A stretch of 64,000 bases of DNA from an uncultured cyanobacterium (GTDB lineage Bacteria > Cyanobacteriota > Cyanobacteriia > PCC-6307 > Cyanobiaceae), in assembly GCA_903917565.1 (NCBI GenBank), contig CAIXBB010000001.1, forward strand, positions 1-64,000. Reading direction: 5' to 3'. Position 1 is the stretch's first letter. Every line of letters begins with the position of its first letter. The notes beneath the pieces are model-generated. The model searched no databases and was not told the origin of the DNA. It saw nothing but the letters and a program-made list of their open reading frames with translations. The position numbers and the translations under genes are program-made. This document shows, piece after piece, positions 1 to 64,000 of this stretch.

Positions 1-789
1 CGAGGCGTACTGGAAGATCAGGCGACCGAAGTAACCGTGGGCAGCCACGATGTTGTAGGTCTCCTCTTCCTGGCCGAACTTGTAGCCGTAGTTCTGCGAC
101 TCGCTCTCGGTGGTTTCACGCACCAGGGAGCTGGTGACGAGCGAACCGTGCATGGCGGAGAACAGGGAGCCACCGAACACACCCGCCACACCCAGCATGT
201 GGAAGGGATGCATCAGGATGTTGTGCTCAGCCTGGAACACCAGCATGAAGTTGAAGGTGCCGCTGATGCCGAGGGGCATGCCGTCCGAAAAAGACCCCTG
301 ACCGAAGGGATAGATCAGGAACACCGCGAAGGCCGCCGAGAGGGGGGCGGAGTAGGCGACGCAGATCCAGGGGCGCATGCCGAGGCGGTAGGAAAGCTCC
401 CACTGGCGGCCCATGTAGGCGGAAATGCCGATCAGGAAGTGGAAGACCACCAGCTGGTAGGGGCCACCGTTGTACAGCCACTCATCGAGGCTGGCGGCTT
501 CCCAGATGGGGTAGATGTGCAGGCCGATGGCGTTGCTCGAAGGAACAACGGCGCCGGAGATGATGTTGTTGCCGTAGATCAGGGAGCCAGCGACGGGCTC
601 ACGGATGCCGTCGATGTCGACGGAGGGTGCCGCGATGAAAGCGACGATGAAGCAGATGGTGGCGGTCAGCAGGCAGGGGATCATCAGCACACCGAACCAA
701 CCGACGTAGATGCGGTTGTTGGTGGAGGTGACCCACGAACAGAAGCTTTCCCAGCTTCCGGCGCGGCCGCTGCGGATGGCAGTGGTCAT
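1..789 (-). CDS. psbA: Photosystem II D1 protein, 3' end outside the window
   Basis: D1 is the thylakoid reaction-centre subunit of photosystem II. With D2 it carries P680, pheophytin, the QB site and most ligands of the manganese cluster. The 263 visible codons run from the N terminus ([13 protein letters not shown]) to the serine of FQYAS, equivalent to Ser264 in the QB pocket; about 95 residues are missing. Visible landmarks are [13 protein letters not shown], the YZ tyrosine in [10 protein letters not shown], the Asp of SFSDG (Asp170), and AEHN and HPFH (Glu189, His190, His198). The protein is one residue shorter at the N terminus than the reference numbering. Standard position 130 is Gln (GRQWELSY), the D1:1 low-light type. 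The start at 789 fits the conserved N terminus, but no good Shine-Dalgarno is seen. Confidence 0.98.
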
Positions 790-900
790 GGAAGTAAGAC
801 GGTAGGAAAAGGCAGAGATACCTCCACAAGGGAGGTCCATTCACATTAAGTAACTCCAGTCTGGATCGGCCCGGAGCGCAATGATCCTTCAGCCAATCGT
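790..900 (-). promoter_or_regulatory. psbA leader and upstream region
   Basis: This is the upstream sequence of psbA on the minus strand. A small hairpin (ACCTCC / GGAGGT, 5-base loop, 820-836) would lie in the leader about 31 bases before the start codon and could affect mRNA stability or ribosome access. An A/T-rich TTACTTAATG stretch around 845-855 is the best -10-like patch. I see no convincing -35 element at the right distance, so the promoter is not assigned. Confidence 0.35.
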
Positions 901-958
901 GCGGCTCCATAAAGAATGTTCATGAAGTTGTCTTCATGAACATTCTTTATGGAGCCGC
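901..958. repeat. Perfect 26-bp-arm inverted repeat, 6-base loop
   Basis: The arms at 901-926 and 933-958 are exact reverse complements and the loop is GTTGTC. The arms are 42 percent GC (11 of 26), far below their surroundings. The right arm contains the stop codon (947-949) and last codons of the DUF697 gene, so the hairpin forms at the very end of that transcript and just before the psbA upstream region. No T-tract follows on either strand. It may be a terminator or processing site that insulates psbA, or a mobile or duplicated palindrome; the sequence alone does not decide. Confidence 0.9.
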
Positions 959-2344
959 TGCCAGGGGGCCGGCCCCGGGGGAGGCCAGCTGCTGGCCGAT
1001 CCAGCCGCGCCCCTGCTGCAGGAACCTCGCCCAGTCCAGCTTCTCCGCTTCGGCCGCCCGCGCCACCAGCAGGGGCGCTTCCCGCTTGATCCGCTCCAGG
1101 TCAGGAGCCTCCACGCCAGCAGAGAGGGCCAACACATCGGCCATGGCATGGCACACCACCCGGGTGAGATAGGCCGCGCTCATGGCCTGGAGTGCCCCGC
1201 CCACCAGCCAGGTGGCTCCATGGAGACGCACGGCCGCCGCCAGGGCCTGGCTGCTCCACTCCACCACCCCCAGCAACAGCGAGGCCTTGGCCAGCTCGAC
1301 GGCGGCAGCCTTGAGCTGCTCCACGCTCCAGGGGCAGTCCCAGAGACGGGCCATCTCCTGGAGCATCAGTCCGTTGGCCGCCGCCAGCACCACCAGATCC
1401 ACCGAGGGCAGGGGGGCGGCGAACACCCCCGCCGCCGCCAACCACTGGGTGCGCTGCTGCAGCTGCACAAGCCGCTGCCGCCGCAGGCGCTCCAGCTCTG
1501 CCTGCCAATGGCGGTGCAGATCTTCGCTGCGCCGCAGCGGTGTGGCCCGGCGCAGGGCGGCAGCCTCACGCACCAGCCAGCGGGCCAGGGGCTGCAGGCT
1601 GGCCGTCAGCCCTTCGGGGTGGCCGTCCCAGGGCAGGACCCGCTCCGGGGCGACGGCGGGCCACTGGGACACCAGCTCGGCTGCCAGGGAGAGGAGATCG
1701 CAGGGAGCCTCCGGTTGCACCAGCAGCCAGACGGGCTGGCCCGCCGGCACCGCTTCGAGCCAGCGGAGATCGGCGGCCCGCAGGGGGGTCACCAGGTGGA
1801 ACACCACCACATCGGCGGCGGCGAACCCGTCCGGCCAGCGGCGTTCCCGGCTCACCGCCGGCAGGGCTTCGCCCCACCGAAGGCTGAGGGCCAGCCGGCC
1901 ACGCAGGGCCTGCTGGAGCTGGGGCGCCCAGGAGGCGTCGGGGGCGACGGAGCCCACCAGGGCCAGCTGCAGTCCGGATCGTGCCCCTTCGTCGCGCAGG
2001 GCGGCCAGTCTTGACCGGCGCCGCGCCTGGCCTTCGCCGGGCTCGCCTTCCAGCCGCTCGAACTGGAGCAGAAGGTCGTCGCAGCGCCGCAGCCAGGCCT
2101 CGAAGGTGCTCGGCAGCTGTGGCGCCGCCAGCCGGGTGGGCCCCCGGCCCAGCCACCACCAGCCCGCGGCGATCCCCGCCAACCCCATCAGGCCCAATCC
2201 TTCACCGGGCAGCGACCGCAGGAGCAGCTCTCCCCCCAGCATCCCCCCGGCGAGCATCAGGGCCTGCCTGCCCCAGCCGGCAGACAGCAGGGTGCGCGAC
2301 AGCGAGGACAGGGCGGCTGGGCGCAGGGGATCCTGGGGCGTCAC
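947..2344 (-). CDS. DUF697-family membrane-associated protein with a degenerate GTPase-like middle region
   Basis: This 465-residue protein has hydrophobic segments near residues 27-65. The middle region (about 125-240) follows a Ras-like GTPase outline: a strand LQLALVGS, then ADVVVFHLVTPL and PVWLLVQ strands. The C-terminal region (about 300-450) is helical and matches DUF697 (LPSVDLVVLAAANGLMLQEM). There is no P-loop GKS/T after LALVGS and no NKxD, so nucleotide binding looks lost. DUF697 proteins are often linked to membrane GTPases, but their role is poorly known. The gene diverges from the one at 2451 and ends inside the 901-958 inverted repeat. Family assignment is moderately sure; function is unknown. 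Confidence 0.75.
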   Translation of the reverse strand: MTPQDPLRPAALSSLSRTLLSAGWGRQALMLAGGMLGGELLLRSLPGEGLGLMGLAGIAAGWWWLGRGPTRLAAPQLPSTFEAWLRRCDDLLLQFERLEGEPGEGQARRRSRLAALRDEGARSGLQLALVGSVAPDASWAPQLQQALRGRLALSLRWGEALPAVSRERRWPDGFAAADVVVFHLVTPLRAADLRWLEAVPAGQPVWLLVQPEAPCDLLSLAAELVSQWPAVAPERVLPWDGHPEGLTASLQPLARWLVREAAALRRATPLRRSEDLHRHWQAELERLRRQRLVQLQQRTQWLAAAGVFAAPLPSVDLVVLAAANGLMLQEMARLWDCPWSVEQLKAAAVELAKASLLLGVVEWSSQALAAAVRLHGATWLVGGALQAMSAAYLTRVVCHAMADVLALSAGVEAPDLERIKREAPLLVARAAEAEKLDWARFLQQGRGWIGQQLASPGAGPLAAAP

Positions 2345-2450
2345 GGGTGGCTACCGGCGGCGATGCCTCTCTAGCTCAGAAGTGACGGGGCTCACACCCC
2401 CGACCACCTCCCTGAAGCCATGGCCCCTGCAGAGCCCGGCGGGACGCAGC

Positions 2451-3047
2451 ATGATTCCTGTAGTCGTCGGGGTCCGTTCCGTGCCGTCTTCCGATGCCCG
2501 TGCCGGCCAGGCTGCGACGGTGGACGGCCTGTTCCTGCTGGAAGACCACCTTCAGGAGCTGCGCCGTGCCCTGGTGGAGCTGCGCGGCTGCGACCGCTGG
2601 CACGGCGGCCTGCCGGTGCTGCTGCTGGAGCGCTGCTGGCTGCGCCTCAGCCGCGTCCCGGTGGAGCGTCTCGCCCAGCGGCTGCCTCCGGACTGCAGCC
2701 AGGAGGCCCCCGAGCTGTGCCGTTACCGGGAGCTGGTGGCGACAGGTCGCTCGCCCTGGGAAGCCGAACGGCTCTGCTGGGAGGACTTCGGGGCGGAGGC
2801 CTGCCGGGAAGCCCTGCGCAAGTTCTGGGCCGCCCAGGAACGGGGGACCCAGGGCTGGACCCTGGAGACCTATCTGGATCTGCTGCAGCAGTACCGCCAG
2901 CGCTTCGCCCAGGAGGGCCCACGGCCTGTGCCGCTGCTGGTCCTGGCCCGGCGGGAAGGCCCCGAGCGTCGCGGCAGGCATCGGCTGCTGTGGTTGGGGC
3001 CTGATGCGGCCGAGGGCCGGCCGTCGATGCGCGACACTTGCCCCTGA
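2451..3047 (+). CDS. Conserved hypothetical protein (198 aa)
   Basis: I do not recognise a family. The protein is soluble, with no signal peptide or membrane segment. It is predicted mostly helical and rich in Leu, Arg and Glu (EDHLQELRRALVEL near the N terminus, SPWEAERLCWEDFG mid-protein). The ATG at 2451 is the first ATG in a frame that stays open far upstream, so the N terminus is uncertain; no Shine-Dalgarno is seen. It sits 15 bases before the next gene and in line with trpS, suggesting one transcript. Codon use is typical of the window, which supports a real gene. No function can be inferred. Confidence 0.7.
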   Translation: MIPVVVGVRSVPSSDARAGQAATVDGLFLLEDHLQELRRALVELRGCDRWHGGLPVLLLERCWLRLSRVPVERLAQRLPPDCSQEAPELCRYRELVATGRSPWEAERLCWEDFGAEACREALRKFWAAQERGTQGWTLETYLDLLQQYRQRFAQEGPRPVPLLVLARREGPERRGRHRLLWLGPDAAEGRPSMRDTCP

Positions 3048-3062
3048 TTGCAGGCTGCGGCC

Positions 3063-3650
3063 ATGGGCGACGACACCAACACTCCTCATCCTGTGGGCTC
3101 CAGCCGTGGGGACTCCCCCGAGCGGGGGGGGCGTTCGGGGCCGAACAGGGAACCGGGCGGCTTCCGCATCCGCCTGAGTGATAACGAGTTGCAGGCGGCC
3201 CGCGCCCTCCAGGACGCCTTCGGCCTGCGCTCCACGGTGGCGGTGCTGGGCTTTGCCCTGCGCACCCTTGCCGACCAGCTGGAAAAGGGGCAACTTGAGG
3301 CCCTGGTCGCCGAGAACCGGGCCCAGGCGGGCACCCGCGCTCCTGCCCCCCGGGGGGGTGAGCCCCGTCGTGTCGTGGGCGACGGCCAACCCCGCTCCGG
3401 GGGCCGTGGCGGCCACGGCGGCGCCCGGATTGATCCCTTTGCCCGGCCCAGCAAGCCTCCGCTTCCGGTTGAGGTGAGCGAACCCGAAGCACCTGCCGAG
3501 CAGGTGGCCCCAGATTCCGCCGAGGTGACCCCAGATTTCGCAGATGCGGCCCAAGATTCCGTCGAAGCGGCCCCGGATTCCCTTGACGAGCCTGGCGAAG
3601 CGCCGATCGCCGCCTCCGAATCCGAGGCCGACGCCACCCCGGACGCGTGA
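3063..3650 (+). CDS. Hypothetical protein, ribbon-helix-helix-like N terminus and acidic repeat tail (195 aa)
   Basis: After a Pro/Gly/Arg-rich start, residues about 35-80 (FRIRLSDNELQAARAL followed by two helices) resemble a ribbon-helix-helix or CopG-like DNA-binding fold; this is inference from pattern. The middle is Gly/Arg-rich and disordered. The C terminus is acidic and contains four 7-residue repeats (residues 148-175). The ATG at 3063 is preferred to a TTG at 3048. The stop overlaps the trpS start by four bases (GTGA), so the two genes are probably translated together. A regulator of its own operon is possible but unproven. Confidence 0.7.
   Translation: MGDDTNTPHPVGSSRGDSPERGGRSGPNREPGGFRIRLSDNELQAARALQDAFGLRSTVAVLGFALRTLADQLEKGQLEALVAENRAQAGTRAPAPRGGEPRRVVGDGQPRSGGRGGHGGARIDPFARPSKPPLPVEVSEPEAPAEQVAPDSAEVTPDFADAAQDSVEAAPDSLDEPGEAPIAASESEADATPDA
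3504..3587 (+). repeat. Four tandem 21-bp coding repeats
   Basis: There are four consecutive 21-base units. They encode VAPDSAE, VTPDFAD, AAQDSVE and AAPDSLD within the hypothetical protein upstream of trpS. The units diverge at several bases, so this is an old in-frame expansion giving an acidic, probably disordered tail. Confidence 0.9.
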
Positions 3651-4684
3651 TCCAGCCCAGCACCGCGCCGGCACGGCCCCGGGTGCTGTCCGGTGTGCAA
3701 CCCACCGGGGCCCTGCACCTGGGCAACTGGCTCGGGGCGATTCGCAACTGGGTGGATCTGCAGGACAGCCACGAGACCTTCTTCTGCGTGGTCGACCTGC
3801 ATGCGATCACGGTGCCCCACGATCCGAAGCGTCTGGCGGAGGACACCCTCACCACGGCGGCCCTGTATCTGGCCTGCGGCATCGACCCGCAGCGCGCCAC
3901 CGTGTTCGCGCAGAGCCAGGTGAGTGCCCACAGCGAGCTCTGCTGGTTGCTCAATTGCGTCACCCCGCTCAACTGGCTGGAGCGGATGATCCAGTTCAAG
4001 GAGAAGGCGCTCAAGCAGGGCGACAACGTCTCCGTCGGCCTGCTGGATTACCCGGTGCTGATGGCCGCGGACATCCTTCTCTATGACGCCGACCTGGTGC
4101 CGGTGGGCGAAGACCAGAAACAGCATCTCGAACTGGCCCGGGACATCGCCCAGCAGCGGGTCAACGCCCGCTACGCGCCAGACCCGGAGCACCCCATCCT
4201 CAAGGTGCCCGAGCCCCTGATCCTCCGGGAGGGGGCGAGGGTGATGAGCCTGATCGACGGCAGCGCCAAGATGAGCAAGAGCGACCCCAACGAGGGCTCC
4301 CGCATCACCCTGCTGGATCCCCCCGAGGTCATCACCCGCAAGATCAAACGGGCCAAGACCGATCCGGTCATGGGCCTGGAGTTCGGCAACCCGGAGCGGC
4401 CGGAAGCCGACAACCTGCTCGGGCTCTATGCCCTGGTGTCCGGCCTCGGCCGCGAGCAGGCGGCGGCGGCGTGCGCCTCCATGGGCTGGGGAGCCTTCAA
4501 GCCCCTGCTGGCGGAGGCCACGGTGGAAGCCCTCAGGCCCCTGCAGCAGCGCTACGGGGAACTGCGCAGCGATCCGGCCACCCTCGAGGCCGTTCTGAGG
4601 GACGGGCGGGAGCGCGCTTCGGCCGTTGCCGGGGTGACGCTGCAGCGGGTGCGCCGTGCCCTTGGATTTCTGGCATTGAACTGA
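3647..4684 (+). CDS. trpS: Tryptophanyl-tRNA synthetase
   Basis: A class I aminoacyl-tRNA synthetase that charges tRNA-Trp in the cytoplasm. The HIGH-type motif is in PTGALHLGNW (about residues 19-28) and the KMSKS loop in AKMSKSDPN (about 207-214). The 345-residue length is normal for bacterial TrpRS. The best start is a GTG at 3647 overlapping the previous stop (GTGA); there is no ATG before the conserved RVLSGVQPTG. The next gene is 298 bases away, so trpS probably ends the operon, though I see no clear T-tract terminator. Confidence 0.97.
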   Translation: MIQPSTAPARPRVLSGVQPTGALHLGNWLGAIRNWVDLQDSHETFFCVVDLHAITVPHDPKRLAEDTLTTAALYLACGIDPQRATVFAQSQVSAHSELCWLLNCVTPLNWLERMIQFKEKALKQGDNVSVGLLDYPVLMAADILLYDADLVPVGEDQKQHLELARDIAQQRVNARYAPDPEHPILKVPEPLILREGARVMSLIDGSAKMSKSDPNEGSRITLLDPPEVITRKIKRAKTDPVMGLEFGNPERPEADNLLGLYALVSGLGREQAAAACASMGWGAFKPLLAEATVEALRPLQQRYGELRSDPATLEAVLRDGRERASAVAGVTLQRVRRALGFLALN

Positions 4685-4982
4685 AGCAAGGGGTGGCCCT
4701 GCTGGCAAGGCGCAGTCGGAATGTGTGAATCAAACGTTATGTATTGATCACGACAACTGATCGTTCGCCGTGGGTGAACTACCTGTTCCCTGGTGCCCTG
4801 CCATGGCGGGTGGAGCCCAGGGAGCTGCTGGACATCTCCCTGGCCTGACTGAAGATTTCCTGAATGCCAGCCCCCAGGATGGGTGGGCCATGCACGTTGG
4901 GGCCTGTTCTGTCCAGTACGGGCGCAGGGGTCTGGCCTTCGGGGGCTGGCTCTGAGCAAGGTCAGGGTCCCCTGACGACCCC
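4685..4982. other. Intergenic stretch with an A/T-rich patch
   Basis: These 298 bases lie between trpS and the lysozyme gene. The part at 4720-4765 is clearly A/T-richer than the rest and contains GATC-based short dyads. It is the most likely place for the promoter of the downstream gene, but no -10/-35 pair is convincing. A 61-codon ATG frame at 4770-4955 has no recognisable content. I see no tRNA or known small RNA here. Confidence 0.5.
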
Positions 4983-5651
4983 TTGCTGTTGCGTTTCCGT
5001 TTCCCGCCGCCGCCGAAGTCCCATCAGCGTGGCCCGCTTGCCCTGGTGCTGCTGCTGCTGCTGCCGATGGTGCAACGGCCGGTCGCACCGGTGCCCCAGC
5101 CAGCGGCCCGAGCGGCGGCAAGGCCCATCGCCCAGCCGGCCATTCCGGTGGCGGTGGCGGAGGCCACCGGTCCCTACGGGATCACCCCCGAGAGACGGGC
5201 CCTGCTCAACACGATCCGCTTCGCTGAAGGCACCTGGATCGGCGGCAGCCAGGAGGGATACCGGGTGCTCTACGGCGGTGATCGCTTCGACGATCTCAGC
5301 CGGCACCCGGACATGGTGGTACGGCGTCGCCATGCCAGCGCCGCCGCCGGGGCCTATCAGTTTCTGCCCACGACCTGGGACAAGGCCGCCGAGGAGCTCC
5401 AGCTCAGGGATTTCCGACCCGCCAGCCAGGATCAGGCGGCCCTGCATCTGGTGCAGGAGCGGGGGGCGCTGCAGTCCTTCGATCGCCAGGGCCTCACGGC
5501 CGAGGTGCTGGCGCGGCTGGCACCGGAATGGGCCTCGCTGCCGACGCTTGAGGGGGTCAGCCACTACGGCCAGCCCGTGAAAGCCCGCAGCGAGCTGCAG
5601 CACTTCTACCAGCGGGAACTGGAACGGCTGCGCCGGCTCACCAGCGCCTGA
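4983..5651 (+). CDS. Exported phage-type lysozyme/muramidase (GH24/GH104-like)
   Basis: This 222-residue protein would cleave the peptidoglycan glycan backbone. The N terminus has a basic segment then PLALVLLLLLPMV, consistent with a signal peptide or anchor, then a Pro/Ala linker. The catalytic domain (about residues 58-185) resembles phage lambda-like endolysins: PYGITPERRALL, a candidate catalytic Glu in IRFAEGTW, GYRVLYGG, and the family hallmark AGAYQFLPTTWD. A TTG at 4983 is the only usual start after the upstream stop at 4953 that keeps the hydrophobic segment. No phage genes surround it, so it is more likely a resident wall-remodelling enzyme. It converges on the TM2 gene across a shared hairpin. 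Confidence 0.85.
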   Translation: MLLRFRFPPPPKSHQRGPLALVLLLLLPMVQRPVAPVPQPAARAAARPIAQPAIPVAVAEATGPYGITPERRALLNTIRFAEGTWIGGSQEGYRVLYGGDRFDDLSRHPDMVVRRRHASAAAGAYQFLPTTWDKAAEELQLRDFRPASQDQAALHLVQERGALQSFDRQGLTAEVLARLAPEWASLPTLEGVSHYGQPVKARSELQHFYQRELERLRRLTSA

Positions 5652-5662
5652 GCCTGCTCAGG
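5647..5662. terminator. Stop-codon-spanning hairpin between convergent genes
   Basis: CCTGAG and CTCAGG arms flank a 4-base loop. The TGA stops of the lysozyme gene (5649-5651) and the TM2 gene (5658-5660 on the minus strand) lie in opposite arms, so the same stem could form in both transcripts. There is no T-tract. Confidence 0.5.
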
Positions 5663-6191
5663 GCTCCCGATACACCACGCGGCCCCGTTCGTCGTTGCCC
5701 ACATCAAGCAGGTGGTTGAACAGCAGCCGCTCGATCTCAGCGCTGACCACGCTGCTGTTGGCCTGGGGAGGAAGCTGGAGCTCCAGCAGCGCGTCGTTGA
5801 GGGTGAAGCCGGCCTTGCCGGCACGTCGAGCGAGCTGCAGCACCTGCCGTTCGATCGGGGGAAAGGTCGCCGTTTCGCTGCCCGCCAAGGCCTCCTCCAG
5901 CAGCAGGGACTGGTTGGCCTGCCGCACCATGTCGGGCACCAGCACCAGATCCAGCAGCTGGCCGATGCCGCAGAGCCCGAAGGTGAGCAGCCAGAGAATG
6001 CCGCTGAGGGGTTTGCGGTTGTAGAAACGCGGCAGGCCGCACAGACCCACCAGGCAGGTGCACCACAGCAGGTAGCTGAGGGCCACGCTGCGCCGCTCGG
6101 CCGCGCGGTTGAACGTCAACCCCGCGAGGCGGCTGGGGGCTGGCCGCTGATCTGGGCTCTGGACGGGTCCTGGCGTGGGTCGGGCAGCCAT
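5658..6191 (-). CDS. TM2 domain-containing membrane protein
   Basis: This 177-residue protein has two membrane helices at about residues 38-58 and 63-86 in the TM2 pattern: a helix ending GLPRFYNRK, a short turn, then GILWLLTFGLCGIGQLLDL with the polar Asp of the family. The C-terminal half is soluble and helical (PPIERQVLQLARRAGKAGFTL), resembling a small winged-helix or helical module also seen in cyanobacterial TM2 proteins. TM2 function is not known. The ATG at 6191 follows naturally after the thrS upstream gap, and the gene diverges from thrS. Confidence 0.88.
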   Translation of the reverse strand: MAARPTPGPVQSPDQRPAPSRLAGLTFNRAAERRSVALSYLLWCTCLVGLCGLPRFYNRKPLSGILWLLTFGLCGIGQLLDLVLVPDMVRQANQSLLLEEALAGSETATFPPIERQVLQLARRAGKAGFTLNDALLELQLPPQANSSVVSAEIERLLFNHLLDVGNDERGRVVYREP

Positions 6192-6308
6192 CAGAGTGCT
6201 CAGCCCCTCTAACTTAGGTCGGCTGCCGCGCGTCTACGGCCCCCGGCAGAGGAGCGGGGGAGGGGCCATCGGTGGGCCTCGATACCATGCCTTCAACAGG
6301 TGCCCTCC

Positions 6309-8156
6309 ATGACGTCCGCGCCCCCTTCACCGGTGCCACCGGCCTCCAGCCCCGCCACCTCCGGTGGCTCTCCTTCCGATGGCGTCGCCATCGTGCTGCC
6401 GAAAACAAGTGAAAGCCCCCAGCTGCTGCGGATCCGCCATTCGATGAGCCATGTGCTGGCCATGGCGGTGCAGAAGCTCTTCCCCCGGGCCCAGGTCACC
6501 ATCGGTCCCTGGACCGAGAGCGGCTTCTACTACGACTTCGACAACCCGGATCCCTTCACCGAGGCCGACCTGAAGGCGATCCAGAAGGAGATGGGAAAGA
6601 TCATCGCCCGCAAGCTGCCCCTGGAGCGCATCGTGGTGAGCAGGGAGGAGGCCGAACGCCGCATCCGGGCCCAGAACGAGCCCTACAAGCTGGAGATCCT
6701 GGCGGGACTCACCGAACCGATCACGCTGTACACCCTGGGCGACCAATGGTGGGATCTCTGCGCCGGCCCCCACGTGGCCCACACCGGCGAACTCCACCCC
6801 AAGGCCTTCGCCCTCGAGAGCGTCGCCGGGGCCTACTGGCGCGGCGACGAGAAGCGGGCCCAGCTGCAGCGGATCTACGGCACCGCCTGGGAAACGCCGG
6901 AGCAGCTGGCCGAATACCAGCGGCGCAAGGAGGAGGCCCTGCGCCGCGACCATCGGCGCCTCGGCACCGACCTCGACCTCTATTCCATCGAGGAGGCGGC
7001 AGGCGCCGGCCTGGTGTTCTGGCATCCCCGCGGCGCCCGCATGCGGCTGCTGATCGAGGACTTCTGGCGAGCGGCCCACTTCGAGGACGGCTACGAGCTC
7101 CTGTACACCCCCCACGTGGCGGACCTCAGCCTGTGGAAGACCTCGGGGCACCTCGACTTCTACAGCGAGAGCATGTTCGGGCCGATGGCGGTGGACGAAC
7201 GGCAGTACCAGCTCAAGCCGATGAACTGCCCCTTCCACGTGCTCACCTACGCCAGCCGGCTGCGCTCCTACCGGGAGCTGCCGATCCGCTGGGCCGAACT
7301 CGGCACGGTGTACCGCTATGAACGGCCCGGGGTGATGCACGGGTTGATGCGGGTGCGGGGCTTCACCCAGGACGACGCCCACGTGTTCTGCCTGCCGGAG
7401 CAGATCTCCGATGAAATCCTTCGGGTGCTGAACCTCACCGAGCGCATCCTCTCCACCTTCGACTTCCGCAGCTACGAGATCCATCTCTCCACCCGTCCGG
7501 AGAAGTCGATCGGCGACGATGCCGTCTGGGATCTGGCCACCGCCGGCCTGGTGGAGGCCCTGGAGCGCAAGGGCTGGGCCTACAAGGTGGACGAGGGGGG
7601 CGGTGCCTTCTATGGCCCCAAGATCGATCTCAAGATCGAGGATGCGATCGGCCGGATGTGGCAGTGCTCGACCATCCAGCTCGACTTCAACCTGCCGGAA
7701 CGCTTCGATCTCCACTACGTGGCGGCCGACGGCAGCCGCTCAAGGCCGATCATGATCCACCGCGCCATCTTCGGCTCCCTGGAGCGCTTCTTCGGCGTGA
7801 TGGTGGAGAACTACGCCGGTGATTTCCCCTTCTGGCTCGCCCCCGAGCAGGTGCGGCTGCTGCCGGTCACCGACGACGCCCTCCCCTGGGCCGAGGAGCT
7901 CAGGGGCCAGCTGGTGGCCGCCGGCATCCGCGCCGGCATCGACCACAGCGGCGATCGGCTGGGCAAGCTGATCCGCAACGGCGAGCAGATGAAGATTCCC
8001 GTGCTGGGGGTTCTCGGTGCCCGTGAGGCCGAAACCCGCAGCGTCAGCCTGCGCAGTCGCCGCCAGGGGGATCTGGGCAGTGTGGAGGCTGACGCCCTGG
8101 TGAGCGCCGCTGCGGCGGCCAACGCGGGCCGGCAGGCCACCCTGGCCCTGGCATGA
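6309..8156 (+). CDS. thrS: Threonyl-tRNA synthetase (no TGS domain)
   Basis: A class II synthetase charging tRNA-Thr. After about 38 Pro/Ser-rich residues, the editing domain begins with the HxxxH motif (RHSMSH) and its partner CxxxH (CAGPH), both intact, so mischarged Ser-tRNA can presumably be hydrolysed. The catalytic core follows: MNCPFH with a zinc Cys, the motif 2 region YRYERPGVMHGL, QDDAH, FYGPK, and the motif 3 region around GSLERFFG. The C-terminal anticodon-binding domain ends near 600. The usual N-terminal TGS domain is absent, which I believe is usual in cyanobacteria. Length is 615. The ATG at 6309 is chosen over a GTG at 6300. The stop overlaps glk (ATGA). Confidence 0.97.
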   Translation: MTSAPPSPVPPASSPATSGGSPSDGVAIVLPKTSESPQLLRIRHSMSHVLAMAVQKLFPRAQVTIGPWTESGFYYDFDNPDPFTEADLKAIQKEMGKIIARKLPLERIVVSREEAERRIRAQNEPYKLEILAGLTEPITLYTLGDQWWDLCAGPHVAHTGELHPKAFALESVAGAYWRGDEKRAQLQRIYGTAWETPEQLAEYQRRKEEALRRDHRRLGTDLDLYSIEEAAGAGLVFWHPRGARMRLLIEDFWRAAHFEDGYELLYTPHVADLSLWKTSGHLDFYSESMFGPMAVDERQYQLKPMNCPFHVLTYASRLRSYRELPIRWAELGTVYRYERPGVMHGLMRVRGFTQDDAHVFCLPEQISDEILRVLNLTERILSTFDFRSYEIHLSTRPEKSIGDDAVWDLATAGLVEALERKGWAYKVDEGGGAFYGPKIDLKIEDAIGRMWQCSTIQLDFNLPERFDLHYVAADGSRSRPIMIHRAIFGSLERFFGVMVENYAGDFPFWLAPEQVRLLPVTDDALPWAEELRGQLVAAGIRAGIDHSGDRLGKLIRNGEQMKIPVLGVLGAREAETRSVSLRSRRQGDLGSVEADALVSAAAAANAGRQATLALA

Positions 8157-9184
8157 GCCTCCTGCTGGCGGGCGACATCGGCGGCACCAAGACCCTGCTG
8201 AGCCTCTGGCGGCCCGGTGGGGAGCGGCCCGAGCTGCTGCTCGAGGAACGTTTCGTCTCGGCCGCCTGGGACGATCTGGCCCCGATGGTGCGCCACTTCC
8301 TGGCCGGCGCCGGTGAGGCGTCCGGAACGCCCCCTGCGGCCGCCTGCTTCGCCGTGGCCGGACCGGTGGAGGGCGGGCAGGCGCAGCTCACCAACCTCCC
8401 CTGGCGGCTCGACACCGGCCGCCTGGCCAGCAGCTGCGGCCTGCCGAAGCTGGAGCTGGTCAACGATTTCGCCGTGCTGATCTACGGCCTGCCCCATCTC
8501 GAGCCCGGCCAGGTGGCGCCCGTGCGTCAGGGCCAACGCGAGCCACTGGCGCCACTGCTGGTCCTGGGGGCCGGCACCGGCCTGGGGGTGGCGATGGGCC
8601 TGCCCACCGCCGCTGGCCTGCGGGCGATCCCCAGTGAGGCGGCCCACGGGGAGTTCGCCGCCCGTTGCCAGCAGGAATGGGAGCTGAAGCAGTGGCTCAG
8701 GGCCGATCTGGCGATCGAGCGGGTGTCAATCGAGCGGGTGGTGAGCGGCACCGGCCTGGGCCATGTGGCCCGCTGGCTTCTTTCCTGCCGCCACCCCGAC
8801 GGCGACCATCCCCTCAGCGCGCGCGCCAGGCTCTGGAGCGGGGCCGGTGATGGGCCCGTCCGGGCCGACCTGCCTGCCGAGGTGGCGGTGGCCGCCGCCG
8901 CCGGCGACCGCCTGGCGGCCGACGCCCTGGCCCTGTGGCTAGGGGCCTACGGCAGCGTCTGCGGCGATCTGGCCCTGGCCGCCCTGAGTCGGGGCGGGCT
9001 CTGGCTGGCGGGGGGCACGGCCGCCAAGCTGCTCGATGGCCTGCGCTCGAGCACTTTCCTGGAGCCCTTTCTGAACAAGGGACGGCTGCGCTCCACCCTG
9101 GAGCCCGTGCCCATCACCGCTGTGGTGGATCCGGGGGTGGGTAGCTTCAGCGCCGCCTGCCGCGCCCGGATGCTGCTGGGCTGA
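8153..9184 (+). CDS. glk: Glucokinase
   Basis: Phosphorylates glucose to glucose-6-phosphate in the cytoplasm. This is the bacterial Glk family, 343 residues, a normal length. The N terminus has the phosphate-1 motif AGDIGGTKTLLSLW. The Asp of LVNDFAV fits the catalytic base. LGAGTGLGVAMG is the glycine-rich adenosine site and EAAHGEFA the family-specific sugar-binding segment. The ATG at 8153 overlaps the thrS stop (ATGA), so expression is probably tied to thrS. This thrS-glk-thrB-ndhD order looks like the one I recall from marine Synechococcus. Confidence 0.96.
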   Translation: MSLLLAGDIGGTKTLLSLWRPGGERPELLLEERFVSAAWDDLAPMVRHFLAGAGEASGTPPAAACFAVAGPVEGGQAQLTNLPWRLDTGRLASSCGLPKLELVNDFAVLIYGLPHLEPGQVAPVRQGQREPLAPLLVLGAGTGLGVAMGLPTAAGLRAIPSEAAHGEFAARCQQEWELKQWLRADLAIERVSIERVVSGTGLGHVARWLLSCRHPDGDHPLSARARLWSGAGDGPVRADLPAEVAVAAAAGDRLAADALALWLGAYGSVCGDLALAALSRGGLWLAGGTAAKLLDGLRSSTFLEPFLNKGRLRSTLEPVPITAVVDPGVGSFSAACRARMLLG

Positions 9185-9237
9185 GGCCAGCACACCAAAG
9201 GGTCGCCTGCAACACTGAGCCCAACGACAGATCATTT

Positions 9238-10230
9238 ATGGTCCGGCCCCAGATCGGCCAGGGGGTGGTGGTGGAGGTTCCGGCCACCACCGCCAACATC
9301 GGCCCGGGATTCGACTGCCTCGGCGCCGCCCTTGCGCTCGGCAACCGCTTCGAACTGCGCGTGATCGAGGGGGGCGGTGAACGTTTCGAGCTGATCATCG
9401 AGGGCCCGGAGGGGGCCCACCTGCGCGGCGGCCCCGACAACCTCGTCTACCGCTCCGCCCAGCGGGTCTGGCGCGAGGTGGGGCTGGAGGCGGTGGCCCT
9501 GGAGGCCCGGGTGCAGCTGGCCGTGCCGCCCGCTAGGGGTCTGGGCAGCAGCGCCACCGCCATCGTGGCCGGGCTGATCGGTGCCAATGCGCTGGTGGGG
9601 GAACCGCTCAGCCGGGAAAAGCTGCTGGAGCTAGCCATCGACATCGAAGGCCATCCCGACAATGTCGTCCCTTCCCTGCTCGGTGGGCTCTGCCTGACGG
9701 CGCGGGCCGCCTCCCACCGCTGGCGGGTGGTGCGCTGTGAATGGAACCCGCTCGTGAAGCCGGTGGTGGCGATTCCCACGATCCGGCTGAGCACCAGCGA
9801 GGCGCGCCGGGCCATGCCGCGCAGCATCCCCATCAGCGATGCGGTGATGAATCTGGGGGCCCTCACCCTGCTGCTGCAGGGACTGCGCACGGGCAATGGC
9901 GATCTGATCGCCGATGGCATGCACGACCGCATCCATGAGCCCTACCGCTGGGGACTGATCCAGGGGGGGCGAGCCGTGCGGGAGGCGGCCCTGCAGGCCG
10001 GGGGCTGGGGTTGCGTGATCAGCGGCGCAGGCCCCAGCCTGCTGGCCCTGACCCCGGCCGGCTGTGCCGAGGCGGTGGCAGAGGCCATGACCCGTGCCTG
10101 GCAGGGGGAGGGTGTGAGCAGCCACAGCGCCGTGCTCGGAATCCAGGAAGGCGGCAGCACCTGGGCACCCCTGGTGGAGGGGAGCCGCCCGCAGGCCATC
10201 GTTGGCGACTCGAACAGCCCCGCTGAGTAG
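9238..10230 (+). CDS. thrB: Homoserine kinase
   Basis: A GHMP-family kinase making O-phosphohomoserine for threonine synthesis. The ATP-binding motif PPARGLGSSATAI is at about residues 98-110. The N-terminal VEVPATTANIGPGFDCLG and the C-terminal SGAGPSLLAL are also family signatures. Length is 330, slightly longer than many because of the C-terminal tail. The ATG at 9238 is preceded by 53 bases of non-coding sequence after glk. The stop codon is inside a 20-bp palindrome. Confidence 0.97.
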   Translation: MVRPQIGQGVVVEVPATTANIGPGFDCLGAALALGNRFELRVIEGGGERFELIIEGPEGAHLRGGPDNLVYRSAQRVWREVGLEAVALEARVQLAVPPARGLGSSATAIVAGLIGANALVGEPLSREKLLELAIDIEGHPDNVVPSLLGGLCLTARAASHRWRVVRCEWNPLVKPVVAIPTIRLSTSEARRAMPRSIPISDAVMNLGALTLLLQGLRTGNGDLIADGMHDRIHEPYRWGLIQGGRAVREAALQAGGWGCVISGAGPSLLALTPAGCAEAVAEAMTRAWQGEGVSSHSAVLGIQEGGSTWAPLVEGSRPQAIVGDSNSPAE

Positions 10231-10241
10231 ATCTACTCAGC
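10222..10241. terminator. Perfect 20-bp palindrome at the thrB stop
   Basis: The sequence is fully self-complementary around a GATC centre and can form an 8-bp stem with a GATC loop. It includes the thrB stop TAG (10228-10230). No T-run follows. It could end thrB transcription or protect its 3' end; a protein-binding site upstream of ndhD is the alternative. Confidence 0.55.
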
Positions 10242-10325
10242 TGATAGGCTCTGCCCCTCGGGGACAGCCTTCCTTCGAGACCGCGTCTCCCGCCATACTT
10301 CCCGCCTCGAGCACCCCCAACAGTG

Positions 10326-11921
10326 ATGGACGCCAGCCTGCCTCTCTCGCTCGCGTCCTCTTCGTTGCCCGCCGGACTCACCGATGGTGCGGGATTTCCC
10401 TGGCTCAGCCTGATCGTGCTGCTGCCGGCCACCGCCGCCCTGGTGATGCCCCTGCTGCCCGGTGACGGCAGCGATCCCCGCCTTCCTCGCACCCTTGCCC
10501 TGGGGGTTCTCGGGGTGGATCTCGCCCTGATCCTCTGGGTGTTCGCCCGCCATTTCGATGGCGGTCTGGGTGAGCTGCAGCTGGTGGAACGGGTGCCCTG
10601 GGTGCAGGCCCTCGGCCTGGAATGGTCCCTGGCCGCCGATGGACTCTCGGCTCCCCTGGTGGTGCTGAGTGGTCTGGTCACCCTGCTTTCGGTGGCGGCG
10701 AGCTGGAACATCCGCCTCAAGACACGCCTCTATTTCGGCCTGCTCCTCGTCCAGGCCACTGCCCAGAGCCTGGTGTTCCTCTCCCAGGATTTCCTGCTGT
10801 TCTTCCTGGCCTGGGAGCTGGAACTGGTGCCCGTGTATCTGCTGATCGCCATCTGGGGTGGCAAGCAGCGCCAGTACGCCGCCACCAAGTTCATCCTCTA
10901 CACGGCCACGGCCTCCCTGCTGATCCTGATCAGCGGCCTGGCCCTGGCCCTTTCCGGCGATACCTTCACCCTCAACCTCAGCGAACTGGCGGCCCGTTCC
11001 CCCGGGGGCACCTTCGGCCTGCTCTGTTACCTGGGCTTCCTGGTGGGCTTCGGCGTGAAGTTGCCGATGTTCCCCTTGCACACCTGGTTGCCCGATGCCC
11101 ATGGCGAGGCCAATGCGCCGGTGTCGATGCTGCTGGCGGGGGTGCTGCTCAAGATGGGGGGCTACGCCCTGCTGCGCTTCAACGTCCAGATGCTGCCCGA
11201 GGTGCACATGCGGCTGGCTCCAGCCCTGATCGTGCTCGGGATCATCAACATCATCTACGGCGCCCTCAACGCCTTCGCCCAGGACAACGTCAAGCGGCGG
11301 ATCGCCTGCAGTTCGGTGAGCCACATGGGCTTCGTGCTGCTGGGGATCGGCGCCATCGATGCCCTCGGCATGAGCGGCGCCATGCTCCAGATGATCAGCC
11401 ACGGGCTGATCGCCGCTTCGATGTTCTTCGTCACCGGCGTGTTCTACGAACGCACAGAGACCCTCTCGATCCCCAACATGGGTGGACTGGCCAAGGTGCT
11501 GCCGATCACCTTCGCCTTCTTCCTGGCCAGCTCCCTGGCCTCCCTGGCCCTGCCGGGGATGAGCGGCTTCATCAGCGAGATCACCGTCTTCCTGGGGGTC
11601 ACCTCCTACGAGGGCTTCACGATCGGCTTCCGCGTGATCGCCATCGTCCTCGCCGCCATCGGTCTGGTGCTCACCCCCGTCTACCTGTTGTCCCTGTGCC
11701 GGCGCGTCTTCTTCGGTCCCCGCATCCCGGCCCTGGCGGTGGTGGGGGACATGAAGCCCCGGGAGCTGCTGATCGGCCTCACCCTGCTGGTGCCCACCCT
11801 GGTGATCGGCTTCTGGCCGCGGGTGGCCATCGACCTTTATGAGGCCAGCACCAACGGCCTCGCCGCCGAGCTGGCCAACCAGGGGGCCGTGGCCATGGGA
11901 CGGTTGGCCGCCCTCGGCTGA
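10326..11921 (+). CDS. ndhD: NAD(P)H-quinone oxidoreductase subunit 4 (NDH-1, NdhD)
   Basis: A proton-pumping membrane subunit of cyanobacterial NDH-1 in respiration and cyclic electron flow. The 531 residues contain about 14 hydrophobic helices. Conserved antiporter-like features are the glutamate in [13 protein letters not shown], the lysine in [29 protein letters not shown] and ASSVSH-type SSVSHMGF. I cannot tell from sequence alone whether this is the NdhD1 or another paralogue. The ATG at 10326 is preferred over the GTG at 10323. The gene stands 95 bases after thrB. Confidence 0.96.
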
Positions 11922-11927
11922 GTCACA

Positions 11928-11942
11928 ACCCGGCAACCGGGT
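11928..11942. terminator. Short GC hairpin after ndhD
   Basis: ACCCGG and CCGGGT flank a 3-base loop six bases after the ndhD stop. There is no T-tract, so termination is only suggested. Confidence 0.35.
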
Positions 11943-11982
11943 GGGCTGAAATAGGGGCTCCCATCGAAGCGGCAGCCCGGCG

Positions 11983-14100
11983 ATGACCAGCACCCTCCAG
12001 AGCCCTCCCGCCCTGTTGGCCGGAGAGGGGCTGCCCCGCTTCGAGGCCATCACCCCTGACCAGGTGAACGCCCACATCCCTGAGCTCCTGAACCGCCTGC
12101 AGGCGGAGCTCGATCGGGTGGAGGCCGATCTGGTGGCGGCGGCTGCCGCCGCACCACCCCTCAGCTGGGCCGAGGTGATGGATCCCCTGCACCGGCTGGG
12201 GGAACGGTTGCGCTGGAGCTGGGGGGTGGTGAGCCACCTCAACGGGGTCTGCAACAGCCAGGAGCTGCGGGAGGCCCACGCCAGCCAGCAGGCGGCGGTG
12301 GTGGCCTTCGGCAACCGTGCCGGCCAGAGCCGGGTGCTGTTCGAGGCCCTGCGCACGCTCCAGAGCCAGGGGGGACTCGATGCCACCCAGGAGCGGATCC
12401 TCACCGCGGAGCTCCGGGACATGGAGCTGCGGGGCGTGGGACTGGAGGGCCCGGTCCAGGACGCCTTCAACGCCGCCAGCCAGGAGCTGGCGGAGTTGGC
12501 CACCGCTTTCGGCAACCGGGTGCTGGATGCCACCAACGGCTGGACCCTCAAACTCTCAGACCCCGCCGAGGTGGAGGGTCTGCCCGAGAGCCTCAAGGAG
12601 CAGCTGGCCCAGGCTGCCCGCCAGGCCGGGGATGACCAGGCCACAGCGGAGCAGGGTCCCTGGCTGCTGGGGCTCGACATGCCCCGCTTCGGTCCGTTCC
12701 TGAAGTACAGCCGCCGCCGCGACCTGCGGGAGATCGCCTACAAGGCCCACGTGAGCCGGGCCTCGGGGGAAACCGATGGCAACTGGCCCGTGATCGAGCG
12801 GATTCTCACCCTGCGGCGGGAGCAGGCCCAACGGCTCGGCCATGGGTGCTGGGCCGAAGTGAGCCTGGCCTCGAAGATGGCCGGCTCGGTGGCAGAGGTG
12901 GAGGCCCTGCTGGAGGACCTGCGTGCCGCTGCCCACCCGGTGGCCGTGCAGGAACTGGAGGAGCTGCGCGCCTGCGCCGCCCGGGAGGGGGCGGCCGAGG
13001 CGGAGGACCTCAAGCCCTGGGATGTGAGTTTCTGGGCCGAGGTGCGGCGCCAGGAGGCGTTCGATCTGGACAGCGAGGCCCTGCGGCCCTGGTTCCCCCT
13101 GCCCCGGGTGCTGGATGGTCTGTTCGGCCTCTGTGACCGCCTGTTCGGCATCCACATCCGCCCCGCCGATGGCGAGGCGCCCGTCTGGCATCCGGATGTG
13201 CGTTTCTTCCGCGTCGATGACGCCGGCAGTGGCGAGCCGTTGGCGGCCTTCTATCTGGATCCCTACAGCCGGCCGGGCAGCAAGCGCGGTGGCGCCTGGA
13301 TGGATGAGTGCCTGGTGCGCTCGGTCGACGCGGCCGGTGATCCCGTGCTGTCCGTGGCTTATCTGGTGTGCAACCAGAGCCCGCCAGTGGGCGACACCCC
13401 CAGCCTGATGACCTTCGAGGAGGTGGAGACCCTGTTCCACGAATTCGGCCATGGCCTCCAGCACATGCTCACCACCGTGGAGCGTCCCCAGGCGGCCGGG
13501 ATCAACAACGTCGAATGGGATGCGGTGGAGCTCCCCAGCCAGTTCATGGAGAACTGGTGCTACGACCACGCCACCTTGATGGGCATGGCTCGCCACTGGC
13601 AGAGCGGCGAACCGCTGCCCGAGGCGGAGTTTGCCAAGCTCAAGGCCGCCCGCACCTTCATGGGCGGCGCCGCCACCCTGCGGCAGGTGCATTTCGCCCT
13701 CACCGACCTGCGGCTCCACAGCCAGTGGACGCCGGAGTGTGGCAGGACGCCGGAGGAGCTGCGCAGGGAGATCGCCGTCACCACCACGGTGCTGGAGCCG
13801 ATCGAGGAGGACGCCTTCCTGTGCTCCTTCGGCCACATCTTCGCCGGTGGCTACTCCGCCGGCTACTACTCCTACAAGTGGGCCGAGGTGCTCAGCGCCG
13901 ATGCCTTCAGCGCCTTCGAGGAGGTGGGGCTGGAGAACGAGGCAGCGATCCAGGCCACCGGCCGCCGCTTCCGCGAGACGGTGCTCAGCCTCGGCGGCAG
14001 CCGCCACCCCGGAGAGGTGTTCGAGACCTTCCGGGGCCGGGCCCCCAGCGCGGAGGCTCTGATCCGGCACTCCGGGCTGGCGGCCGCTGCTGGCGGCTGA
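11983..14100 (+). CDS. prlC: M3-family oligopeptidase (oligopeptidase A-like)
   Basis: A zinc metallopeptidase degrading short peptides in the cytoplasm. The active-site motif HEFGH is at residues 486-490 in TLFHEFGHGLQHML, with the third ligand Glu expected in the following helix (VEWDAVELPSQFMEN). DEPFDPYSRPG-type FYLDPYSRPGSK and the C-terminal AGYYSYKWAEVLSADAF are also typical. The 705-residue length is normal for the family. The ATG at 11983 matches the usual start. It stands alone, 107 bases before the NDH-2 gene. Confidence 0.95.
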   Translation: MTSTLQSPPALLAGEGLPRFEAITPDQVNAHIPELLNRLQAELDRVEADLVAAAAAAPPLSWAEVMDPLHRLGERLRWSWGVVSHLNGVCNSQELREAHASQQAAVVAFGNRAGQSRVLFEALRTLQSQGGLDATQERILTAELRDMELRGVGLEGPVQDAFNAASQELAELATAFGNRVLDATNGWTLKLSDPAEVEGLPESLKEQLAQAARQAGDDQATAEQGPWLLGLDMPRFGPFLKYSRRRDLREIAYKAHVSRASGETDGNWPVIERILTLRREQAQRLGHGCWAEVSLASKMAGSVAEVEALLEDLRAAAHPVAVQELEELRACAAREGAAEAEDLKPWDVSFWAEVRRQEAFDLDSEALRPWFPLPRVLDGLFGLCDRLFGIHIRPADGEAPVWHPDVRFFRVDDAGSGEPLAAFYLDPYSRPGSKRGGAWMDECLVRSVDAAGDPVLSVAYLVCNQSPPVGDTPSLMTFEEVETLFHEFGHGLQHMLTTVERPQAAGINNVEWDAVELPSQFMENWCYDHATLMGMARHWQSGEPLPEAEFAKLKAARTFMGGAATLRQVHFALTDLRLHSQWTPECGRTPEELRREIAVTTTVLEPIEEDAFLCSFGHIFAGGYSAGYYSYKWAEVLSADAFSAFEEVGLENEAAIQATGRRFRETVLSLGGSRHPGEVFETFRGRAPSAEALIRHSGLAAAAGG

Positions 14101-14207
14101 GGGCTGGGAGGGCGCCGTTCGCCTGCGTGGGTGGCCGTTGCCTCGATAGCCTGAACCGGGATTCATCCCTACCCGGTGATCCCGCCTCCCCTTGCCTGAG
14201 ACACGAG

Positions 14208-15455
14208 ATGGGAGCCCAGCGAATCCTGGTGCTGGGTGGTGGCTTTGCCGGGCTCTGGAGTGCCCTCGCCGCAGCCCGCCAGCTCGACCAGCTGGGCCTC
14301 GGCCCCGAGGCCATGGAAGTGTTGCTCGTCAACCGTGACGCCTTCCATGCCATCCGCGTGCGCAATTACGAGCCCGACCTCGCTCCGCTGAGGGTTCCCC
14401 TGGAGGAGGTGCTCGCTCCAGCTGGTGTGCGCTGGCTGGTGGGGGAAGTCGGCCCCATCGACCTGGCCGCCCGCACCGTCAGCGTGCTGACCGAGGCTGG
14501 CCCCCGGATCCTTTCCTACGACCGGCTCATCTTCGCCCTCGGCAGCCAGCTGCTGCGGCCTCCGGTTCCGGGCCTGGCTGAGCATGGCTTCGATGTGGAC
14601 ACCTATCCCGCCGCCTCCCGGCTGGAGCAGCACCTGGAGACACTGGCGGGGCGCCCCGAGGGCCCCGGTCGGTTCACGGCCGTGGTGGTGGGAGCGGGCC
14701 TGACCGGGATCGAAGCCGCCTGTGAACTGCCGGCACGGCTGCGGTCCGTCCAGGCGCGGGCCGGCCTGTCCCAGCCGCTGCGGGTCGTGCTGGTGGATCA
14801 CAACCCCGAGGTGGGCTCCGACATGGGGGCCTCGGCCCGGCCGGTGATCGAGACGGCCCTGGCGTCCATTGGTGTGGAGCTGCGCCTTGGGGTGCGGGTG
14901 GCCGGCCTCGATGGCGCGTCGATCCGCTTCGATGGCGGCGAGGTCATTCCCGCAGAAACGGTGCTCTGGTGCGCCGGCATGCGGGCCAGCCCGCTCACGG
15001 CCGCCTGTGGGGTGGCCACCGATGCCCTCGGCCGGCTGCCGGTCGATGCCGTTCTGCGGGTCGAGGGGCTGGGCGATGTGTTCGCCGCCGGCGACAGTGC
15101 CTGCCTGGAGTTGGACGACGGCCACATCTCGGTCATGTCCTGTCAGCACGGCCGGCCCATGGGCCGGTTCGCCGGGCACAACGCGGTCTGCGATCTGCTG
15201 GGTCTGCCGCTGTTGCCGCTGCGGATCGACTGGTACACCACCATCCTCGATCTGGGTCCCTGGGGGGCCCTCTACACCGAAGGCTGGGACCGGCAGGTCG
15301 TCGCCGCCGGGGAGACGGCCAAACGCACCAAGCGGCTGATCAACGGCGAGCGCATCTACCCGCCCCTGACCGGCGACCGTGCCGAGATCCTCGCCGCCGC
15401 CGCTCCGGTGATCCAGCGCCCACCACCGGTCCAGTCCCAGGGGGGCCAGCCATGA
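14208..15455 (+). CDS. ndh: Type II NAD(P)H:quinone oxidoreductase (NDH-2)
   Basis: A peripheral flavoprotein that passes electrons from NAD(P)H to quinone without pumping protons. The 415 residues show an N-terminal FAD fold (RILVLGGGFAGLWSA), a central NAD fold (AVVVGAGLTGIEAACEL) and the second FAD motif near the C terminus (GDVFAAGDSACL). No signal peptide or membrane helix is seen. The ATG at 14208 is the first start giving a clean FAD motif. The stop overlaps the next gene by four bases (ATGA), pairing it with a VTT-oxidoreductase fusion. Confidence 0.93.
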   Translation: MGAQRILVLGGGFAGLWSALAAARQLDQLGLGPEAMEVLLVNRDAFHAIRVRNYEPDLAPLRVPLEEVLAPAGVRWLVGEVGPIDLAARTVSVLTEAGPRILSYDRLIFALGSQLLRPPVPGLAEHGFDVDTYPAASRLEQHLETLAGRPEGPGRFTAVVVGAGLTGIEAACELPARLRSVQARAGLSQPLRVVLVDHNPEVGSDMGASARPVIETALASIGVELRLGVRVAGLDGASIRFDGGEVIPAETVLWCAGMRASPLTAACGVATDALGRLPVDAVLRVEGLGDVFAAGDSACLELDDGHISVMSCQHGRPMGRFAGHNAVCDLLGLPLLPLRIDWYTTILDLGPWGALYTEGWDRQVVAAGETAKRTKRLINGERIYPPLTGDRAEILAAAAPVIQRPPPVQSQGGQP

Positions 15456-17644
15456 GCTCCCCACCCCAGGAGGCACCCCCAGGCGCCCCCGTGGGTCGCC
15501 TGCTGGCGATCGCCCTGCTGCTGGCTGGGGTGATCCTGTTCATCAGCCAGGGCTGGTATCGCCAGCTGGATCTCGCCGCCCTGCAGGCCTCCCGCGCCCA
15601 GCTCGTGGCCTGGCGTCAGGCGGCCCCGCTGGCCACCGCTGCAGGGTATCTGCTGGTGTACGTGCTGGTGACGGCCCTCTCCCTGCCCGGTGCCACCGTT
15701 CTCACCCTGGCGGGCGGCGCCGTCTTCGGCCTGCTGCAGGGCACGGTGCTGGTGTCGCTGGGCTCCACCCTCGGCGCCACGGCGGCCTGCCTGCTGGCCC
15801 GCACCCTGTTGCGGGAGCCGGTGCGGCGCCGCTTCGGCCACCGCCTGGGGCCGATCGAGGCGGGCGTTCGGCGCGACGGTGCCGCCTATCTGCTCAGTCT
15901 GCGGCTGGTGCCGGTGGTCCCTTTCTTTCTGGTGAACCTGTTGATGGGGCTCACTCCCATGCCCCTGCTGCCCTTCGCCTTCGTCTCCCAACTGGGCATG
16001 TTGCCGGCCACCCTCGTCTATGTGAACGCCGGCACCCAACTGGCCCAGCTCACCAGCCTGACGGGCCTCGTCTCGCCGGGCCTGCTGGGTTCCTTCGCCC
16101 TGCTCGGCCTGCTGCCCTGGATCGTGAAGCTGCTGCTGGCCCGCTGGCGACTCTGGCGGCTCTACCGCCCCTGGAACCGCCCCCGCCACTTCGATCGCAA
16201 CCTGATCGTCATCGGCGCCGGAGCGGCTGGCCTGGTCACCGCCTATATCGGCGCCACCGTGCGGGCGAAGGTGACCCTGGTCGAGCGGCACCGCATGGGG
16301 GGTGACTGCCTGAACACCGGCTGTGTTCCCAGCAAGGCCCTGATCAGCTCCGCGCGCCTCGCCGCGCGCCTGCGCCATGCCGACCGCTACGGCCTCAGCC
16401 CCCTGGAGCCCCGGGTGGATCTGCGTCGGGTGCTGGAGAGGGTGCGGCAGAAGGTGGCGGCCATCACCCCCCATGACAGCGTCGAGCGGTACACCGCCCT
16501 GGGGGTGGATGTGCGCCTCGGCCAGGCCCGCCTGCTCAGCCCCTGGGAGGTGGCGATCACCGCCGCCGATGGGACTGAGACGGTGCTGTCGGCCCGCGCC
16601 ATCGTGCTGGCCACCGGCGCCGCCCCGGGGATCCCTGCGGTGCCCGGTATCACTTCGGTGCGGGTGCTCACCAGTGAAACCCTGTGGGACGCCCTGGCTG
16701 AGCACCACTCCCCCCGGCCCAGTCTGCTGGTGCTGGGCGGCGGGCCGATCGGCTGTGAACTGGCCCAGGCCCTGGCCCAGCTGGGTCTATCAGTGACCCT
16801 GCTGCAGCGCAACGCCCGGCTTCTGCCCCGGGAAGATCCCGAGGTGGGGGTGCTGGTGCGCGAGGTGCTGGAGCGTGATGGCGTGCTTGTCCACACCGGT
16901 TGCCAGGTGGAGCGCGTGGGGCCCGCCGCCGCGGGCGGCGTGCAGGTGCATGCCAAGGTCGGCGGCGCTGCCGTTTGCATTGAGGCCGACGAGCTGCTCT
17001 GCGCCGTCGGGCGCCAGGCCCGGCTGGAGGGATTCGGGCTCGAGGAACTCGGCATCCCCACCGGGCGCACCATCGACACGAGCCCCCATCTGCAGACCCT
17101 CTACCCCAACATCTATGCCGCCGGGGATGCGGCCGGCCCCTGGCAGTTCACCCACACGGCGGCCCATCAGGCCTGGTATGCGGCGGTGAACGGGCTGTTC
17201 GATCCGCTGCGCTTCGCCGTGGATGGCCGCGTCATCCCGCGCACCACCTTCACCGATCCGGAGGTGGCCCGGGCGGGGCTGAGCGAAGCCGAGGCCATTG
17301 AGCAGGGGGTGGCCTTCGAGGTCACCCGTTTTGCCCTCGCCGAGCTGGATCGGGCCATCGTCGAATCGGCCGAGACCGGTTTCGTGAAGGTGCTCACCGT
17401 GCCGGGTAAGGACAGGATCCTGGGCGTCACGATCGTGGCGGAGCAGGCCGGGGAGATGCTGGCTGAATTCGTGCTGGCGATGCAATGGAACCTGGGCCTG
17501 GGCAAGGTGATGGGGGCGATCCACACCTATCCCACCCTGGCGGAAGCCAACAAGTACGCCGCCGGGGCCTGGAAGAAAGCCCATGCCCCCCAGCGCACCC
17601 TGGCCCTACTGGATCGGTTTCACACCTGGCGCCGGGGCGGCTGA
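15452..17644 (+). CDS. Fused VTT (TVP38/DedA-like) membrane domain and flavin-disulfide oxidoreductase
   Basis: A 730-residue two-part protein. Residues about 15-235 are hydrophobic and carry the VTT/SNARE-associated pattern (GATVLTLAGGAVFGLLQGT, then LRLVPVVPFFLVN). From about 250 a complete pyridine-nucleotide disulfide oxidoreductase follows: FAD motif LIVIGAGAAGLVTAY, redox-active GGDCLNTGCVPSK, NAD motif LLVLGGGPIGCELAQ, IYAAGDAAGPWQFTH, and a dimerisation domain with HTYPTLAEANKYAA. This resembles mercuric reductase or dihydrolipoamide dehydrogenase but lacks the C-terminal Cys pair of MerA. The real substrate is unknown. ATGA overlap with NDH-2 suggests a joint role in membrane electron transfer. 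The 3' end overlaps tspO by 39 bases. Confidence 0.93.
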   Translation: MSSPPQEAPPGAPVGRLLAIALLLAGVILFISQGWYRQLDLAALQASRAQLVAWRQAAPLATAAGYLLVYVLVTALSLPGATVLTLAGGAVFGLLQGTVLVSLGSTLGATAACLLARTLLREPVRRRFGHRLGPIEAGVRRDGAAYLLSLRLVPVVPFFLVNLLMGLTPMPLLPFAFVSQLGMLPATLVYVNAGTQLAQLTSLTGLVSPGLLGSFALLGLLPWIVKLLLARWRLWRLYRPWNRPRHFDRNLIVIGAGAAGLVTAYIGATVRAKVTLVERHRMGGDCLNTGCVPSKALISSARLAARLRHADRYGLSPLEPRVDLRRVLERVRQKVAAITPHDSVERYTALGVDVRLGQARLLSPWEVAITAADGTETVLSARAIVLATGAAPGIPAVPGITSVRVLTSETLWDALAEHHSPRPSLLVLGGGPIGCELAQALAQLGLSVTLLQRNARLLPREDPEVGVLVREVLERDGVLVHTGCQVERVGPAAAGGVQVHAKVGGAAVCIEADELLCAVGRQARLEGFGLEELGIPTGRTIDTSPHLQTLYPNIYAAGDAAGPWQFTHTAAHQAWYAAVNGLFDPLRFAVDGRVIPRTTFTDPEVARAGLSEAEAIEQGVAFEVTRFALAELDRAIVESAETGFVKVLTVPGKDRILGVTIVAEQAGEMLAEFVLAMQWNLGLGKVMGAIHTYPTLAEANKYAAGAWKKAHAPQRTLALLDRFHTWRRGG

Positions 17645-18148
17645 AAGGAAGGGATCGGCGTTGTGCAGGGCGATGCTCACCGCCACCGCACTGGCCAGCA
17701 ACAACCACAGCAGCCGCAGGCTGATCAGTCCCGCCGCCGGCCGATCCACTCCGGCGGCGGCGACCACGCTCACCAGTGCCACCAGCAGCCCCGCCAGCGT
17801 GTCCGCAGCCGCCAGCACCGGGCTGTGCAGCCAGAAGAAAAGCGTGGTGAACACCGCGAACAGCAGCCAGCCCACCGCTTCCGAGACCAGCACCAGTTGC
17901 CGTCGCCGGCTTGGCGCGATCTCCAGGTTGACCACCCGGGCCAGGGCCACCAGGGAGGTGATGTTCAGCAGCAGCCACAGGGGGGCGAACAGCCAGTCCG
18001 GAGGGGCGAAGGGGGGCAGGCGGAAGCCGGTGTAGAAGGCGGCGTCGCCCAGCGCCCCCGCCGGCCAGAAGCTGATGGCATTGGCGGCCGCGAGGATGGC
18101 GGCGCCGTGCCACCAGCGGAAGCGCGGTGCCGGGGCCGTGGACGTCAC
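17606..18148 (-). CDS. TspO/MBR-family membrane protein
   Basis: A 180-residue protein with about five hydrophobic helices. The family signature is LPPFAPPDWLFAPLWLLL (compare PSFTPPNWVFGPVW). TspO proteins bind porphyrins and are linked to tetrapyrrole and stress regulation; the ligand here is inference. The frame is open upstream into the VOC gene, and the GTG at 18148 overlapping that gene's TGA (GTGA) is the natural start. The 3' end overlaps the convergent oxidoreductase gene by 39 bases, so its last 13 codons are antisense to that gene. It is the last gene of the minus-strand series beginning at ubiD. Confidence 0.85.
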   Translation of the reverse strand: MTSTAPAPRFRWWHGAAILAAANAISFWPAGALGDAAFYTGFRLPPFAPPDWLFAPLWLLLNITSLVALARVVNLEIAPSRRRQLVLVSEAVGWLLFAVFTTLFFWLHSPVLAAADTLAGLLVALVSVVAAAGVDRPAAGLISLRLLWLLLASAVAVSIALHNADPFLSAAPAPGVKPIQ

Positions 18149-18516
18149 GCCTGGGAGTGGAGCCCGATCGTGTTGCCTTCGGTGTCGAGGACGAGGCTCA
18201 TGAAGCCGTAGGCGCCGATCGACAGCTTGGGTTTGATCACCGTGCCGCCGGCGCCCTCCACCCGGCTTTCCTCGACGGCGCAATCGTCACAGTGGAAATA
18301 GATCAGGGTGCCGCCCCCCCCCGGGGCCATGCCCTCCATCTTCGCCAGGGCGCCTCCGGCCCCCACCTGGTCGTTCTGCATCGGGAAGGCGTAATACTCC
18401 ATGCCCGCATCGGACATGGGCTCCAGCGTCAGCTCGAAAACGCTCTCGTAGAAGGCCCTGGCCCGCGTCATGTCGTTGACGTAGAGCTCGAACCAGATGA
18501 CGGGGTTGACGGCCAT
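18145..18516 (-). CDS. VOC/glyoxalase-family protein
   Basis: A 123-residue single-domain protein with the beta-alpha-beta-beta-beta repeats of the vicinal oxygen chelate fold. WFELYVNDMTRARAFYESVF opens the first half and YFHCDDCAVEESRVEGAG the second, ending with SLVLDTEGNTIGLHS. Such proteins often bind a metal, but the small COG3324-like members are mostly of unknown function and need not be glyoxalase I. It lies 46 bases after glmU and overlaps tspO by four bases (GTGA). Confidence 0.88.
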   Translation of the reverse strand: MAVNPVIWFELYVNDMTRARAFYESVFELTLEPMSDAGMEYYAFPMQNDQVGAGGALAKMEGMAPGGGGTLIYFHCDDCAVEESRVEGAGGTVIKPKLSIGAYGFMSLVLDTEGNTIGLHSQA

Positions 18517-18562
18517 GGGTCCGGTGAAGTCCAGACCTGAGATTAGGGCAGGAATCGGGGAT

Positions 18563-19939
18563 TCAACCCGCCACCCCCTGCTGCTGGCGGGGGCTGGCGC
18601 CGCTCCAGTTCTCCTTCACCAGCTGGCGGGCCCGGCCCAGGGCCAGGGCGCCGGCGGGCACGTCCTTGGTGAGGGTGGAGCCGGCCCCCACCGTCACCCC
18701 GGCCCCGAGGGTGATCGGCGCCACCAGCACCGAATTGGCACCGGTCTTGCTGCCGTCGCCGATCACGGTGCGGTGTTTGCGCACCCCATCGAAGTTGGCG
18801 GTCACCGTGCCGGCCCCGATGTTCACATCAGCGCCCAGGTCAGCATCGCCCAGGTAGCTGAGGTGGTTGGCCTTGCAGCCCTCCCCCAGCCGGCTGTTCT
18901 TCACTTCCACGAAATTTCCGATGCGGCAGCCGGTGGCCAGGTGGGTGCCGGCCCGCAGCTGGGCAAACGGCCCGATGACGCAGCCGCGTTCCACATAGCT
19001 GTCCCGCAACACCGAATGGATCACCTCCACCTCGGCGGCCAACTGGCTGTTCTCGATCAGGCAGCCCGGGCCGATGCGGCAGCCGTCGCCGATGCTGGTG
19101 ACCCCGCGGAAGTGGCACTGGGGCTCCACCAGCACGTCGCGGCCGAAGTGGGTGTGCTCACTGAGGGTGCAGCTGGCCGGATCGGTGAAGCTCACCCCCT
19201 CCGCCATCCAGTGGCGGCGCAGCCGGTCCTGCAGCACCGCCTCGCCGTGGGCCAGCTGCTCCCTGTCGTTGATGCCGGCCACCTCGTCCGGGTCGTCCAC
19301 CGCCAGGTGCGTGGCCGGCCGCAGCAGGGCCACGGTATCGGTGAGGTAGAGCTCACCCTGGTCGTTGTCGCTGCTCAGGTGGGGCAGCACGGCGGCAAGG
19401 CGGGCCCAGTCGAAGCAATAGATGCCGGCATTGGTGAGGGTGTTGCGGAGCTGATCGGCATCGCAGTCGCGGTGCTCCACGATCCCGCTCACCTGGCCTG
19501 CCCCATCGGCGAAGACGCGGCCGTAGCCGCTGGGGTCGGCCAGCCGGGCGGTGAGCAGGGTCACCGCCGCGCCACTGGCGCGATGGGTGCCCAGCAGTTG
19601 CTCCAGGGTCTGGGGCCGCAGCAGGGGCACATCACCGTTGAGCACCAGCAGCTCCCCCTCGAAGCCCGCCAGGGGCTGGAGCAGTTGCTGCACCGCATGG
19701 CCGGTGCCGTTCTGGGGCTCCTGCAGCACGAATTCCAGGCCCTCCACACCAGCAAGGGTGCGCTCCACCCGCTCGGCCTGGTGCCCCACCACCAGCAGCT
19801 GGCGGTCGGGGGCGAGCCGGTGGCAGCTGCCCAGCACCCGCTCCACCAGGGTGGCGCCGGCCAGGGGCTGGAGCACCTTCGGCAGGGCACTCTTCATGCG
19901 GGTCCCTTTCCCGGCGGCCAGGACGGCAACGGCGAGCAT
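18563..19939 (-). CDS. glmU: Bifunctional UDP-GlcNAc pyrophosphorylase / glucosamine-1-phosphate acetyltransferase
   Basis: Makes UDP-GlcNAc, the precursor of peptidoglycan and lipid A. The 458 residues have an N-terminal uridyltransferase with the nucleotide loop [23 protein letters not shown] and NGDVPLL, and a C-terminal left-handed beta-helix acetyltransferase with [19 protein letters not shown]. The length is normal. The ATG at 19939 gives the standard N terminus; the frame stays open upstream by chance. It follows the MnmC-like gene by 41 bases on the same strand. Confidence 0.98.
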
Positions 19940-19980
19940 CGGCGGCGGCGGGGTGTCTGCGCCGGAATCTACCGGTGCCT

Positions 19981-20895
19981 TCAGGAGCGGCCCAGTCCGC
20001 TGGGGCCCCCCGGTGGCCGCAGCCGCCCCGGTGGGGCGGGGCTGTGCTCCTGCTCCCTTCGCCGCCGCTCCAGGATCTCGGCGGCCGTGGCGTTGCCCGT
20101 GGGGTCGCGGTAGGGCAGGCCGGCGCGGCTGGCGAGGTGCTGTCGTTCGAAGGGCTCCAGGGGCCGCAGGGCCGGATGGGGCGCCAGGGGGGCGAAGCCG
20201 GCGACGGTGCCTGCGCTCCAGCGCCCGGATCCGCCCTCGGCCGGACGGATTGCCCGCACGTCCAGACCCAGATCCAGCAGGCAGCGCCGCACCGCCGCCG
20301 CGGAGCTGTAGGTGAGCAGGCGGCCATCGGGCCGCAGCAGCCGTACCAGCCGTTCCAGGAACTCCAGGCTCCACAGCTGGGGGCAGCGGGGCGGAGAGAA
20401 GGCATCCAGCAGCACCAGGTCGCAGCGGCCCCCCAGAAACCCCAGCAGCTCCGGCAGCCGGTGGCGGCCATCCCCGAACCGCAGGCGTGGGCCGCTGGTG
20501 AGCTCCTCCAGCTGGCGGATCACGGCGACCGGCCACTGGGCCCGGAAGCCGGCGTCCGCCAGGGCCAGGGCCAGGGGCCGGCGGTCCAGCTCCAGGCCCC
20601 ACCAGTCGAGCTCCAGCCCTGCGGCCGCCCCCGCCGCGAGCATGGCGGCGGTGTTGGTGCCTGTGCCGACGGCCACCTCCGCCACCACCAGCCGCCGTCC
20701 TGGAGCGAAGCGCTCCAGCGCCGCCGGCAACACAAACTTTTCATGGGCCTCGCGCAGGGCACCGGTGGCACTGTGGAAGCCTTCGTGGACGCCAAGGCTG
20801 TAAAGGCTGAAGCTGCCATCGCGGCCTACCCGGGGAAGCAGTTCCGGCCCCGGAGGCGTCCTTGCGGGTTCAGTGGCGCAGGCGGGCCAGGTCAT
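19981..20895 (-). CDS. MnmC-like (DUF752) SAM-dependent methyltransferase
   Basis: A 304-residue protein related to the methyltransferase half of MnmC, which finishes 5-methylaminomethyl-2-thiouridine in the tRNA wobble position. [17 protein letters not shown] and the SAM-binding [17 protein letters not shown] precede [17 protein letters not shown], which contains the DAF(S/A)P catalytic-type motif of the family. The oxidoreductase half of E. coli MnmC is absent, as usual outside proteobacteria. The start at 20895 overlaps aroA by 26 bases. The extreme C terminus is Pro/Arg-rich and probably disordered. Confidence 0.87.
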
Positions 20896-22174
20896 CCCAG
20901 AAACCGGGGTAGGAGACGGCGGCCGCCTCCGGCCGCCCCAGGCGGGTGTCGCCCTGGGCCACCAGCGAGGCCACCGCCAGGCTCATCGCCACCCGGTGAT
21001 CGGTCTCGCTGTCCACCTCGGCCCCCCGCAACGGGGTGGGGCCTTCGATGCTGAGGCCATCGGCGTGCTCCTCGAGCCTGGCCCCCATCGCCGCCAGCTG
21101 GCGGGCCATCACCGCCAGTCGGTCGGTCTCCTTCACCCGCAGCTCGGCGGCGCCACTGATGCGGCTCACCCCCTTGGCGCAGCAGGCCGCCACCGCCAGC
21201 ACGGGGATCTCATCCACCAGGCGGGGGATCATCGGCTCCTCGATGAGGAAGGCTCTCAAGGGGCCGTGCTGCACGCGCAGATCCCCCACCGGTTCGCCGG
21301 CCACGTCGCGGGCGTTGAGCACGGCGATGCGGGCGCCCATGGCCGTCAGCACCTCGAGGATGCCGGTGCGGCTGGCGTTGAGCCCCACGTTCTCAACGGT
21401 GAGATCGGCCCCCGGGGTGATCGCCGCCGCCACCAGCCAGAACGCGGCGGAGCTGATGTCGCCGGGCACCACCACCGTCTGGCCCCTTAGGACGTGCCCG
21501 GGCCGCAGGGTGATGAACCGTCCCTGGTCGCCGCCCACCTCCAGGTCGGCACCGAAGGCCCGCAGCATCCGCTCACTGTGGTCACGGGTGGGGGCCGGTT
21601 CGATGACGGTGGTGGGCCCGCTTGCCGTGAGGGCGGCCAGCAGCAGGGCGCTCTTCACCTGGGCCGAGGCCACCGGAGTACCGATCACGCCGCCGTGGAG
21701 GGTCTGTCCCTGCACGGCCAGGGGGGCCAGGTTGCCGTTGTCGCGCCCCTGGATGCGGGCCCCCATCTGGGCCAGGGGAATGCCCACCCGGCCCATGGGC
21801 CGGGAACGCAGGGAGGCATCACCGGTGAGCACGAAGTGGCGCCCCGCCCGGCCGGCCAGCAGCCCCAGCATCAACCGCATGGTGGTGCCGGAATTGCCGC
21901 AGTCGAGCACGTCGGCGGGTTCCAGCAGGCCATCGAGGCCGACGCCCTCCACGGTCACCACCTGGCCGGCGGCGATCGGCGAGACCGTGACGCCCATGGC
22001 CCGCAGGCTGGCGGCGGTGCTGAGCGGGTCTTCGGCGGGCAGGAGCCCCTCGATGCGGGTGGTGCCCTCGGCGATGGCCCCGAACAGGAGCGAGCGGTGG
22101 GAGATCGATTTGTCTCCGGGCACCGTCACGCACCCCCGCAGGCTGCCGCCGGCCGGCAGCACGGCCACGCTCAC
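20870..22174 (-). CDS. aroA: 5-enolpyruvylshikimate-3-phosphate synthase
   Basis: Sixth step of the shikimate pathway, condensing shikimate-3-phosphate with PEP. Visible motifs are [27 protein letters not shown] with the PEP-binding segment, and [15 protein letters not shown]. Length about 434 is normal. The frame has no stop upstream and no ATG near the conserved N terminus; a GTG at 22174 is chosen, with a TTG about 27 bases earlier as the alternative. The residue after the NSGT motif is in line with class II or class I; I do not predict glyphosate response. Confidence 0.96.
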
Positions 22175-22253
22175 ATCGACACCCGCGCAGGAGGACAAGA
22201 GCTGTGGCGCCAACTGGAGCGATCCTATGGAGCGACCGGCTCCGGCCCCCTGT

Positions 22254-22583
22254 TCAGGGTCGAATGCCGATCGCCCGCAGCCGGGCCGAGAGGCTCCAGA
22301 CCTCCACCACCAGTCGGTGCCAGGGGGTGATCGTCTCCATGGCCAGGCCCATCGGCTTGGGGGCGGCGGCCCGCAGGGCCCTCGCCGCCCCCAGCGACCG
22401 GCGCGCCTCATCGAGCCGCTCGCGCAGGTCGGCCTGTTCAGCGGCGGCCATCACGGTCTCCGGGCAGTGATCGAGCAGCAGCAGACCGCGATCGAACGAC
22501 TCGGCGTAGTCGTTCAGCAGCGGCACCAGGATTTCCTCCAGTAGCGGGCCGGTGGGATCGGGCTGGGAAGGGGCGGGAACCAT
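22254..22583 (-). CDS. DUF2605 protein
   Basis: A 109-residue helical, soluble protein matching the cyanobacterial DUF2605 pattern: [21 protein letters not shown] near the start, then [30 protein letters not shown]. The function of the family is unknown. The ATG at 22583 is 73 bases after the Rrf2 stop; aroA starts about 79 bases downstream. Confidence 0.82.
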
Positions 22584-22655
22584 GGGTCAAGGGTAGGAAT
22601 CCCCTCCAGGGCTGTCCCGGTGCGGATCACCAGTCCTGCGGCGGCGGTGGGCGCC

Positions 22656-23102
22656 TCAGCCCAGCAGCAGGCCCCCGGATTCGCTGAAGGCCGCCCGGGC
22701 GCTGCGCAGATCGAAGAGCAGGTCCTCCAGGGTGAGACGGTCCAGTTCCCGTTCGAGGGCCTGCAGCAGGCGCCGGTTGAGCACCCTGGTCACCCGGTCG
22801 CTGGGCTGGGGCTCTTCCCCGGGCTCCGGGGGGGGGATCAGGCTGGCGGCCGGGGCGTCCACGGCCGCCAGGATCGCCGCCAGGGGCAGGTCGGCGGGCA
22901 GGCGCCGCAACCGATAGCCCCCCTGCCGGCCCCGACGGGACTCCACCAGGGCGGCCCGGCGGAGTTTCAGCATCAGCTGCTCCAGCATCGGGGCGGGCAG
23001 GTCCTGGGCCAGGGCCAGAGCGTTCACCGATTGCCAGCGCGGCGGATCAAGGGCCAGCTCCAGCAGGGCCTTGAGGGCGTAGATGCCGCTGCGGCGCAGC
23101 AT
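22656..23102 (-). CDS. Rrf2-family transcriptional regulator without cysteines
   Basis: A 148-residue winged-helix regulator. The Rrf2 outline is clear: RRSGIYALKALLELA, a recognition helix in PAPMLEQLMLKLRRAALV, and the wing SRRGRQGGYRL. Many Rrf2 proteins (IscR, NsrR) sense through three Cys holding an iron-sulfur cluster; this one has no Cys at all, so it must sense something else or act constitutively. It overlaps the ubiD stop by one base (TGATG), so its level follows ubiD translation. Confidence 0.9.
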   Translation of the reverse strand: MLRRSGIYALKALLELALDPPRWQSVNALALAQDLPAPMLEQLMLKLRRAALVESRRGRQGGYRLRRLPADLPLAAILAAVDAPAASLIPPPEPGEEPQPSDRVTRVLNRRLLQALERELDRLTLEDLLFDLRSARAAFSESGGLLLG

Positions 23103-24688
23103 CAGCGGGCTGCGGCGAGGCGCTCCAGCACGTGCTCCAGAGTATAGCCGAACAGGGCGGGGTCCGGCTCGCCGCGGCCCAGATCGTCAAGGCCCAGTTC
23201 GCTCCAGCGACCATCCACCCGGGCCTCCAGGGCGGCATCCCGGCCCAGGGCCTGGCCCCACTCATGGCGCTTCTCCGGGCCGATCTTGGTGGTGGCATCG
23301 ATCGCCAGCCGTCCCCCGAGCCCGAGGCGCTCGCTGGCGAAATCGAGCGAGTCGAAGGGGGTGTCCTCCAGCACGAACAGGTCCCGCTGCGGATCCACCT
23401 GGGCGCTGATCGCCCAGATCACCTGGCGAGGGTCGCGGATGCTGATCGATTTGTCGACCACCACCACGAACTTGGTGTAGGTGAACTGGGGCAGGGCGCT
23501 CCAGAAGGCCATGGCCGCCCGCTTGGCCTGGCCCGGATAGGCCTTGTCGATGGCGATCACCGCCAGCTTGTAGCTCAGCCCTTCCATGGGCAGGAAGAAA
23601 TCCACAATCTCCGGGATCTGCTGGCGCAGGATCGGCGTATAGATCCGGTTGAGGGCGATCGCCAGCATGGCTTCCTCCTTGGGGGGGCGGCCGCTGAAGG
23701 TGGTCAGGAAGATCGGGTCCCGGCGCTGGGTGACGCAGTGGAAGCGCACCAGGGGCGAGTCCTCCTCGCCGCCGTAGAAGCCCATGTGGTCGCCGCAGGG
23801 GCCGTCGGGCAGGCATTCGCCTGGGGTGATCGTTCCTTCGAGCACCACCTCGCTGTGGGAGGGCACCTCCAGATCCAGCGTCTTGCAGCGGGCCAGCCGC
23901 ACGCCCTCACCGGCATAGAGGCCGGCGAACAGCCATTCGCTCAGCTGCACCGGGATCGGCGTGGCTGCCGCCATCACCAGCAGCGGGTGCACGCCGATGG
24001 CCACCGCCACCTCGAGCTTGCGGCCCATCGCCGCCGCCTTGCGCAGGTGCCGGGCGCCGCCCCGCACGCTCAGCCAGTGCACGGTGGCGCTGTTGATGGA
24101 CTGGCGCTGCAGCCGGTAGACACCGACGTTGGGGACACCGGTTTCGGGGTCCTTGGTGATCACCAGCCCCAGGGTGATCACCCCGCCAGCATCCCCCGGC
24201 CAGGGGCGCAGCAGCGGCAGGCGCTCCAGGTTCACCTCCTCCCCCCGCAGCACCTGCTGGTGGCAGGGGGGGGTGAGATCGCGGTCGGGCCGGGCCCGCA
24301 CCAGATCCCAGAACACTCCCCCGAACCTGATCAGCTCCTTGAGCCCTTTCGGCGGCCGGGGCTGCTGCAGCAGGGCCAGGCGCTCGCCCAGGGCCTCGAG
24401 CTCTTCGGGCCGTTCCATGCCCATGCTCCACAGCACCCGTTCCACGGTGCCCATCAGGTTCACGGCCACGCGCATGGGGGAGCCGAGAACGTTCTCGAAC
24501 AGGAGGGCCGGGCCACCCATGGCCAGCACCCGGTCGGCGATGGCCGCCAGTTCCAGATCCGGGTCTACCGGTGCCGTGATGCGGCGCAGCTGGCCGCGCT
24601 GCTCAAGCAGGGTCAGGAAGTCGCGCAGATTGCGCTGGCGCCCGAGAGCTTTGCCGGTTCCGATGCCTTCCGCCACCACCCTCGCCAC
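23102..24688 (-). CDS. ubiD: UbiD-family decarboxylase
   Basis: Prenylated-FMN-dependent decarboxylase of the UbiD family; in cyanobacteria the likely role is decarboxylation in plastoquinone synthesis. The 528 residues contain NVGVYRLQRQ, VAIGVHPLLVMAAATPIP, and the EVVLEGTITPGECLPDGP segment, with Glu and Arg residues expected to contact the cofactor, then GDHMGFYGG and KFVVVVDKSISI. A GTG at 24688 is the start; the conserved RNLRDFLTLLEQRGQL follows after about 18 residues. It diverges from comB across 61 bases and heads the minus-strand series. Confidence 0.92.
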   Translation of the reverse strand: MARVVAEGIGTGKALGRQRNLRDFLTLLEQRGQLRRITAPVDPDLELAAIADRVLAMGGPALLFENVLGSPMRVAVNLMGTVERVLWSMGMERPEELEALGERLALLQQPRPPKGLKELIRFGGVFWDLVRARPDRDLTPPCHQQVLRGEEVNLERLPLLRPWPGDAGGVITLGLVITKDPETGVPNVGVYRLQRQSINSATVHWLSVRGGARHLRKAAAMGRKLEVAVAIGVHPLLVMAAATPIPVQLSEWLFAGLYAGEGVRLARCKTLDLEVPSHSEVVLEGTITPGECLPDGPCGDHMGFYGGEEDSPLVRFHCVTQRRDPIFLTTFSGRPPKEEAMLAIALNRIYTPILRQQIPEIVDFFLPMEGLSYKLAVIAIDKAYPGQAKRAAMAFWSALPQFTYTKFVVVVDKSISIRDPRQVIWAISAQVDPQRDLFVLEDTPFDSLDFASERLGLGGRLAIDATTKIGPEKRHEWGQALGRDAALEARVDGRWSELGLDDLGRGEPDPALFGYTLEHVLERLAAAR

Positions 24689-24749
24689 CGTCGTCCTGTG
24701 CCGTCGAGCTGCTGCCTACTGTGACGCACCCCCGTAGCGATCGTGTCCC

Positions 24750-25505
24750 GTGCTGCTCTCCTACTTCCACACCTCTGAAGCGGTTCCCCCGGTGCGTTCC
24801 CCCGAGGAGGACGGTCCCGATGCGGCCGTGGTGATCGACGTGCTGCGGGCCACGACCACCATCGCCTGGGCGCTGCAGAACGGCGCCGAGGCGATCCAGG
24901 CCTTCGCCGACCTGGGCAGCCTCGAAGCCGCCGCCGCCGACTGGCCGTCCGTCCGCCGGCTGCGTGCCGGAGAGCGCGGCGGCAAACGGCTGGAGGGCTA
25001 CGACCTGGGCAACTCCCCCCTGGCGGTCACCCCGGAGCGGGTGCAGAGCAAGCGCATCTTCCTGAGCACCACGAACGGCACCCGCTCCCTCGACCGGGTT
25101 CAGGCGGTGCCCCTGTTGCTCACCGCCTGCCTGCCCAACCGCACCGCCGTGGCGCGGCGACTGATCGAGCGCCAGGCCCTGCGGGTGTGGATCGTGGGCA
25201 GTGGCTGGGAGGGGGATTACTCCCTCGAGGACAGCCTGGCGGCGGGGGCCGTGGCCTCAGCCGCGATCGAGCTGGCGGTGGCGCCCCACATGGGGGTCCG
25301 CTGCGCCAACGACGAGATGCTGGCGGCCCTCGCCCTCTGGCAGCAGTGGCGGCACGACACCGAGACCTGTCTGCGCAGCGCCAGCCATGGCCAGCGCCTG
25401 ATCGGCCTCGGCAACCACGACGCCGACTTCGCCTGCTGCGCCGCCGTGGACAGCCTGGAGATCGTGCCGATCCAGGCCGAACCCGGGGTGCTGCGGGCCA
25501 GTTGA
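24750..25505 (+). CDS. comB: 2-phosphosulfolactate phosphatase family protein
   Basis: ComB removes phosphate from 2-phosphosulfolactate. It is a step of coenzyme M synthesis in archaea; in cyanobacteria the pathway context is unclear and ComA is not in this window. The 251 residues include [12 protein letters not shown] at the N terminus, a metal- and substrate-binding segment, [10 protein letters not shown], and a C-terminal [12 protein letters not shown]. The GTG at 24750 starts a protein beginning MLLSYFHT, as in related genes. Confidence 0.88.
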
Positions 25506-25566
25506 GGGGCGCCTTGCCCCCCTTGGCGGCTCCCTTACGATTCGCCGGTCTTGGAGCGGTCCGGCG

Positions 25567-26385
25567 GTGAGCAGTTTTCTGGCAGCAGCGCTGCAACTCA
25601 CCAGCACCCCGGATCCGGAGGCCAATTTTTTGGCGGCCGAGGAGCTGATCGAACTGGCGGCCCGCCGCGGCGCCGACCTGGTCGGTCTGCCCGAGAACTT
25701 CGCCTTTATGGGCGATGACGCCCGCCGGCTGGAGCTGGCGCCGATCCTGGCCGAGCGCTGCAGCCGCTTTCTTGTCACCATGGCCCGCCGTTACCAGGTG
25801 ACCCTGCTCGGAGGCGGGTTCCCGGTGCCGGCCGGCGAGGGCCAGACCTTCAACCGGGCCGAGCTGGTGGGCCGGGAGGGCCAGCTCCTGGCCCGCTACG
25901 ACAAGATCCACCTCTTCGATGTGGACCTGCCCGACGGCATCACCTACCGGGAATCCGCCACGGTGCAACCCGGCCACGACCTGCCCCCCGTCGTCGACGT
26001 GCCGGGCCTCTGCCGCATCGGCCTTTCCATCTGTTACGACGTGCGCTTCCCCGAGCTCTACCGCCAGCTGGCCGGCGCTGGGGCCCAGCTGCTGATGATT
26101 CCGGCCGCCTTCACGGCCTACACCGGCAAGGATCACTGGCAGGTGCTGCTCCAGGCCCGGGCGATCGAGAACACCGCCTATGTCCTGGCCCCCGCCCAGA
26201 CGGGACTCCACTACGGCCGCCGCCAGACCCATGGCCATGCCCTGGTGATCGACCCCTGGGGCACCGTGATGGCCGATGCGGGGGTGGAGCCGGGCCTGGC
26301 GATGGCCCCGGTCGACATGGCCCATGAGGCCAGGGTTCGCGCCCAGATGCCGAGTCTGCAGCACCGTCATCCGGCCCTTTTCTGA
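25567..26385 (+). CDS. Carbon-nitrogen hydrolase (nitrilase superfamily, Nit-like)
   Basis: A 272-residue amidase of the nitrilase fold. The catalytic Glu is E43 (LPENFAFMGD), the Lys is in RYDKIHLFDVDL and the Cys is in SICYDVRFPELYR. The overall pattern fits the Nit1/NIT branch, whose known activity is hydrolysis of deaminated glutathione, a repair reaction; assignment to that substrate is inference. The start is a GTG at 25567. It is 61 bases after comB and 6 bases before amiC. Confidence 0.9.
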   Translation: MSSFLAAALQLTSTPDPEANFLAAEELIELAARRGADLVGLPENFAFMGDDARRLELAPILAERCSRFLVTMARRYQVTLLGGGFPVPAGEGQTFNRAELVGREGQLLARYDKIHLFDVDLPDGITYRESATVQPGHDLPPVVDVPGLCRIGLSICYDVRFPELYRQLAGAGAQLLMIPAAFTAYTGKDHWQVLLQARAIENTAYVLAPAQTGLHYGRRQTHGHALVIDPWGTVMADAGVEPGLAMAPVDMAHEARVRAQMPSLQHRHPALF

Positions 26386-26391
26386 GTGTTC

Positions 26392-27492
26392 ATGGGAGTG
26401 CGTGCGGCGCGATTCACCTGGTTGCTGGCCCTTCCCCTCCTGCTCGGGGCGCTTCCAGCCCATGCGGCCAGCGCCCTTTCGGCCTGGAGCCTCAGCCGTG
26501 AGGGGGTGCTGGAGCTGCGCACCTCCCCAGGGGTGAGGCTGCAGGCTTTCTACGAGGAGGGCTCCGGCGTCACGGGGCCCCGGGTCTGGGTCGACCTGCC
26601 GGGGGCCCCCCTGCGCAGCCGCTCGGTGCCCGTCGGCGGCCTGGTGCGGGAAGTGCGCATCGGCCGGCCCGATTCCGGCACCACCCGGCTTGTGCTCGAA
26701 TTCAGGCCTGGCACCCGCCTCGATCCGCGCCAGCTGCGTCTGGTGGGAACCGCCCGTGATCGCTGGCGGCTCACCCTCACCGGTCTTCCCCTCAGTGGCT
26801 TCATCAGCAATGTCGGTGAGGGCGACATGGACGCCGCCCCTTCGACCTGGACCGCCGCCCGCCCCAGCGACTTCAGCAGCAGGGGAAGGGCCACCTCGGG
26901 ACGGCCGCTCTCCACCGACGGCCTACCGGCGGTGCCCAGGGGGCGCTTCCGGGTGGTGATCGATCCCGGCCATGGTGGCCCCGATCCCGGGGCCGTGGGC
27001 ATCGGCGGACTGCGGGAAACCGACATCGTGCTGGATGTGGGCCTGCAGGTGGCCCAGTTGCTCCAGGCCCGGGGGGTGCAGGTGCTGATGACGCGCACCT
27101 CAGAAGTGGACGTCGACCTGCCGCCACGGGTGTCCCTGGCCAACAGCAGCAACGCCGATGTCTTCGTGAGCATCCATGCCAACGCCCTGAGCATGGACCG
27201 CCCGGATGTGAACGGCGTCGAGACCTTCTACTTCCAGTCGGGGAGCTCCCTGCGGCTGGCCCAGGAGATCCAGGCCCAGATCATGGCGATCTCGCCGAGC
27301 ACGCCCGATCGCGGCGCCCGGCCGGGCAGGTTTTTCGTGATTCGCCGGACAGTGATGCCGGCGGTGCTCACCGAGATGGGCTTCGTCACCGGCAGCCTCG
27401 ATTCGCCCCGGCTGGCCGATCCCAACTTCCGGCGCCGCCTGGCCGTGGCGGTGTCCACCGGCATCCTCAGTTTTCTGCAGGGGGCCTCTTGA
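26392..27492 (+). CDS. amiC: N-acetylmuramoyl-L-alanine amidase (AMIN + Amidase_3)
   Basis: Exported zinc amidase that cuts the bond between muramic acid and the stem peptide during cell separation. A signal peptide (basic MGVRAARF, hydrophobic LLALPLLLGA, cut near AHA-AS) is followed by an AMIN domain (about residues 30-135), a Ser/Thr/Pro linker and Amidase_3 (about 180-365). Zinc ligands are in IDPGHGGPDPG, the Glu of RETDIV and SIHANAL; the catalytic Glu is in LTEMGF. The ATG at 26392 gives the best signal peptide. The stop overlaps murI (TTGA). Confidence 0.95.
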   Translation: MGVRAARFTWLLALPLLLGALPAHAASALSAWSLSREGVLELRTSPGVRLQAFYEEGSGVTGPRVWVDLPGAPLRSRSVPVGGLVREVRIGRPDSGTTRLVLEFRPGTRLDPRQLRLVGTARDRWRLTLTGLPLSGFISNVGEGDMDAAPSTWTAARPSDFSSRGRATSGRPLSTDGLPAVPRGRFRVVIDPGHGGPDPGAVGIGGLRETDIVLDVGLQVAQLLQARGVQVLMTRTSEVDVDLPPRVSLANSSNADVFVSIHANALSMDRPDVNGVETFYFQSGSSLRLAQEIQAQIMAISPSTPDRGARPGRFFVIRRTVMPAVLTEMGFVTGSLDSPRLADPNFRRRLAVAVSTGILSFLQGAS

Positions 27493-28313
27493 GTCTGCTC
27501 GTGGGGCTTTTCGACAGCGGCCTCGGCGGCCTCACGGTGCTGCGTCAGGTCCATGCCCTCTATCCCCACTCCCCTTGCCTCTACCTGGGGGACACGGCCC
27601 GGGTCCCCTACGGCCAGCGGTCGAAGGAGGAGATCCGGGCGATCGCCTCGGAGGTGGTGCACTGGCTGAAGCTGCAGGGGGTGGGGTTGCTGGTGATGGC
27701 CTGCAACACGTCCAATGCCCTGGCCCTGGATGTGGCCGTGGCCGAGGCGGGGGTGCCTGTGGTGGGGCTGATCGACAGCCTGGCCAGCGATCTCACCAGC
27801 GACCACGTCGGGGTGCTGTCCACCCCGGCCACGGCCACCAGTGGGGCCTACCGGCGTTCGATCCAGGCCTGCCGCCCCTCGGCCAAGGTGCTGGAGGTGG
27901 GTTGTCCCGCCTTCGTGCCCCTGATCGAAGCCGGCGACCTTCAGGCCCCCGAGCTGCGTGCGGCCGCCGCTGACTATCTGGCCCCGTTGCTGGCGGCGGA
28001 GGTCGACACCATCGTGCTGGGCTGTACCCACTACCCGCTGCTGCGGGCCCTGCTGGCCGAGCTGCTCCCCCCGGACGTGCAACTGGTGGACCCCGCCCTG
28101 GCGGCCGCCCAGCGCCTCGGGCCCTTGCTGGCCAGCCTCGGCGATTCCCCCGAGGTCGACCAGGCGGTGGAGTCCGTGCGTCCGCCCCTGGAACGCACCC
28201 GTTTCTGTGTCACCGGCCCCGCCGACGCCTTCGCCACCGCCGCCGCCGCCTGGCTGGGAAGCCGGCCGTCGGTGCGCAGCGTCAGCCTTCAGTCGCCCAC
28301 CCGCGCCTATTGA
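27489..28313 (+). CDS. murI: Glutamate racemase
   Basis: Converts L- to D-glutamate for peptidoglycan. The 274 residues show GLFDSGLGGLTVLRQV, the first catalytic Cys in VMACNTSNA and the second in LGCTHYPLL. The start is a TTG at 27489 overlapping the amiC stop (TTGA); this gives the standard N terminus and no ATG is close by. Two wall genes in translational coupling suggests shared expression. Confidence 0.96.
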   Translation: MSLLVGLFDSGLGGLTVLRQVHALYPHSPCLYLGDTARVPYGQRSKEEIRAIASEVVHWLKLQGVGLLVMACNTSNALALDVAVAEAGVPVVGLIDSLASDLTSDHVGVLSTPATATSGAYRRSIQACRPSAKVLEVGCPAFVPLIEAGDLQAPELRAAAADYLAPLLAAEVDTIVLGCTHYPLLRALLAELLPPDVQLVDPALAAAQRLGPLLASLGDSPEVDQAVESVRPPLERTRFCVTGPADAFATAAAAWLGSRPSVRSVSLQSPTRAY

Positions 28314-28341
28314 GGCACGGCCCCTAGGATCGATGGATCGT

Positions 28342-28353
28342 GGAGGTGACGTG
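28342..28353 (+). promoter_or_regulatory. Shine-Dalgarno GGAGG that decides the sds start
   Basis: GGAGG at 28342-28346 stands four bases before a GTG at 28351. It supports that GTG, not the ATG at 28333, as the start of solanesyl-diphosphate synthase. Confidence 0.7.
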
Positions 28354-29322
28354 GCGACGGTTGCAGAGTTGCTCCAGCCGGTGGAGTCCGACCTCGATGC
28401 CCTGCTGGCCGACCTGCGCAGCCTGATCGGCGCCGGCCATCCAATTCTTCAGGCCGCCGCTGAGCACCTGTTCGCAGCCGGCGGCAAGCGGTTGCGGCCG
28501 GGCATCGTGCTGCTGCTGTCGCGGGCCATCGCCCCCGATGGCGGCCTCAGTTCCCGCCACCGGCGGCTGGCTGAGATCACCGAGATGATCCACACCGCCT
28601 CCCTCGTCCACGACGACGTGGTCGACGAGGCCGCCACCCGCCGTGGCGTGGCCACGGTTCACAGTCGCTTCAACCACCGCGTCGCGGTGCTGGCCGGTGA
28701 TTTCCTCTTCGCCCAGGCCAGCTGGCACCTCGCCAACCTCGATGATCTCCAGGTGGTGAAGCTGCTCTCCCGCGTGATCATGGATCTGGCGGATGGTGAG
28801 GTGCGCCAGGGCCTGTTCCGCTACGACACGGGCCAGAGCTTCGAGACCTACCTCGAAAAGAGCTACTGCAAGACCGCCTCCCTGATCGCCAACAGTGCCC
28901 GGGCCGCCGGGGTGCTCACCGGTCTGGGCGAACCCCGTCTCGATGCCCTCTACCGGTTCGGCCGCCAGCTCGGCCTGGCCTTCCAGGTGGTCGACGACAT
29001 CCTTGATTTCACCGCCAGCGACCAGCAGCTCGGCAAGCCTGCCGCCAGTGACCTGGCCTCGGGGTACCTCACCGCACCGGTGCTCTATGCCCTCGAGGAA
29101 CGGCCAGCGCTGGCCGGGCTGATCGAACGGGAATTCTGTGAGGCCGGCGACCTGGATCAGGCCCTGGCCATGGTGCGTGGCTGTGAGGCGATCGGCCGTG
29201 CCAGGGCCCTGGCCGAGGGATTTGCCCGCGAGGCCCAGGAAGCGATCGAGTGGTTGCCCCCCTCGGAGCCCCGCAGCGCCCTGCGCGCCCTGCCGGAGTT
29301 CGTCCTCAGTCGCCTCTACTGA
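28351..29322 (+). CDS. sds: All-trans polyprenyl (solanesyl) diphosphate synthase
   Basis: Elongates isoprenyl diphosphates to the long side chain of plastoquinone. The 323 residues contain GAGHPILQAAAEHLF, GGKRLRP for diphosphate binding, and both aspartate-rich motifs, LVHDDVVDE and QVVDDILDF. The GTG at 28351 matches the N terminus I recall in related Synechococcus proteins (ATVAELLQPVE) and has a strong Shine-Dalgarno; an ATG 18 bases upstream is the alternative. The gene overlaps the convergent HAD gene by seven bases. Confidence 0.94.
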   Translation: MATVAELLQPVESDLDALLADLRSLIGAGHPILQAAAEHLFAAGGKRLRPGIVLLLSRAIAPDGGLSSRHRRLAEITEMIHTASLVHDDVVDEAATRRGVATVHSRFNHRVAVLAGDFLFAQASWHLANLDDLQVVKLLSRVIMDLADGEVRQGLFRYDTGQSFETYLEKSYCKTASLIANSARAAGVLTGLGEPRLDALYRFGRQLGLAFQVVDDILDFTASDQQLGKPAASDLASGYLTAPVLYALEERPALAGLIEREFCEAGDLDQALAMVRGCEAIGRARALAEGFAREAQEAIEWLPPSEPRSALRALPEFVLSRLY

Positions 29323-29990
29323 CCCAGCGTCACCTCCTCCAGGGAGTTCAGGCAGACCACCTCCGCCGGATAGGCCTGGCAGCCCACCCCCGGCGGCAGG
29401 AGCACGTGCACCAGGCATCCGGCGCCCAGGGCGGCGGCCACCCCGGCGCCGGAATCCTCAAAGGCCCAGCATGCCGTTGGTTCCACCCCAAGGCGCCTGG
29501 CCGCGAGCAGGAAGGGATCCGGGGCGGGTTTGCCGTCGCCCAGTTCCGGGTCATCGCCGTAGACCCGTTCGCTGATCAGGGTCATCCAGGGGTGGGGCGC
29601 CACCTTCACCTCCACCGCGGTGCGCGCGCTGCTGGTGGCCAGGGCCATGGGAATCTCCAGGGCCAGGCAGCGCCGCACCAGGGCCTCGGCACCGGGCATG
29701 GCCGGGGCGTTGGCGAGCAGGGCCTCGGCGATGGGCTGGCGCACGGCCAGCAGCTCCTGCTCGCTCAGCGGCGGCCCCCCGGCGGCGGCGATCCACTGGA
29801 GCACCTCTCTGGCGCAGTCGAGGCGCCTTCGGCCCCGCAGGCTGAGGAGCTCGGCCCCATCCAGGGGGCGGCCGAAGTGGCTGGCCGCGGCCTGCCAGGC
29901 CCTTGCATGGGCGGGCTCGGTGTCCAGCAGCAGACCGTCGAGATCGAACAGGCAGGCGGCGGGTCGCTGGGGCATCTCCCCAGCCTGCAT
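29316..29990 (-). CDS. HAD-superfamily hydrolase (phosphoglycolate-phosphatase-like)
   Basis: A 224-residue phosphatase or phosphomutase with all four HAD motifs: the nucleophile in CLFDLDGLLLDTE, the Ser/Thr of ALATSSAR, the Lys of GDGKPAPDPF and the acidic pair in AFEDSGAGV. A helical cap lies between the first two. The LLLDTE pattern places it with beta-phosphoglucomutase and phosphatase-like members; the substrate cannot be read. The ATG at 29990 overlaps the previous stop by one base (TGATG). Confidence 0.9.
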   Translation of the reverse strand: MQAGEMPQRPAACLFDLDGLLLDTEPAHARAWQAAASHFGRPLDGAELLSLRGRRRLDCAREVLQWIAAAGGPPLSEQELLAVRQPIAEALLANAPAMPGAEALVRRCLALEIPMALATSSARTAVEVKVAPHPWMTLISERVYGDDPELGDGKPAPDPFLLAARRLGVEPTACWAFEDSGAGVAAALGAGCLVHVLLPPGVGCQAYPAEVVCLNSLEEVTLGQ

Positions 29991-30316
29991 CAGGACGGAT
30001 CGTTCTCGGGGTAACGATCCTCCAGGGCCGTTTCCATGGTGGTGAGCAGCAGCACCAGGGCGGCCCGCTCATCGAGTTCGCTGCCGCTCACCTCGTCGAT
30101 CCAGCGGTGGCAGAGGGCCTCGATCTGCTGGAACAGCCCGGTGCCGCCCCGCAGCAGGGTCATCACCTTTTCAACGTTGTCCTCATCGATGTCCGGCGGC
30201 AGGCCCACCACATAGCGGCGACCGTCGTCTCCCACATAGGTGAGGTTGCCCTCGGCGTCCCGTGTCGGGCCGGCATGGGGCGTGATGGGCTGCTCCTCCA
30301 TGGCCTTCCGCTCCAT
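29990..30316 (-). CDS. Conserved hypothetical protein (108 aa)
   Basis: A small soluble acidic protein I recognise only as a kind found in marine Synechococcus and Prochlorococcus. It begins MERKAMEEQPITP, has a beta-like segment NLTYVGDDGRRYVVGLPPDI and then two helices (VEKVMTLLRGGTGLFQQIEAL). A second ATG lies 15 bases inside. No catalytic motif is seen. It is translationally coupled to the HAD phosphatase, so a role with that enzyme is possible. Confidence 0.75.
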   Translation of the reverse strand: MERKAMEEQPITPHAGPTRDAEGNLTYVGDDGRRYVVGLPPDIDEDNVEKVMTLLRGGTGLFQQIEALCHRWIDEVSGSELDERAALVLLLTTMETALEDRYPENDPS

Positions 30317-30416
30317 TCCCTTGGGTTCGCTCCCTGGCTAACGCCGCCGGGCGATCTTGCCAAGCAGGGATGAGCAGCCCTGATCGGCCCAGCGGGCGTT
30401 TCACCAGGGCTGGGCC

Positions 30417-30869
30417 TCAGCGGTTCAGCCTCTGCATCCGCCAGGTCACGAACGTGCCGATCGGGCTCCAGAGCAGGAAGGGCACCAGCAGAAGGCTGGC
30501 GGGACGCGAGACGGCCAGCAGCGCCAGCGCCAGGCCCAGGCCCCAGAGCCAGCCGGCCAGGCCCGCCGCCGTTCCCCAGGCGAGCCGTCGGGTGCGGCAG
30601 ATCAGCAGGGTGTAGCTCTGCACCAGCACGAGCAGCACCAGGTAGCCCACCATGGCCAACGGCGCCGTCACCCCACCGGCCTGCCAGCGCAGCAGGGACG
30701 AGGCGTAGAAGCAGAGGTAGACGACCGACCAGATCAGTGGGATCCAGCCCTCGAAGGTGAGCCAGCGGGGTCGCCGGAGCCGCAGGAACCAGGCGAACTG
30801 CTGGCGGCTCGGGGTCAGAACGGCGATCACCAGGCCCATCACCAGCAGGATCGTCAGCCAGGCGGGCAT
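30417..30869 (-). CDS. TspO/MBR-like membrane protein (second copy in the window)
   Basis: A 150-residue protein with about five hydrophobic helices. FLRLRRPRWLTFEGWIPLIW, then SVVYLCFYASS matches the TspO loop-plus-helix region more loosely than the copy at 17606. The frame is open upstream, but the ATG at 30869 begins exactly at the first helix (MPAWLTILLVMGLVIAV). It diverges from acs over 80 bases. A TspO-like fold is likely; porphyrin binding is only inferred from the family. Confidence 0.65.
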   Translation of the reverse strand: MPAWLTILLVMGLVIAVLTPSRQQFAWFLRLRRPRWLTFEGWIPLIWSVVYLCFYASSLLRWQAGGVTAPLAMVGYLVLLVLVQSYTLLICRTRRLAWGTAAGLAGWLWGLGLALALLAVSRPASLLLVPFLLWSPIGTFVTWRMQRLNR

Positions 30870-30949
30870 GGGGTGGGAGCCGTGTCCCTCCAGCGTGGCC
30901 TCTCTGCGGTTGAATGCACCATGCCCCAGCCCACCCGGCAGGCTTTGCC

Positions 30950-32923
30950 ATGACCCAGGACTCCTCGCCCACGATCGAGTCGGTGCTCCAGGAACAGCGG
31001 CAGTTCGATCCGCCACCCCAGCTGGCCGCCGAGGCCCGCATCGGTTCGATGGCCGCCTACGAAGAACTGGCGGCGCGCGCCCAGACCGACCCCGATGGCT
31101 TCTGGGGGGAGGCGGCCCGGCGCGAACTGCACTGGTTCGAGCCCTTCGACACGGTGCTCGACTGGAGCAATCCGCCCTTCGCCCGCTGGTTCGAGGGGGG
31201 CACCACCAACCTCGCTTACAACTGCCTCGATCGCCACCTGGCAGGCCCCCGTGCCGACAAGACGGCCCTGATCTGGGAAGGGGAACCGGGCGACGTCCGC
31301 ACCTTCACCTACCGCGAGCTCCACGCCGAGGTCTGCCGCGGGGCCAACGCCCTCAAAGCCCTTGGCGTCGGCAAGGGGGATCTGGTGGCCCTTTACATGC
31401 CGATGGTGCCGGAGGCGGCCATCGCCATGCTGGCCTGCGCCCGCATTGGTGCCCCCCACTCGGTGGTGTTCGGCGGTTTCTCCGCCGAGGCCCTGCGCGA
31501 CCGGCTGATCGATGGGCAGGCGAAGCTCGTGATCACCGCCGACGGCGGCTTCCGCAAGGACAAGGCCGTGGCCCTCAAGCCGGCGGTGGATCAGGCCCTG
31601 GCCGAGGGCTGCCCCAGCGTGGAGCATGTGCTGGTGGTGCGCCGCACCGGTGAAGCCACCGCCTTCGAGGCCGGTCGCGACCTCTGGTGGCACGAGCTGG
31701 TGGATGGCCAGAGCGCCGATTGCCCAGCCGAGCCGATGGCCAGCGAAGACCGCCTTTTCGTGCTCTACACCTCAGGCTCCACGGGCAAACCCAAGGGGGT
31801 GGTGCACACCACCGCCGGCTACAACCTCTGGGCCCACCTCACCTTCCAGTGGATCTTCGACATCCGCGAGGACGACATCCACTGGTGCACCGCCGATGTG
31901 GGCTGGATCACCGGCCACAGCTACATCGTCTACGGGCCGCTTTCGGCCGGCGCCACCACGCTCATGTACGAGGGGGCACCGAGGCCCGCCAAGCCCGGGG
32001 CGTTCTGGGAGGTGATCGAGAAGCACCGGGTGACGATCTTCTACACCGCCCCCACCGCCATCCGCGCCTTCATGAAGAGCGGCCGCGAGGTGCCCGACCG
32101 CTACGACATGTCCAGCCTGCGGATCCTCGGCACCGTCGGAGAGCCGATCAACCCAGAGGCCTGGATGTGGTACCGCGATGTGATCGGCGGTGACCGCTGC
32201 CCCGTGGTGGACACCTGGTGGCAGACCGAGACCGGTGGCGTGATGATCAGCCCCCTGCCCGGGGCCACCCCCACCAAGCCCGGCTCGGCCACCCTGCCCC
32301 TGCCGGGCATCGTCGCCGACGTGGTCGACCTGGAGGGCAACAGCGTGCCCACCGGTCAGGGGGGCTATCTGGCGGTCAGGCGGCCCTGGCCCGGAATGAT
32401 GCGCACCGTGCACGGGGACCCGGAGCGCTTCCGCCGCAGCTACTGGGAGCACATCCGGCCCGCCGATGGCAGCTGGCTCTACTTCGCCGGTGATGGCGCC
32501 CGACGCGACGCGGATGGCTATTTCTGGGTGATGGGCCGGGTCGATGACGTCATCAACGTCTCCGGCCACCGGCTGGGCACGATGGAGATCGAGTCGGCCC
32601 TGGTGAGCCACCCGTCGGTGGCGGAGGCTGCGGTAGTGGGCCGGCCGGACGACCTCAAGGGGGAAGGGATCGTGGCCTTCGTCACCCTGGATGTGGGTGT
32701 GGAAGGCGATGCGGCCCTGGAGGCGGAACTGCGCCGCCATGTGGGTCTGGAGATCGGCCCGATCGCCCGGCCGGACATCATCCGCTTCACCGACTCCCTG
32801 CCCAAGACCCGCAGCGGCAAGATCATGCGCCGGATCCTGCGCTCCCTGGCGGCGGGCCAGGAGGTGAGCGGTGACACTTCCACCCTGGAGGACCGTTCGG
32901 TGCTTGACCAGCTGCGGGTATGA
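30950..32923 (+). CDS. acs: Acetyl-coenzyme A synthetase
   Basis: Activates acetate to acetyl-CoA through acetyl-AMP. The 657 residues show the P-loop-like [23 protein letters not shown], the hinge-region [13 protein letters not shown] and the C-terminal [11 protein letters not shown] with the lysine that is acetylated in many bacteria. The length is typical. The ATG at 30950 is chosen over an earlier GTG-type frame extension because the conserved region starts soon after. No terminator hairpin with a T-run follows. Confidence 0.97.
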
Positions 32924-32946
32924 GACCCTCGCCTGTCCGGGTGCCG

Positions 32947-33675
32947 TTACGCCACCCCGGACCAGGCGCTGATCTGCTCGGCCAGCCGCTCCATGCCCCG
33001 CTGGCGGGCCGGATCATCGGCCCATTCCCCCAGGAACTGTTTGCGCAGGCCGCCGCTGGCGGGGGTGAGGTGATCCCCGGGCAGTTCCAGCAGCGTGGAG
33101 GCATCGCCGGCCCTGGCCTGCAGCACGTCGATCAGCCGGCCGCTCTGGTCGATCGTGTCGCGGCTGAAGCGCACCAGCAGGTTGCGGGGCTGGCGGTAGC
33201 TGCTGCCGATCTGGAGCAGGGTCTCCTCCGGGGAGGGGCTGAACTCGCTGCGGAAGCGGAACTGCTGGCCCAGCTCCGCCAGGAAGGGGATCGATCGCTC
33301 GGCCGAGAAGTTGTTGAAACTCAGGGACGCCAGGCCATCGCAGCGGCGGCCGCCATCGGGGGCCAGCAGGTGCAGCTTGCAGCCCAGGCTGTGCCCCATC
33401 CGCAGCAGCGTGGCTTCGGCCGGCCCGACCTGCTGCTCCCGAAACTGGCGGAAGAGGCGCCAGGCGGCGTTGGCCTGGGCCTGGTGGTCGAATCCCGGCA
33501 CATAACTCCAGGCATGGATCCGCCAGCCCCGGCCGGACAGGGCCTCGAGAAAGCGCCGGTAGCTCAGCTGGGGCGTGGCGGCCAGATAGCTGCCGCCGAT
33601 GAACTCGATCAGCCCCCGGGGCCGGCCCGACGGCTCCAGCGTCCAGAGTTCCCCCTTCTGTCGCCACAGCGTCAT
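32947..33675 (-). CDS. DUF1350 alpha/beta-hydrolase-like protein
   Basis: A 242-residue protein of the DUF1350 family found in cyanobacteria and plastids. GLIEFIGGSYLAATPQLSYR is the family opening and RMGHSLGCKLHLLAP contains a GHSLG nucleophile elbow, consistent with a hydrolase; acid and His partners are not certain, though LPGDHLTP near residue 205 is a good candidate. The start is the ATG at 33675. It converges with acs and is followed upstream on the same strand by the peroxiredoxin. Confidence 0.87.
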   Translation of the reverse strand: MTLWRQKGELWTLEPSGRPRGLIEFIGGSYLAATPQLSYRRFLEALSGRGWRIHAWSYVPGFDHQAQANAAWRLFRQFREQQVGPAEATLLRMGHSLGCKLHLLAPDGGRRCDGLASLSFNNFSAERSIPFLAELGQQFRFRSEFSPSPEETLLQIGSSYRQPRNLLVRFSRDTIDQSGRLIDVLQARAGDASTLLELPGDHLTPASGGLRKQFLGEWADDPARQRGMERLAEQISAWSGVA

Positions 33676-33709
33676 CGGCCTTGTCCCCCCTTACGGATCG
33701 CGGCGCGGC

Positions 33710-34174
33710 TCAGGACGCCTGGAGGCCACGCAGGGCCTCGAGGGCCTCGCGCCGGTGGGCCGGGCCGTCGAGCAGGTTGTTGAAGACATGGCGGACCACC
33801 CCCTGGCCGTCGATGACGTAGGTGACCCTGCCGGGCAGCAGGCCCAGCACGCTGGGCACGCCGAAGGCCTTGCGCACCCGGTTGCCGGCATCCACCAGCA
33901 ACGGGAACGGCAGCCGGTGGCGGTTGGCGAAGCGCCGGTGGCTGCTGGCATCGTCGCCGCTGACACCCCAAACCTCAGCCCCGAGCCCTTGCAGATCGCT
34001 GTAGCTGTCTCGGAAGGCGCAGGCCTCCATGGTGCAGCCGGGGGTGTCGTCCTTGGGATAGAAAAACAGCACCAGGGCTTTGCCGTCCAGCTGGTCGCTG
34101 CGCCGTTCCATGCCGTCCTGGTCGGGGAGGGCGAACAGGGGGGCGGTGTCGCCGGGGGCGAGGGCTGGAGCCAC
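33710..34174 (-). CDS. Peroxiredoxin, PrxQ/BCP type
   Basis: Thiol peroxidase that reduces hydrogen and alkyl peroxides, usually with thioredoxin. The 154 residues have the peroxidatic Cys at position 47 in DDTPGCTMEACAF and the resolving Cys five residues later, the PrxQ arrangement. FFYPKDDTPG and WGVSGDD are typical. The frame is open far upstream; a GTG at 34174 gives the usual length and N terminus (APALAPGDTAPLF). It diverges from the DnaQ-like gene with about 100 bases between. Confidence 0.93.
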   Translation of the reverse strand: MAPALAPGDTAPLFALPDQDGMERRSDQLDGKALVLFFYPKDDTPGCTMEACAFRDSYSDLQGLGAEVWGVSGDDASSHRRFANRHRLPFPLLVDAGNRVRKAFGVPSVLGLLPGRVTYVIDGQGVVRHVFNNLLDGPAHRREALEALRGLQAS

Positions 34175-34275
34175 GAAACGCGGGGAGGCAGAGGAAGAAA
34201 CCCAGCCTAGGAAGCTCGAACCCGGCGAGGCCTTGCCCGGGTTGCGACGATGGGGAAGCGTGCGGACAGCGCCCG

Positions 34276-35166
34276 ATGCAGGATCAACCCGGTCTCTGGC
34301 AACAGAACGATCTGCTGGGAGCGGCCGTGCCAGTGCCCCCAGCCCCTGCCCCAGCACGGCTTTCGACCCCGGCCTCCGCCGAACTTCCCCGGCCGGCCCC
34401 CCTTTCCCTGCCCACGTGCGCAGGGCGTCCACCACGGGCCCTGCCCCGGATTCCCGAGACCCTGCTGATCCTTGACACGGAGACCACCGGGCTGTCCACG
34501 CTTCAGGGCCAGTGCATCGAGGTGGGGGCGATCCTGTTCCATGTGCCCCACAGGGCCGTGCTCACGCAGGTGTCCTTCCTGATGCCCTGCGCCGGTAACG
34601 CCGCCGAGGGCATCAACGGCATCCCCGCCGAGGTGACGCGCCTGGAGCAGCCCTGGCAGGACGCCCTGGGATGCTTCCGGGCCATGGTGGGCGCCTGCGA
34701 CGCGCTTGTGGCCCACAACGTCGCCTTCGATCGTCAGTGGTTCGGCCTGGGGCCCCTGCCGGTGCTGGATCGACCCTGGATCTGCTCGATGGAAGACATC
34801 CGCTGGCCGGCCGAGCGCCAGCTCCGCAGCACCCCTTCGGTTCGCGATCTGGCCCTGGCCTATGGGGTGCCGGTCTGGGCGGCCCATCGGGCCCTGACCG
34901 ACTGCATCTACCTGGCCCAGGTGTTCGAGCGTTGCACCGACCTGGAGGCACTGCTGCAGGCTGCCCTGGAGCCCCGCAGCCTCTACCGGGCGGAACTTCC
35001 CTACGCCGAGCGTCACCGCGCCCGGGAGGCCGGCTTCCGCTGGAACGAATCGGTGCCGCGGGCCTGGAGCCGCCGCCTGAGCCGGCGGGAAGTGGAAGCG
35101 CTTCCCTTCCCGGTCCAGTTGGTACCGGAGCCGATTCTCTCGGAAGGCCTGGCCCACAGCGCCTGA
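34276..35166 (+). CDS. DnaQ-like 3'-5' exonuclease (DEDDh)
   Basis: A 296-residue protein with a Pro/Ala-rich, probably disordered first 60 residues, then an RNase T/DnaQ exonuclease fold. The DEDDh residues are visible: Asp and Glu in ILDTETTGL, Asp in AHNVAFDRQW, and the His and Asp in HRALTDCIY. The C-terminal 80 residues (AELPYAERHRAREAGFRW) resemble the extension of cyanobacterial 3'-5' exonucleases. It could proofread with DNA polymerase III or process RNA; the sequence does not say. The ATG at 34276 is the first, but a later start before the domain is possible. Confidence 0.9.
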   Translation: MQDQPGLWQQNDLLGAAVPVPPAPAPARLSTPASAELPRPAPLSLPTCAGRPPRALPRIPETLLILDTETTGLSTLQGQCIEVGAILFHVPHRAVLTQVSFLMPCAGNAAEGINGIPAEVTRLEQPWQDALGCFRAMVGACDALVAHNVAFDRQWFGLGPLPVLDRPWICSMEDIRWPAERQLRSTPSVRDLALAYGVPVWAAHRALTDCIYLAQVFERCTDLEALLQAALEPRSLYRAELPYAERHRAREAGFRWNESVPRAWSRRLSRREVEALPFPVQLVPEPILSEGLAHSA

Positions 35167-35277
35167 GGCCGGCATCGGATCTTCCGTTTTTGTTTCGATG
35201 GTTGAAGCAGAACCGGGGATACGGGGCGATTCAGCGCGGCCTCCCCACCCTTGGAGTGTCCTTCCAGCGCCGCGTTG

Positions 35278-35532
35278 ATGGTCACCCGGCTGCCAACCAG
35301 CTCCGGTGATGGCGCTGAGCCCGCGCAGCACCGGGTGCGCCGCTGGCAGACGGCTCGCACCTGGGCGCGGCTGATCCGGGAAGCGGAGGCCCTCTGGCGC
35401 GTCGACGTCCGGGCCTTGCGCCGCCTGGCCTCCCAGGAGCTGTTCCAGCTGGTGCAGGAGGTGCCGCCACGGCTGCGTCGGCGCGTCAACCTCTGGCTCG
35501 TGCGTTTCAACGTCGAGACGCGGCTGCACTGA
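35278..35532 (+). CDS. Small basic hypothetical protein (84 aa)
   Basis: A short Arg/Leu/Trp-rich helical protein with RRWQTARTWARLIREAEALW and RVNLWLVRFNVETRLH. Codon use is typical and the frame ends cleanly before the tRNA-Pro terminator, which favours a real gene, but I recognise no family. The ATG at 35278 is used; an upstream ATG at 35251 would add nine residues. Its basic charge could suit nucleic acid binding, which is speculation. Confidence 0.6.
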   Translation: MVTRLPTSSGDGAEPAQHRVRRWQTARTWARLIREAEALWRVDVRALRRLASQELFQLVQEVPPRLRRRVNLWLVRFNVETRLH

Positions 35533-35565
35533 GGCGTCACCGGCCCTGAGGAACCAGGCAGGGGC

Positions 35566-35594
35566 AAAAAAAATCAGCTGATGGGATCAGCTGA
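35566..35594 (-). terminator. Rho-independent terminator of tRNA-Pro
   Basis: Read on the minus strand, an 8-bp stem (TCAGCTGA arms, 5-base loop) is followed directly by eight T. It lies 57 bases after the 3' end of tRNA-Pro. This is the classic terminator form and the clearest one in the window. Confidence 0.9.
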
Positions 35595-35619
35595 CGAGAA
35601 CGAAAACAACCAACAAGCG

Positions 35620-35637
35620 AACGTTCGGAACGTTCGG
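35620..35637. repeat. Tandem pair of AACGTTCGG in the tRNA-Pro trailer
   Basis: Two adjacent copies of the 9-mer AACGTTCGG, the first preceded by CG so that a 10-bp CGAACGTTCG palindrome forms. It lies between the tRNA 3' end and its terminator. Confidence 0.8.
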
Positions 35638-35650
35638 CGGACCGGCTGAA

Positions 35651-35724
35651 TCGGAGCGGCGGGATTCGAACCCACGACCCCCACTACCCCAAAGTGGTGC
35701 GCTACCAAGCTGCGCTACGCCCCG
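35651..35724 (-). tRNA. tRNA-Pro (anticodon GGG)
   Basis: 74 bases that fold as a standard cloverleaf. The acceptor stem is CGGGGCG with CGCTCCG (one G-T pair), the D arm contains AGCTTGGTA, the anticodon stem is CCACT/AGTGG with loop TTGGGGT, and the T arm is GTGGG-TTCGAAT-CCCGC. Anticodon GGG reads CCC and CCU proline codons. The 5' C and discriminator A are the usual proline identity features. CCA is not encoded. Confidence 0.97.
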
Positions 35725-35734
35725 GCGAAACGAA

Positions 35735-35743
35735 GTTATCACA
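35735..35743 (-). promoter_or_regulatory. Possible extended -10 element of tRNA-Pro
   Basis: On the minus strand TGTGATAAC ends 10 bases before the tRNA 5' end and looks like an extended -10 (TG, then GATAAC). It overlaps the stop of the 118-residue gene. No -35 is seen, so this is tentative; readthrough from the msrA cluster is the alternative. Confidence 0.3.
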
Positions 35744-36095
35744 GCGTCCTGGGGGGTTGGCGGCGCCTGGACAGGCGCCGCATCAGGCGGTTCGTGAGCC
35801 GTTGACGCCCCATGACCGTGTAGCCCCAGAGGCGCTCGCGGCGCGCCATCAGCCGCAGCTCCGCCAGTCCCATCGTGGCCAGTTGAAGTTCCGGCAGGCG
35901 CTGCCAGGCCATCGATGGCAGGGGAAGCTCGGAGCCCTCCCGTCCATCCCTGAAGCCCTTCAGGGCGCTGCCGGCCATCCACTCCGGCACCAGCACGAAC
36001 AACACCGCCAGCAGGCCGTAGAGCTCCACCAGCCCCTTCGGCAGCGGATGCAGCTGGCGCCGCGGTTGGTCCTGCTCCTCAGCGGGGTCTCTCAC
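35739..36095 (-). CDS. Single-pass membrane protein of unknown function (118 aa)
   Basis: One membrane helix (LVELYGLLAVLFVLVPEWM, about residues 22-40) follows an acidic/basic N terminus. The C-terminal 75 residues are soluble and strongly basic, ending RLMRRLSRRRQPPRTL. I recognise no family. The frame is open to 36311, but a GTG at 36095 overlaps the stop of the 53-residue gene (GTGA), which is the natural start. The basic tail could lie along membrane phosphates or nucleic acid. It ends 14 bases before tRNA-Pro. Confidence 0.7.
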   Translation of the reverse strand: MRDPAEEQDQPRRQLHPLPKGLVELYGLLAVLFVLVPEWMAGSALKGFRDGREGSELPLPSMAWQRLPELQLATMGLAELRLMARRERLWGYTVMGRQRLTNRLMRRLSRRRQPPRTL

Positions 36096-36253
36096 GAGAG
36101 GACGTTCGGCGCCATGGCGCTGGGCCCCTGGCGCCACTGCAGGGGCGGCTCCCCGGAAGGGTGTAGCCGCACCGTCCAGAAGGCGAGGGCAAAACAGATC
36201 CCGACGGCGGCGATCAGGGCCACGATCACGACCCGATCGGAGAGGGGTTTCAT
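36092..36253 (-). CDS. Small membrane protein (53 aa)
   Basis: A short gene starting MKPLSDRVVIVALIAAV, with one membrane helix (VVIVALIAAVGICFALAFW, about residues 8-26) and a Pro-rich tail. Its ATG overlaps the stop of the MliC-like gene (ATGA) and its stop overlaps the start of the 118-residue gene (GTGA). Overlap on both sides is strong support for a real gene despite its length. No family is recognised. Its place in the cluster suggests a partner of its membrane-protein neighbour. Confidence 0.75.
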   Translation of the reverse strand: MKPLSDRVVIVALIAAVGICFALAFWTVRLHPSGEPPLQWRQGPSAMAPNVLS

Positions 36254-36558
36254 ACCTCTTCGCTGCGCACGCAGACCCGTCGGCTGGGCAGCTGTTCGAG
36301 AGTGAGCTCATCGCCCCGCAGGATCAACCGCAGGGTCTCGTTCTGGTAACGAAGGCCCGGGGCTTCGGATTGTTCCCGGAAGAGGGTGGACCGGGACTGG
36401 CCGGCGATCAGGGAGGCCTGGGAGGCGTTGCGCTCCAGCACCACCGAGAGGCGGTCACTACAGACGAAGCGTTCGCGCAAGTCGTAGTTCTCCCACCAGG
36501 GGGACTGCATGGCCAGCAGGGGCAGGAGTCCGAGCGCAAGCAGCGGGGGGGCGGCCAT
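36250..36558 (-). CDS. MliC-like exported protein (lysozyme-inhibitor fold)
   Basis: A 102-residue protein with a short signal-like N terminus (MAAPPLLALGLLPLLAM) and a beta-rich body. The body fits the MliC/PliC lysozyme-inhibitor pattern: RFVCSDRLSVVLERN, ASLIAGQSRSTLF, APGLRYQNETLRLILRG, then a final Cys in SRRVCVRSEEV. The two Cys would form the family disulfide. There is no lipobox, so it would be periplasmic. Related inhibitors block c-type lysozymes; whether this one does is inference. It starts 11 bases after msrA and overlaps the 53-residue gene (ATGA). Confidence 0.75.
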   Translation of the reverse strand: MAAPPLLALGLLPLLAMQSPWWENYDLRERFVCSDRLSVVLERNASQASLIAGQSRSTLFREQSEAPGLRYQNETLRLILRGDELTLEQLPSRRVCVRSEEV

Positions 36559-36568
36559 GGGTGAACCG

Positions 36569-37303
36569 TCAGACGAGGGCGATCGGCGCATTGTCGCCGC
36601 GCAGGACGCAATGGGGGATGGCCCAGTCATAGCTTTCCCACACGGCGGCGGGAAGGAGAAAGGTGCCGCCTGGGAAGGCGCCGAGGGTGATCCCCGTGGG
36701 CTGGGCGGAGCAGTAAGGCCGACTTCCGGGCTTGGCCAGGTACTGCTGGTGGTAAGGCTCAGCGATGTGGAATGTCCTGCCGGAGCCGATCTCGGTGGTG
36801 ATCCTGCCGCCGCCCCCGTCATCGAGGGCCTCCTGGTAAGCCTGGCGACTGGCTTCGGCGAGGGCCAGCAGGGCGGGGTCGTCGACAAAGATCGCCGACC
36901 GGTACTGGCTTCCCCGGTCGTTGCCCTGGCGATTGCCCTGGGTGGGGTCGTGGCACTCCCAGAAGAGTTTGAGCAGATCGGCGAAGGAGACCCGGGTGGT
37001 GTCCCACACCACCCGCACCACCTCCGCATGACCGCTGCGGCCGCTGCAGACCTGCTCGTAGCTGGGGGAGGCCAGCTGGCCGCCGGCGTAGCCCACCGCG
37101 GTGGTGACCACCCCGGGGAGGCGCCAGAAGCCCTTCTCCGCCCCCCAGAAGCAGCCGCAGCCAAACTGGGCCTCGGCCTGGCCAGGCACCGGCGGGGCCG
37201 CCAGGGGGGTGCCGAGAACGGCGTGGAGGCCTGCGGCGCTGCCTTTCACCTCTGGCGAAGACTGGCTGCTGCCACCCGAAGGGCTGTTGAAGAGGCCGAA
37301 CAA
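36569..37303 (-). CDS. msrA: Peptide-methionine (S)-S-oxide reductase
   Basis: Repairs oxidised methionine. The catalytic Cys is in FGCGCFWGAEKGFW; GYAGG, HAEVVRV and DPTQGNRQGNDRGSQYRS are family motifs. The 244 residues include about 45 extra at the N terminus (Ser/Gly-rich MFGLFNSPSGG), as in other cyanobacteria, and a C-terminal tail with Cys residues that may be recycling Cys. The ATG at 37303 is used. It heads the cluster with the MliC-like and small membrane genes, so oxidative repair may be linked to the envelope. Confidence 0.96.
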   Translation of the reverse strand: MFGLFNSPSGGSSQSSPEVKGSAAGLHAVLGTPLAAPPVPGQAEAQFGCGCFWGAEKGFWRLPGVVTTAVGYAGGQLASPSYEQVCSGRSGHAEVVRVVWDTTRVSFADLLKLFWECHDPTQGNRQGNDRGSQYRSAIFVDDPALLALAEASRQAYQEALDDGGGGRITTEIGSGRTFHIAEPYHQQYLAKPGSRPYCSAQPTGITLGAFPGGTFLLPAAVWESYDWAIPHCVLRGDNAPIALV

Positions 37304-37328
37304 GGCATTGGGGATCAGAGATCCCAGA

Positions 37329-37607
37329 CTAGGAAGCGCTCTGCTGCTCCTGTTGCGGCACCAGGGCGATGTGGTTCAGCAGGGTGGTGATGAACGCGAA
37401 CAGAAGAAAAGGCAGCGACAGCACGAGGATCAGGCCAACCCCAACCAGGGCGAACAGGGGCCGGCTCGCCCCCATCAGGGCCAGACCCGCCGCCAGGCTC
37501 ACGAAGATCACGGCCATCCAGATCAGGACCTGGGCGTAGATGTCACCGAAGGTCAGGGTGCAGCGAACGTTGAGCGGCTGGCTGAAGGGTGATGGGGTGG
37601 GAGCCAT
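37329..37607 (-). CDS. Small two-helix membrane protein (92 aa)
   Basis: Two hydrophobic helices (VLIWMAVIFVSLAAGLALMG and LFALVGVGLILVLSLPFLLF) separated by a short loop, with polar ends. A Gln/Ser tail ends the protein. I recognise no family, though similar small proteins occur in marine Synechococcus. The ATG at 37607 is used; an ATG further up (about 37649) is possible. msrA begins 26 bases downstream of its stop, so the two may share a transcript. Confidence 0.65.
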   Translation of the reverse strand: MAPTPSPFSQPLNVRCTLTFGDIYAQVLIWMAVIFVSLAAGLALMGASRPLFALVGVGLILVLSLPFLLFAFITTLLNHIALVPQQEQQSAS

Positions 37608-37750
37608 GGGAACGGCGTGGCAGGCGGTGAGGGAACCACGGCCCATCCAGGTAAGCCCAGCCACTGCCCCCGGGGGGTGCAACTCAACAACTGTTAGAAA
37701 CCCCGCCCTGACCATCCACCACGCACACATTCCGGGCCAGCCCGCTCGGC

Positions 37751-39499
37751 TCAGGCGGCCTGCAGCTGACGGACGGCCTCCTCCCTGTCCCAGAGCCGGC
37801 GGTAGGTGCCCTGCTGCTCCAGCAGGTCGGTGTGGTGACCCTCCTGGACAAGGTGGCCCGCTTCGAGCACCAGGATCCTGTCGCAGGCCGCCGCGGCCGA
37901 GAGCTGGTGGCTGATCATCACCACCGTGCGTTGCTGCTCCGCGCGCACCGAGCGCAGGATGCCAGCGGCGGTGGTGTTGTCGACGCTGGCCAGGGCGTCG
38001 TCGAGCACCAGCAGGGGGGCCTCCACCAGCAGGGCCCGTCCCAGCGCCGTGCGCTGGCGCTGGCCGCCACTCAGGGTGATCCCCCGTTCTCCCACCAGGG
38101 TGCGGTACCCATCGGGGAACCCCTTGATGTCCCCCTCCAGTCGGGCCTGACGGGCTGCCTCCTCCACCCGTTCCATACCCGCTTCCGGATCGCCGTAGCG
38201 CAGGTTGTCGGCCAGGCTGGCGGTGAACAGGTAGCCCTCCTGGGGCACCAGGGCCACCTGGCGGCGCAGATCGCTCAGCAGCAACCGCGTCACGTCGACT
38301 CCGTCGAGGTAGAGCTGGCCAGAGGGCACCTCCACCATCCGTCCCAGGGCCCGGGCCAGGGTGGTCTTGCCGCAACCCACCGGCCCCACCACAGCCACCA
38401 GCTCACCGGGGTGGATCTCGAAGCTGAGATCCTCCAGGGCTGCCCGCTCCGCCCCTGGATAACGGACCGTGAGTCCCCTGGCCAGGACGGCTCCGAGCGC
38501 CGGCCTCCCGGGGGGCAGCGGATCAGCGGGCGAGACGATGGCGGGGGGATGGCTGAGGAGGGCTTCCACCCGCTCCAGGCTCACCTGACCGGTCTGGAAG
38601 GTGTTCAGCGTGAAGCCCAGCAGGGCGGTCGGGAAGACCAGGCGCTCCACGAACAGGATCAGGGCCACCAGATCGCCGATGCTGAGCCGACCGCTTTCCA
38701 GCTGACCGCTGCCCAGGGCCAGCAGCAGCAGCAGGCTGAGGGAGGCGATCCCCTCCAGGAGGGGAAAGAGGGTGCTGCGGGTGCGGGCCAGGGAGAGCTG
38801 GGCGTCCAGGTAGACCTTGTTCAGATCGGCGAAGGCCTTCTCCTCGGTAGCCTCCTGGCCGTAGATCTTGATGGCGCCGATGCCGCTGAGGTCCTCCTGC
38901 ACCAGGTCGCTGAGGTTGGCCAGCACCTCCTGCTGCCGGCGCTGCTGTTTCATCATGCGGCCGCCGAACAGGCGCACCACCATCAGCATGCCGGGGTAGA
39001 GGGACACCGCCGCCAGGCTCAGCAGGGGGTTGATCGCCAGCATCGCCGGCAGGGTGAGGGCATAGGCCAGAACCGTGTTGGTGAGACTGAGCAGGGCGAA
39101 GCCCAGCAGCCTGCGGATGTTCTCCACGTCGCTGGTGGCCCGGCTGATCACCTCGCCGCTGCCGGTGGTCTGCACCCAGCCGGGGTCCTGGGTGAGCACA
39201 TGGGCGAAGATCTGCTCCTTCAGGCTCGCCTCCACCTGACGGCCCACCCCGAACACCAGCATCCGGGAGTAGAGGCGGGTGGCCCCCATCACGGTGGCCA
39301 TCACGATGATCAGCCCCGCCACGCCGAGCACATCCGCCATCACGAAGCCCGGCTTGAGCGCGTTGATCGTCTGCCGCACCACCAGCGGGATGGCCACCCC
39401 CAGCAGATTCACCACCACCAGGGCACCGGCCCCCACCAGGACGGTGCGCCTGTGCGGCCGGAGGTACCGCCCGATCAGATCCAGCCGCAGGGCACTCAT
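37751..39499 (-). CDS. ABC half-transporter (membrane + ATPase, multidrug/lipid exporter type)
   Basis: A 582-residue exporter of the MsbA/LmrA type, acting as a dimer in the inner membrane. Six membrane helices fill about residues 15-310. The ATPase follows with Walker A GPVGCGKTTLARAL, the Q-loop ALVPQEGYLF, signature LSGGQRQR and Walker B LLVLDDALASVD followed by the switch His in MISHQLSA. The substrate cannot be predicted. The ATG at 39499 is preferred over a TTG at 39517. It diverges from the DUF3288 gene. Confidence 0.95.
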   Translation of the reverse strand: MSALRLDLIGRYLRPHRRTVLVGAGALVVVNLLGVAIPLVVRQTINALKPGFVMADVLGVAGLIIVMATVMGATRLYSRMLVFGVGRQVEASLKEQIFAHVLTQDPGWVQTTGSGEVISRATSDVENIRRLLGFALLSLTNTVLAYALTLPAMLAINPLLSLAAVSLYPGMLMVVRLFGGRMMKQQRRQQEVLANLSDLVQEDLSGIGAIKIYGQEATEEKAFADLNKVYLDAQLSLARTRSTLFPLLEGIASLSLLLLLALGSGQLESGRLSIGDLVALILFVERLVFPTALLGFTLNTFQTGQVSLERVEALLSHPPAIVSPADPLPPGRPALGAVLARGLTVRYPGAERAALEDLSFEIHPGELVAVVGPVGCGKTTLARALGRMVEVPSGQLYLDGVDVTRLLLSDLRRQVALVPQEGYLFTASLADNLRYGDPEAGMERVEEAARQARLEGDIKGFPDGYRTLVGERGITLSGGQRQRTALGRALLVEAPLLVLDDALASVDNTTAAGILRSVRAEQQRTVVMISHQLSAAAACDRILVLEAGHLVQEGHHTDLLEQQGTYRRLWDREEAVRQLQAA

Positions 39500-39570
39500 G
39501 CAGGAAAGACGGGTCAATGGTTCCCCTTAACCTAGGCATCGCTCCCCAGGGCCCTCGGGCCGCCCGGGCC

Positions 39571-39879
39571 ATGGACGACCAGAACCATCCCCTCCATGCC
39601 AGCGACCGGGAGACCGTCGATCGCCTCCTGGCGGTGGAGCGTCCCCAGGACGGGCATCTGGTGGATGCGGCCCGACTGCAGATGCGCTATCGGGGCTTTC
39701 CCGGGGCCGCCGACATCCGCGACGACCTGGAGCGGATCCTGCGGCTCTGGGGTCTGGACGACGAGGCGCTCCACGGCCGCACCCGGGCCATCTGGGCGGC
39801 CGGGTTCCGGCCGGGTGCCGCTCCGGTGGCCGAAGCGGTGGGTTCCGGGTTCGATACCGCCTCCGACGACGCCGGCTGA
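39571..39879 (+). CDS. DUF3288 protein
   Basis: A 102-residue soluble protein of a cyanobacterial family. It has the family pattern: QNHPLHASDRETVDRLLA, RLQMRYRGFPGAADIRDDL and LRLWGLDDEALHGRTRAIW. The function is unknown. The ATG at 39571 opens the conserved part; a TTG-type start at 39517 would overlap the divergent ABC gene and is unlikely. A strong terminator lies 78 bases after its stop. Confidence 0.85.
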   Translation: MDDQNHPLHASDRETVDRLLAVERPQDGHLVDAARLQMRYRGFPGAADIRDDLERILRLWGLDDEALHGRTRAIWAAGFRPGAAPVAEAVGSGFDTASDDAG

Positions 39880-39956
39880 GCGGGGACGTGCCGGTTTTCA
39901 CCCTTTTGGTCAGAATGGCTCTCCTCGGGCGATAGTGGAAGCGTCCCCATCACCCG

Positions 39957-39989
39957 GCCCGGCGTGCTCTGCACCCGGGCTATTTTTTT
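39957..39989 (+). terminator. Rho-independent terminator after DUF3288
   Basis: GCCCGG pairs with CCGGGC and GTGC with GCAC around a TCT loop, with one bulged C. TA and seven T follow. It is a full terminator on the plus strand, separating DUF3288 from trpD. Confidence 0.85.
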
Positions 39990-40000
39990 GAAAGATTTCC

Positions 40001-40027
40001 GGCCTGAGCAGGCGGCCTGCGCAGGCC
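40001..40027 (+). promoter_or_regulatory. Alternating GGCCTG / CAGGC palindromes before trpD
   Basis: GGCCTG (40001-40006), CAGGC (40009-40013), GGCCTGC (40014-40020) and GCAGGCC (40021-40027) can pair in two exclusive ways: two short hairpins, or one long one from the outer arms. The last 14 bases are a perfect palindrome. The block is 73 bases before the trpD start. An operator or RNA switch is possible; no Trp-rich leader peptide is seen. Confidence 0.4.
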
Positions 40028-40099
40028 TTGGCCAACAGGAGCCGAGGTGGCAGGTGGCTGGGTTCCCTTAAGTTGCCGCTGACGGTTCAGCTTCCGGCC

Positions 40100-41140
40100 A
40101 TGCCTGCCTCCCCCGCCTGGCCCCAGCTGCTGGAGCAGCTCCTGAGGGGCGAGGACCTCCAGGCCGACCAGGCCGAGGCCCTGATGCGGGGCTGGCTGGC
40201 CGGCGCCATCGACCCCGTGCTGACCGGAGCCCTGCTGGCGGCCCTGCGGGCCAAGGGCACCAGCGGCGAGGAACTGGCGGCCATGGCCGCCGTCCTGCGG
40301 CAGGCCTGCCCCCTGCCGGGAGAGCGGCCCCAGCTGGAGCTGATCGATACCTGCGGCACCGGAGGAGCCGGTGCCGACAGCTTCAACATTTCCACGGCCG
40401 TGGCTTTCACGGCCGCCGCCTGCGGGGCCCATGTGGCCAAGCACGGCAACCGCAGCGCCAGCGGCCGCGTCGGATCGGCCGATGTGCTCGAGGCCCTGGG
40501 CCTGCAGCTGAGGGCACCGCTGGCGACGGTGGTGGAGGCCCTGCCGCGTACCGGGGTGACCTTCCTGTTCGCCCCGGGCTGGCACCCCGCGCTGGTGGGG
40601 ATGGCCCCCCTGCGGCGCACCCTCGGTGTGCGCACCGTCTTCAATCTGCTTGGACCGCTCGTCAATCCCCTCACGCCCGAGGCCCAGGTGCTGGGTGTGG
40701 CCCGGCCCGACCTGCTCGATCCGATGGCGGAGGCCCTGCGCCGCCTCGGCCAGCGGCGCGCCATCGTCGTCCATGGCCATGGCGGTCTGGACGAGGCCAC
40801 TCTCTCGGGCCCCAGTGAGCTGCGTCTGCTGGAGGACGGTGTGGTGCGCAGCGAGTGGCTCGATCCCGCTGCCCTGGGGCTCGCACCAGCGGATCTGGAC
40901 GCCCTCAGGGGCGGGGATGTGGCCGCCAATCGTCTGATCCTGGAGGCGGTTCTGCAGGGACGGGGCACCCAGGCCCAGGCTGATGTGGTGGCCCTCAATG
41001 CCGCCCTGGTGCTCAAGGCGGCCGGGCTGGAGCCGTCCATCGCCGCGGCCCTGGCCCGGGCCCGCCAGGCCCTTGATGACGGCAGCGCCTGGGCCAGACT
41101 GGAAGCGCTCCGGGCCGCGCTGTCGGGGTCTGAAGGATGA
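40100..41140 (+). CDS. trpD: Anthranilate phosphoribosyltransferase
   Basis: Second step of tryptophan synthesis from chorismate. The 346 residues carry the PRPP-binding [17 protein letters not shown], then [21 protein letters not shown] and the [11 protein letters not shown] segment. The ATG at 40100 gives a normal N terminus ([15 protein letters not shown]); a TTG at 40028 would add 24 residues. The stop overlaps carA (ATGA). No other trp genes are in the window. Confidence 0.97.
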
Positions 41141-42336
41141 TCAGGGTTCCTGCCGCCGCCACCCTGGACACCCGACAGGAGGCTCCTGCTGCGCCCAGCA
41201 CCGCCCCAGACGAGGCTCCGGCTGTGCTGGTCCTTGCCGATGGCACCGTGCTGCGGGGCCTGGCCTGCGGGGCCCGTGGCAGCGTCTGCGGCGAGGTGGT
41301 CTTCAACACCGGCATGACCGGCTACCAGGAGGTGCTCACCGATCCGAGCTACGCCGGCCAGCTGATCACCTTCACCTATCCGGAGCTCGGCAACACCGGC
41401 GTCAACGGTGAGGACATGGAGGCGGACCACGCCCATGCCCGCGGCTGCATCGTCCGTCAGCTGGCCCCCCAGCCCAGCAACTGGCGTTGCCAGGAGACCC
41501 TCGACCACTGGCTGAGCCGCCAGGGGGTGGTGGGCATCCGGGGGGTCGACACCCGTGCCCTGGTGCGGCACCTGCGCGAGGGTGGCGCCATCAACGGCGC
41601 CATCGCCAGCGACGGCACCGACCCGGCCACCCTGCTCCAGCAGGTGCTGGCCACCCCGGCCATGGATGGCCTCAACCTGGCGGCGCTGGTGAGCACCCCG
41701 GAGCCCTACGTCTGGAGCCGTCCCTGTGCGGCCCCCTTCGACGCCAGGCTCCAGCCCGGTCCCGACCGTCCCTATCGGGTGGTGGCGATTGATTTCGGCA
41801 TCAAGCGGGCCATCCTCGAGCGTCTGGTGGCCCACGGCTGCGCGGTCACCGTGCTGCCGGCCGACACCACCCTGGACCAGGTGCTGGCGCTGCAGCCGGA
41901 GGGGGTGTTCCTCTCGAACGGCCCTGGCGACCCGGCCGCGGTGCGCGAAGGCATCGCCCTGGCCACCGACCTGCTGCAGCAACCGCAGCTGCCGGTCTTC
42001 GGCATCTGCCTCGGCCACCAGATCCTCGGGCTGGCTCTGGGTGGTCGCAGCTTCAAGCTGGGCTACGGCCACCGTGGCCTCAACCACCCCTGCGGCTCCC
42101 CCGGATCGGTGGAGATCACGAGCCAGAACCACGGCTTCGCCCTCGATGCGGCCTCCCTGCCGGCCGAACGGGTGCGGATCACCCACCTCAACCTCAACGA
42201 CGGCACGGTGGCTGCCCTGGCCCTGCGCCGCCAGCCGGTGTTCGGCGTCCAGTACCACCCGGAGGCCAGTCCCGGACCCCACGATGCCGACCACCACTTC
42301 GCCCGGTTCGTGGCGCTGATGGCGGAACGCCGTTGA
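41137..42336 (+). CDS. carA: Carbamoyl-phosphate synthase small subunit
   Basis: Glutaminase subunit that feeds ammonia to CarB for arginine and pyrimidine synthesis. The 399 residues include [20 protein letters not shown] near the start and a class I amidotransferase domain with the catalytic Cys in FGICLGHQ, then the His and Glu in [11 protein letters not shown]. The first 30 residues are a Pro/Ala-rich extension. The ATG at 41137 overlaps the trpD stop. carB is not in the window. Confidence 0.97.
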
Positions 42337-42404
42337 ATCGGCACGTTTCGTTGCGGTTTCCTGATTCGGGATCAGGGTCTCTACAGTTCGGCGCGTTCAA
42401 CATC

Positions 42405-42788
42405 TTGAGGACTGGGGCCATCACCGACCTGCAGCGACTGACCGTCTCCCTGAGAGGGGGCAGCGAACGGCGGGAAGAGTGCCTGCTGTTCAGTTTCACG
42501 GGCCAGCTGGACGCCTATTCCGACAAGCAGTTCACCGCGTTCATCACGGATCGGCAAAAGGGGGAAACCCTTCCGGTGGTCATTGACCTCAGCCGCATCG
42601 ATTTCATCGACTCCTCCGGCCTCGGCGCCCTGGTGCAGTTGGCCAAGCTGTTCAACGAAAGCTCCCGCCAGTTCCTCCTGGTCGGCAACGCCCGTGTCGT
42701 CCAGACCGTGAAGCTGGTGCGCCTGGAGGCCTTCCTGCACCTGCAACCCGATCTGGAGTCCGCCCTTGGCAGCCTCGCCCCCGCCTGA
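42405..42788 (+). CDS. STAS-domain anti-sigma-factor antagonist
   Basis: A 127-residue single STAS domain of the SpoIIAA type. LLFSFTGQLDAYSDKQF is the first strand and helix, and VVIDLSRIDFIDSSGLGALVQL carries the DSSGLG segment whose Ser is phosphorylated by a partner kinase. No partner kinase or sigma factor is nearby. The start is unclear: relatives begin about TDLQRLTVSLRGG with ATG, but here that position is ATC. The TTG at 42405 is the closest accepted start; a TTG at 42333 overlapping the carA stop is the alternative. Confidence 0.87.
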   Translation: MRTGAITDLQRLTVSLRGGSERREECLLFSFTGQLDAYSDKQFTAFITDRQKGETLPVVIDLSRIDFIDSSGLGALVQLAKLFNESSRQFLLVGNARVVQTVKLVRLEAFLHLQPDLESALGSLAPA

Positions 42789-42804
42789 GGGGCCCGGCCA
42801 CTGG

Positions 42805-43212
42805 GTGGCCTCCATACCCGCCCAGGCACCGACCACACCCCTGGCCACGGGCCAGCTGGCCTGGTTGGGGGATGCGGTCTGGGAACTGCACCAGCGCTTG
42901 CGGCACTGCCGGCAGCCGGCCCGGGCGGCTGACCTTCACCTGGCCGTGGTGGCGGAGGTGCAGGCCGAAGCCCAGGCGGAAGCCCTGCGGCGTCTTGATC
43001 CCCTGCTGAGCGAGGCGGAGCGCCGCCTCGTCCTGCGGGGCCGCAACCAGGCGGGACGGGGTCCCCGCCGCGGCACCCCCGGTGCCTATGGGCAGGCCAC
43101 GGGATTTGAGACGATGCTGGGATGGCTTTTTCTGCAGGACCCCAGACGGCTGGCTGAGCTGCTGGACCATCTCGAGAAGACCGAACCCTGTCCCCCCTCC
43201 GCCAGCCCATGA
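42805..43212 (+). CDS. mrnC: Mini-ribonuclease III
   Basis: A dimeric RNase III-like enzyme without the RNA-binding domain; it matures 23S rRNA in Bacillus and in cyanobacteria. The 135 residues contain AWLGDAVWELHQRLRH with the first metal-binding Asp and TGFETMLGWLFLQDP with the second acidic cluster, plus the loop RGRNQAGRGPRR. No ATG precedes the domain. A GTG at 42805 is chosen; a TTG at 42766 would overlap STAS. The stop overlaps the next gene (ATGA), linking two rRNA-maturation enzymes. Confidence 0.9.
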   Translation: MASIPAQAPTTPLATGQLAWLGDAVWELHQRLRHCRQPARAADLHLAVVAEVQAEAQAEALRRLDPLLSEAERRLVLRGRNQAGRGPRRGTPGAYGQATGFETMLGWLFLQDPRRLAELLDHLEKTEPCPPSASP

Positions 43213-44882
43213 GTCCCTCCCCTGACCGCCGCGGCGACCGCCGTTCCGACCGCCGTCCCGACCGGCGTCCTGATTCCGGTGCTGACCGGACCCCCCGCCG
43301 TCTCGGCTCCGCCCGCCCCCGGCGTCCCGGGGAGGCCTATGGCCGTGACAAGCCTCCTTTCGAGCGGGAGCGGGGAGGGGAGCGCGGTGGGGAGCGGCCG
43401 GCTGGCCCTGACCGGGCGGCCGGCAACCCCTACGGCCGCCGTCCCTTCGAAGGTCGGCCCGGCGCCGATCGCCCCGACGACTCCCGCGGCGGCGCCGGCC
43501 GGCCGACCCGTGAGCGGCGCGGTGGTGACCGCTTCATCCCCGCCCGCCCTTCCTTCGGCCGCCCCCTCCCCGGCAGGGGTGGGTCCGGACGCCCGACCAC
43601 CGGCCGTCCCATCCCGTCGCGGACCGGTCCTGCCCGCCGCGGCCCGGCCCTGTTCCGGGACGCGGACCGTGCTCCGCGGACCTTCCAGGGACGCAGTGGT
43701 CCTGAGCGGCCTGAATCCGACGGCTCCGATGTCGATTTCCGTGGGGCGGCCGAGGCCTTTGCCGCCGCTGCCCCCACCGACCTCATCTGGGGCCGCCACA
43801 CGACCCAGGCCACCCTGGAGAGCGGCCGGCCGATTCACCGGGTGTGGTGCACGCCCGAGATGCGCTTCAACCCGCGTTTCCTGCAGCTGCTGCGGGAGGC
43901 GAAGGCCTCCGGCGTGCTGGTGGAGGAGGTGACCTGGGCCCGCCTGGGCCAGCTCACCGGGGGCGCCGTGCACCAGGGCATCGTGCTGCAGCCCGCCGCC
44001 GCCGAGACCCTCGACCTGACCAGCCTGATCGAAGGCTGCCGCACGATCGGGGAGGCCCCCCTGCTGATCGCGGTGGATGGCCTCACCGATCCCCAGAACC
44101 TCGGGGCCATCGTCCGCAGCGCCGAGGCCCTCGGCGCCCACGGCATGGTGCTGCCCCAGCGCCGCAACGCCGGCCTCACGGGCTCGGTGGCCAAGGTGGC
44201 CGCCGGCGCCCTGGAGCACCTGCCGGTGGCCCGGGTGGTCAACCTCAACCGCTCCCTCGACACCCTCAAGCAGGAGGGGTATCGGGTGGTCGGGCTGGCG
44301 GAGGAGGGCACGGTCAGCCTGGAGGAGGTGGACCTGGAGGGTCCCCTGGTGGTGGTCACCGGGTCGGAAGGGGATGGCCTGTCGCTGCTGACGCGCCGTT
44401 CCTGCGACCAGCTGGTGCGGATTCCCCTGCGGGGCGCCACCCCGAGCCTGAACGCCTCTGTGGCCACGGCGCTGCTGCTCTACGAAGTGGCCCGTCGCGG
44501 CTGGATGCGTGGCCTGACGGGCACCGCGCCCGCCCCCAGGATCGTGCGCCCCTCGATGCCGGTGCCGCCCGATCCTGATGATGAGCTCTTTGAGGAGGCC
44601 GCGACCCAGGCGGAGTCCGTTGCCGCCACTCGAGAGGTCACCACCGACGATCTGCCGCTCGAGTCCGGTGATCTCCAGCCGGTGGCGTGTGAAGCTGCCG
44701 CGATCGACCCCCCCGCCGAACCACCCGATTGGCAGCACCAGGAAATGCCTGGTGAGAGCGAGCCAGCCGCCAGCGGGCCACTCGATGGGGCTCCCCAGGA
44801 CTCTCCCCCGGAGCCCCCCCTGGAGACGCTGCCCTACCCGCCCGCCTCGGCCCCGGGCTTCGAGGGCGACATTCGCCTCTGA
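43209..44882 (+). CDS. rlmB: TrmH-family (RlmB-like) 23S rRNA 2'-O-methyltransferase, extended
   Basis: The catalytic part (about residues 195-440) methylates a guanosine ribose in 23S rRNA. It has the substrate-binding LIWGRHTTQATLESGR start and the three SpoU knot motifs: DPQNLGAIVRSAEALG, VVVTGSEGDGLS and PSLNASVATALLLYE. The total length is 557, roughly twice the usual 250. About 190 N-terminal residues are Arg/Asp/Gly/Pro-rich and disordered, starting with four DRRx repeats. About 115 C-terminal residues are acidic. The extensions may bind RNA. The ATG at 43209 overlaps mrnC (ATGA). Confidence 0.93.
   Translation: MSPSPDRRGDRRSDRRPDRRPDSGADRTPRRLGSARPRRPGEAYGRDKPPFERERGGERGGERPAGPDRAAGNPYGRRPFEGRPGADRPDDSRGGAGRPTRERRGGDRFIPARPSFGRPLPGRGGSGRPTTGRPIPSRTGPARRGPALFRDADRAPRTFQGRSGPERPESDGSDVDFRGAAEAFAAAAPTDLIWGRHTTQATLESGRPIHRVWCTPEMRFNPRFLQLLREAKASGVLVEEVTWARLGQLTGGAVHQGIVLQPAAAETLDLTSLIEGCRTIGEAPLLIAVDGLTDPQNLGAIVRSAEALGAHGMVLPQRRNAGLTGSVAKVAAGALEHLPVARVVNLNRSLDTLKQEGYRVVGLAEEGTVSLEEVDLEGPLVVVTGSEGDGLSLLTRRSCDQLVRIPLRGATPSLNASVATALLLYEVARRGWMRGLTGTAPAPRIVRPSMPVPPDPDDELFEEAATQAESVAATREVTTDDLPLESGDLQPVACEAAAIDPPAEPPDWQHQEMPGESEPAASGPLDGAPQDSPPEPPLETLPYPPASAPGFEGDIRL
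43224..43271 (+). repeat. Four tandem 12-bp coding repeats
   Basis: Four units of GACCGCCG-type 12-mers encode DRRG, DRRS, DRRP and DRRP at the N terminus of the RlmB-like protein. They look like recent slippage in an Arg-rich tail. Confidence 0.9.
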
Positions 44883-44942
44883 AACCAGCGGGGGGGTGGC
44901 CCCGACCGCCCCCCAGAATGGCCTTCTCCCATCCCCTCCTCC

Positions 44943-45194
44943 ATGAACCCACTGCTCTGGCCCATGCGCGGCATCGCCAATGGGTTGGGCCTGGCCTGGT
45001 GGGCGCGGGTGGAAACCCGCTCCCCCGAAGCGGTGTACTGGTTCGGCCCCTTCGTGCGGCGGCAGACCCTGGAGCGGGCGCTGCCGGCGTTCCTCGACGA
45101 CCTGCGGGCGGAGTCACCGGCGTCCCTGGAGCACCAGTGCCTGCGCACCGGTCGCAGCGAGCCGTTCACCGAATTCCCCGACCTGGCCGACTGA
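44943..45194 (+). CDS. DUF1816 protein
   Basis: An 83-residue protein of the cyanobacterial DUF1816 family: WWARVETRSPEAVYWFGPF and FVRRQTLERALPAFLDDLRAE match the pattern, in which an aromatic FGPF precedes a helix. The family resembles proteins linked to phycobilisome linker-type domains, but its role is unknown. It is 60 bases after rlmB and 30 bases before gatA. Confidence 0.88.
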   Translation: MNPLLWPMRGIANGLGLAWWARVETRSPEAVYWFGPFVRRQTLERALPAFLDDLRAESPASLEHQCLRTGRSEPFTEFPDLAD

Positions 45195-45224
45195 TAGCGT
45201 CCATCGCAGCTGGCTAGCGGTTGG

Positions 45225-46697
45225 ATGGGCATCGCCGAATGGCGGGAGCAGCTTCGGCGGGGTGAGGTGTCGGCCCGGGAGCTCACGGATCGCCACCTGG
45301 CGCGCATCGCGGCTGTGGATCCCACGGTGCATGCCTTCCTGGAGGTCACCAGTGAGCGGGCGCGGGCCGATGCGGACCGCATCGACGCGGCCCGGGCGGC
45401 CGGTGAGCCCCTGCCCCCCCTGGCCGGCATCCCCCTGGCCATCAAGGACAATCTCTGCACCAAGGGGATCCGTACGACCTGCTCCAGCCGCATGCTGGAG
45501 AACTTCGTTCCCCCCTACGAATCCACGGTGACCGAACGGCTCTGGCGGGCCGGTGCCGTCCTGCTGGGCAAGACCAATCTCGACGAGTTCGCCATGGGCA
45601 GCTCCACCGAGACCTCCGCCTTCGGCGCCAGCCGCAACCCCTGGAACCCGGATCGGGTGCCGGGTGGCAGTTCCGGCGGCAGTGCGGCCGCCGTGGCCGC
45701 CGGTGAATGCATCGGTTCGCTCGGCTCCGACACCGGCGGCTCGATCCGCCAGCCCGCCAGCTTCTGCGGTGTGGTGGGTCTCAAGCCCACCTACGGCCGG
45801 GTGAGCCGCTGGGGTCTGGTGGCCTTCGCCTCCTCCCTCGACCAGGTGGGTCCGTTCAGCAGCAGCGTGGCCGATGCCGCCGAGCTGCTGCAGGTGATCG
45901 CCGGGGAGGATCCCCGCGATGCCACCTGTCTGCGGGCGCCGGTGCCCGATTACGGCGCGGACCTGGAGAAACCCATCACCGGGCTGCGGGTCGGGCTGAT
46001 CCGGGAATGCTTCGACCAGGAGGGTCTGGATCCCGAGGTGAAGGCCTCGGTGCTGGCGGCCGCCGCCCAGCTGGAGGCCCTGGGCTGTGAGCTGGTGGAC
46101 GTGAGCTGCCCCCGCTTCAACGACGGCATCGCCACGTACTACGTGATCGCCCCCTCGGAGGCCTCCGCCAACCTGGCCCGCTATGACGGCGTCAAGTACG
46201 GCTTCCGGGCGCCTGCCACCGAAGCCGGCAGCGACGGCCTGGCGGCGATGACCGCCCGCAGCCGGGCCAGCGGTTTCGGCGAGGAGGTGCAGCGGCGCAT
46301 CCTCATCGGCACCTATGCCCTCTCCGCCGGCTACGTGGACGCCTATTACCGCAAGGCCCAGCAGGTGCGCACCCTCATCCGCCGCGATTTCGACCGCGCC
46401 TTCGAGACCGTCGACGTGCTGCTGACCCCCACCTCTCCCACCACCGCCTTCCCCAGCGGCGCCCATGCGGGCGATCCCCTGGCCATGTACCTGGCCGACC
46501 TGCTCACCATCCCCGCCAACCTGGCCGGCCTGCCGGCCATCAGCGTGCCCTGCGGCTTCGACGCCCAGGGCCTGCCGATCGGACTGCAGCTGATCACAGG
46601 CGTCCTCGAGGAGTCGAAGCTGCTGCAGGTGGCCCACCAGTACGAACGGGCGGCGGCGGTGATGGAGCAGCGGCCGGTGGCGGCGCTGGTGGCCTGA
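45225..46697 (+). CDS. gatA: Aspartyl/glutamyl-tRNA amidotransferase subunit A
   Basis: The glutaminase subunit of GatCAB, which makes Gln-tRNA from misacylated Glu-tRNA. The 490 residues hold the amidase-signature triad: Lys in [12 protein letters not shown], and Ser in [13 protein letters not shown] and [13 protein letters not shown]. Length and C terminus are normal. The ATG at 45225 is used. No gatB or gatC is nearby, as is common in cyanobacteria where the subunits are scattered. A debris region follows. Confidence 0.97.
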
Positions 46698-46927
46698 GCA
46701 GCACCTTCGCCCTCCCGCATGGGCCCGGCCCCTGGCAGCAGGAGCTCTCGCTCAAGGCTGGAGATGACGTCGATCAGGGCTTCGGCGTTCTTCAGTGCGG
46801 GGGACGTTCCCGGATGGCGATACAGAGGAAGCGACGCCTTGGCCTCCTGCTGCTCGTGGTCGTCGCGGCCCATCCCCTTGAGAGTGTTGAAGCTGAACGA
46901 GTTGAGAAGGGTGCATAGGCAGGCCAT
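46698..46927 (-). pseudogene. Possible truncated minus-strand gene after gatA
   Basis: From an ATG at 46927 a protein-like sequence reads MACLCTLLNSF, then KASLPLYRHPGTSPALKNAE and LIDVISSLERELLLPGAG. Codon choice is plausible (mostly C or G in third positions). The frame does not stop but runs on through the antisense of gatA, as if its own 3' end had been lost. No family is recognised. It may equally be a short gene whose stop was mutated or just chance. Confidence 0.3.
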
Positions 46928-47191
46928 CTGAGCTGGAAATACAATGGGTTGAGGTGACTACAAGGGGAGTGGCAGGACGCTATGTCTATACCAGTCCAGG
47001 TGCAGTTTTCGATGACTTCCATGACATCCGCAAGGATGGCAGGATCTTCCAGTTTGTGGATGATCCCGATGCTTTCGCTGCCGATCGGGTGCACCTGGGC
47101 GGCGGCCCCGTTAATGCGGCTGCATCTCATCGGCCACGGATTCGCCGCACAGATCCGCCAACGTCGCCCTGATGGCTGAGTAGAGAGGAGT
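46928..47191. other. Unassigned stretch, possible gene remnants
   Basis: The region is A/T-richer than its neighbours. A minus-strand frame around 47136-46940 reads HPIGSESIGIIHKLEDP and ILADVMEVIENCTW, and a plus-strand frame from a GTG at 46954 reads GRYVYTSPGAVFDDFHDI. Both look partly protein-like, but only one strand can be real and neither is recognised. The 3' part supplies the Shine-Dalgarno GAGGAG of the next gene. Confidence 0.4.
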
Positions 47192-47701
47192 ATGGAAAAC
47201 CTCTCAAATCGGCAGAACAGGACCTGGCTGGCCTTGGTTTCTGCGGTTGTGTTGGTGGTGGCAGGTTTCGCCATCCTCAATAACCAGCATCAGCATCAGC
47301 ATCAGCATCAGCAGCGGCTTCAGGCCGAGGCCAGGGTTCAGGCTTCCCAGGATCAGGCCAACCGGGAGGTGATGGAGCGGGTGCAGGGCGAAATGGCCCT
47401 CAAGAACGACCTGGAATCTGCCTCCCAGCGTGAGGCCGCCCTCCAGTTGCAGCTCAAGGAAATGGACGCAGGGGCTAGCCGGCTCCTGGCGGCCGATGGC
47501 CAGCAGCAGGCCAGGCGCCAGCAGGCGGAAGGGGACCTTCAGGAGCTGCGGACCCAGCGAGCCAAGCTCGAGAAGCAGGTCGACTGTGAACGGATTCAGT
47601 TGACGGTGAACCAGCTGGGCGCCAAGGGCGACGCCGATCAGGCCCTGAAGCTGCAGAGCCTGTGGAAGGTGCCCTGCCCCAATCTCCAGGCGGCCAGTTA
47701 G
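47192..47701 (+). CDS. Membrane-anchored coiled-coil protein (169 aa)
   Basis: One N-terminal membrane helix (WLALVSAVVLVVAGFAIL, about residues 12-29), then a Gln-His repeat and a long coiled coil rich in Gln, Ala, Glu and Leu (about 45-135). A short end contains two Cys (DCERIQL and KVPCPNL) that could form a disulfide outside the membrane. I recognise no family. It stands 39 bases before the HlyD-like gene on the same strand, and its form (anchor plus coiled coil) suits an accessory of that exporter; this is inference. GAGGAG lies just before the ATG, unusually close. Confidence 0.75.
   Translation: MENLSNRQNRTWLALVSAVVLVVAGFAILNNQHQHQHQHQQRLQAEARVQASQDQANREVMERVQGEMALKNDLESASQREAALQLQLKEMDAGASRLLAADGQQQARRQQAEGDLQELRTQRAKLEKQVDCERIQLTVNQLGAKGDADQALKLQSLWKVPCPNLQAAS
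47285..47311 (+). repeat. CAGCAT hexanucleotide repeat
   Basis: Four CAGCAT units and a final CAG encode alternating Gln-His after the membrane helix of the coiled-coil protein. It is slippage-prone, but gain or loss of units stays in frame. Confidence 0.9.
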
Positions 47702-47740
47702 CCAGCCGACGCTGCTGCGATCGGTCAGCAGATCCCAAGC

Positions 47741-48808
47741 ATGACCCGGCGACGCTGGCTTCTCCTGATCCTGGCCATCGCGCTGGCCGGTGGGGGAGCG
47801 ATCGCCCTCTGGCAGACGTTGCGGCCAAAGCCGCTGGCCGCGGGCTTCGCCAGCAGCAACGGCCGCATCGAGGCCGTGGAGATCGATGTGGCCGCCAAGA
47901 CGGCGGGCCGGCTCATGCAGGTGCTGGGCGATGAGGGCGACTTCGTCGTGCACGGCCAGCTGCTGGCCCGGATGGACACCGACGATCTCAACGCCCAGCT
48001 GAGCGAAGCGCAGGCGGATCTGCGCAAGGCCACCAATGCGGTGGAAACGGCCCAGAGCACCGTGGCGCAGCGTCGCAGTGAACGCTCGGCCGCCGAAGCC
48101 GTGGTGGTGCAACGCATCGCCCAGCGCAAGGACGCCCGGCAGCACCGCCGCCGCCAGGAGCAACTGTTCGTCAAGGGGGCCGTTTCGGCCGAGGATCTCG
48201 ACGATGCCCGCGCGACGTTCTACGGCGCCGATGCGGTCGTCGCCGCGGCCAAGGCGACGGTGGCGGCCAGCCGCGCCGCCATCACCACCGCCGGCTCCCA
48301 GGTGATCGAAGCGGAGTCTTCGGTGGTGGCTGCCCAGGCCCGGATCGAGGGGATCAGGGCGGACATCGCCGACAGCCAGCTCAAGGCCCCCAGAGATGGG
48401 CGTGTGCAGTACCGCGTCGCCCAGCCCGGCGAAGTGTTGGCCGCGGGAGGCAAGGTGCTGAATCTGGTCGATCTCTCCGACGTTTCGATGACGTTCTTTC
48501 TGCCCACCGACCAGGCCGGGCGGGTGCGGCTGGGGGCCGATGTTCACCTGGTACTCGATGCCGCCCCCCAGCTGGTGATCCCGGCGCGGGTGACCTTCGT
48601 GGCCGATGTCGCCCAGTTCACCCCCAAAACCGTCGAAACGGCCGTGGAGCGTCAGAAGTTGATGTTCCGGATCAAGGCCCGCATTGATCCCGCCCTGCTC
48701 AAGCGCCATATCCGCCGCGTCAAAACGGGCTTGCCGGGCATGGCCTACGTCCGCCTCGACCCCCGGGCTGCCTGGCCGGCGGGGTTGGCGCTGAAGGTGC
48801 CGGATTGA
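47741..48808 (+). CDS. HlyD-family membrane fusion protein (YhiI-like)
   Basis: The periplasmic adaptor of a tripartite exporter. After a single N-terminal helix ([19 protein letters not shown]) comes a lipoyl-like half ([18 protein letters not shown]), a coiled-coil hairpin of about 120 residues, the second lipoyl half ([20 protein letters not shown]) and a beta-barrel ending near residue 355. The length and order match YhiI-type adaptors rather than RND ones. Its stop overlaps the ATPase start by one base (TGATG). Confidence 0.92.
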
Positions 48809-51543
48809 TGCCACCGGTCGTCCAGCTCTCAGGTGTGCGCCTGCGGTTCGGCACCAACTGCGCCCTGGCAGGTGTCAGCCTTGAGCTGGCCAGCGGCGGC
48901 CTCACTGGCCTGGTGGGCCCCGACGGGGTGGGCAAATCCAGCCTGCTCTCGCTGGTGGCCGGTACCCGTGCCGTGCAGCAGGGCCGGGTGCTCGTGCTGG
49001 GAGGCGACATGGCCGACCCTCGCCACCGCCGCGATGTCTGCCCCCGCATCGCCTACATGCCCCAGGGCCTGGGCAACAACCTCTCGCCCACGCTGACGGT
49101 GGTGGAGAACGTCGATTTCTTCGCGCGCCTGTTCGCTCAGGACCGCTCCGAGCGCCGCTGCCGCATCGGGGCCCTGCTGGAGCGCACCGGCCTCGGGGCC
49201 TTCGGCGCTCGCGCTGCCGGCCAGCTCTCCGGGGGGATGAAGCAGAAGCTCGGCCTCTGCTGCGCCCTGATCCACGACCCGGATCTGCTCATCCTCGATG
49301 AACCCACCACCGGCGTCGATCCCCTCTCGCGCCGCCAGTTCTGGGATCTGATCGCCAGCATCCGCGCCGACAACCCCGGCATGAGCGTGCTGGTGGCCAC
49401 CGCTTCGATGGACGAGGCCGCCAGCTTCGATGCGCTGGTGGCGATGGACGGCGGCCGCGTGCTCAGCACCGGCACCCCGTCGGAGCTGTTGCGGCGCACC
49501 GGCGCCGCCACGCCGGAAGACGCCTTCATCGCCCTGCTACCGGCGGCCAGGCGGCGGGAGCACCACCCGGTGACGATCCCGCCACGCCCTCCGGGGGATG
49601 GCCAGGTGGCGATCGAGGCCATCGATCTGTGCAAGCGCTTCGGCGCCTTCCTGGCGGTCGATCGTGTCAACGTGCGCATCGAGCGCGGCGAGATCTTCGG
49701 CTTCCTCGGCTCCAACGGTTGCGGCAAGTCGACCACCATGAAGGTGCTGGCGGGCCTGCTGCCGGCCAGCTCCGGCCAGGTGCGCCTCTTCCATCGCCCG
49801 CTGAACGCCGGAGACCTCACCACCCGGCGGCGGGTGGGCTACATGTCGCAGTCGTTTTCGCTGTACAGCGAGCTGACGGTGCGCCAGAACCTGGTGCTGC
49901 ACGCCCGCCTGTTCCAGGTGCCGGAGGCGGAGATCGCCGGGCGTGCCGCCACCCTGATGGGGCAGTTCGGCCTGCAGGATCTCGGCAACGCCCTGCCCGA
50001 TGCCCTGCCCCTGGGGGTGCGGCAGCGGCTGTCGCTGGCGGTGGCGCTGGTGCACCGGCCCGAGCTGCTGATCCTCGATGAGCCCACCTCGGGCGTCGAT
50101 CCGATCGCCCGTGACAGCTTCTGGCAGCAGCTGATCGATCTCTCGCGCCACGACCGGGTGACGATTTTCCTTTCCACCCACTTCATCAACGAGGCCCAGC
50201 GCTGCGACCGCCTCTCCCTGATGCATGCCGGCCGCGTGCTGGTCAGCGACACCCCTGCCGGCCTGATGGTGCGCCGCGGGACGACCACGCTCGAGGCGGC
50301 GTTCATCGGTTACCTGGAGGAGGCCAGCGGAGCCAACGAATCCGCCCACCCTGCTGGCCCGATCGCAGCTCCCGCCGCACCGGCAGCCAAGCAGCGATCC
50401 TCTGGGGTGGGGGAGGGGTTCAGCCTGCAACGGCTGGGGAGCTACAGCCGCCGCGAGGCGCTGGAGCTGAGTCGCGACCCGATCCGCATCACCACGGCCG
50501 TGCTGGGCAGCCTGTTTCTGATGGTGGTGATGGCCTTCGGCATGAGCATGGATGTGGAGAACCTTCCCTACGCGGTGCTCGACCGTGACGGCACAACCAC
50601 GAGCCGGGACTATGCCCTCAACCTGGCCGGCTCGCGCTACTTCATCGAACAGCCGCCGCTCGACGGTTACGGCGCCCTCGATCGGCGCATGCGCTCTGGG
50701 GAGCTGAGCGTGGCGATCGAACTGCCTCCAGGTTTGGGGCGTGATCTCGATCGCGGTGATCCGGCGGCCATCGGCGCCTGGATCGACGGCTCGATGCCGA
50801 TGCGGGCCGAGACGGTGCGGGCCTACGTGGAGGGCCTGCAGGCCCAGTGGCTGGCCGTCCGTGCGGGTCTCGCGCAGGGCGGACCCGGTCCGCCCCCGCC
50901 CGCCAGCATCGAAACGCGCTTCCGCTACAACCCCGACGTCCTCAGCCTGGTGGCGATGGTGCCGGCGATGATCCCGATCCTGCTGCTGCTGATTCCGGCG
51001 ATCCTGGCGGCGCTCTCGGTGGTGCGCGAAAAGGAACTGGGCACGATCGTCAACTTCTACGCCACCCCCGTCACCCGGCTGGAATTCCTGCTGGGCAAGC
51101 AGCTGCCCTACGTGGCCCTGGCGATGGTGAACTACTGGCTGCTCACCCTGCTGGCGGTGACCCTGTTCAGGGTGCCCCTCACCGGCAGCGTCGCCGCCCA
51201 GGCCACCGGCGCCCTCCTCTACGTGATCTGTGCCACGTCCCTGGGGCTGCTGATCTCGACCCTGGTGCGCACCCAGATCGCTGCGCTGTTCGGCACCGCC
51301 GTGCTGACGATCCTGCCGGCCACCTCCTTCTGCGGTCTGCTCGATCCGGTGTCCTCCCTGCAGGGGGCAGGAGCGGTGATCGGGGCGATCTACCCCACAG
51401 CCCACTACCTCACCATCTCCACCGGCACCTTCTCCAAGGAACTGGGCTTCGGGGATCTGCTCGGCCCCTTCGCTGCCCTGCTGCTGGCGGTGCCGGTGCT
51501 GTTGGGCCTGTCGGTGCTGTTCCTCAGGAAGCAGGAGACCTGA
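48808..51543 (+). CDS. Fused ABC transporter: two ATPases plus ABC-2 permease (RbbA-like)
   Basis: A 911-residue fusion. ATPase 1 (about residues 5-235) has Walker [10 protein letters not shown], signature LSGGMKQKL and Walker [13 protein letters not shown]. ATPase 2 (about 270-500) has Walker [10 protein letters not shown], but its signature is LPLGVRQRL instead of LSGGQ, with Walker [13 protein letters not shown]. From about 555 an ABC-2 permease follows: one helix, a large outer loop, then a helix cluster (about 705-905). This matches E. coli RbbA/YhiH. The substrate is unknown. An ATG at 48808 is used. Confidence 0.93.
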
Positions 51544-51546
51544 GCC

Positions 51547-52668
51547 ATGCGCGCCGCCAATGTGCTCCATCTGGGCCTCAAGGAGCTGTGGAGCCTGGCC
51601 CGCGATCCGATCATGTTGCTGCTGATCGTCTTCGTGTTCACGGTGTCGGTCTACTCCGGTGCCACGGTGCTGCCCGAAACGCTGCACACGGCTCCGATCG
51701 CGATCGTCGATGAAGACCGCTCGCCGCTCTCGCAGCGGATCATCGCCGCCTTCGAGCCGCCCTACTTCCTGCCGCCGAAGCTGATCGCGCAGGCCCGGAT
51801 GGATGGGCGCATGGATGCGGGGCTCGACACCTTCGCGGTGGTGATTCCCTCCGCCTTCCAGCGCGATGTGCTGGCGGGCCGATCTCCGGCCGTGCAGCTC
51901 AATGTCGATGCCACCCGTGTCAGCCAGGCTCTCACCGGCAGTGGCTATGTGCAGGCGATCATCACCGCTGAGGTGCAGACCTTCGTGCAGCACGACCAGC
52001 CCAGCCCCCTGCCGCCGGTGGAGCTGGTGGTGCGGATGCGCTTCAACCCCGAGCTCACCAAAACCTGGTTCGGTGCCGTGAACAAGGTGATCGACAACAT
52101 CACCCTGCTCTCGATCGTGCTCACCGGCGCCGCCCTGATCCGGGAGCGCGAACGGGGCACGATCGAGCACCTGCTGGTGATGCCGGTGACGCCGTTCGAG
52201 ATCATGGCCAGCAAGGTGTGGTCGATGGGGCTGGTGGTGCTTGTCGCCGGACTGCTCTCCCTGGTGCTGGTGGTGCGGGGCGTGCTGGCGGTGCCCCTGG
52301 CGGGTTCGCTGCCGCTGTTCGCGGCCGGCGCGGCGCTCTACCTGTTCGCCGCCACTTCCCTGGGCATCTTTTTGGGCACCTTCGCGCGGTCGATGGCCCA
52401 GTTCGGCCTGCTGCTGATGATGGTGCTGCTGCCGCTGCAGATGCTCTCCGGCGGTGTCACCCCGCGTGAAAGCATGCCCGCGCTGGTGAGCACCGTGATG
52501 CTGGCGGCTCCGAACACCCATTTCGTGATGCTGGCCCAGGGCATCCTCTTCCGCGGCGCCAACCTCGCGGTGGTCTGGCCCCAGTTCCTGGCCCTGGCGC
52601 TGATCGGCACGGTGTTCTTCGGTGTGGCCCACGCCCGCTTCCGCAGCGCCATCACGGCGATGGCCTGA
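51547..52668 (+). CDS. ABC-2 permease (YhhJ-like)
   Basis: A 373-residue integral membrane subunit. One N-terminal helix ([16 protein letters not shown]), an outer domain of about 140 residues, then five helices, with the ABC-2 signature [20 protein letters not shown] on the cytoplasmic side. It starts three bases after the fused ATPase gene and would pair with its permease half. Together with the HlyD-like adaptor it completes a YhiI-RbbA-YhhJ type exporter. A palindrome follows its stop directly. Confidence 0.93.
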
Positions 52669-52686
52669 ACCACCAGATCTGGTGGT
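52669..52686. terminator. Perfect 18-bp palindrome directly after the exporter operon
   Basis: The sequence is self-complementary with GATC at its centre: ACCACCA pairs with TGGTGGT. It begins at the first base after the permease stop and ends 32 bases before the dnaE start. No T-run follows. Its form is like the palindrome at the thrB stop. Confidence 0.55.
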
Positions 52687-52718
52687 GCCCGGTAAGCTTG
52701 CCCCATCCTGTGGTGGCC

Positions 52719-55700
52719 ATGCCCTCCGACGCCGTGGCCTTCGTCCCCCTCCACAACCACAGCGACTACAGCCTCCTGGACGGGGCCTCCCAGCTGCCGG
52801 CCATGGTGGAGCGAGCCGTGGAGCTGGGCATGCCGGCTCTGGCCCTCACCGACCACGGTGTCATGTACGGCGCCATCGAACTGCTGAAGCTCTGCACCAA
52901 GGCGGGCATCAAGCCGATCATCGGCAACGAGATGTACGTGATCAACGGCTCGATCGAGGATCCGCAGCCGAAGAAGGAGCGCCGCTACCACCTGGTGGTG
53001 CTGGCCCGCAACGCCGTCGGCTACCGCAATCTGGTCAAGCTCACCAGCATCAGCCACCTGCGCGGCATGCGTGGCCGGGGCATTTTCGCCCGGGCCTGCA
53101 TCGACAAGCAGCTGCTGCGGCAGTACAGCGAGGGCCTGATGGTGGCCACCGCCTGCCTGGGCGGCGAAATCCCCCAGGCGATCCTGCGGGGGCGTCCCGA
53201 CGTGGCCCGCGAGGTGGCCGCCTGGTACCGGGAGGTGTTCTCCGACGACTTCTATCTGGAGATCCAGGATCACGGCGGCCTTGAGGACCGTCTCGTCAAC
53301 GTGGAGATGGCCCGGATCAGCGCTGAGCTGGCCATCCCCCTGATCGCCACCAACGACGCCCACTACCTCACCAGCCACGACGTGGAGGCCCACGACGCCC
53401 TGCTGTGCGTGCTCACCGGCAAGCTGATCAGCGACGAGAAGCGCCTGCGCTACACGGGCACCGAGTACATCAAGAGCGAGGCGGAGATGGCGCAGCTCTT
53501 CGCCGACCATCTCGAGCCGGAGGTGATCGCCGCCGCCATCGCCACCACCGCCCGGGTGGCCGAGAAGGTGGAGGACTACGACATCCTGGGGCGCCAACAG
53601 ATGCCCCGCTTCCCGATCCCCGAGGGCCACACCCCGGTGAGCTATCTCAGTGAGGTGAGCCACCAGGGACTCCGCTGTCGCCTGTCGCTGGCGGAGGACG
53701 CTCCGATCGATCCCGGCTATGGCGAGCGGCTGGCCTTCGAGCTGCAGGTGATGGAGCAGATGGGCTTCCCCACCTACTTCCTGGTGGTCTGGGACTACAT
53801 CCGCTTCGCCCGGGAGCAGGGCATCCCGGTGGGCCCGGGGCGTGGGTCGGCCGCCGGTTCGCTGGTGGCCTACTCCCTGGGCATCACCAACATCGATCCG
53901 GTGGAGCACGGCCTGCTGTTCGAGCGCTTCCTCAACCCGGAACGCCAATCGATGCCTGACATCGACACCGACTTCTGCATCGAGCGCCGTGGTGAGGTGA
54001 TCGACTACGTCACCCGCCGCTACGGCGAGGACAAGGTGGCCCAGATCATCACCTTCAACCGCATGACCTCCAAGGCGGTGCTCAAGGACGTGGCTCGCGT
54101 GCTCGACATCCCCTACGGCGAGGCCGACCGCCTGGCCAAACTGATCCCCGTGGCCCGTGGCAAGCCGGCCAAGCTCGCCGAGATGGTCGGCCCCGAGTCC
54201 CCCGTCCCGGAGTTCCGCGAGAAGTACGAGAACGATCCCAAGGTGCGCCACTGGATCGACCTGGCCCGCCGCATCGAAGGCACCAACAAGACCTTCGGCG
54301 TCCATGCCGCCGGGGTGGTGATCGCCGCCGAACCCCTCGACGAACTGGTGCCCCTGCAGCGCAACAACGACGGCCAGGTGATCACCCAGTACTTCATGGA
54401 AGATGTGGAGGCGATGGGCCTGCTGAAGATGGACTTCCTGGGCCTCAAGAACCTCACCATGATCGAGAAGACGCTGGATCTGGTCGAGCAGAGTGTCGGC
54501 CAGAGGATCGATCCGGATGCCCTGCCCGCCAACGATCCCCAGACCTACGCCCTGCTGGCCCGGGGCGATCTGGAGGGCATCTTTCAGCTCGAATCCAGCG
54601 GCATGCGCCAGATCGTCCGCGATCTCAAACCCTCTTCGCTGGAAGACATCTCCTCGATCCTGGCCCTCTACCGGCCGGGCCCGCTGGACGCCGGCCTGAT
54701 CCCCAAGTTCATCAACCGCAAGCACGGTCGCGAGGTCATCGATGTGGCCCACGCCAAGCTGGAGCCGATCCTCAAGGAGACCTACGGGATCATGGTCTAC
54801 CAGGAGCAGATCATGCGGATCGCCCAGGATCTGGCGGGCTATTCCCTCGGTGAAGCCGATCTTCTACGGCGCGCCATGGGCAAGAAGAAGGTGTCGGAGA
54901 TGCAGAAGCATCGCCAACAGTTCGTGGGAGGGGCCAGCGAGCGTGGCGTGGAAGCCTCCATCGCCGAGGCGCTTTTCGATCAGATGGTGCTGTTCGCCGA
55001 GTACTGCTTCAACAAGAGCCATTCCACGGCCTACGGCGCCGTCACCTACCAGACCGCCTACCTCAAGGCCCACCATCCGGTGGCCTACATGGCGGCCCTG
55101 CTCACGGTGAATGCCGGCACCTCTGACAAGGTGCAGCGCTATATCGCCAACTGCCAGGCGATGGCCATTGAGGTGATGCCACCGGATGTGAATGCCTCCG
55201 GCATCGACTTCACGCCCGTGGGCAAGAAGATCCTCTTCGGTCTTTCGGCCATCCGGAACCTCGGCGACGGCGCCATCCGCCAGTTGATCGAGGCCCGCTC
55301 CAGCGGAGGCCCCTTCCTGCATCTCGCCGATCTCTGCGACCGGATCTCCGGCCAGCAGCTCAACCGCCGGGCGATCGAGTCCCTGATCCACTGCGGTGCC
55401 CTCGATGGCCTCGAGCCGAAGGCCAACCGGGCCCAGTTGATGGCCGATCTCGATCTCGTGCTCGATTGGGCCAGTTCCCGCGCCCGCGACCGGGCCAGTG
55501 GCCAGGGCAACCTGTTCGACCTGTTCGGCGGCGGTTCCACTGGGCCTGCCGGGGGCTCCGCTCCTGTGGAGGCTCCCGCGCCACCGCGGGCCGCTGCGGT
55601 GGCCGACTACCCCCCCACCGAGAAACTGAAGCTGGAGAAGGAGCTGCTCGGCTTCTACATCTCCGACCACCCCCTGCGCCAGCTGGCCTCCCAGGTGCGG

Positions 55701-56264
55701 CTGCTCACCCCGATCGGCCTGGCCAATCTCGAGGAGATGGCCGACAAGGCCAAGGTGAGCGTGGTGGTGATGGTGAGCGAGATCCGCCAGGTGACCACCC
55801 GCAAGGGGGACCGCATGGCCGTGCTGCAGCTGGAGGACCTCACCGGCGCCTGCGAAGCGGTGGTGTTCCCCAAGAGCTACGCCCGCCTGGCCGACCACCT
55901 GATGGTGGATGCCCGCCTGTTGCTCTGGGCCGGTGTCGACCGCCGCGACGATCGGGTGCAACTTCTTGTTGACGACTGCCGCAGCATCGAGGATCTGCAG
56001 CTGGTGATGGTGGAGCTGGCGCCCGAGCAGGCCGGCGACATCGCTGTTCAGCACCGTCTGCGCGAATGCCTGACCCGTCACCGTCCTGGCCAGGAGGAGG
56101 CCGGTGTGCGGGTGCCGGTGGTGGCCCTGGTGAAGCAGGAGAACGAAACCCGTTTCGTGCGCCTGGGGGGCCAGTTCTGCGTTGCCGACGCTCCGGCGGC
56201 CGTGCAGACCCTGGCCTCGGCTGATTTCAGGGCCTGGTTGCGTTCACCCCTGGGGGCTGTCTGA
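52719..56264 (+). CDS. dnaE: DNA polymerase III alpha subunit, unsplit and intein-free
   Basis: The replicative polymerase, 1181 residues. The N-terminal PHP domain opens with [15 protein letters not shown]. The catalytic aspartates are in [13 protein letters not shown] (about residues 412-424). The helix-hairpin-helix, an OB fold ([19 protein letters not shown], from about 1010) and the tail complete the protein. The point where many cyanobacteria carry the split DnaE intein, [11 protein letters not shown], is intact at residues 762/763 (55004/55005). The ATG at 52719 gives the normal N terminus. The last 21 bases overlap the convergent PAM68 gene. Confidence 0.98.
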
Positions 56265-56669
56265 GCCGGAGCCCGAGGCGCCCTGGCGCATGGCCCGCAC
56301 CGAGGAACGCATTCGGCTGATGTTGACGCCGATCTGCTCGATCCCCAGCAGGCTGCCGGGGGCGTCCTCCCAGCTGGCGGAGAGCACCCCGTAGCTGAGG
56401 CCCAGCAGCCCCAGCAGGAAGAAGGCCCCGGATCCCACCAGGGTGAGGCCGGGGGGGATGTCGAGCAGGCCCCTGCTCACCAGCAGGTAGCTGGCCACGA
56501 ACACCCCCATGCCCAGGACCGTGGGTGTTCCCGTGGCGATGGCGATGCGACGCACCATGCGGTTGGCCACCGCATCGGGAATCACCTGCTGACGGGGAGC
56601 CTTGGCCTTGGCTGGGGGGCCACCGGCAGCGGGCGTCGCGAAGGATTTCGGCTTCGGCCGACGGGCCAT
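56244..56669 (-). CDS. PAM68-like protein (DUF3464)
   Basis: A 141-residue protein with a basic Pro/Lys/Ala-rich N terminus, two membrane helices (about 52-70 and 80-100) and a C-terminal [24 protein letters not shown]68 in plants helps photosystem II assembly, and the cyanobacterial relative (Sll0933) interacts with YCF48; the same role is inferred here. It is 10 bases after rpsO, and its end overlaps dnaE. Confidence 0.92.
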
Positions 56670-56679
56670 GAAACCAGCC

Positions 56680-56949
56680 TCAGCCGCGGATGCCGAGTTT
56701 CTTGATCAGCTCGGCGTAGCGGGATTCGCTCTGGGCGCGGAGGTAGCCGAGCAGACGCTTGCGGCGGCCGATCATCTTGAGCAGCCCCTGGCGGGAGGAG
56801 AAGTCGTGGATGTTCTTCTGCAGATGGCCACTGAGTTGCTGGATCCGCTCGCTCAACATCGCGACCTGCACTTCCACCGAGCCGGTGTCGGTGCCGTGGG
56901 CCTGATGGGAATTGATCAGTTCCTGTTTCTGGGTGGTAGTGAGCGGCAT
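56680..56949 (-). CDS. rpsO: 30S ribosomal protein S15
   Basis: A primary 16S rRNA-binding protein of the small-subunit platform. The 89 residues are the full standard length. [15 protein letters not shown] and [20 protein letters not shown] are invariant blocks. The ATG at 56949 is correct; an upstream in-frame ATG at 56976 would add nine Pro-rich residues not seen in the family. Confidence 0.98.
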
Positions 56950-57026
56950 GGGCGGATCTGGGCCCGGACGGTGCAAACCAACACCTTAACGCGCTGCCCG
57001 TTGGCCTTTCCTGCGGGTCAGCCCCT

Positions 57027-57662
57027 TCAGGCCACGGCGCGGGACAACCAGCGCAGGCTTTCGCGGATCCAGTCGTCGGCGGAGGCGGACCCCTCGATCC
57101 CCGCGGCGGCGACGGCCCGCAGGGCCCGGTGGATTTCCAGGGGCTCGTAACCGAGCGCCACCAGGGTGATCTGCACCTCCTCACGGCAGGGGGCTTCGGC
57201 GCCGGCGACCTCCTCCTCTTCGAGGGGATCAACCAGGCCGGCGAAGCGCTCCTGAAGACGCTGCCGCAGCTCCACCGAAAGGCGTTCGGCCGTGCGCTTG
57301 CCCACCCCAGGGGCCAGGCAGAGGCTGCGCAGGTCGGCATGGACGATGGCCCGCACGAGGTCCGGCACCTCCAGGGCCCCGAGCAGGCCCAGGGCCATCT
57401 GGGGCCCCACCCCGCTCACTGCCACCAGTTCGCGGAAAAGATCCCGCTCCTGGCGGGCGAGGAAGCCATAGAGGGTCCAGCCGTCGTCGCGGATGCTGTG
57501 GTGCACATGCAGGCCCAGATCGCTGCCCACTTCGGGGAGGCGCTGCCACTGCCTCAGGGTGAGCTGCACCTCGTAGCCCACCCCCTGGCAGATCAGCAGG
57601 GCCCCGCAACGGTTCGCCTGCTGCCATGGTTCGGCCAGTCGCCCCTGCAGCCAGCCGATCAT
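57027..57662 (-). CDS. ruvA: Holliday junction DNA helicase subunit RuvA
   Basis: RuvA binds the four-way junction and loads RuvB for branch migration. The 211 residues hold the N-terminal OB domain (MIGWLQGRLAE...GVGYEV), two helix-hairpin-helix motifs (VSGVGPQMALGLL and APGVGKRTAERLSVEL) and the C-terminal RuvB-binding domain (TLVALGYEPLEI). The ATG at 57662 is the standard start and its codon overlaps an ATG of the divergent frame. Confidence 0.96.
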   Translation of the reverse strand: MIGWLQGRLAEPWQQANRCGALLICQGVGYEVQLTLRQWQRLPEVGSDLGLHVHHSIRDDGWTLYGFLARQERDLFRELVAVSGVGPQMALGLLGALEVPDLVRAIVHADLRSLCLAPGVGKRTAERLSVELRQRLQERFAGLVDPLEEEEVAGAEAPCREEVQITLVALGYEPLEIHRALRAVAAAGIEGSASADDWIRESLRWLSRAVA

Positions 57663-57684
57663 GGTGAGATGTGCGTCAGCCCCC

Positions 57685-58146
57685 ATGCTGCCCCTCCTGC
57701 CAAGCCCCCTGGGCCGCTCCCTGTCGCCGGCGACCCTGGTGCTGGCACCGCTGCTGGCCCTGCTGCTCCTGCTGGGGGGCTGCACCAGGGGCGCCCAGCC
57801 CCCCCGCAGCGTGCTGCTCGACGCCCTGTCCCTGCAGATCCAGCTCACCCAGGGGGCGATTGCCCGAGCCCTCGATCTGGAGGCCGGCGGCCTGCCCGAG
57901 GTGAGCCGGGTGCGGATCGAGCAGCAGGACGCCGTCGCCATCGGCGAGGCCCGGGGTCTGCACCTCAGCGGTCGCTTCGACTGGCGGCTGCCGGGGGATG
58001 CCATTCAGGTCGACAGCCCGTTCGAGCTCTACCTGCAGCGCGGTGCCAGGGGGGAGAGCTGGCGTCTGGCGCGCCCCAGCGGCAGCAGCGACGGCAGCAG
58101 CCAGGACTGGATCACCGATCCCCTGCCGCTTCCTCGGAGAGCCTGA
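57685..58146 (+). CDS. Predicted lipoprotein of unknown function (153 aa)
   Basis: A type II signal peptide (LAPLLALLLLLGGCTRG) with the lipobox Cys in LGGC, so the mature protein is lipid-anchored. The body is beta-rich and about 120 residues long (VSRVRIEQQDAVAIGEARG, GRFDWRLPGD) and ends in a Ser/Asp/Pro-rich tail. I recognise no family, although its place beside ruvA is shared with related genomes as I recall. The ATG at 57685 is preferred; one at 57661 would overlap the ruvA start. The last 35 bases overlap the antiporter gene. Confidence 0.75.
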   Translation: MLPLLPSPLGRSLSPATLVLAPLLALLLLLGGCTRGAQPPRSVLLDALSLQIQLTQGAIARALDLEAGGLPEVSRVRIEQQDAVAIGEARGLHLSGRFDWRLPGDAIQVDSPFELYLQRGARGESWRLARPSGSSDGSSQDWITDPLPLPRRA

Positions 58147-59527
58147 GCCAGCGGGCCACGTGGGGAAGGGTGAGCCCCTGTACCAGCAGGTTGATCACCA
58201 CCACGCAGAAGACGATCCCCCCGGCGTTCTGCACCAGGGCCGGCACCGTGGCCGGGTCGATGCCGCGCACCCTGGGGATGGCGTCGACCATCTCGAAACT
58301 CAGGGCCAGGGGCACGGCGCCCCGCAGACCGCACCAGGACACCAGCAGTGAATCCCGCAGACTGAAAGGGGAGAAGTGTTGCAGCAGCAGAACGCTCGCC
58401 GGCCTGGCCAGCAGCATCATGGCGATGGCGATGACGATGCCTTCCGGCAACGCGGGCACGAGTTCGAGTGGATGGACGCTCAGACCGAAGATCAGGAAGA
58501 CCGTGATTTCGGTCATGTTGTTAAACGGCAGCAGGGTCTGCTGCAGGGCCTTCGGTGTGATCGACTCGTTGCTGTAACTGTGGTTGCTCAGCATCAGGCC
58601 CGCCACGTAGGCGCTGATGAAACCAGAACCCCCCATCAGCTCTGCCACTCCATAGGAGATCAGGCCGATGGCGATGCCCAGGATCAGCAACTGGCTCTCA
58701 TCACGCACCAGCCGATTGAGGCTGAATCGCCCCAGATAGCTCACGCACACCCCGATCAACAGCCCCGACCCGATCTTCTGCAGGAACGTCTGCAGCTGTT
58801 CGACCACCACCTGATGCTCGCTGCTGACCCCTTGCAGCGTCGTCAGGCCGATCACCAGGCCCAGAAACAGGATGCCGGTGGGATCGTTGACAGAGGATTC
58901 GAACTGCACCAGCGCAGAAAGCCGGCGTGGAATCGCGCGCTCCACCAACTGCAGCACGTTCATCGTGGCCCCCGCGTCCGTCGACCCCAGACAGGCGGCA
59001 ATCAGCATCGCCACCGCTATCGGGATCTGCCCGAAGCCGAGCTCGATGCCGCCGGCATCGGGGGAGGCAGCAAACCAGACGATCAGTCCCAGTATCAGGC
59101 TGGAGATGATGACGCCTCCCACCGCCAGGATGATGCCGTATTCGAGGAAGCCGCGAATCGAGCGGATGTCCGTTTCCAGTCCGGCGTTGAACAACAGGAT
59201 TGACAGGCTCAGAACCTGCAGCCGTAGGATCGTCTCATGGCTGAACAGGGTGACGGAGGGATTGATGAACAGGCCGAACAGCAGCACGCCAAGAATCGCC
59301 GGAACCCCGATCTTCAGGGAGAAGCGACTGATGGCCAGGGTGCCGAGAAAGATGCCGCCGATGGTCACCATCATCAGCGGCAGGGGGACGACACCGGGAG
59401 GCAGCGGCGGCCTGATCAGGGTGGTCTCCGCGCCATGGCTGAGCCCAGCCACCAGCGTGGCCAGCCAGGAATGGAACGCACCAGGCAGTGGGATCGACAG
59501 CAGGGGAACCCAACCTGGCGGCGTCAT
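58112..59527 (-). CDS. Cation/proton antiporter (CPA1, NhaP-like)
   Basis: A 471-residue membrane protein with about 12 helices. The central ion-binding helices show FESSVNDPTGILFLG (the ND pair of CPA1) and AACLGSTDAGATMNVLQ. A later SWCGLRGAVPLALSF matches the conserved Arg-Gly helix of Na+/H+ exchangers. It would trade Na+ or K+ for H+. There is no C-terminal regulatory domain. The ATG at 59527 overlaps the EamA stop (ATGA), so the two transporters are co-translated. Confidence 0.92.
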   Translation of the reverse strand: MTPPGWVPLLSIPLPGAFHSWLATLVAGLSHGAETTLIRPPLPPGVVPLPLMMVTIGGIFLGTLAISRFSLKIGVPAILGVLLFGLFINPSVTLFSHETILRLQVLSLSILLFNAGLETDIRSIRGFLEYGIILAVGGVIISSLILGLIVWFAASPDAGGIELGFGQIPIAVAMLIAACLGSTDAGATMNVLQLVERAIPRRLSALVQFESSVNDPTGILFLGLVIGLTTLQGVSSEHQVVVEQLQTFLQKIGSGLLIGVCVSYLGRFSLNRLVRDESQLLILGIAIGLISYGVAELMGGSGFISAYVAGLMLSNHSYSNESITPKALQQTLLPFNNMTEITVFLIFGLSVHPLELVPALPEGIVIAIAMMLLARPASVLLLQHFSPFSLRDSLLVSWCGLRGAVPLALSFEMVDAIPRVRGIDPATVPALVQNAGGIVFCVVVINLLVQGLTLPHVARWLRLSEEAAGDR

Positions 59528-60438
59528 CGTAGAAGTGTTTGCTGGGTGGATTCCCCTGCTTTGGCCACTCCCGGACGCTGGCCCAGACAGATCAATGTGG
59601 CAACCAGGATCAAAGCCGCCCCGATCGCTGTCGGCAGATCGACGGATTCCCCGAAGATCCACCAGCCCCAGAGGGCGGCGAATCCCACCTGCACATAGCT
59701 GATCGCCGTGGCCCGGGCCGCCGGCAGCTGGGTGAGGGCCTGGGTGAGTCCCACCTGGCCCACCTGGGTGAACACTCCCACCCCCACCAGCCAAAGCAGT
59801 TCGATCGGCGTGGGCAGCACCGGATCGATCAGCAACAGCGGCAGGCTCATGGGAACGGCCACGAGAGGAAAGTAAAAGATGATCACCGCCGCAGGCTCGC
59901 TCTCCGCCAGGCGCCGCACGCTCACATAGGCCACGGCCGTGAGCAGGGCGCCGGCCACCGCCACCAGCACCCAGGGCGTCGGCAGGGCGGAGCTGGCTGT
60001 GGGCTGGGCCACCAGCAGCACCCCCAGCCAGCCCAGCCCCATGGCCAGAAGAACGCGCCGTCCCAGCCGTTCGCCCAGGAACAGCCAGGCCAGCAGCGCC
60101 GTGAAGGTGGGGTACAGGTACTGCAGCACCGTGGCTGCGGCCAGGGGCAGATGCACGACGGCGGCGTACACGCAGAAGAGGGCGGCACTGCCCACCAGGC
60201 CCCGCAGCACCAGCAGCCCCCGGCGCCGGCCCCAGGGATCCACACCGATCCGGCGGGCCATCCAGTAGCTCAGGGCCAGGCTCACCAGGGCCCGGGCCAG
60301 CACCACCTCGGCGATGGGAAGGCGGTCGCCCACCTGCTTGACCCCCACCACCATCAGGCTGAAGGAGAGGGCGCTGAGCACCATCCAGCCCCCAGCCGGG
60401 AGGGTGGCGCCGATGTCGGGATGGGGCGTTCGGTTCAC
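59524..60438 (-). CDS. EamA/DMT-family transporter
   Basis: A 304-residue inner-membrane carrier with ten helices in two EamA repeats. LSALSFSLMVVGVKQVGDRL opens the first and LVAVAGALLTAVAYVSVRRLA the second; RALVSLALSYW and YLYPTFTALLAW are family-like. Metabolite export is typical of the family but the substrate is unknown. The frame is open upstream. The GTG at 60438 with GGAG eight bases before it is chosen. It diverges from dnaG. Confidence 0.9.
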   Translation of the reverse strand: MNRTPHPDIGATLPAGGWMVLSALSFSLMVVGVKQVGDRLPIAEVVLARALVSLALSYWMARRIGVDPWGRRRGLLVLRGLVGSAALFCVYAAVVHLPLAAATVLQYLYPTFTALLAWLFLGERLGRRVLLAMGLGWLGVLLVAQPTASSALPTPWVLVAVAGALLTAVAYVSVRRLAESEPAAVIIFYFPLVAVPMSLPLLLIDPVLPTPIELLWLVGVGVFTQVGQVGLTQALTQLPAARATAISYVQVGFAALWGWWIFGESVDLPTAIGAALILVATLICLGQRPGVAKAGESTQQTLLR

Positions 60439-60582
60439 CCTGCGATCTCCATCGGTGGTGTCAGGCCCCAGAATGGGGTCAGTGGGACCACCACCAATGG
60501 GGGGCGACCGTTTCCAGCCAGCCACTCCCCAGCCAGCCACTCCCCACCAGCTCCACGTTCCACCAGCCTCACCCGTCCTGCC

Positions 60583-62667
60583 TTGAGCTTGCCCCGCCTT
60601 CACCCCCGCACGATCGAGGCCGTCAAGGAACGGGCCGACATCGTCGATGTGGTGGGGGAGCACGTGGTGCTCAAGAAGAAGGGCCGTGAATTCGTGGGGA
60701 TCTGCCCCTTCCACGACGACAAGTCGCCGTCGATGACGGTGTCACCCGCCAAGCAGTTCTATTACTGCTTTTCCTGCGGGGCAGGCGGTAACGCCATCAA
60801 GTTCCTGATGGAACTGCAGCGCACCAGCTTCAGCGAGGTGGTGCTGGATCTGGCGCGTCGCTACCAATTGCCGGTCGAGACCCTCGACGGCCCCCAGCAG
60901 GAGCGGCTGCGCCAGCAGCTCTCCCGCCGCGACCGGCTCCACCGGGTGCTGGCCCTGGCGGCGGGCTGGTTCCAGGGCCAGCTTCGCGCTCCCGAGGGGG
61001 CAGCGGCCCTGGCCTACCTGCGCCAGAAGCGGGGCCTCAGCGAAACCACCCTGGAGGCCTTCCAGCTGGGCTACGCCTCGGCCGGCTGGGATGGCCTGCT
61101 GCAGCACCTGCAGCAGGTGGAGGGCCTTGATGCCGACCTGCTGGAGGCGGCCGGCCTGGTGGTGGCCCGCAAGGGGGGCGGTGGCTTCTACGACCGCTTC
61201 CGCGACCGGGTGATGGTGCCGATCCGAGACCGCCAGGGCCGGGTGATCGGCTTCGGTGGACGGGGGCTGGACGGGGCCGAACCGAAGTATCTCAATTCCC
61301 CCGAAACGGAGGTGTTCGAGAAGGGCAAGCACCTGTTCGGGCTGGATCGGGCTGCCGACGCCATCCGCCGCGACGACCGGGCCGTGGTGGTGGAGGGCTA
61401 CTTCGATGTGATCGCCCTGCACGCCGCCGGCATCACCAATGCGGTGGCGGCGCTCGGTACGGCCTTGAGCTCCAGCCAGATCACCCAGCTCTGCCGCTGC
61501 TGCGACGGTCGGCGGCTGATCCTCAACTTCGACAGTGACGGCGCCGGGATCCGCGCCGCCCAGCGGGCCATCGGCGAGGTGGAGCAGCTGGCGCTGCAGG
61601 GCCAGCTGGAGCTGCGGGTGCTGCACCTGCCCGCCGGCAAGGACCCTGATGAGTTTCTGCAGCACCACGGAGCGGGGGAGTACCGCTCCCTGCTCGATCA
61701 GGCCCCGCTCTGGCTCGACTGGCAGATCGAGCAGGTGTTCGAGGGCAAGGATCTGGCCCGTGCCGATCAGTTCCAGCAGGCTGTCTCCGCTCTGGTGCAG
61801 CTGCTGGGCAAGCTGCCCCAGTCGGCCGTGCGCAGCCACTACCTGCAGCAGGTGGCCGAGCGCCTCTCGGGCGGCCAGGCCCGCCTGGCCATCCAGCTGG
61901 AGGAGGACCTGCGCCAGCAGGTCAAGGGCCAGCGCTGGCACGGCCGCTCGGCCAAGTGGGAGCAACCCGGAGAAGTGGGCCATCGGGAGCGGGCCGAGGC
62001 GGAGATCCTGCGCCTCTACCTCCATTGCGCCCCCTGGCGCGGGGTGATCCGCGCCGAGCTGCGGCGCCGGGAGCTCGATGACTTCGCCCTCCAGCACCAC
62101 CGCCAGCTCTGGGCCGCGATTGGGGAGCTGGAGGAGGACAACCTTGGTGCCGGTCGCCTGGAGGCCATCAACCGGGGCACCGATCCGGGGCTGGACCTGG
62201 CCGATCTGGATCTGTCGCGCCTGCTGGGCGACCGGCTGCTGGTGGAGCAGAGCGCCCTGCTCGGCCGGCTCACCCCCCTGCTGGAGCCCAGCGAGGTGCA
62301 GCGGCTCGCCCTGGCCCATCCCCCCCTGCAGCTGCGCGGGGCCACGGCGTCGCTGGAGCGCCAGCGGGTGCTGCGGCGCTGCCGTCACCTGCTCGATGCC
62401 TGGTCGAGCCAGCGCCTGCAGACCCTCGAGCACTGCATCGCCCGGCTGCTGGAGGAGGAGCGCGATGCGCCGCCGTCAGGTGCGGCCCTCCCGGCGCCCG
62501 GTGCCGGCCTCGACATGGAGACCCGCATCCATGACCTCTTCGACGCGCTCAACGGCGACGCCCTGCGTTTCCAGGAGGCTTACTACGCCGAGCGTCGCTA
62601 CCTGAATCAGCTCGATGACGGCCGCCGGGCCGGCTATGAGGAGACCCTGGCGGTGCCGGCGGCCTGA
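60583..62667 (+). CDS. dnaG: DNA primase
   Basis: Makes RNA primers for replication. The 694 residues have the CHC2 zinc finger (ICPFHDDKSPSM...YYCFSCGAGGN), the TOPRIM core with VVVEGYFDVIAL and FDSDGAGIRA, then the C-terminal DnaB-interaction region. The tail after residue 450 is long and helical, as in cyanobacteria. The only reasonable start is a TTG at 60583 giving SLPRLHPRTIEAVKERADI; no ATG or GTG precedes it in the conserved part. Confidence 0.96.
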   Translation: MSLPRLHPRTIEAVKERADIVDVVGEHVVLKKKGREFVGICPFHDDKSPSMTVSPAKQFYYCFSCGAGGNAIKFLMELQRTSFSEVVLDLARRYQLPVETLDGPQQERLRQQLSRRDRLHRVLALAAGWFQGQLRAPEGAAALAYLRQKRGLSETTLEAFQLGYASAGWDGLLQHLQQVEGLDADLLEAAGLVVARKGGGGFYDRFRDRVMVPIRDRQGRVIGFGGRGLDGAEPKYLNSPETEVFEKGKHLFGLDRAADAIRRDDRAVVVEGYFDVIALHAAGITNAVAALGTALSSSQITQLCRCCDGRRLILNFDSDGAGIRAAQRAIGEVEQLALQGQLELRVLHLPAGKDPDEFLQHHGAGEYRSLLDQAPLWLDWQIEQVFEGKDLARADQFQQAVSALVQLLGKLPQSAVRSHYLQQVAERLSGGQARLAIQLEEDLRQQVKGQRWHGRSAKWEQPGEVGHRERAEAEILRLYLHCAPWRGVIRAELRRRELDDFALQHHRQLWAAIGELEEDNLGAGRLEAINRGTDPGLDLADLDLSRLLGDRLLVEQSALLGRLTPLLEPSEVQRLALAHPPLQLRGATASLERQRVLRRCRHLLDAWSSQRLQTLEHCIARLLEEERDAPPSGAALPAPGAGLDMETRIHDLFDALNGDALRFQEAYYAERRYLNQLDDGRRAGYEETLAVPAA

Positions 62668-62772
62668 GGCCAGGACCCCCGCCCGGCGTTCGAATCGGGT
62701 CGGCCGCCCGCCTGCGCAGACCCGCTTGCCACCGCCCGTTCTGCCTAGATTTGTTGTGGATGCAGGTCTGCC

Positions 62773-63771
62773 ATGGCTCCTTATCCGGCCTATCCGGTCC
62801 CTGCGGATGAGGAACAGCGTCTTCGCGACCTGGAGCGTTACGGCATCCTCGAAGCCGACAGCGACGAGCATTTCGATCGCATCCTGGATCTGACGGCGGC
62901 CATCTTCCAGACCCCCATCGTGGCCATTTCCCTGGTGGAGGCCGATCGCCAGTGGTTTCTGGCCAAACGGGGACTTGAGGTGCGCGAAACCCCCCGTGAG
63001 ATGGCCTTCTGTGCCCACGCCATCGTCCATGACGAGGTGATGGTGGTGCCCGATGCCCGCGCCGATGAGCGCTTCCGCACCAACCCCCTGGTCTTCGCCG
63101 ATCCCCACATCCGCTTCTATGCCGGGGCGCCCCTGCAGACCCCTGAGGGCCACAACCTCGGCACCCTCTGCGTCATCGACCGGGAGCCCCGTCACCTCAC
63201 CGCGGAGCATCGCGAGCTGTTGCATCGTCTGGCCCAGCTGGCCATGCGTGAGCTGGAGTTGCGGCGCCTGGCCCACCTCTGCCCGGTCACCGGCCTGCCC
63301 ACCCGTCACACCTTCCTCAGCATCGGCGCGCGGGAGTTCGACCGTGCCCGCCGCGATCACCACCCCCTGTCGCTGCTCCTCTTCGATGTCGACAATCTGC
63401 GTCTGATCAATAACCGCTGGGGCCATGCCGCCGGCGATCAGGTGCTCACCGATCTGGTCCAGCTGGCGCGCACTTTCCTCCAGGAACCGGACTTCGCTGC
63501 CCGCCTGGGGAATGGCGAGTTCGCCCTGCTGCTGGTGGGAGTCGAGGGCGATCAGGCCATGGCCCTGGCCGATGCCCTGCGCACCGCCGTCGCTCACATG
63601 CCCGGTGTCCACACCCATTCCGACTTCCGTCTGCACATCAGCGGCGGCCTCACCGTCCTGGCCCCCGCCGATCGCCAGTTCACCGACCTGTTCCAGCGGG
63701 CCGAACGGGCCCTTGAGCTGGCCAAGGGCAATGGTCGCAACCAGATCGCCAGCCTCTACGAAGGGGCCTGA
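62773..63771 (+). CDS. GAF-GGDEF signalling protein with a degenerate GGDEF motif
   Basis: A 332-residue soluble protein. The GAF domain (about residues 14-165) includes EMAFCAHAIVHDEVMVVPDA and FYAGAPLQTPEGHNLGTLCVID, a subtype common in bacterial signalling. The GGDEF-type domain (about 168-330) begins CPVTGLPTRHTFLS and keeps the metal-binding LLFDVDNLRLINNRWGH, but the active-site loop is GNGEF (residues 246-250) in place of GGDEF/GGEEF. That change should weaken or remove diguanylate cyclase activity, so it may act as a sensor or GTP-binding protein. No EAL domain is present. It is convergent with umuC. Confidence 0.9.
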   Translation: MAPYPAYPVPADEEQRLRDLERYGILEADSDEHFDRILDLTAAIFQTPIVAISLVEADRQWFLAKRGLEVRETPREMAFCAHAIVHDEVMVVPDARADERFRTNPLVFADPHIRFYAGAPLQTPEGHNLGTLCVIDREPRHLTAEHRELLHRLAQLAMRELELRRLAHLCPVTGLPTRHTFLSIGAREFDRARRDHHPLSLLLFDVDNLRLINNRWGHAAGDQVLTDLVQLARTFLQEPDFAARLGNGEFALLLVGVEGDQAMALADALRTAVAHMPGVHTHSDFRLHISGGLTVLAPADRQFTDLFQRAERALELAKGNGRNQIASLYEGA

Positions 63772-63788
63772 GAGCGGCCCTCAGGCCC
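63764..63788. terminator. Stop-codon-spanning hairpin between convergent genes
   Basis: GGGCCTGAG and CTCAGGCCC form a perfect 9-bp stem with a 7-base loop. The TGA of the GAF-GGDEF gene (63769-63771) is in one arm and the TGA of umuC (63781-63783, minus) in the other. It could work in both directions. No T-run follows. Confidence 0.6.
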
Positions 63789-64000
63789 GCACCACCGGCA
63801 CATCGCTCAGCCGGGTGGTGGCGGCCCGGGACAGGCGCGAGCGGCGCATCGTCCAGCGGGGCCGCAGGCCGCAGGCGGCCCACTGCACGGTGCCGCTGCC
63901 GTAGCGGCGGTTGAGACCGTCGACGGTGGCCATCAGGGCCTCGCGCCGCTGCTGCTGCTCCGGCGGTAGTGGGGCCAGCAGATGGTGCTGCAGCAGCGCG
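63781..64000 (-). CDS. umuC: UmuC-like DNA polymerase V subunit, C-terminal end only
   Basis: Only the last 73 codons are in the window. ALMATVDGLNRRYGSGTVQW and the ending MRRSRLSRAATTRLSDVPVV are the DUF4113 tail typical of UmuC, a Y-family translesion polymerase. Catalytic residues and the start lie beyond the window, as would a umuD partner. Family identity is quite sure from this tail; completeness cannot be judged. Confidence 0.88.
   Translation of the reverse strand, partial: ALLQHHLLAPLPPEQQQRREALMATVDGLNRRYGSGTVQWAACGLRPRWTMRRSRLSRAATTRLSDVPVVRA

Follow-up and report, generated by a model that had tools for sequence, protein, structure and literature searches.

The window, the whole stretch of 64,000 nucleotides that was analysed, contains four open forward reading frames between the core genes gatA and dnaE. 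The features of the locus are as follows:

45225-46697, + strand: gatA, the left core-gene flank (open reading frame)
46698-47190, + strand: debris, remnants of two resident genes (interval alignment, translations, Pfam in relatives)
47192-47701, + strand: coiled-coil ORF of 169 aa with a membrane-like N terminus (judged by eye)
about 47706-52669, + strand: exporter operon, probably an inserted unit (blastn junctions, printed sequence of empty sites, homology to SynAce01)
47741-48808, + strand: YhiI-like HlyD-family adaptor, 355 aa (PF16576, 2.6e-12; PF13437, 2.9e-11)
48808-51543, + strand: RbbA, 911 aa (NF033858, motif table, AlphaFold2 model)
51547-52668, + strand: YhhJ-like second ABC-2 membrane protein, 373 aa (PF12698, 118.7 bits vs 31.6)
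52670-52687, no strand: 18-bp perfect palindrome upstream of dnaE (exact sequence match)
52698-56264, + strand: dnaE, the right core-gene flank (ORF bounds, start codon unsettled)

The adaptor scores 47.0 bits with HlyD_D23 (cut-off 30), and PF16576 and PF13437 are both over their cut-offs. The RbbA reading frame encodes 912 aa from a TTG at 48805 or 911 aa from an ATG at 48808. Two ABC_tran (PF00005) stretches and an ABC2_membrane_3 domain (PF12698; 114.5 bits vs 31.6), together with the AlphaFold2 model, describe RbbA as a fusion of two ATPase domains with one ABC-2 membrane domain. The NCBI equivalog NF033858 matches residues 5-911 with 1434.8 bits against a cut-off of 1050. In the window the HlyD-family adaptor is encoded directly 5' and the ABC-2 permease directly 3' of rbbA. 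All three exporter genes look maintained, since their dN/dS ratios relative to the related genome G011 are about 0.12-0.22. The presence of an exporter of the YhiI/RbbA/YhhJ type, as proposed in the earlier note on this DNA, is borne out by Pfam, by NF033858 and by the gene order and lengths of the Escherichia coli operon. The interval assigned there to the exporter island, 46698-52686, does enclose these genes, but the inserted unit is narrower and the part at 46698-47701 is a resident cassette.

The distance between gatA and dnaE was measured where both genes are located on one contig, which was the case in 40 of the 42 genomes of the genus (G025, with two contigs, and G036, with no gatA match, were left out) and in 24 of the 31 genomes of other genera of the family (seven left out). 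Within the genus it ranges from 67 to 11339 bp, being 350 bp or less in 23 genomes, 451 bp in one and at least 900 bp in 16. The range is 55-245 bp in all 24 genomes of the other genera. These short gaps inside and outside the genus suggest that adjacency of gatA and dnaE is the old state, consistent with their earlier description as usual close neighbours.

An intact exporter occupies this gap only in the window's genome and in G011, while G013 and G019 carry it elsewhere. Seven relatives (G004, G008, G012, G022, G038, G040, and G041) have an empty site, recognised from blastn junctions and counted by eye, like the scars described below, from the printed sequence. In these sites exporter letters are absent: the palindrome core and dnaE begin only a few bases after the coiled-coil gene, or what remains of it, comes to an end. 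The left junction is similar in the window, G011 and G003 (a short match, judged by eye), and the right exporter junction is common to the window, G011 and G017. Scars of the exporter are present in two genomes. G003 retains two yhhJ fragments, 81% identical over 159 bp and 85% over 93 bp, and in G017 the final 28 bases of yhhJ survive, 25 of them matching, followed by the right junction as in the window. A single insertion with two or more later losses is the simplest reading. The comparison of the gatA-dnaE interval in relatives thus agrees with the later insertion that had been suspected; most relatives do not carry this exporter here with trees that agree, which would have spoken for the opposite.

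The palindrome ACCACCAGATCTGGTGGT is exact at 52670-52687. Its 14-base core CACCANATNTGGTG, at 52671-52684, occurs once in the window against 0.01 expected, and at one further place in the window's genome. Of the 25 genus genomes examined, 17 have the core, with empty sites among them, and so does one of 16 genomes of other genera. Among 20 further gatA-dnaE gaps (16 of other genera and four of the genus) the 14-base pattern occurs in one (G070, of another genus), and a 10-base core in G064 and G023. The full 18 bases are found only in the window, G011 and G017, the genomes that keep the exporter's right-hand junction. This junction lengthens an older, resident palindrome element. The palindrome was also considered as a mark of insertion; this was ruled out because the 14-base core is also present in the empty sites. 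Of the perfect palindrome noticed earlier, therefore, the exactness and the tie of the full 18 bases to the right junction stand, but not its role as an insertion mark. No terminator-like site was called at the palindrome. CACCANATNTGGTG may serve in the control of dnaE or gatA.

A homologue of the coiled-coil gene was found in 13 of 119 genomes, the window's included, all of them in this genus. Twelve of the 13 have it in the gap, with gatA and dnaE on the same contig; the contig of G025 carries it after gatA and lacks dnaE. The copies of G004, G008, and G038 are partial. Between the window and G011 it has a dN of 0.080 and a dS of 0.413, and a Pfam scan of the 169-aa reading frame gave nothing over the cut-offs. 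The protein had been suggested as a fourth component of the pump. Only 39 bp separate its stop codon from the start of the HlyD gene, and co-transcription is possible in the window's genome. However, the gene accompanies an intact exporter at the site only in the window and G011 and is present without one in the 11 other genomes. The exporter loci of SynAce01, G013, G070, and G019 and 22 loci of other phyla (L115-L136), in stretches of about 9-19 kb, contain no copy of it, so that it was not seen to travel with the exporter; nor does it have any match genome-wide in G013, G070, and G019. Its presence in genomes without the exporter and its absence from exporter loci elsewhere indicate that the coiled-coil gene is a resident and no part of the exporter, and a function as fourth pump component is hardly credible.

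The debris upstream of it is real. Comparison of 13 gatA-to-coiled-coil intervals aligned the debris with two genes of this gap that several relatives keep intact, and it represents two decayed resident genes. The first is SnoaL-like, with 132-143 aa in relatives and PF13474 (SnoaL_3) matches of 4e-13, 8e-14, and 8e-18 in three of them. The second is small, about 145 aa, looks exported by eye and has no Pfam match. The GC content falls to 0.582 at 46750-47249, across the debris.

The exporter is common in other bacterial groups and rare in cyanobacteria. RbbA was over the cut-off in four of the 42 genus genomes and in three of 386 genomes evenly sampled from the phylum, the window's genome being included in both counts, as suits a patchy family. 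At an E-value of 1e-150, 22 of the 386 genomes match, 19 of them below the cut-off. The three genes are present in the same order at the 22 loci of other phyla and at the other exporter loci examined; the adaptor of L123 is cut by a contig end, some genes are in two pieces (L121 and L130), and L137-L139 were left out. The yhhJ of a Herbaspirillum locus (L121, about 8087) and the rbbA of a Pseudolabrys locus (L130, about 6914) each match in two frames, and may for this reason carry frameshifts or sequencing errors. In G019, a stretch of 1.76 kb with a 513-aa reading frame, perhaps an insertion element, interrupts rbbA (L034, 8952-13433) after about residue 770.

The Antarctic strain SynAce01 carries the unit at another place, on the other side of dnaE, 5.7 kb past this gene and beyond a ruvA homologue (2092000-2120000; L113, L143, and L144). 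It is 83.7% identical to the window over 47717-52668, with 79.2% for gatA and 81.5% for dnaE. The dS between the window and SynAce01 is 0.475-0.588 for the exporter genes and 0.633-0.645 for the core genes, so that the exporter lies only about 7-26% below the core. Between G011 and SynAce01 it is 0.503 for RbbA, 0.466 for YhhJ, 0.694 for the adaptor and 0.593-0.627 for the core genes. The exporter of the window and that of G011 differ by a dS of 0.229-0.369, with 0.193 for gatA and 0.273 for dnaE; being about as diverged as these genes or more, it was not swapped recently between the two genomes. Taken together, the divergence rates lean towards a transfer between lineages some time ago and are not decisive.

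Phylogenetic analysis of the fused ATPase, proposed in the earlier note as a check, was carried out on 29 sequences, sampled by peptide match (27 loci), and rooted at the midpoint. For RbbA, the requirement of 600 aligned residues in the best piece was passed by 28 of 28 loci plus the window; 27 of 28 loci passed for the YhhJ tree and 26 of 28 for the HlyD tree, with L137-L139 left out. The six cyanobacterial RbbA copies form one clade (96/93), which is adjoined by three planctomycete copies (86/84) and placed among mostly proteobacterial ones. Within the clade there are two deep lineages, one consisting of the window, G011, and SynAce01 and the other of G013, G070, and G019. The YhhJ tree joins these lineages with only 63% and the HlyD tree does not join them.

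These data were weighed against an ancestral exporter: the ancestor of the clade would have had it between gatA and dnaE, many losses would have followed, and the empty sites would be precise deletions. The scars of G003 and G017, which the gatA and dnaE trees place in separate subclades, are consistent with repeated loss, as is the dS of the window and G011 exporters, which is not below that of gatA. Precise deletion would, however, have had to leave nearly the same join and no exporter letters in seven empty sites spread over several subclades, including the early-branching G038. The close spacing of the two genes in every measurable genome of the other genera and the different location of the unit in SynAce01 also argue against an ancestral position, and we consider this alternative unlikely. 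Far more probable is the horizontal gain of an intact pump of the YhiI-RbbA-YhhJ type, inserted into a variable slot between gatA and dnaE. A single insertion beside the palindrome upstream of dnaE would have been followed by spread and loss among strains through homologous recombination in the flanking core genes. All in all, the exporter is real, maintained, of a known family and most likely horizontally acquired.

The same slot contains other cargo in related genomes. G003 carries an MCRA-family gene (L055, 1200-2969), which we take to be oleate-hydratase-like. Glycosyltransferase-like and TPR genes are present in G024 (L060, 1808-11803) and in G025, where the placement rests on a contig with gatA and the coiled-coil gene. 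G024 also carries a 1678-aa FG-GAP/cadherin/RTX gene. Further contents are an RTX gene (G002), a multicopper oxidase (G010) and a TPR gene (SynAce01). Thus, across the 40 genus genomes, the same two core genes flank differing families within one clade.

Searches for a mobile element at the locus gave negative results: none of the nine reading frames scanned matches an integrase or transposase, no tRNA is present in 40000-64000, Rfam elements gave no hit with the window's exporter unit, and no terminal repeats of at least 16 bases border this unit, shorter ones not being excluded. A possible sign of recombination in the flanks comes from G011, for which the gatA and dnaE trees disagree. The dnaE data reject the grouping of G011 with G024, its gatA partner (AU test, p = 0.011), and the gatA data reject G011 with G017, G008, G022, and G006, its dnaE group (p = 0.0017). 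The dnaE data do not reject a grouping of the window with G011 (p = 0.156), nor do the gatA data reject the window with G025 and G040 (p = 0.302). Five AU tests were run in all, on groups named after the trees had been seen. The draft assembly of G011 is 85% complete and broken into about 210 contigs, and its discordance could be an assembly chimera. The gatA-dnaE pattern fits the hotspots that, in the available part of a 2017 study, are renewed by recombination in flanking core genes (PMC5635113).

The surroundings of the exporter and extrachromosomal records were also searched. Among 94 neighbouring reading frames at 25 loci, picked by length so that some may be false, no conserved partner gene emerged: no Pfam family occurs at more than two loci (E-value 1e-5), and one frame matches an outer-membrane channel family. 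Seven phage records match; among the matches listed, two are Salmonella contigs of half a megabase, two are short records that lack annotation, and one is an Acinetobacter phage record of 144 kb in which YbhF/YbhS-like genes occur. Of 72,556 plasmid records, 149 match at an E-value of 1e-100. Since the best plasmid identity is 66.7%, plasmids carry the family elsewhere and reveal no source for the window copy.

The motifs of RbbA were counted by eye from a table of 29 sequences, E. coli included. Both Walker A and Walker B motifs are kept in all 29. Domain 1 contains the LSGGM signature and lacks the switch histidine, while domain 2 contains the switch histidine and has LPLG-like letters (also MPLG, LSLG, and LPVG) in place of LSGG, again in 29 of 29 sequences. 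The criterion of asymmetry applied here is that of this analysis and not an official one. In the standard ABC sandwich, an ATP site pairs the Walker motifs of one domain with the signature of the other, and asymmetric exporters with one complete and one degenerate ATP site are known. By this arrangement the domain motifs give RbbA one complete and one degenerate ATP site, which suggests an asymmetric export motor. The working site would combine the Walker motifs and switch histidine of domain 2 with the LSGGM signature of domain 1, and the second site of the pair would be degenerate. RbbA and YhhJ would pair their membrane domains, and the HlyD adaptor may connect the pump to a TolC-family channel of the cell; four reading frames of the window's genome have OEP (TolC-family) matches. 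The cargo could be a hydrophobic compound or a lipid, a guess from the ABC-2 family. The literature search gave only a weak hint of an export substrate: in the part of the report available, an association is given between variants of rbbA and the resistance of E. coli to microcin C (PMC10926693). A term search of part of the SynAce01 genome paper (PMC6337551) finds neither RbbA nor HlyD.

The AlphaFold2 model of RbbA has a mean pLDDT of 85.0 and comprises two ATPase folds and a membrane part made of helices, with long helices at the C terminus. The best fit to the ATPase pair in the structure search is that of the Dpp/Opp tandem ATPases (target TM-score 0.66-0.77). Ordered by E-value, ABCH comes first, and Cdr1, Pdr5 (rank 18), ABCA7 (19), and ABCG5/8 (30) are also listed. 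The ABC-F protein EttA, at rank 14, precedes Pdr5 and ABCA7, and other ABC-F proteins stand at ranks 17, 20, and 24. Whole-length TM-scores are below 0.5. The search shows the ATPase fold and gives no decision between a pump and a ribosome factor.

This predicted resemblance to ABC-F proteins is one reason to consider RbbA as a ribosome-associated translation factor with incidental transporter-like genes beside it. Another is the NCBI family name, "ribosome-associated ATPase/putative transporter RbbA," and a third is a 2025 study, available in part, in which E. coli RbbA without its membrane domain was used for in vitro translation and altered this process with unusual amino acids (PMC12096078). 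The gene, however, keeps its ABC-2 membrane domain and, at exporter loci, is flanked by an adaptor gene and another membrane gene, and a factor of translation would be present in only four of 42 genomes of the genus. According to part of a 2019 report, RbbA-mCherry was distributed through the membrane in E. coli (PMC6788730), and the 2011 paper linking RbbA to a membrane protein and to protein synthesis was retracted in 2025 (PMC12169533). The membrane domain and the operon, rather than the structure search, point to a pump, and a ribosome factor with incidental neighbours is quite improbable.

A broader reading has two parts: the gap may serve as a cargo slot through which plain homologous recombination passes a bare three-gene pump from strain to strain, and RbbA proteins, whether of E. 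coli, cyanobacteria or planctomycetes, may be asymmetric export motors with a conserved degenerate ATP site, the family's name as a ribosome factor being misleading. Both together are quite possible and are proposed tentatively. If the insertion is accepted, the locus documents gene gain without a recognised mobile element, with empty, occupied, scarred and rival-cargo sites in a single genus, and a pump family usually named as a ribosome factor would travel as an exporter of three genes whose asymmetric motor is conserved.

The slot resembles the recombination hotspots described in the available part of the 2017 study (PMC5635113) in its fixed core-gene flanks, its changing contents and the lack of a recognised mobile element. 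Discordant flank trees, a property of those hotspots, are found here in one strain, the fragmented draft G011. The hotspots were defined quantitatively, whereas the single locus studied here is likened to them by pattern.

A second exporter of related composition is encoded in the same genome, on contig C7 at about 122178-127630 (locus L035, 3179-8631). Like the operon of the window, it comprises an HlyD adaptor, two fused ATPase domains and two ABC-2 membrane proteins. In contrast to RbbA, the dual ATPase (669 aa) and both membrane domains are encoded by separate genes, and this ATPase scores 503 bits on the RbbA model, against the cut-off of 1050. We take this HlyD/dual ATPase/two-permease operon to be YbhGFSR-like.

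The yhiI-rbbA-yhhJ operon of E. coli MG1655 differs from that of the window in host phylum and chromosomal position, and its RbbA stands apart from the window protein in the tree. The two operons nevertheless have the same gene order, likewise with overlapping genes, and encode proteins of 355, 911, and 374 aa in E. coli and of 355, 911, and 373 aa in the window. The ATPase motifs of RbbA, the degenerate ones included, are common to both.
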